Of a DNA stretch of 7,123 nt, positions 1 to 7,123 are shown piece after piece. Source of the DNA: Candidatus Rokuibacteriota bacterium (lineage in GTDB: Bacteria; Methylomirabilota; Methylomirabilia; Rokubacteriales; JACPHL01). The stretch is taken from positions 1-7,123 of the forward strand of contig JACPHL010000193.1 of the NCBI GenBank assembly GCA_016188625.1, in the 5' to 3' direction. The position numbers and the translations under genes are program-made. A model generated the notes under the pieces. The model worked only from the letters and a program-made list of their open reading frames with translations. It was not told the origin of the DNA and did not search any database. Position 1 is the stretch's first letter. Each line of letters begins with the position of its first letter.

Positions 1-54
1 CTGGAGGTGGACCGGACCCACAACTTCGTCGCCGACGGCGTGGTGGTCCACAAC
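1..54 (+). other. C-terminal end of an intein (blocks F and G)
   Basis: The first 18 codons encode LEVDRTHNFVADGVVVHN, which matches the intein C-terminal signature: block F (D/E-V-x-x-x-H-N-F-x-A-x-G) followed by block G (V-V-H-N). The penultimate His is at 49-51 and the terminal Asn at 52-54. The next residue, Ser at 55-57, is the +1 nucleophile and also the Ser of helicase motif III (DDQ-SIY). By known intein chemistry, Asn cyclisation would release the intein and join the upstream helicase half to this Ser. The N-terminal intein blocks and any homing endonuclease lie outside the window. From this end alone it cannot be told whether the intein is full-length, mini or split. Confidence 0.93.
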
Positions 55-2139
55 TCGATCTACAAGTTCAGGGGCGCGGCGAGCTCGAACGTCCTGGGGT
101 TCCTCGACAACTACCCCCAGGCCCGGCAGCTCGTCCTCACCGAGAACCACCGCTCCCCCCAGGCCGTGCTCGACTCGGCCTACCGGCTCATCACCCACAA
201 CAACCCCGACCGCCTCGAGGTCCGCTACGGGATCACCAAACGCCTCCAGGCCCGGAGCGGTCCGGGCCCCGAGCCGTTCCACCTCCACTTCGAGACGGGG
301 ACCCAGGAGGCGGACGAGGTCGCCCGGCTGACCGAGGAGAAGGTCGCGGCCGGGGCGTGGCGCCCGAGCGATGTCGCCATCCTCGTCCGCTCCAACAACG
401 ACGCCGACGCGTTCCTGCGCGCCCTCAACCTGCGGGGCATCCCCTGGACCTTCAGCGGCAACCAGGGGCTCTACGGCCGCCCCGAGATCCGCCTCCTGAT
501 CGCCTTCCTCCGCGCGGTCGCGCACCCCGACGACTCGGTGAGCGTCCACTACCTCGCCTCCTCCGACCTCTACCGGGTGCCGGCCGTGGACCTCACCCGC
601 TGCGCCACCTACGCGGACCGGCGGCACCGCTGGCTCTTCGACGTCCTCCGCCAGGCGGGCGAGATCCCGGAGCTGGGGCCCGAGCTCTCCCCGGAGGGGC
701 AGGGGGCGATCCGCCGGCTGGTGGAGGACCTGACCCGCTTCATGGAGTTGGCGCGCGAGCTGCCCACGGGCGAGCTCCTCTACCAGTTCCTCGCCGACTC
801 CGGCTGGCTGGCGCGGATGTCCAAGGCGGAAACCGCCCGCGACGAGGCCGAGGTCCAGAACGTCTCGCGCTTCTTCCGCCGGATCCAGGACGCCTCCAGG
901 GTCCTCCGCGACGACCGCGTGCGGGGGTTCGTGAACTACCTCGACGCGCTCATGGAGGCGGGCGAGGACCCGGCCGTCGCCGAGGCGGACGTCGAGACCC
1001 CGGCCGTCCGCGTCCTCACCGTCCACAAGGCCAAGGGGCTCGAGTTCCCGGTGGTCTTCCTGGTCGGGCTGGTCCAGGGGCGCTTCCCCTGGCCGAACCG
1101 GGGCGAGGCGATCGAGCTGCCCGATGCCCTGATCAAGGACACGTTGCCGTCCGGCGACTTCCAGCTCCAGGAGGAGCGGCGGCTCTTCTACGTCGCGATG
1201 ACGCGCGAGCTCTACCTGACCTCCGCCCGCGACTACGGCGGGAGCCGCGAGCGCAAGGTGAGCCAGTTCGTCCTGGAGGCCCTCGACCTCCCCAAGGACG
1301 CCGCCCGGCCGTTCAAGGCCCGGGCCATCGAGGAGCTTCACCGCCATGCCCCTCCCACCGAGGCCGACGGCGCGGGGCTCCAGCCGATCCCGCCGGAGGT
1401 GGAGCTGACGGTCAGCCACCGGCAGGTGGACGACTACGAGACCTGCCCGCTCAAGTACCGGTACATCCACGTCTCGCGCATCCCGATCCGGCGCCACCAC
1501 GCGGTCGCCTACGGGCACACCATCCACCGGGTCGTGGAGTACTACCTCCTGCGCCGGGCGGCCGGGAACTACACCTCCCTGGAGGACCTCCTGGCGGTCT
1601 ACGAGCGGGAGTGGGCCAACGAGGGGTTCCTGACCTGGGAGCACGAGGAGGCGCGCAAGGCCGCCGGACGGGCCGCCCTCACCCGCTTCTGGCACGAGGA
1701 GGAGACAGCCGGCGTCAAGCCGACCCACGTGGAGAAGGAGTTCGGCTTTACCCTCGGCCCGGACCGGGTGCGGGGGCGGTTCGACCGGGTGGACGAGGAG
1801 CCCGAGGGCGCGGTGATCATCGACTATAAGACTTCGGAGGTGACGCGGCAGAAGGACGCCGACCGCCGCGCGGCCGAGAGCCTCCAGCTCAAGATCTACG
1901 CCCTGGCCTGGCGGGAGATGACCGGCCGGCCCCCGCAGCGGGTGGAGCTCCGATTCCTGGACGCCGCGGTGGTCGGCCGCCACGTCCCGACCGACGGGGA
2001 CCTGGAGGAGGCCGTGGAGGGGATCCGGGCCGCGGCCGCGGGGATCCGCGCCCGCCGCTTCGAGCCCACCCCCTCGTACATGGCGTGCCGCTTCTGCGCC
2101 TACAACCAGATCTGCCCCTACACCGCCACCCGCGAGTAG
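1..2139 (+). CDS. UvrD/PcrA-like SF1 helicase with C-terminal RecB-family Fe-S nuclease domain, intein-containing, 5'-partial
   Basis: This is the 3' part of a DNA helicase-nuclease. It is expected to unwind and trim DNA ends in recombination or repair, using ATP, in the cytoplasm. After 18 intein residues the helicase resumes inside motif III (SIYKFRGA, 55-78). Motif IV follows (LTENHRS, 136-156), then a IVa-like segment (GLYGRPEIR, about 466-492), motif V (VLTVHKAKGLEF, 1012-1047) and motif VI (EERRLFYVAMTR, 1171-1206). A PD-(D/E)XK nuclease domain occupies about 1405-2130. Motifs I, Ia and II lie upstream of the window. The GTG at position 7 is inside intein coding sequence and is not a start, so the frame is open through base 1. 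Motif VI runs directly from TR into ELYLTSA, about three residues shorter than usual. The single-chain helicase plus nuclease layout resembles AddA/AdnA/AdnB-type end-processing enzymes. The exact subfamily is not certain. The gene ends at TAG 2137-2139. Confidence 0.93.
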   Translation: MEVDRTHNFVADGVVVHNSIYKFRGAASSNVLGFLDNYPQARQLVLTENHRSPQAVLDSAYRLITHNNPDRLEVRYGITKRLQARSGPGPEPFHLHFETGTQEADEVARLTEEKVAAGAWRPSDVAILVRSNNDADAFLRALNLRGIPWTFSGNQGLYGRPEIRLLIAFLRAVAHPDDSVSVHYLASSDLYRVPAVDLTRCATYADRRHRWLFDVLRQAGEIPELGPELSPEGQGAIRRLVEDLTRFMELARELPTGELLYQFLADSGWLARMSKAETARDEAEVQNVSRFFRRIQDASRVLRDDRVRGFVNYLDALMEAGEDPAVAEADVETPAVRVLTVHKAKGLEFPVVFLVGLVQGRFPWPNRGEAIELPDALIKDTLPSGDFQLQEERRLFYVAMTRELYLTSARDYGGSRERKVSQFVLEALDLPKDAARPFKARAIEELHRHAPPTEADGAGLQPIPPEVELTVSHRQVDDYETCPLKYRYIHVSRIPIRRHHAVAYGHTIHRVVEYYLLRRAAGNYTSLEDLLAVYEREWANEGFLTWEHEEARKAAGRAALTRFWHEEETAGVKPTHVEKEFGFTLGPDRVRGRFDRVDEEPEGAVIIDYKTSEVTRQKDADRRAAESLQLKIYALAWREMTGRPPQRVELRFLDAAVVGRHVPTDGDLEEAVEGIRAAAAGIRARRFEPTPSYMACRFCAYNQICPYTATRE
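1405..2130 (+). other. PD-(D/E)XK (RecB/Cas4-like) nuclease domain with probable 4Fe-4S cluster
   Basis: This is the C-terminal nuclease domain of the helicase gene. It starts at TVSHRQVDDYETC, the usual entry of the RecB/AddB/Cas4 domain, with the first Cys at 1444-1446. Catalytic candidates are His 1525-1527 (YGHTIH), Asp 1783-1785 (GRFDR), Asp 1822-1824 and Lys 1828-1830 (IIDYK), then Gln 1885-1887 and Tyr 1897-1899 (QLKIY). The two Asp residues are 13 positions apart, as in the RecB nuclease (D1067 and D1080 by my recollection). Three more Cys at 2086, 2095 and 2113 form C-x2-C-x5-C. With the distant first Cys this is the arrangement of the iron-sulfur staple of AddB and Cas4 nucleases. 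All catalytic positions appear intact, so an active Mg-dependent DNase is likely. Confidence 0.9.
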
Positions 2140-2220
2140 GGGGGAGTCACGCCCGCGAGATGGCTTCATCGCACGAGCGACCGGCGTCGGGGGCGGGGCG
2201 CCGGGGAGTGAGCAGGAATG

Positions 2221-2232
2221 GGTCGATCGACC
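2221..2232. repeat. Perfect 12-bp palindrome GGTCGATCGACC upstream of the ACT gene
   Basis: GGTCGATCGACC reads identically on both strands. It ends 3 bases before the Shine-Dalgarno of the ACT-domain gene. A dimeric repressor bound here would block ribosome access or transcription, so an operator is possible, but a 12-mer can arise by chance and no second copy is seen in the window. The GATC core is also a possible methylation site. Confidence 0.3.
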
Positions 2233-2235
2233 GGA

Positions 2236-2242
2236 AAGGAGG
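2236..2242 (+). promoter_or_regulatory. Ribosome binding site AAGGAGG of the ACT-domain gene
   Basis: AAGGAGG is a near-perfect Shine-Dalgarno sequence, 9 bases before ATG 2252. It lies only 3 bases before the alternative GTG at 2246, which makes ATG 2252 the preferred start. Confidence 0.75.
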
Positions 2243-2251
2243 GTAGTGGAG

Positions 2252-2665
2252 ATGGCTGAGATCGCACAACGGCTCCCGTACTTCTACATCGAGGCGCCCG
2301 ACAAGCCCGGTGAGGGCGCCCGCGTCCTCGCGGTCCTGAAGCAGGCCGGGGTGAACCTCGTCGCCTTCTCGGGCTTCCCCAAGGGGCGGAAGTCCCAGCT
2401 CGACTTCGTCCCGTCCGACCCGGCCGCCTTCCGGCAGGCCGCGAAGCAGGCGAAGTGGAAGGTGGTCGGGCCGAAGACCTGCTTCGTGATCCAGGGCGAG
2501 GACCGGGTCGGCGCGCTAGCCGACATCCTGGCGAAGCTCGCCGGGGCCAAGATCAACGTGACCGCCACCGACGCCATCTGCACGGGCGACGGCCGGTTCG
2601 GCGTCCTCCTCTGGGTGAAGCCGCGGGACGTCAACCGCGCCGCGAAGGCGTTGGGGGCCTCGTAG
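2252..2665 (+). CDS. Stand-alone tandem ACT-domain protein, probable small-ligand sensor
   Basis: This is a 137-residue soluble protein made of two ACT-like halves and nothing else. The first, residues about 9-55, has the ACT turn DKPGEGARVLAVLKQAG followed by VNLVAFSGFP. The second, about 75-135, reads FVIQGEDRVGALADILAKLA, then AKINVTATDAI and a closing strand GRFGVLLWVK. The pattern of strand, D-x-P/V-G loop, helix and I/V-N-V is that of ACT domains, which bind amino acids or similar small ligands at subunit interfaces. No catalytic or DNA-binding domain is attached, so it is either a free-standing regulator or a partner of an enzyme encoded elsewhere. The start was chosen from the Shine-Dalgarno spacing; GTG 2246 would add two residues. 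The ligand cannot be read from the sequence. It stands slightly apart from both neighbours and may be its own transcription unit. Confidence 0.85.
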   Translation: MAEIAQRLPYFYIEAPDKPGEGARVLAVLKQAGVNLVAFSGFPKGRKSQLDFVPSDPAAFRQAAKQAKWKVVGPKTCFVIQGEDRVGALADILAKLAGAKINVTATDAICTGDGRFGVLLWVKPRDVNRAAKALGAS

Positions 2666-2679
2666 TCGGGTGACGCGGC

Positions 2680-2704
2680 GGGCCCGTCGCCCACCGGCGG
2701 GCCC
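2680..2704 (+). terminator. Strong GC hairpin after the ACT gene, possible terminator or attenuator
   Basis: GGGCCCGTCG (2680-2689) pairs with CGGCGGGCCC (2695-2704) through 10 base pairs including one T-G wobble, around the 5-base loop CCCAC. It starts 14 bases after the ACT stop codon. No T-tract follows, so it is not a canonical intrinsic terminator. It could still stop or pause polymerase, protect an mRNA 3' end, or attenuate read-through into the adenosyltransferase gene. Confidence 0.4.
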
Positions 2705-2740
2705 CCCGCAACCCCTCAGGACGATCCCGGGGGCGCGGGC

Positions 2741-2755
2741 CCTCCGCCCTGGAGG
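2741..2755 (+). promoter_or_regulatory. CCTCC/GGAGG leader hairpin upstream of the adenosyltransferase gene
   Basis: CCTCC (2741-2745) and GGAGG (2751-2755) form a perfect 5-bp stem with a 5-base loop, extendable by two G-C pairs beyond one mismatch. The left arm could instead pair with the GGAG of the real ribosome binding site at 2779-2782, so two competing structures are possible. This is inference from base pairing alone. No cobalamin riboswitch core was recognised in this leader. Confidence 0.2.
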
Positions 2756-2776
2756 TCCGTCGCCCGCCCGGCCCCC

Positions 2777-2782
2777 AAGGAG
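2777..2782 (+). promoter_or_regulatory. Ribosome binding site AAGGAG of the adenosyltransferase gene
   Basis: AAGGAG lies 7 bases before ATG 2790. The open frame extends 40 codons further upstream, but that stretch is Arg/Pro-rich, has no homology-like features and runs through the hairpin, so the ribosome binding site decides for the internal ATG. Confidence 0.75.
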
Positions 2783-2789
2783 TCAGGCC

Positions 2790-3404
2790 ATGCCGATCCG
2801 GATCACCCGCGTCTACACCCGCACCGGGGACAAAGGGTTGACCGCCCTGGTGGGCGGCAAGCGCGTGCCGAAGGACTCCCCGCGCATCGCCGCCTACGGC
2901 ACCATCGACGAGCTGAACTCCGTCGTGGGCCTGGCCCGCGTCTTCAACGAGGAGCGCCTCGCGGAGGGGGAGCGGCACCGCTGGCTGGACGACGTACTCC
3001 GCCGGATCCAGGACCAGCTCTTCGACCTGGGGAGCGAGCTGGCCACGCCCCCGGAGGCCGTCTACGAGGGGATGTACCGGGTGGGGGCGGCCGAGGTCAA
3101 GGGGCTCGAGCAGCTCATCGACCACTGCCAGAAGGACCTCGAGCCACTCAAGTCCTTCGTCCTGCCCGGCGGCGGGCGGATCGGGGCCTTCCTCCACCAG
3201 TGCCGCACCGTCTGCCGGCGCGCCGAGCGCGAGATCCTGGCCCTCTCGCGCGTGGAGCCGATCGGGGAGTGGCCGCTCAAGTACGTGAACCGGCTGAGCG
3301 ACCTCTTCTTCGTCCTGGCCCGGTGGGTGGGCAAGCACCTGGGCGAGAAAGAGTACCTCTGGGAGCGGGGGCTCCAGGCCCACGCCCGTGGCAAGAAGGG
3401 GTGA
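2790..3404 (+). CDS. ATP:cob(I)alamin adenosyltransferase, PduO type
   Basis: This enzyme transfers the 5'-deoxyadenosyl group of ATP to cob(I)alamin, making coenzyme B12 for adenosylcobalamin-dependent mutases, diol dehydratases or ribonucleotide reductase, in the cytoplasm. The 204 residues match the usual size of the single-domain family. The N-terminal ATP-binding motif TRTGDKGLT is at residues 10-18, followed by the YGTIDELNS segment (36-44). The C-terminal half has LPGGG (125-129), the arginine-rich ATP/cobalamin helix RTVCRRAER (139-147) and YVNRLSDLFFVLAR (from 165). All key motifs appear intact, including Arg143-Arg144 and Asp171. The start ATG follows an AAGGAG site; a longer open frame upstream is judged noncoding. 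The family is known as PduO, CobA2 or MMAB. The gene is followed within 30 bases by the aminopeptidase, suggesting cotranscription. No B12-dependent enzyme is visible in the window to show which pathway it serves. Confidence 0.95.
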   Translation: MPIRITRVYTRTGDKGLTALVGGKRVPKDSPRIAAYGTIDELNSVVGLARVFNEERLAEGERHRWLDDVLRRIQDQLFDLGSELATPPEAVYEGMYRVGAAEVKGLEQLIDHCQKDLEPLKSFVLPGGGRIGAFLHQCRTVCRRAEREILALSRVEPIGEWPLKYVNRLSDLFFVLARWVGKHLGEKEYLWERGLQAHARGKKG

Positions 3405-3432
3405 GCGGATGGCAGAAAGGGGGGAGCACGCG

Positions 3433-6018
3433 ATGACCGAGCCCGAGGACCCCTACCGGCTGCCGCGGACCGTCGCCCCCAGCCGGTATCGGATCCGGCT
3501 CGAGCCCGACCTCGGGACCTTCACCTTCACCGGCGAGGAGACGGTGGAGGTGACCGTCGAAGAGCCGGTCCGCGAGGTCCTGCTGAACGCCGCTGACCTC
3601 GAGATCCAGGAGGTGAGTGCCCGGGACGGGCGGGGGAGGAGCCTCCGCGGCGAGGCGAGGCTTGAGCCCGCGACGGAGCGCGCGCGCCTTCTCTTCCCCG
3701 AGCCGCTCGCCCCCGGCCCCTGTCAGCTCACGCTCCGCTTCAGCGGGGCGCTCAACACCCGGCTCCACGGCCTCTACCGGAGCGCCTACCGGGACGCCGC
3801 CGGCGCCGAGCGGTTCCTGGCCGTCACCCAGTTCGAGGCCACCGACGCCCGCCGCGCCTTCCCGTGCTGGGACGAGCCGGCGTTCAAGGCGTCCTTCGAG
3901 CTGACCCTGGTGGTGGACGAGGCCCTGACCGCGCTCTCCAACACCGCGGTCGTCAGCGAGCGCCCGGTCGCCGGGACCGGCAGGAAGGAGGTCACCTTCG
4001 CCCCCACGATCCGGATGTCCACCTACCTCGTCGCCCTGGTGGTCGGGGAGCTCGAGGCGACCGACCCGGTGCCGGTCGAGGGGACCCCGGTCCGGATCTG
4101 GTGCGTCCCGGGGAAGCGGCACCTGGCCGGCTTCGCCCGGGAGGCCGCGGCCTTCTCGCTCCGCTTCTTCCGGGAGTACTACGGGCTCCCCTATCCGGGC
4201 GACAAGCTCGACCTGGTCGCCATCCCCGACTTCGCGGCCGGCGCCATGGAGAACCTGGGGCTCATCACCTTCCGCGAGACCGCGCTCCTGGTGGACGCCG
4301 CCGCCGCGAGCCACGCCGAGCTCGAGCGGATCGCCGACGTGGTGGCCCACGAGATCGCCCACATGTGGTTCGGCGACCTGGTCACCATGGCGTGGTGGAA
4401 CGGGATCTGGCTCAACGAGGCCTTCGCCACCTTCATGGAGATGCTGGCCGTGGATACCTGGAAGCCGGCCTGGCAGCGCTGGGCCACCTTCAGCGTGTCG
4501 CGAGCCCACGCCATGACCGTGGACGGGCTCCGGTCGAGCCGGCCGATCGAGTTCCCGGTGGCCGCCCCCCGGGACGCCGACGCCATGTTCGACGTCCTCA
4601 CCTACGAGAAGGGGGCCGCCGTCCTCCGGATGCTCGAGCAGTACCTGGGGCCCGAGGTCTTCCGCGACGGGATCCGGCGCTACCTCGTCGAGCACCGGTA
4701 CGCCAACGCCGAGACGACCGACCTCTGGAAGGCGCTCGGCGAGGCGACGCCCGACCCGGTCCCCGCCATCATGGACGGGTGGATCTTCCGGCCCGGCTAT
4801 CCCATGGTGACCGCGAGCCTCGACGCGGCCGGCGCCGGCCTCCTCCTCGCCCAGCGCCGCTTCACCTACCTCGAGGATGGAACAGGCGAGCGGGAGCTGT
4901 GGCAGGTCCCCGTCACCCTCAGGGTCTCGGCGGGCGGCCAGGCGCGGCGGGTGCGGCTCCTCCTCGGCTCGGCCGAGGAGCGGGTCGCCCTCGAGGCGGC
5001 GCCCGACTGGGTGGTGGTCAACGAGGGCGGGCCCGGCTTCTACCGGGTCCGCTATGCCCCGGAGCTGCTGGCCCGGCTCACCGGCCGGCTCTACGAGGCG
5101 CTCGCCCCCGTCGAGCGCTTCAACCTGGTCAACGATGCCTGGGCGGCGCCGGTGGCCGGGCTCATCCCCGTCACGGAGTACCTGGAGCTGACCGCGCACT
5201 TCCGCGAGGAGACCGACCGGAACGTCTGGGCGGCGCTGGCGGGGTCGTACGCCTCCCTCCACCGGGTCATCGCCCCCGCCGAGCGGCCAGGCCTGGAGGC
5301 GCTGGTCCGGGACCGGGTCGGCCCCGCGGCGGCCCGGCTCGGCTGGGAGCCCCGGGCGGGGGAGGACGAGCTGACGCGGCAGCTCCGGGGCGACCTCCTG
5401 CGCGCGCTCGGGACCCTCGGGGACGATCAGGCGATCCAGGCCGAGGCGCGCGAGCGCTGGGCCCGGTACCGCGCCGACCGCTCGGCGGTGGACCCCAACG
5501 TCGCCCCCGCCCTGGTCGCCGTCCTCGCCCACGCCGGCGGCGAGGCGGAGTACGCCGAGTTCCTCGGGCGGTTCAAGGCCGCGCCGACCCCCCAGGAGGA
5601 GCAGCGCTACCTCTACGCCCTGGCCGGGTTCCGCCAGCCGGCGCTCCTCCAGCGGACGCTGGAGCGGACGGTCAGCGAGGAGGTCCGCGTCCAGGACGCC
5701 CCGTTCCTGATCCGGGCCCTGCTCACGAGCGTCTACGCCCGGGAGCTGGCGTGGGGGTTCGTCAAGGAGCGCTGGGAGACGCTGGCGCAGCGCTTCCCCC
5801 CGAAGAGCGGCCTCCGACGGATGTGCGAGGGGATCACGGGCCTCGCGACCGCGGAGCTCGAGGCCGACGTCCGGGCGTTCTTCGGCTCGCGCGGGATCAC
5901 CCTGGGGGGGAAGACGCTCGAGCAGTACCTCGAGCAGCTCCGCGTCGCGGTCGCCTTCGGCGAGCGCGAGGCCGCCGCACTCCGGGCCTACCTGGCCCGG
6001 GGAGCCGCCCATGCCTGA
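3433..6018 (+). CDS. M1-family zinc aminopeptidase (aminopeptidase N / tricorn-factor type)
   Basis: This 861-residue cytoplasmic metallopeptidase removes N-terminal amino acids from peptides, probably the last step of intracellular protein turnover. Residues 1 to about 190 form the beta-rich N-terminal domain, with TQFEATDARRAFPCWDEP near 132-149. The exopeptidase motif GAMEN is at 270-274. The zinc site HEIAH is at 306-310, with the third ligand Glu at 329 (HExxH-x18-E). The catalytic Tyr is at 391 (TYEKG). A beta-sandwich (about 445-540) and a helical ERAP1-like C-terminal domain (NEGGPGFYRVRY, ERFNLVNDAW) complete the fold. No signal peptide or membrane segment is seen. All catalytic residues are present. 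The start is uncertain: ATG 3433 has GGAG 6 bases upstream and sits next to the conserved DPYRLPRTVAPSRY start of the family. ATG 3409, with AGAAGG upstream and 4 bases after the previous stop, is a real alternative adding 8 residues. Its end overlaps the glycosylase gene. Confidence 0.96.
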   Translation: MTEPEDPYRLPRTVAPSRYRIRLEPDLGTFTFTGEETVEVTVEEPVREVLLNAADLEIQEVSARDGRGRSLRGEARLEPATERARLLFPEPLAPGPCQLTLRFSGALNTRLHGLYRSAYRDAAGAERFLAVTQFEATDARRAFPCWDEPAFKASFELTLVVDEALTALSNTAVVSERPVAGTGRKEVTFAPTIRMSTYLVALVVGELEATDPVPVEGTPVRIWCVPGKRHLAGFAREAAAFSLRFFREYYGLPYPGDKLDLVAIPDFAAGAMENLGLITFRETALLVDAAAASHAELERIADVVAHEIAHMWFGDLVTMAWWNGIWLNEAFATFMEMLAVDTWKPAWQRWATFSVSRAHAMTVDGLRSSRPIEFPVAAPRDADAMFDVLTYEKGAAVLRMLEQYLGPEVFRDGIRRYLVEHRYANAETTDLWKALGEATPDPVPAIMDGWIFRPGYPMVTASLDAAGAGLLLAQRRFTYLEDGTGERELWQVPVTLRVSAGGQARRVRLLLGSAEERVALEAAPDWVVVNEGGPGFYRVRYAPELLARLTGRLYEALAPVERFNLVNDAWAAPVAGLIPVTEYLELTAHFREETDRNVWAALAGSYASLHRVIAPAERPGLEALVRDRVGPAAARLGWEPRAGEDELTRQLRGDLLRALGTLGDDQAIQAEARERWARYRADRSAVDPNVAPALVAVLAHAGGEAEYAEFLGRFKAAPTPQEEQRYLYALAGFRQPALLQRTLERTVSEEVRVQDAPFLIRALLTSVYARELAWGFVKERWETLAQRFPPKSGLRRMCEGITGLATAELEADVRAFFGSRGITLGGKTLEQYLEQLRVAVAFGEREAAALRAYLARGAAHA

Positions 6019-6829
6019 GCTGCCGGAGCTCGAGGTCTACGCCGAGAACCTGAGGCCCCGGCTCGAGGGCCGGACGATCGTGGGCGTCGAGGTCGTCCAC
6101 CCGGGCGTCCTCCGCCCGGCCACCCCCGAGGCGTTCCGGGAGCGGGTGGTCGGCCGGAGCGTCACGGGGGTCGCCCGACGGGGCAAGACGCTCGGCCTGG
6201 CCCTCGACTCCGGGGAGCGGTTCGATGTCCACCTGATGATCGGGGGCGAGATGTTCTGGTCCGAGGGCGCGGCGGGCGAGACCGCGAAGCCCCCGGAGCC
6301 GGTCCTGACCCTCGATCTGTCGGGCGGCGCGCGGCTGACCTTCTCCGACCCCAACTACAACGTCCTCCGCCCGGGCAACCCCAAGATGAAGCTCGGCCTC
6401 AACCAGCGGGAGCGGCTGGGGATCGATCCGCTGGACCCGGCGTTCACCCCCGAGGCCCTCGGGGCCCTGGCCAGGCGCCACAAGGTCCTCCCGGTCAAGG
6501 CGCTCCTCATGGACCAGAAGCTGATCGCCGGGCTCGGGAACGCCTACGTGGACGAGATCCTCTGGGAATGCCGGCTCCGGCCCCGCCGCACCGCCTCGCT
6601 CCTCTCCGCCGAGGAGCTGGCGGCCCTCCACCGGGCGATCCGGGCGCTGATGGAGCGGGCGATCGCCCACACCCGCGAGCAGGCGGCCGGGGAGATCCGC
6701 GGCGAGTTCCGGGAGTACTTCGCCGTCCACCACCGCACCGGCAAGCCCTGCCCCCGCTGCGGGGGCCGGGTCGCCCATGAGTGGTTCCGGGAGCGGACCA
6801 CGAACTGGTGCCCCACCTGCCAGGCGTAG
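6011..6829 (+). CDS. Formamidopyrimidine-DNA glycosylase family protein (Fpg/MutM-like, atypical)
   Basis: This 272-residue base-excision repair enzyme is predicted to remove oxidised bases and cut the abasic site. It has the N-terminal MPELPELE with catalytic Pro2 and Glu3, and Lys59 in RRGK, the usual DNA-contacting lysine. The helix-two-turn-helix is KLIAGLGNAYVDEILW (170-185) with Asn177. A C-terminal zinc finger has Cys247, 250, 267 and 270 (C-x2-C-x16-C-x2-C) and Arg262. Length and domain order are normal for Fpg. Unusual: the canonical DPRRFG loop reads DPNYNV (113-118), so two of the three residues that fill the gap left by the flipped-out base are replaced, while Met76 (HLMIGG) remains. 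The segment before the zinc finger also departs from the usual Fpg lesion-capping loop. Substrate preference may therefore differ from 8-oxoguanine, and an Fpg/Nei side branch is possible. ATG 6011 overlaps the aminopeptidase stop by 8 bases and has GGAG at 6001-6004, suggesting translational coupling. Confidence 0.92.
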   Translation: MPELPELEVYAENLRPRLEGRTIVGVEVVHPGVLRPATPEAFRERVVGRSVTGVARRGKTLGLALDSGERFDVHLMIGGEMFWSEGAAGETAKPPEPVLTLDLSGGARLTFSDPNYNVLRPGNPKMKLGLNQRERLGIDPLDPAFTPEALGALARRHKVLPVKALLMDQKLIAGLGNAYVDEILWECRLRPRRTASLLSAEELAALHRAIRALMERAIAHTREQAAGEIRGEFREYFAVHHRTGKPCPRCGGRVAHEWFRERTTNWCPTCQA

Positions 6830-6852
6830 AAATGTGTCCGCGTAAGGTCTCT

Positions 6853-6867
6853 GGGGGTTCTGCCCCC
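6853..6867 (+). terminator. G5/C5 hairpin downstream of the glycosylase gene, possible terminator
   Basis: GGGGG (6853-6857) and CCCCC (6863-6867) enclose the 5-base loop TTCTG, starting 23 bases after the stop codon. There is no T-run. An alternative longer-range pairing, CTCTGG (6849-6854) with CCAGAG (6888-6893), would compete with it. The position at the end of a gene run makes a terminator or mRNA 3'-end structure plausible. Confidence 0.4.
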
Positions 6868-7123
6868 CGCCAGGCCCAATGCGTTCGCCAGAGGGCCCCC
6901 CGGGGAGGCCTCGGCCCCTCGCTCCACACGCTCCGCGGCGCACCCGTCAGTGGCTCGCCGGCCGGGGCCCCTCCTGTTTGTCTTCCGCTCGCCTGTCGGC
7001 TTCCCCACCCGGCTCGCTCACGACGGGGACCCGCGCCGCTCCGCTTAACGTTCCGCTCGGGGCCGACGCCTCCCCAAAGGGCCGGTCGCCCTTCGCTCGG
7101 GTGCCCGGAGGGCCGTCGGGAGG
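6868..7123. repeat. Repeat-rich noncoding tail with one-sided CGCTC motifs
   Basis: I find no credible gene in these 256 bases. CGCTC occurs at 6920, 6929, 6986, 7015, 7037, 7054 and 7094, and its complement GAGCG does not occur on the + strand here. Longer related units are TTCCGCTCG at 6983-6991 and 7051-7059, and TTCGCTCGGG at 7092-7101. Several short GC palindromes (CCCCGGGG-like, GAGGCCTC, CCGGCCGG, GGGGCCCC) lie among them. No tRNA, rRNA, CRISPR or transposase signature was recognised. It could be a degenerate intergenic repeat, the flank of a mobile element, or a structured RNA cut by the window edge. Confidence 0.4.

Follow-up and report, generated by a model that had tools for sequence, protein, structure and literature searches.

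GIY-YIG endonucleases occur in group I introns and as free-standing genes. The superfamily was not found in inteins by a survey of 2006 (PMC1564403), and a separate GIY-YIG gene has been described between the halves of a split intein (PMC7891396). Inteins of UvrD/Rep/PcrA helicases are listed in a review, which places them at the P-loop (PMC5874633), and phi92-like coliphages such as JohannJBalmer and PaulScherrer (Justusliebigvirus; BASEL collection, PMC8594841) carry an intein in a UvrD/Rep-family helicase. The coliphage records annotate an "intein-containing UvrD / Rep family helicase precursor", and in this phage group the intein lies in helicase motif III (GDEFQ/CIYQFRG, the slash marking the insertion point here and below), so a helicase intein at this motif is not new. 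A search of the open literature, with subscription papers and InBase outside its scope, found no description of a GIY-YIG domain inside a contiguous intein. An in-frame GIY-YIG-like nuclease within an intein appears to be undescribed, and priority is not certain.

The window, i.e. the whole stretch of 7,123 nucleotides that was analysed, makes up an entire contig (C325) of a Candidatus Rokuibacteriota genome. Its frame 1 is open from base 1 to 2139 and starts with LEVDRTHNFVADGVVVHN, followed by SIYKFRGA. Bases 1-69 are identical to the end of another contig of the same genome, C84. The features are as follows, the four from 2246 to 6829 having been read from the sequence by eye:

1..54, + strand: intein tail, the last 18 residues with blocks F and G and the His-Asn splice junction at the end (TIGR01443 and alignment)
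1..69, + strand: assembly overlap with the end of C84, which encodes the helicase N-terminal half and the remaining 343 residues of the intein
L006:1986-1, minus strand: helicase N-terminal half and intein part on C84, with the intein at L006:1098-16
55..57, + strand: Ser +1, splicing nucleophile and residue 1 of the C-extein (SIYKFRGA, second half of motif III)
55..2139, + strand: C-extein, 694 residues and stop, helicase C-terminal half fused to nuclease (PF13361, PF12705)
820..1206, + strand: UvrD_C helicase domain, best-matching stretch (residues 274-402; PF13361, E=1.6e-41)
1411..2118, + strand: PD-(D/E)XK nuclease, Cas4/AddB-like (residues 471-706; PF12705 PDDEXK_1, E=4.4e-37)
2246-2665: possible ACT-domain protein
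2799-3404: cobalamin adenosyltransferase-like protein
3433-6018: M1-type aminopeptidase (HEIAH)
6011-6829: Fpg/Nei-type DNA glycosylase

Near the end of the window, a dispersed repeat about 180 bp long occupies positions 6894-7076 (extending to about 7094). From 6964 on, its sequence recurs at 39 or more other places in the genome (86-98% identity), and seven copies that were checked align over 155-185 bp at 92-96%. The repeat had no Rfam match, and its fold z-score of -1.4 is not notable.

On the matching strand of C84, the frame is open to the contig end and contains the PF00580 helicase N-terminal domain (E=1e-67). It runs from ...VVADDDQ into block A, CLPPGAQVETPEG..., and block B, GRRITVTDNHKMFC, after which come a long insert and the tail shared with the window; no stop interrupts the intein/helicase frame. 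Contiguous copies were found in nine other genomes of the window's order, each with the N-extein, a 361-residue intein and the C-extein on one contig (64-81% identity, open frames of about 1330-1590 residues), while two more copies in the order end at contig ends. The nearest named organism with a relative is Candidatus Rokubacteria CSP1-6 (80%). We consider the join of the two contigs sound because of the 69-base identity and the nine contiguous relatives. The sequence-only reading, made from the window's letters, had placed an intein between the Gln and the +1 Ser of motif III, in a UvrD-like helicase with a fused nuclease. The TIGR01443 match, the junction and the contiguous relatives bear out the intein, and PF00580, PF13361 and PF12705 the Cas4/AddB-like helicase-nuclease. 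It had also proposed to look upstream for the missing halves and named an in-frame stop or missing N-terminal blocks as evidence against itself; C84 supplied the helicase N-terminal half, Cys1 and blocks A and B, and neither contrary sign was found there.

Residues 1-19 of the window's frame match TIGR01443, the NCBIfam model of the intein C-terminal splicing region, at E=5.7e-6 and 26.4 bits, above the cut-off of 15.6, and the likeness to an intein C-terminus is therefore more than chance. On C84, the N-terminal model TIGR01445 scores 28.7 bits (cut-off 24.5) and PF14890 (Intein_splicing) matches at E=2.3e-14. The complete intein has 361 residues, with Cys1, a block B TDNH, a terminal His-Asn and Ser+1; Cys1, T66 and H69 are invariant in an alignment of 17 copies, and the junction is HN/S, or HN/C in Omnitrophota. 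Its AlphaFold (AF2) model (pLDDT 84) adopts a Hint fold; its best match is a hedgehog autoprocessing domain (Z 18.5), and the Mtu RecA intein superposes at Z 17.3 (1.6 A, 132 residues). Positions 1-54 of the window are thus confirmed to encode the C-terminus of a full-length class 1 intein, which splits motif III between Gln and Ser (DDDQ/SIYKFRGA) of a single-copy SF1 helicase-nuclease. As judged from its domain matches, the host is a UvrD-type SF1 helicase (PF00580, PF13361) fused to a Cas4-like PD-(D/E)XK nuclease; the nuclease domain is also matched by PF01930 (Cas_Cas4) and has a C-terminal Cys cluster, CRFCAYNQIC. In the 33 empty alleles of the window's order the motif is continuous (DDxQ/[AS]IY). 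From the conserved residues, the Hint domain would excise itself after translation and ligate DDDQ to SIYKFRGA, restoring motif III, and it is reasonable to infer that the helicase is inactive while unspliced.

Intein-like sequences were also seen elsewhere in this genome. An IspG gene (L169, on C241) has an intein-like insert after AVMGC in which the C-terminal block is missing, and a 173-nt upstream flank (1722-1894) is repeated at 98% identity beyond the insert (2815-2987), running into uninterrupted AVMGC/EVNGPGEA. Faulty repair of an insertion could explain this arrangement, as could an assembly artefact; complete IspG inteins occur at L029, L030 and L034. A second intein type lies in a DnaE-like polymerase gene (L170, on C256; YGFPE/C...VVHN/SHAASF).

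The Hint domain of the motif III intein is interrupted by an insert of roughly 220 residues. The sequence-only reading had suggested checking upstream for any LAGLIDADG or HNH domain. Profiles of both were silent on the insert in 17 members at E up to 10 and in 30 members at E up to 1, and these types were rejected; the insert is GIY-YIG-like instead. An alignment of 30 inserts revealed an invariant Tyr, Arg, Gly, Arg and Glu (VYLM, R-x-G-x-T, R, E). The Tyr, Arg-x-Gly, Arg and Glu are also invariant over 12 very divergent inteins, a set that reaches down to 24-28% identity with its copies from phages, cyanobacteria and Thermobispora. In the numbering of the window's intein, these residues are Tyr88, Arg98, Arg108 and Glu134. 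The Tyr of the second motif (YIG) is Arg in all members, nearly throughout as Arg-[Ile/Val/Leu]-Gly, with one Arg-Thr-Gly.

Modelled alone (pLDDT 87), the insert begins with a domain of beta-beta-alpha-beta-alpha order, and among the matches listed for this domain most are GIY-YIG structures, with modest Z-scores of 4.1-5.1: Slx1 (6sei; Z 5.1, 2.5 A over 75 residues), UPF0213 (1zg2; Z 4.7) and UvrC (1yd6; Z 4.1, 2.9 A over 62 residues), next to which a restriction enzyme (9u75; Z 4.1) is listed. Foldseek gave no significant match of the insert in the PDB. At the profile level, PF01541 (Pfam GIY-YIG) had no match in 30 members, the related family T5orf172 matched one of the 30 at E=0.11, and hhalign placed the motifs in register with the UvrC and UPF0213 GIY-YIG profiles at a probability of only 4-7%; a weak profile match to the UPF0213 structure 1zg2 (E=0.58) is likewise in register. 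Taken together, these results point to a divergent GIY-YIG-like domain, which on the model and the conserved residues probably works as a GIY-YIG nuclease. We say "GIY-YIG-like" and do not claim strict superfamily membership because of the Z-scores, the empty Foldseek and PF01541 searches and the Arg at the YIG Tyr. The insert also has a second, variable domain, which the versions from cyanobacteria, Thermobispora and streptococcal phages lack. This domain probably helps recognise the target, and its absence from some versions is as one would expect of a target-recognition module.

Nei-Gojobori estimates within clade 1 put dN/dS in the GIY region at about 0.05-0.18, and in nearly every pair the Hint/splicing parts have the higher value. 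By these estimates, the nuclease is the most constrained part of the intein, and the low values therefore argue that selection maintains it. One copy, in an actinobacterial MAG (L067), has lost 306 nt (102 codons) in frame, so that most of the nuclease is gone and the splicing blocks are kept, as usually happens once a homing nuclease has ceased to be needed.

A genome scan recovered 29 relatives, hosted by Rokubacteria, Omnitrophota, CPR bacteria (Uhrbacteria, Falkowbacteria), Aquicultor, another actinobacterial MAG and Calidithermus chliarophilus. All intact copies occupy the same site (GDxxQ or ADDDQ, then [SC][IV]Y) in one of two host genes, the PDDEXK-fused helicase or PcrA. A tree of the exteins, i.e. 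the host proteins, separates PcrA from the PDDEXK helicase (100/100). In contrast, the intein tree places three PcrA inteins of Aquicultor and Actinobacteria inside the clade of PDDEXK-helicase inteins (100/100), the deep order within the clade not being settled. From this conflict, it follows that the intein moved between paralogues and phyla; on the scan and the trees, its distribution is patchy and its transfer horizontal.

Viral contigs gave no match when scanned with an alignment of the close family and did give matches with a wider one; motif III is occupied by an intein in several IMG/VR contigs. In cyanobacterial and Thermobispora plasmid copies the insertion point is two residues earlier (GD[PS]/CQAI), and in streptococcal phages the interrupted protein is an adenine methyltransferase (HEP/CLYGW). 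Related inteins in phage genes (L110, L156, L158, L161, L162) interrupt HEP/CLYGW or HEW-like/CFYGW motifs, and since the host gene of L110 encodes an adenine-specific DNA methyltransferase, the intein family is not confined to helicases. The site had been thought a less common one for inteins; the same family in fact occupies motif III of PcrA/UvrD-like helicases in several phyla and phages.

The junction was read in 45 genomes of the window's order, which gave 12 intein alleles and 33 empty ones. The +1 residue is Ser in all 11 complete intein alleles; the contig of the twelfth stops short of the junction. Among the empty alleles it is Ala in 29 and Ser in four (G035, G040, G001 and G002), and the gene tree implies about six changes of state. 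Ala offers no splicing nucleophile, and the Ala alleles therefore could not host the intein. Ala may have evolved as a defence or may just be the older of the two states. Ser with the intein and Ala in most empty alleles constitute a natural experiment on host resistance.

Recent homing should leave a co-conversion tract. In two of the empty Ser alleles, G040 and G001 (loci L070 and L072), the 20 residues past the site are 82% like the intein-bearing alleles as against 57% for the sister species, and the rest of the protein shows the opposite pattern (a local mosaic). Fisher tests of synonymous sites in this putative tract against whole-gene controls were not significant (p=0.05-0.32). With similar dips elsewhere in the gene, a co-conversion scar is not claimed for G040/G001, nor for G007, where such a tract had also seemed to adjoin the site.

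Other explanations were weighed against homing. The window begins at a contig end, where the assembly broke, and the intein tail of another gene might have been joined there to the helicase C-terminal half. The overlap is nevertheless with a contig that carries the complementary halves, and the same intein and junction lie inside the single contigs of the nine relatives; an assembly chimera was rejected and is refuted for practical purposes. It is also unlikely that the insert is some other alpha/beta domain whose likeness to GIY-YIG is due to chance, the intein spreading passively or via another endonuclease. The lack of a sequence-profile match above cut-off, the modest structural Z-scores and the Arg in place of the second-motif Tyr would all fit such a domain, yet the insert has invariant catalytic-type residues at the positions that GIY-YIG enzymes require, the order of its fold elements agrees with theirs, its structural matches are largely to them, and even the weak 1zg2 match is in register.

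Conditional splicing is known for some inteins, and the sequence-only reading had suggested a post-translational switch, i.e. a domesticated intein that turns on the helicase-nuclease by splicing under stress. An intein in a catalytic motif would keep the precursor from being active, and purifying selection on both the nuclease and the Hint parts is strong. Against this, the patchy presence, with many intein-free close relatives whose gene is otherwise similar, the transfer across phyla and paralogues and the conserved nuclease residues all fit a selfish element, and no feature that would sense a condition was observed. A switch is possible but unsupported, as nothing in the data bears on conditional splicing, and we regard it as quite improbable.

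The data fit a mobile element, most likely a homing intein. We put the probability at about 0.8 that this is a 361-residue class 1 intein with a GIY-YIG-like nuclease in its Hint insert, homing into intein-free motif III alleles. The nuclease would cut intein-free helicase alleles at the motif III codons, and repair by recombination would copy the intein into the cut allele. There is a little better than an even chance that in-frame GIY-YIG-like nucleases in contiguous inteins form a widespread undescribed class, specialised on SF1 motif III and carried between phyla and phages, to which most empty alleles are resistant by having Ala rather than Ser or Cys at +1. Relatives in the cultured Calidithermus chliarophilus DSM 9957 and in coliphages make splicing and homing testable.

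The coliphage helicase intein shares with the window's the point of insertion in motif III, the two-part layout and the nuclease residues. It differs in sequence (about 20-26% identical), in its +1 Cys and in its host, a phage helicase without the PD-(D/E)XK nuclease, and the records are silent on the endonuclease type. LAGLIDADG inteins such as PI-SceI, Mtu RecA and most full-length inteins likewise combine a Hint domain with a nuclease between blocks B and F, but the nuclease fold is a different one, and the window's intein lacks a LAGLIDADG/HNH profile match. I-TevI of group I introns and the free-standing Seg enzymes have the same catalytic-type order of Tyr, (Tyr position), Arg and Glu and the same beta-beta-alpha-beta-alpha core, which for the insert is predicted, whereas the insert lies inside an intein, has Arg for the second Tyr and is not found by the Pfam GIY-YIG model. 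The split-intein system also associates an intein with a GIY-YIG-type endonuclease, there encoded by its own gene, while in the window's intein both would be part of one contiguous, class 1-like (Cys1) protein. A contiguous intein of GIY-YIG type would widen the set of nucleases captured by inteins.
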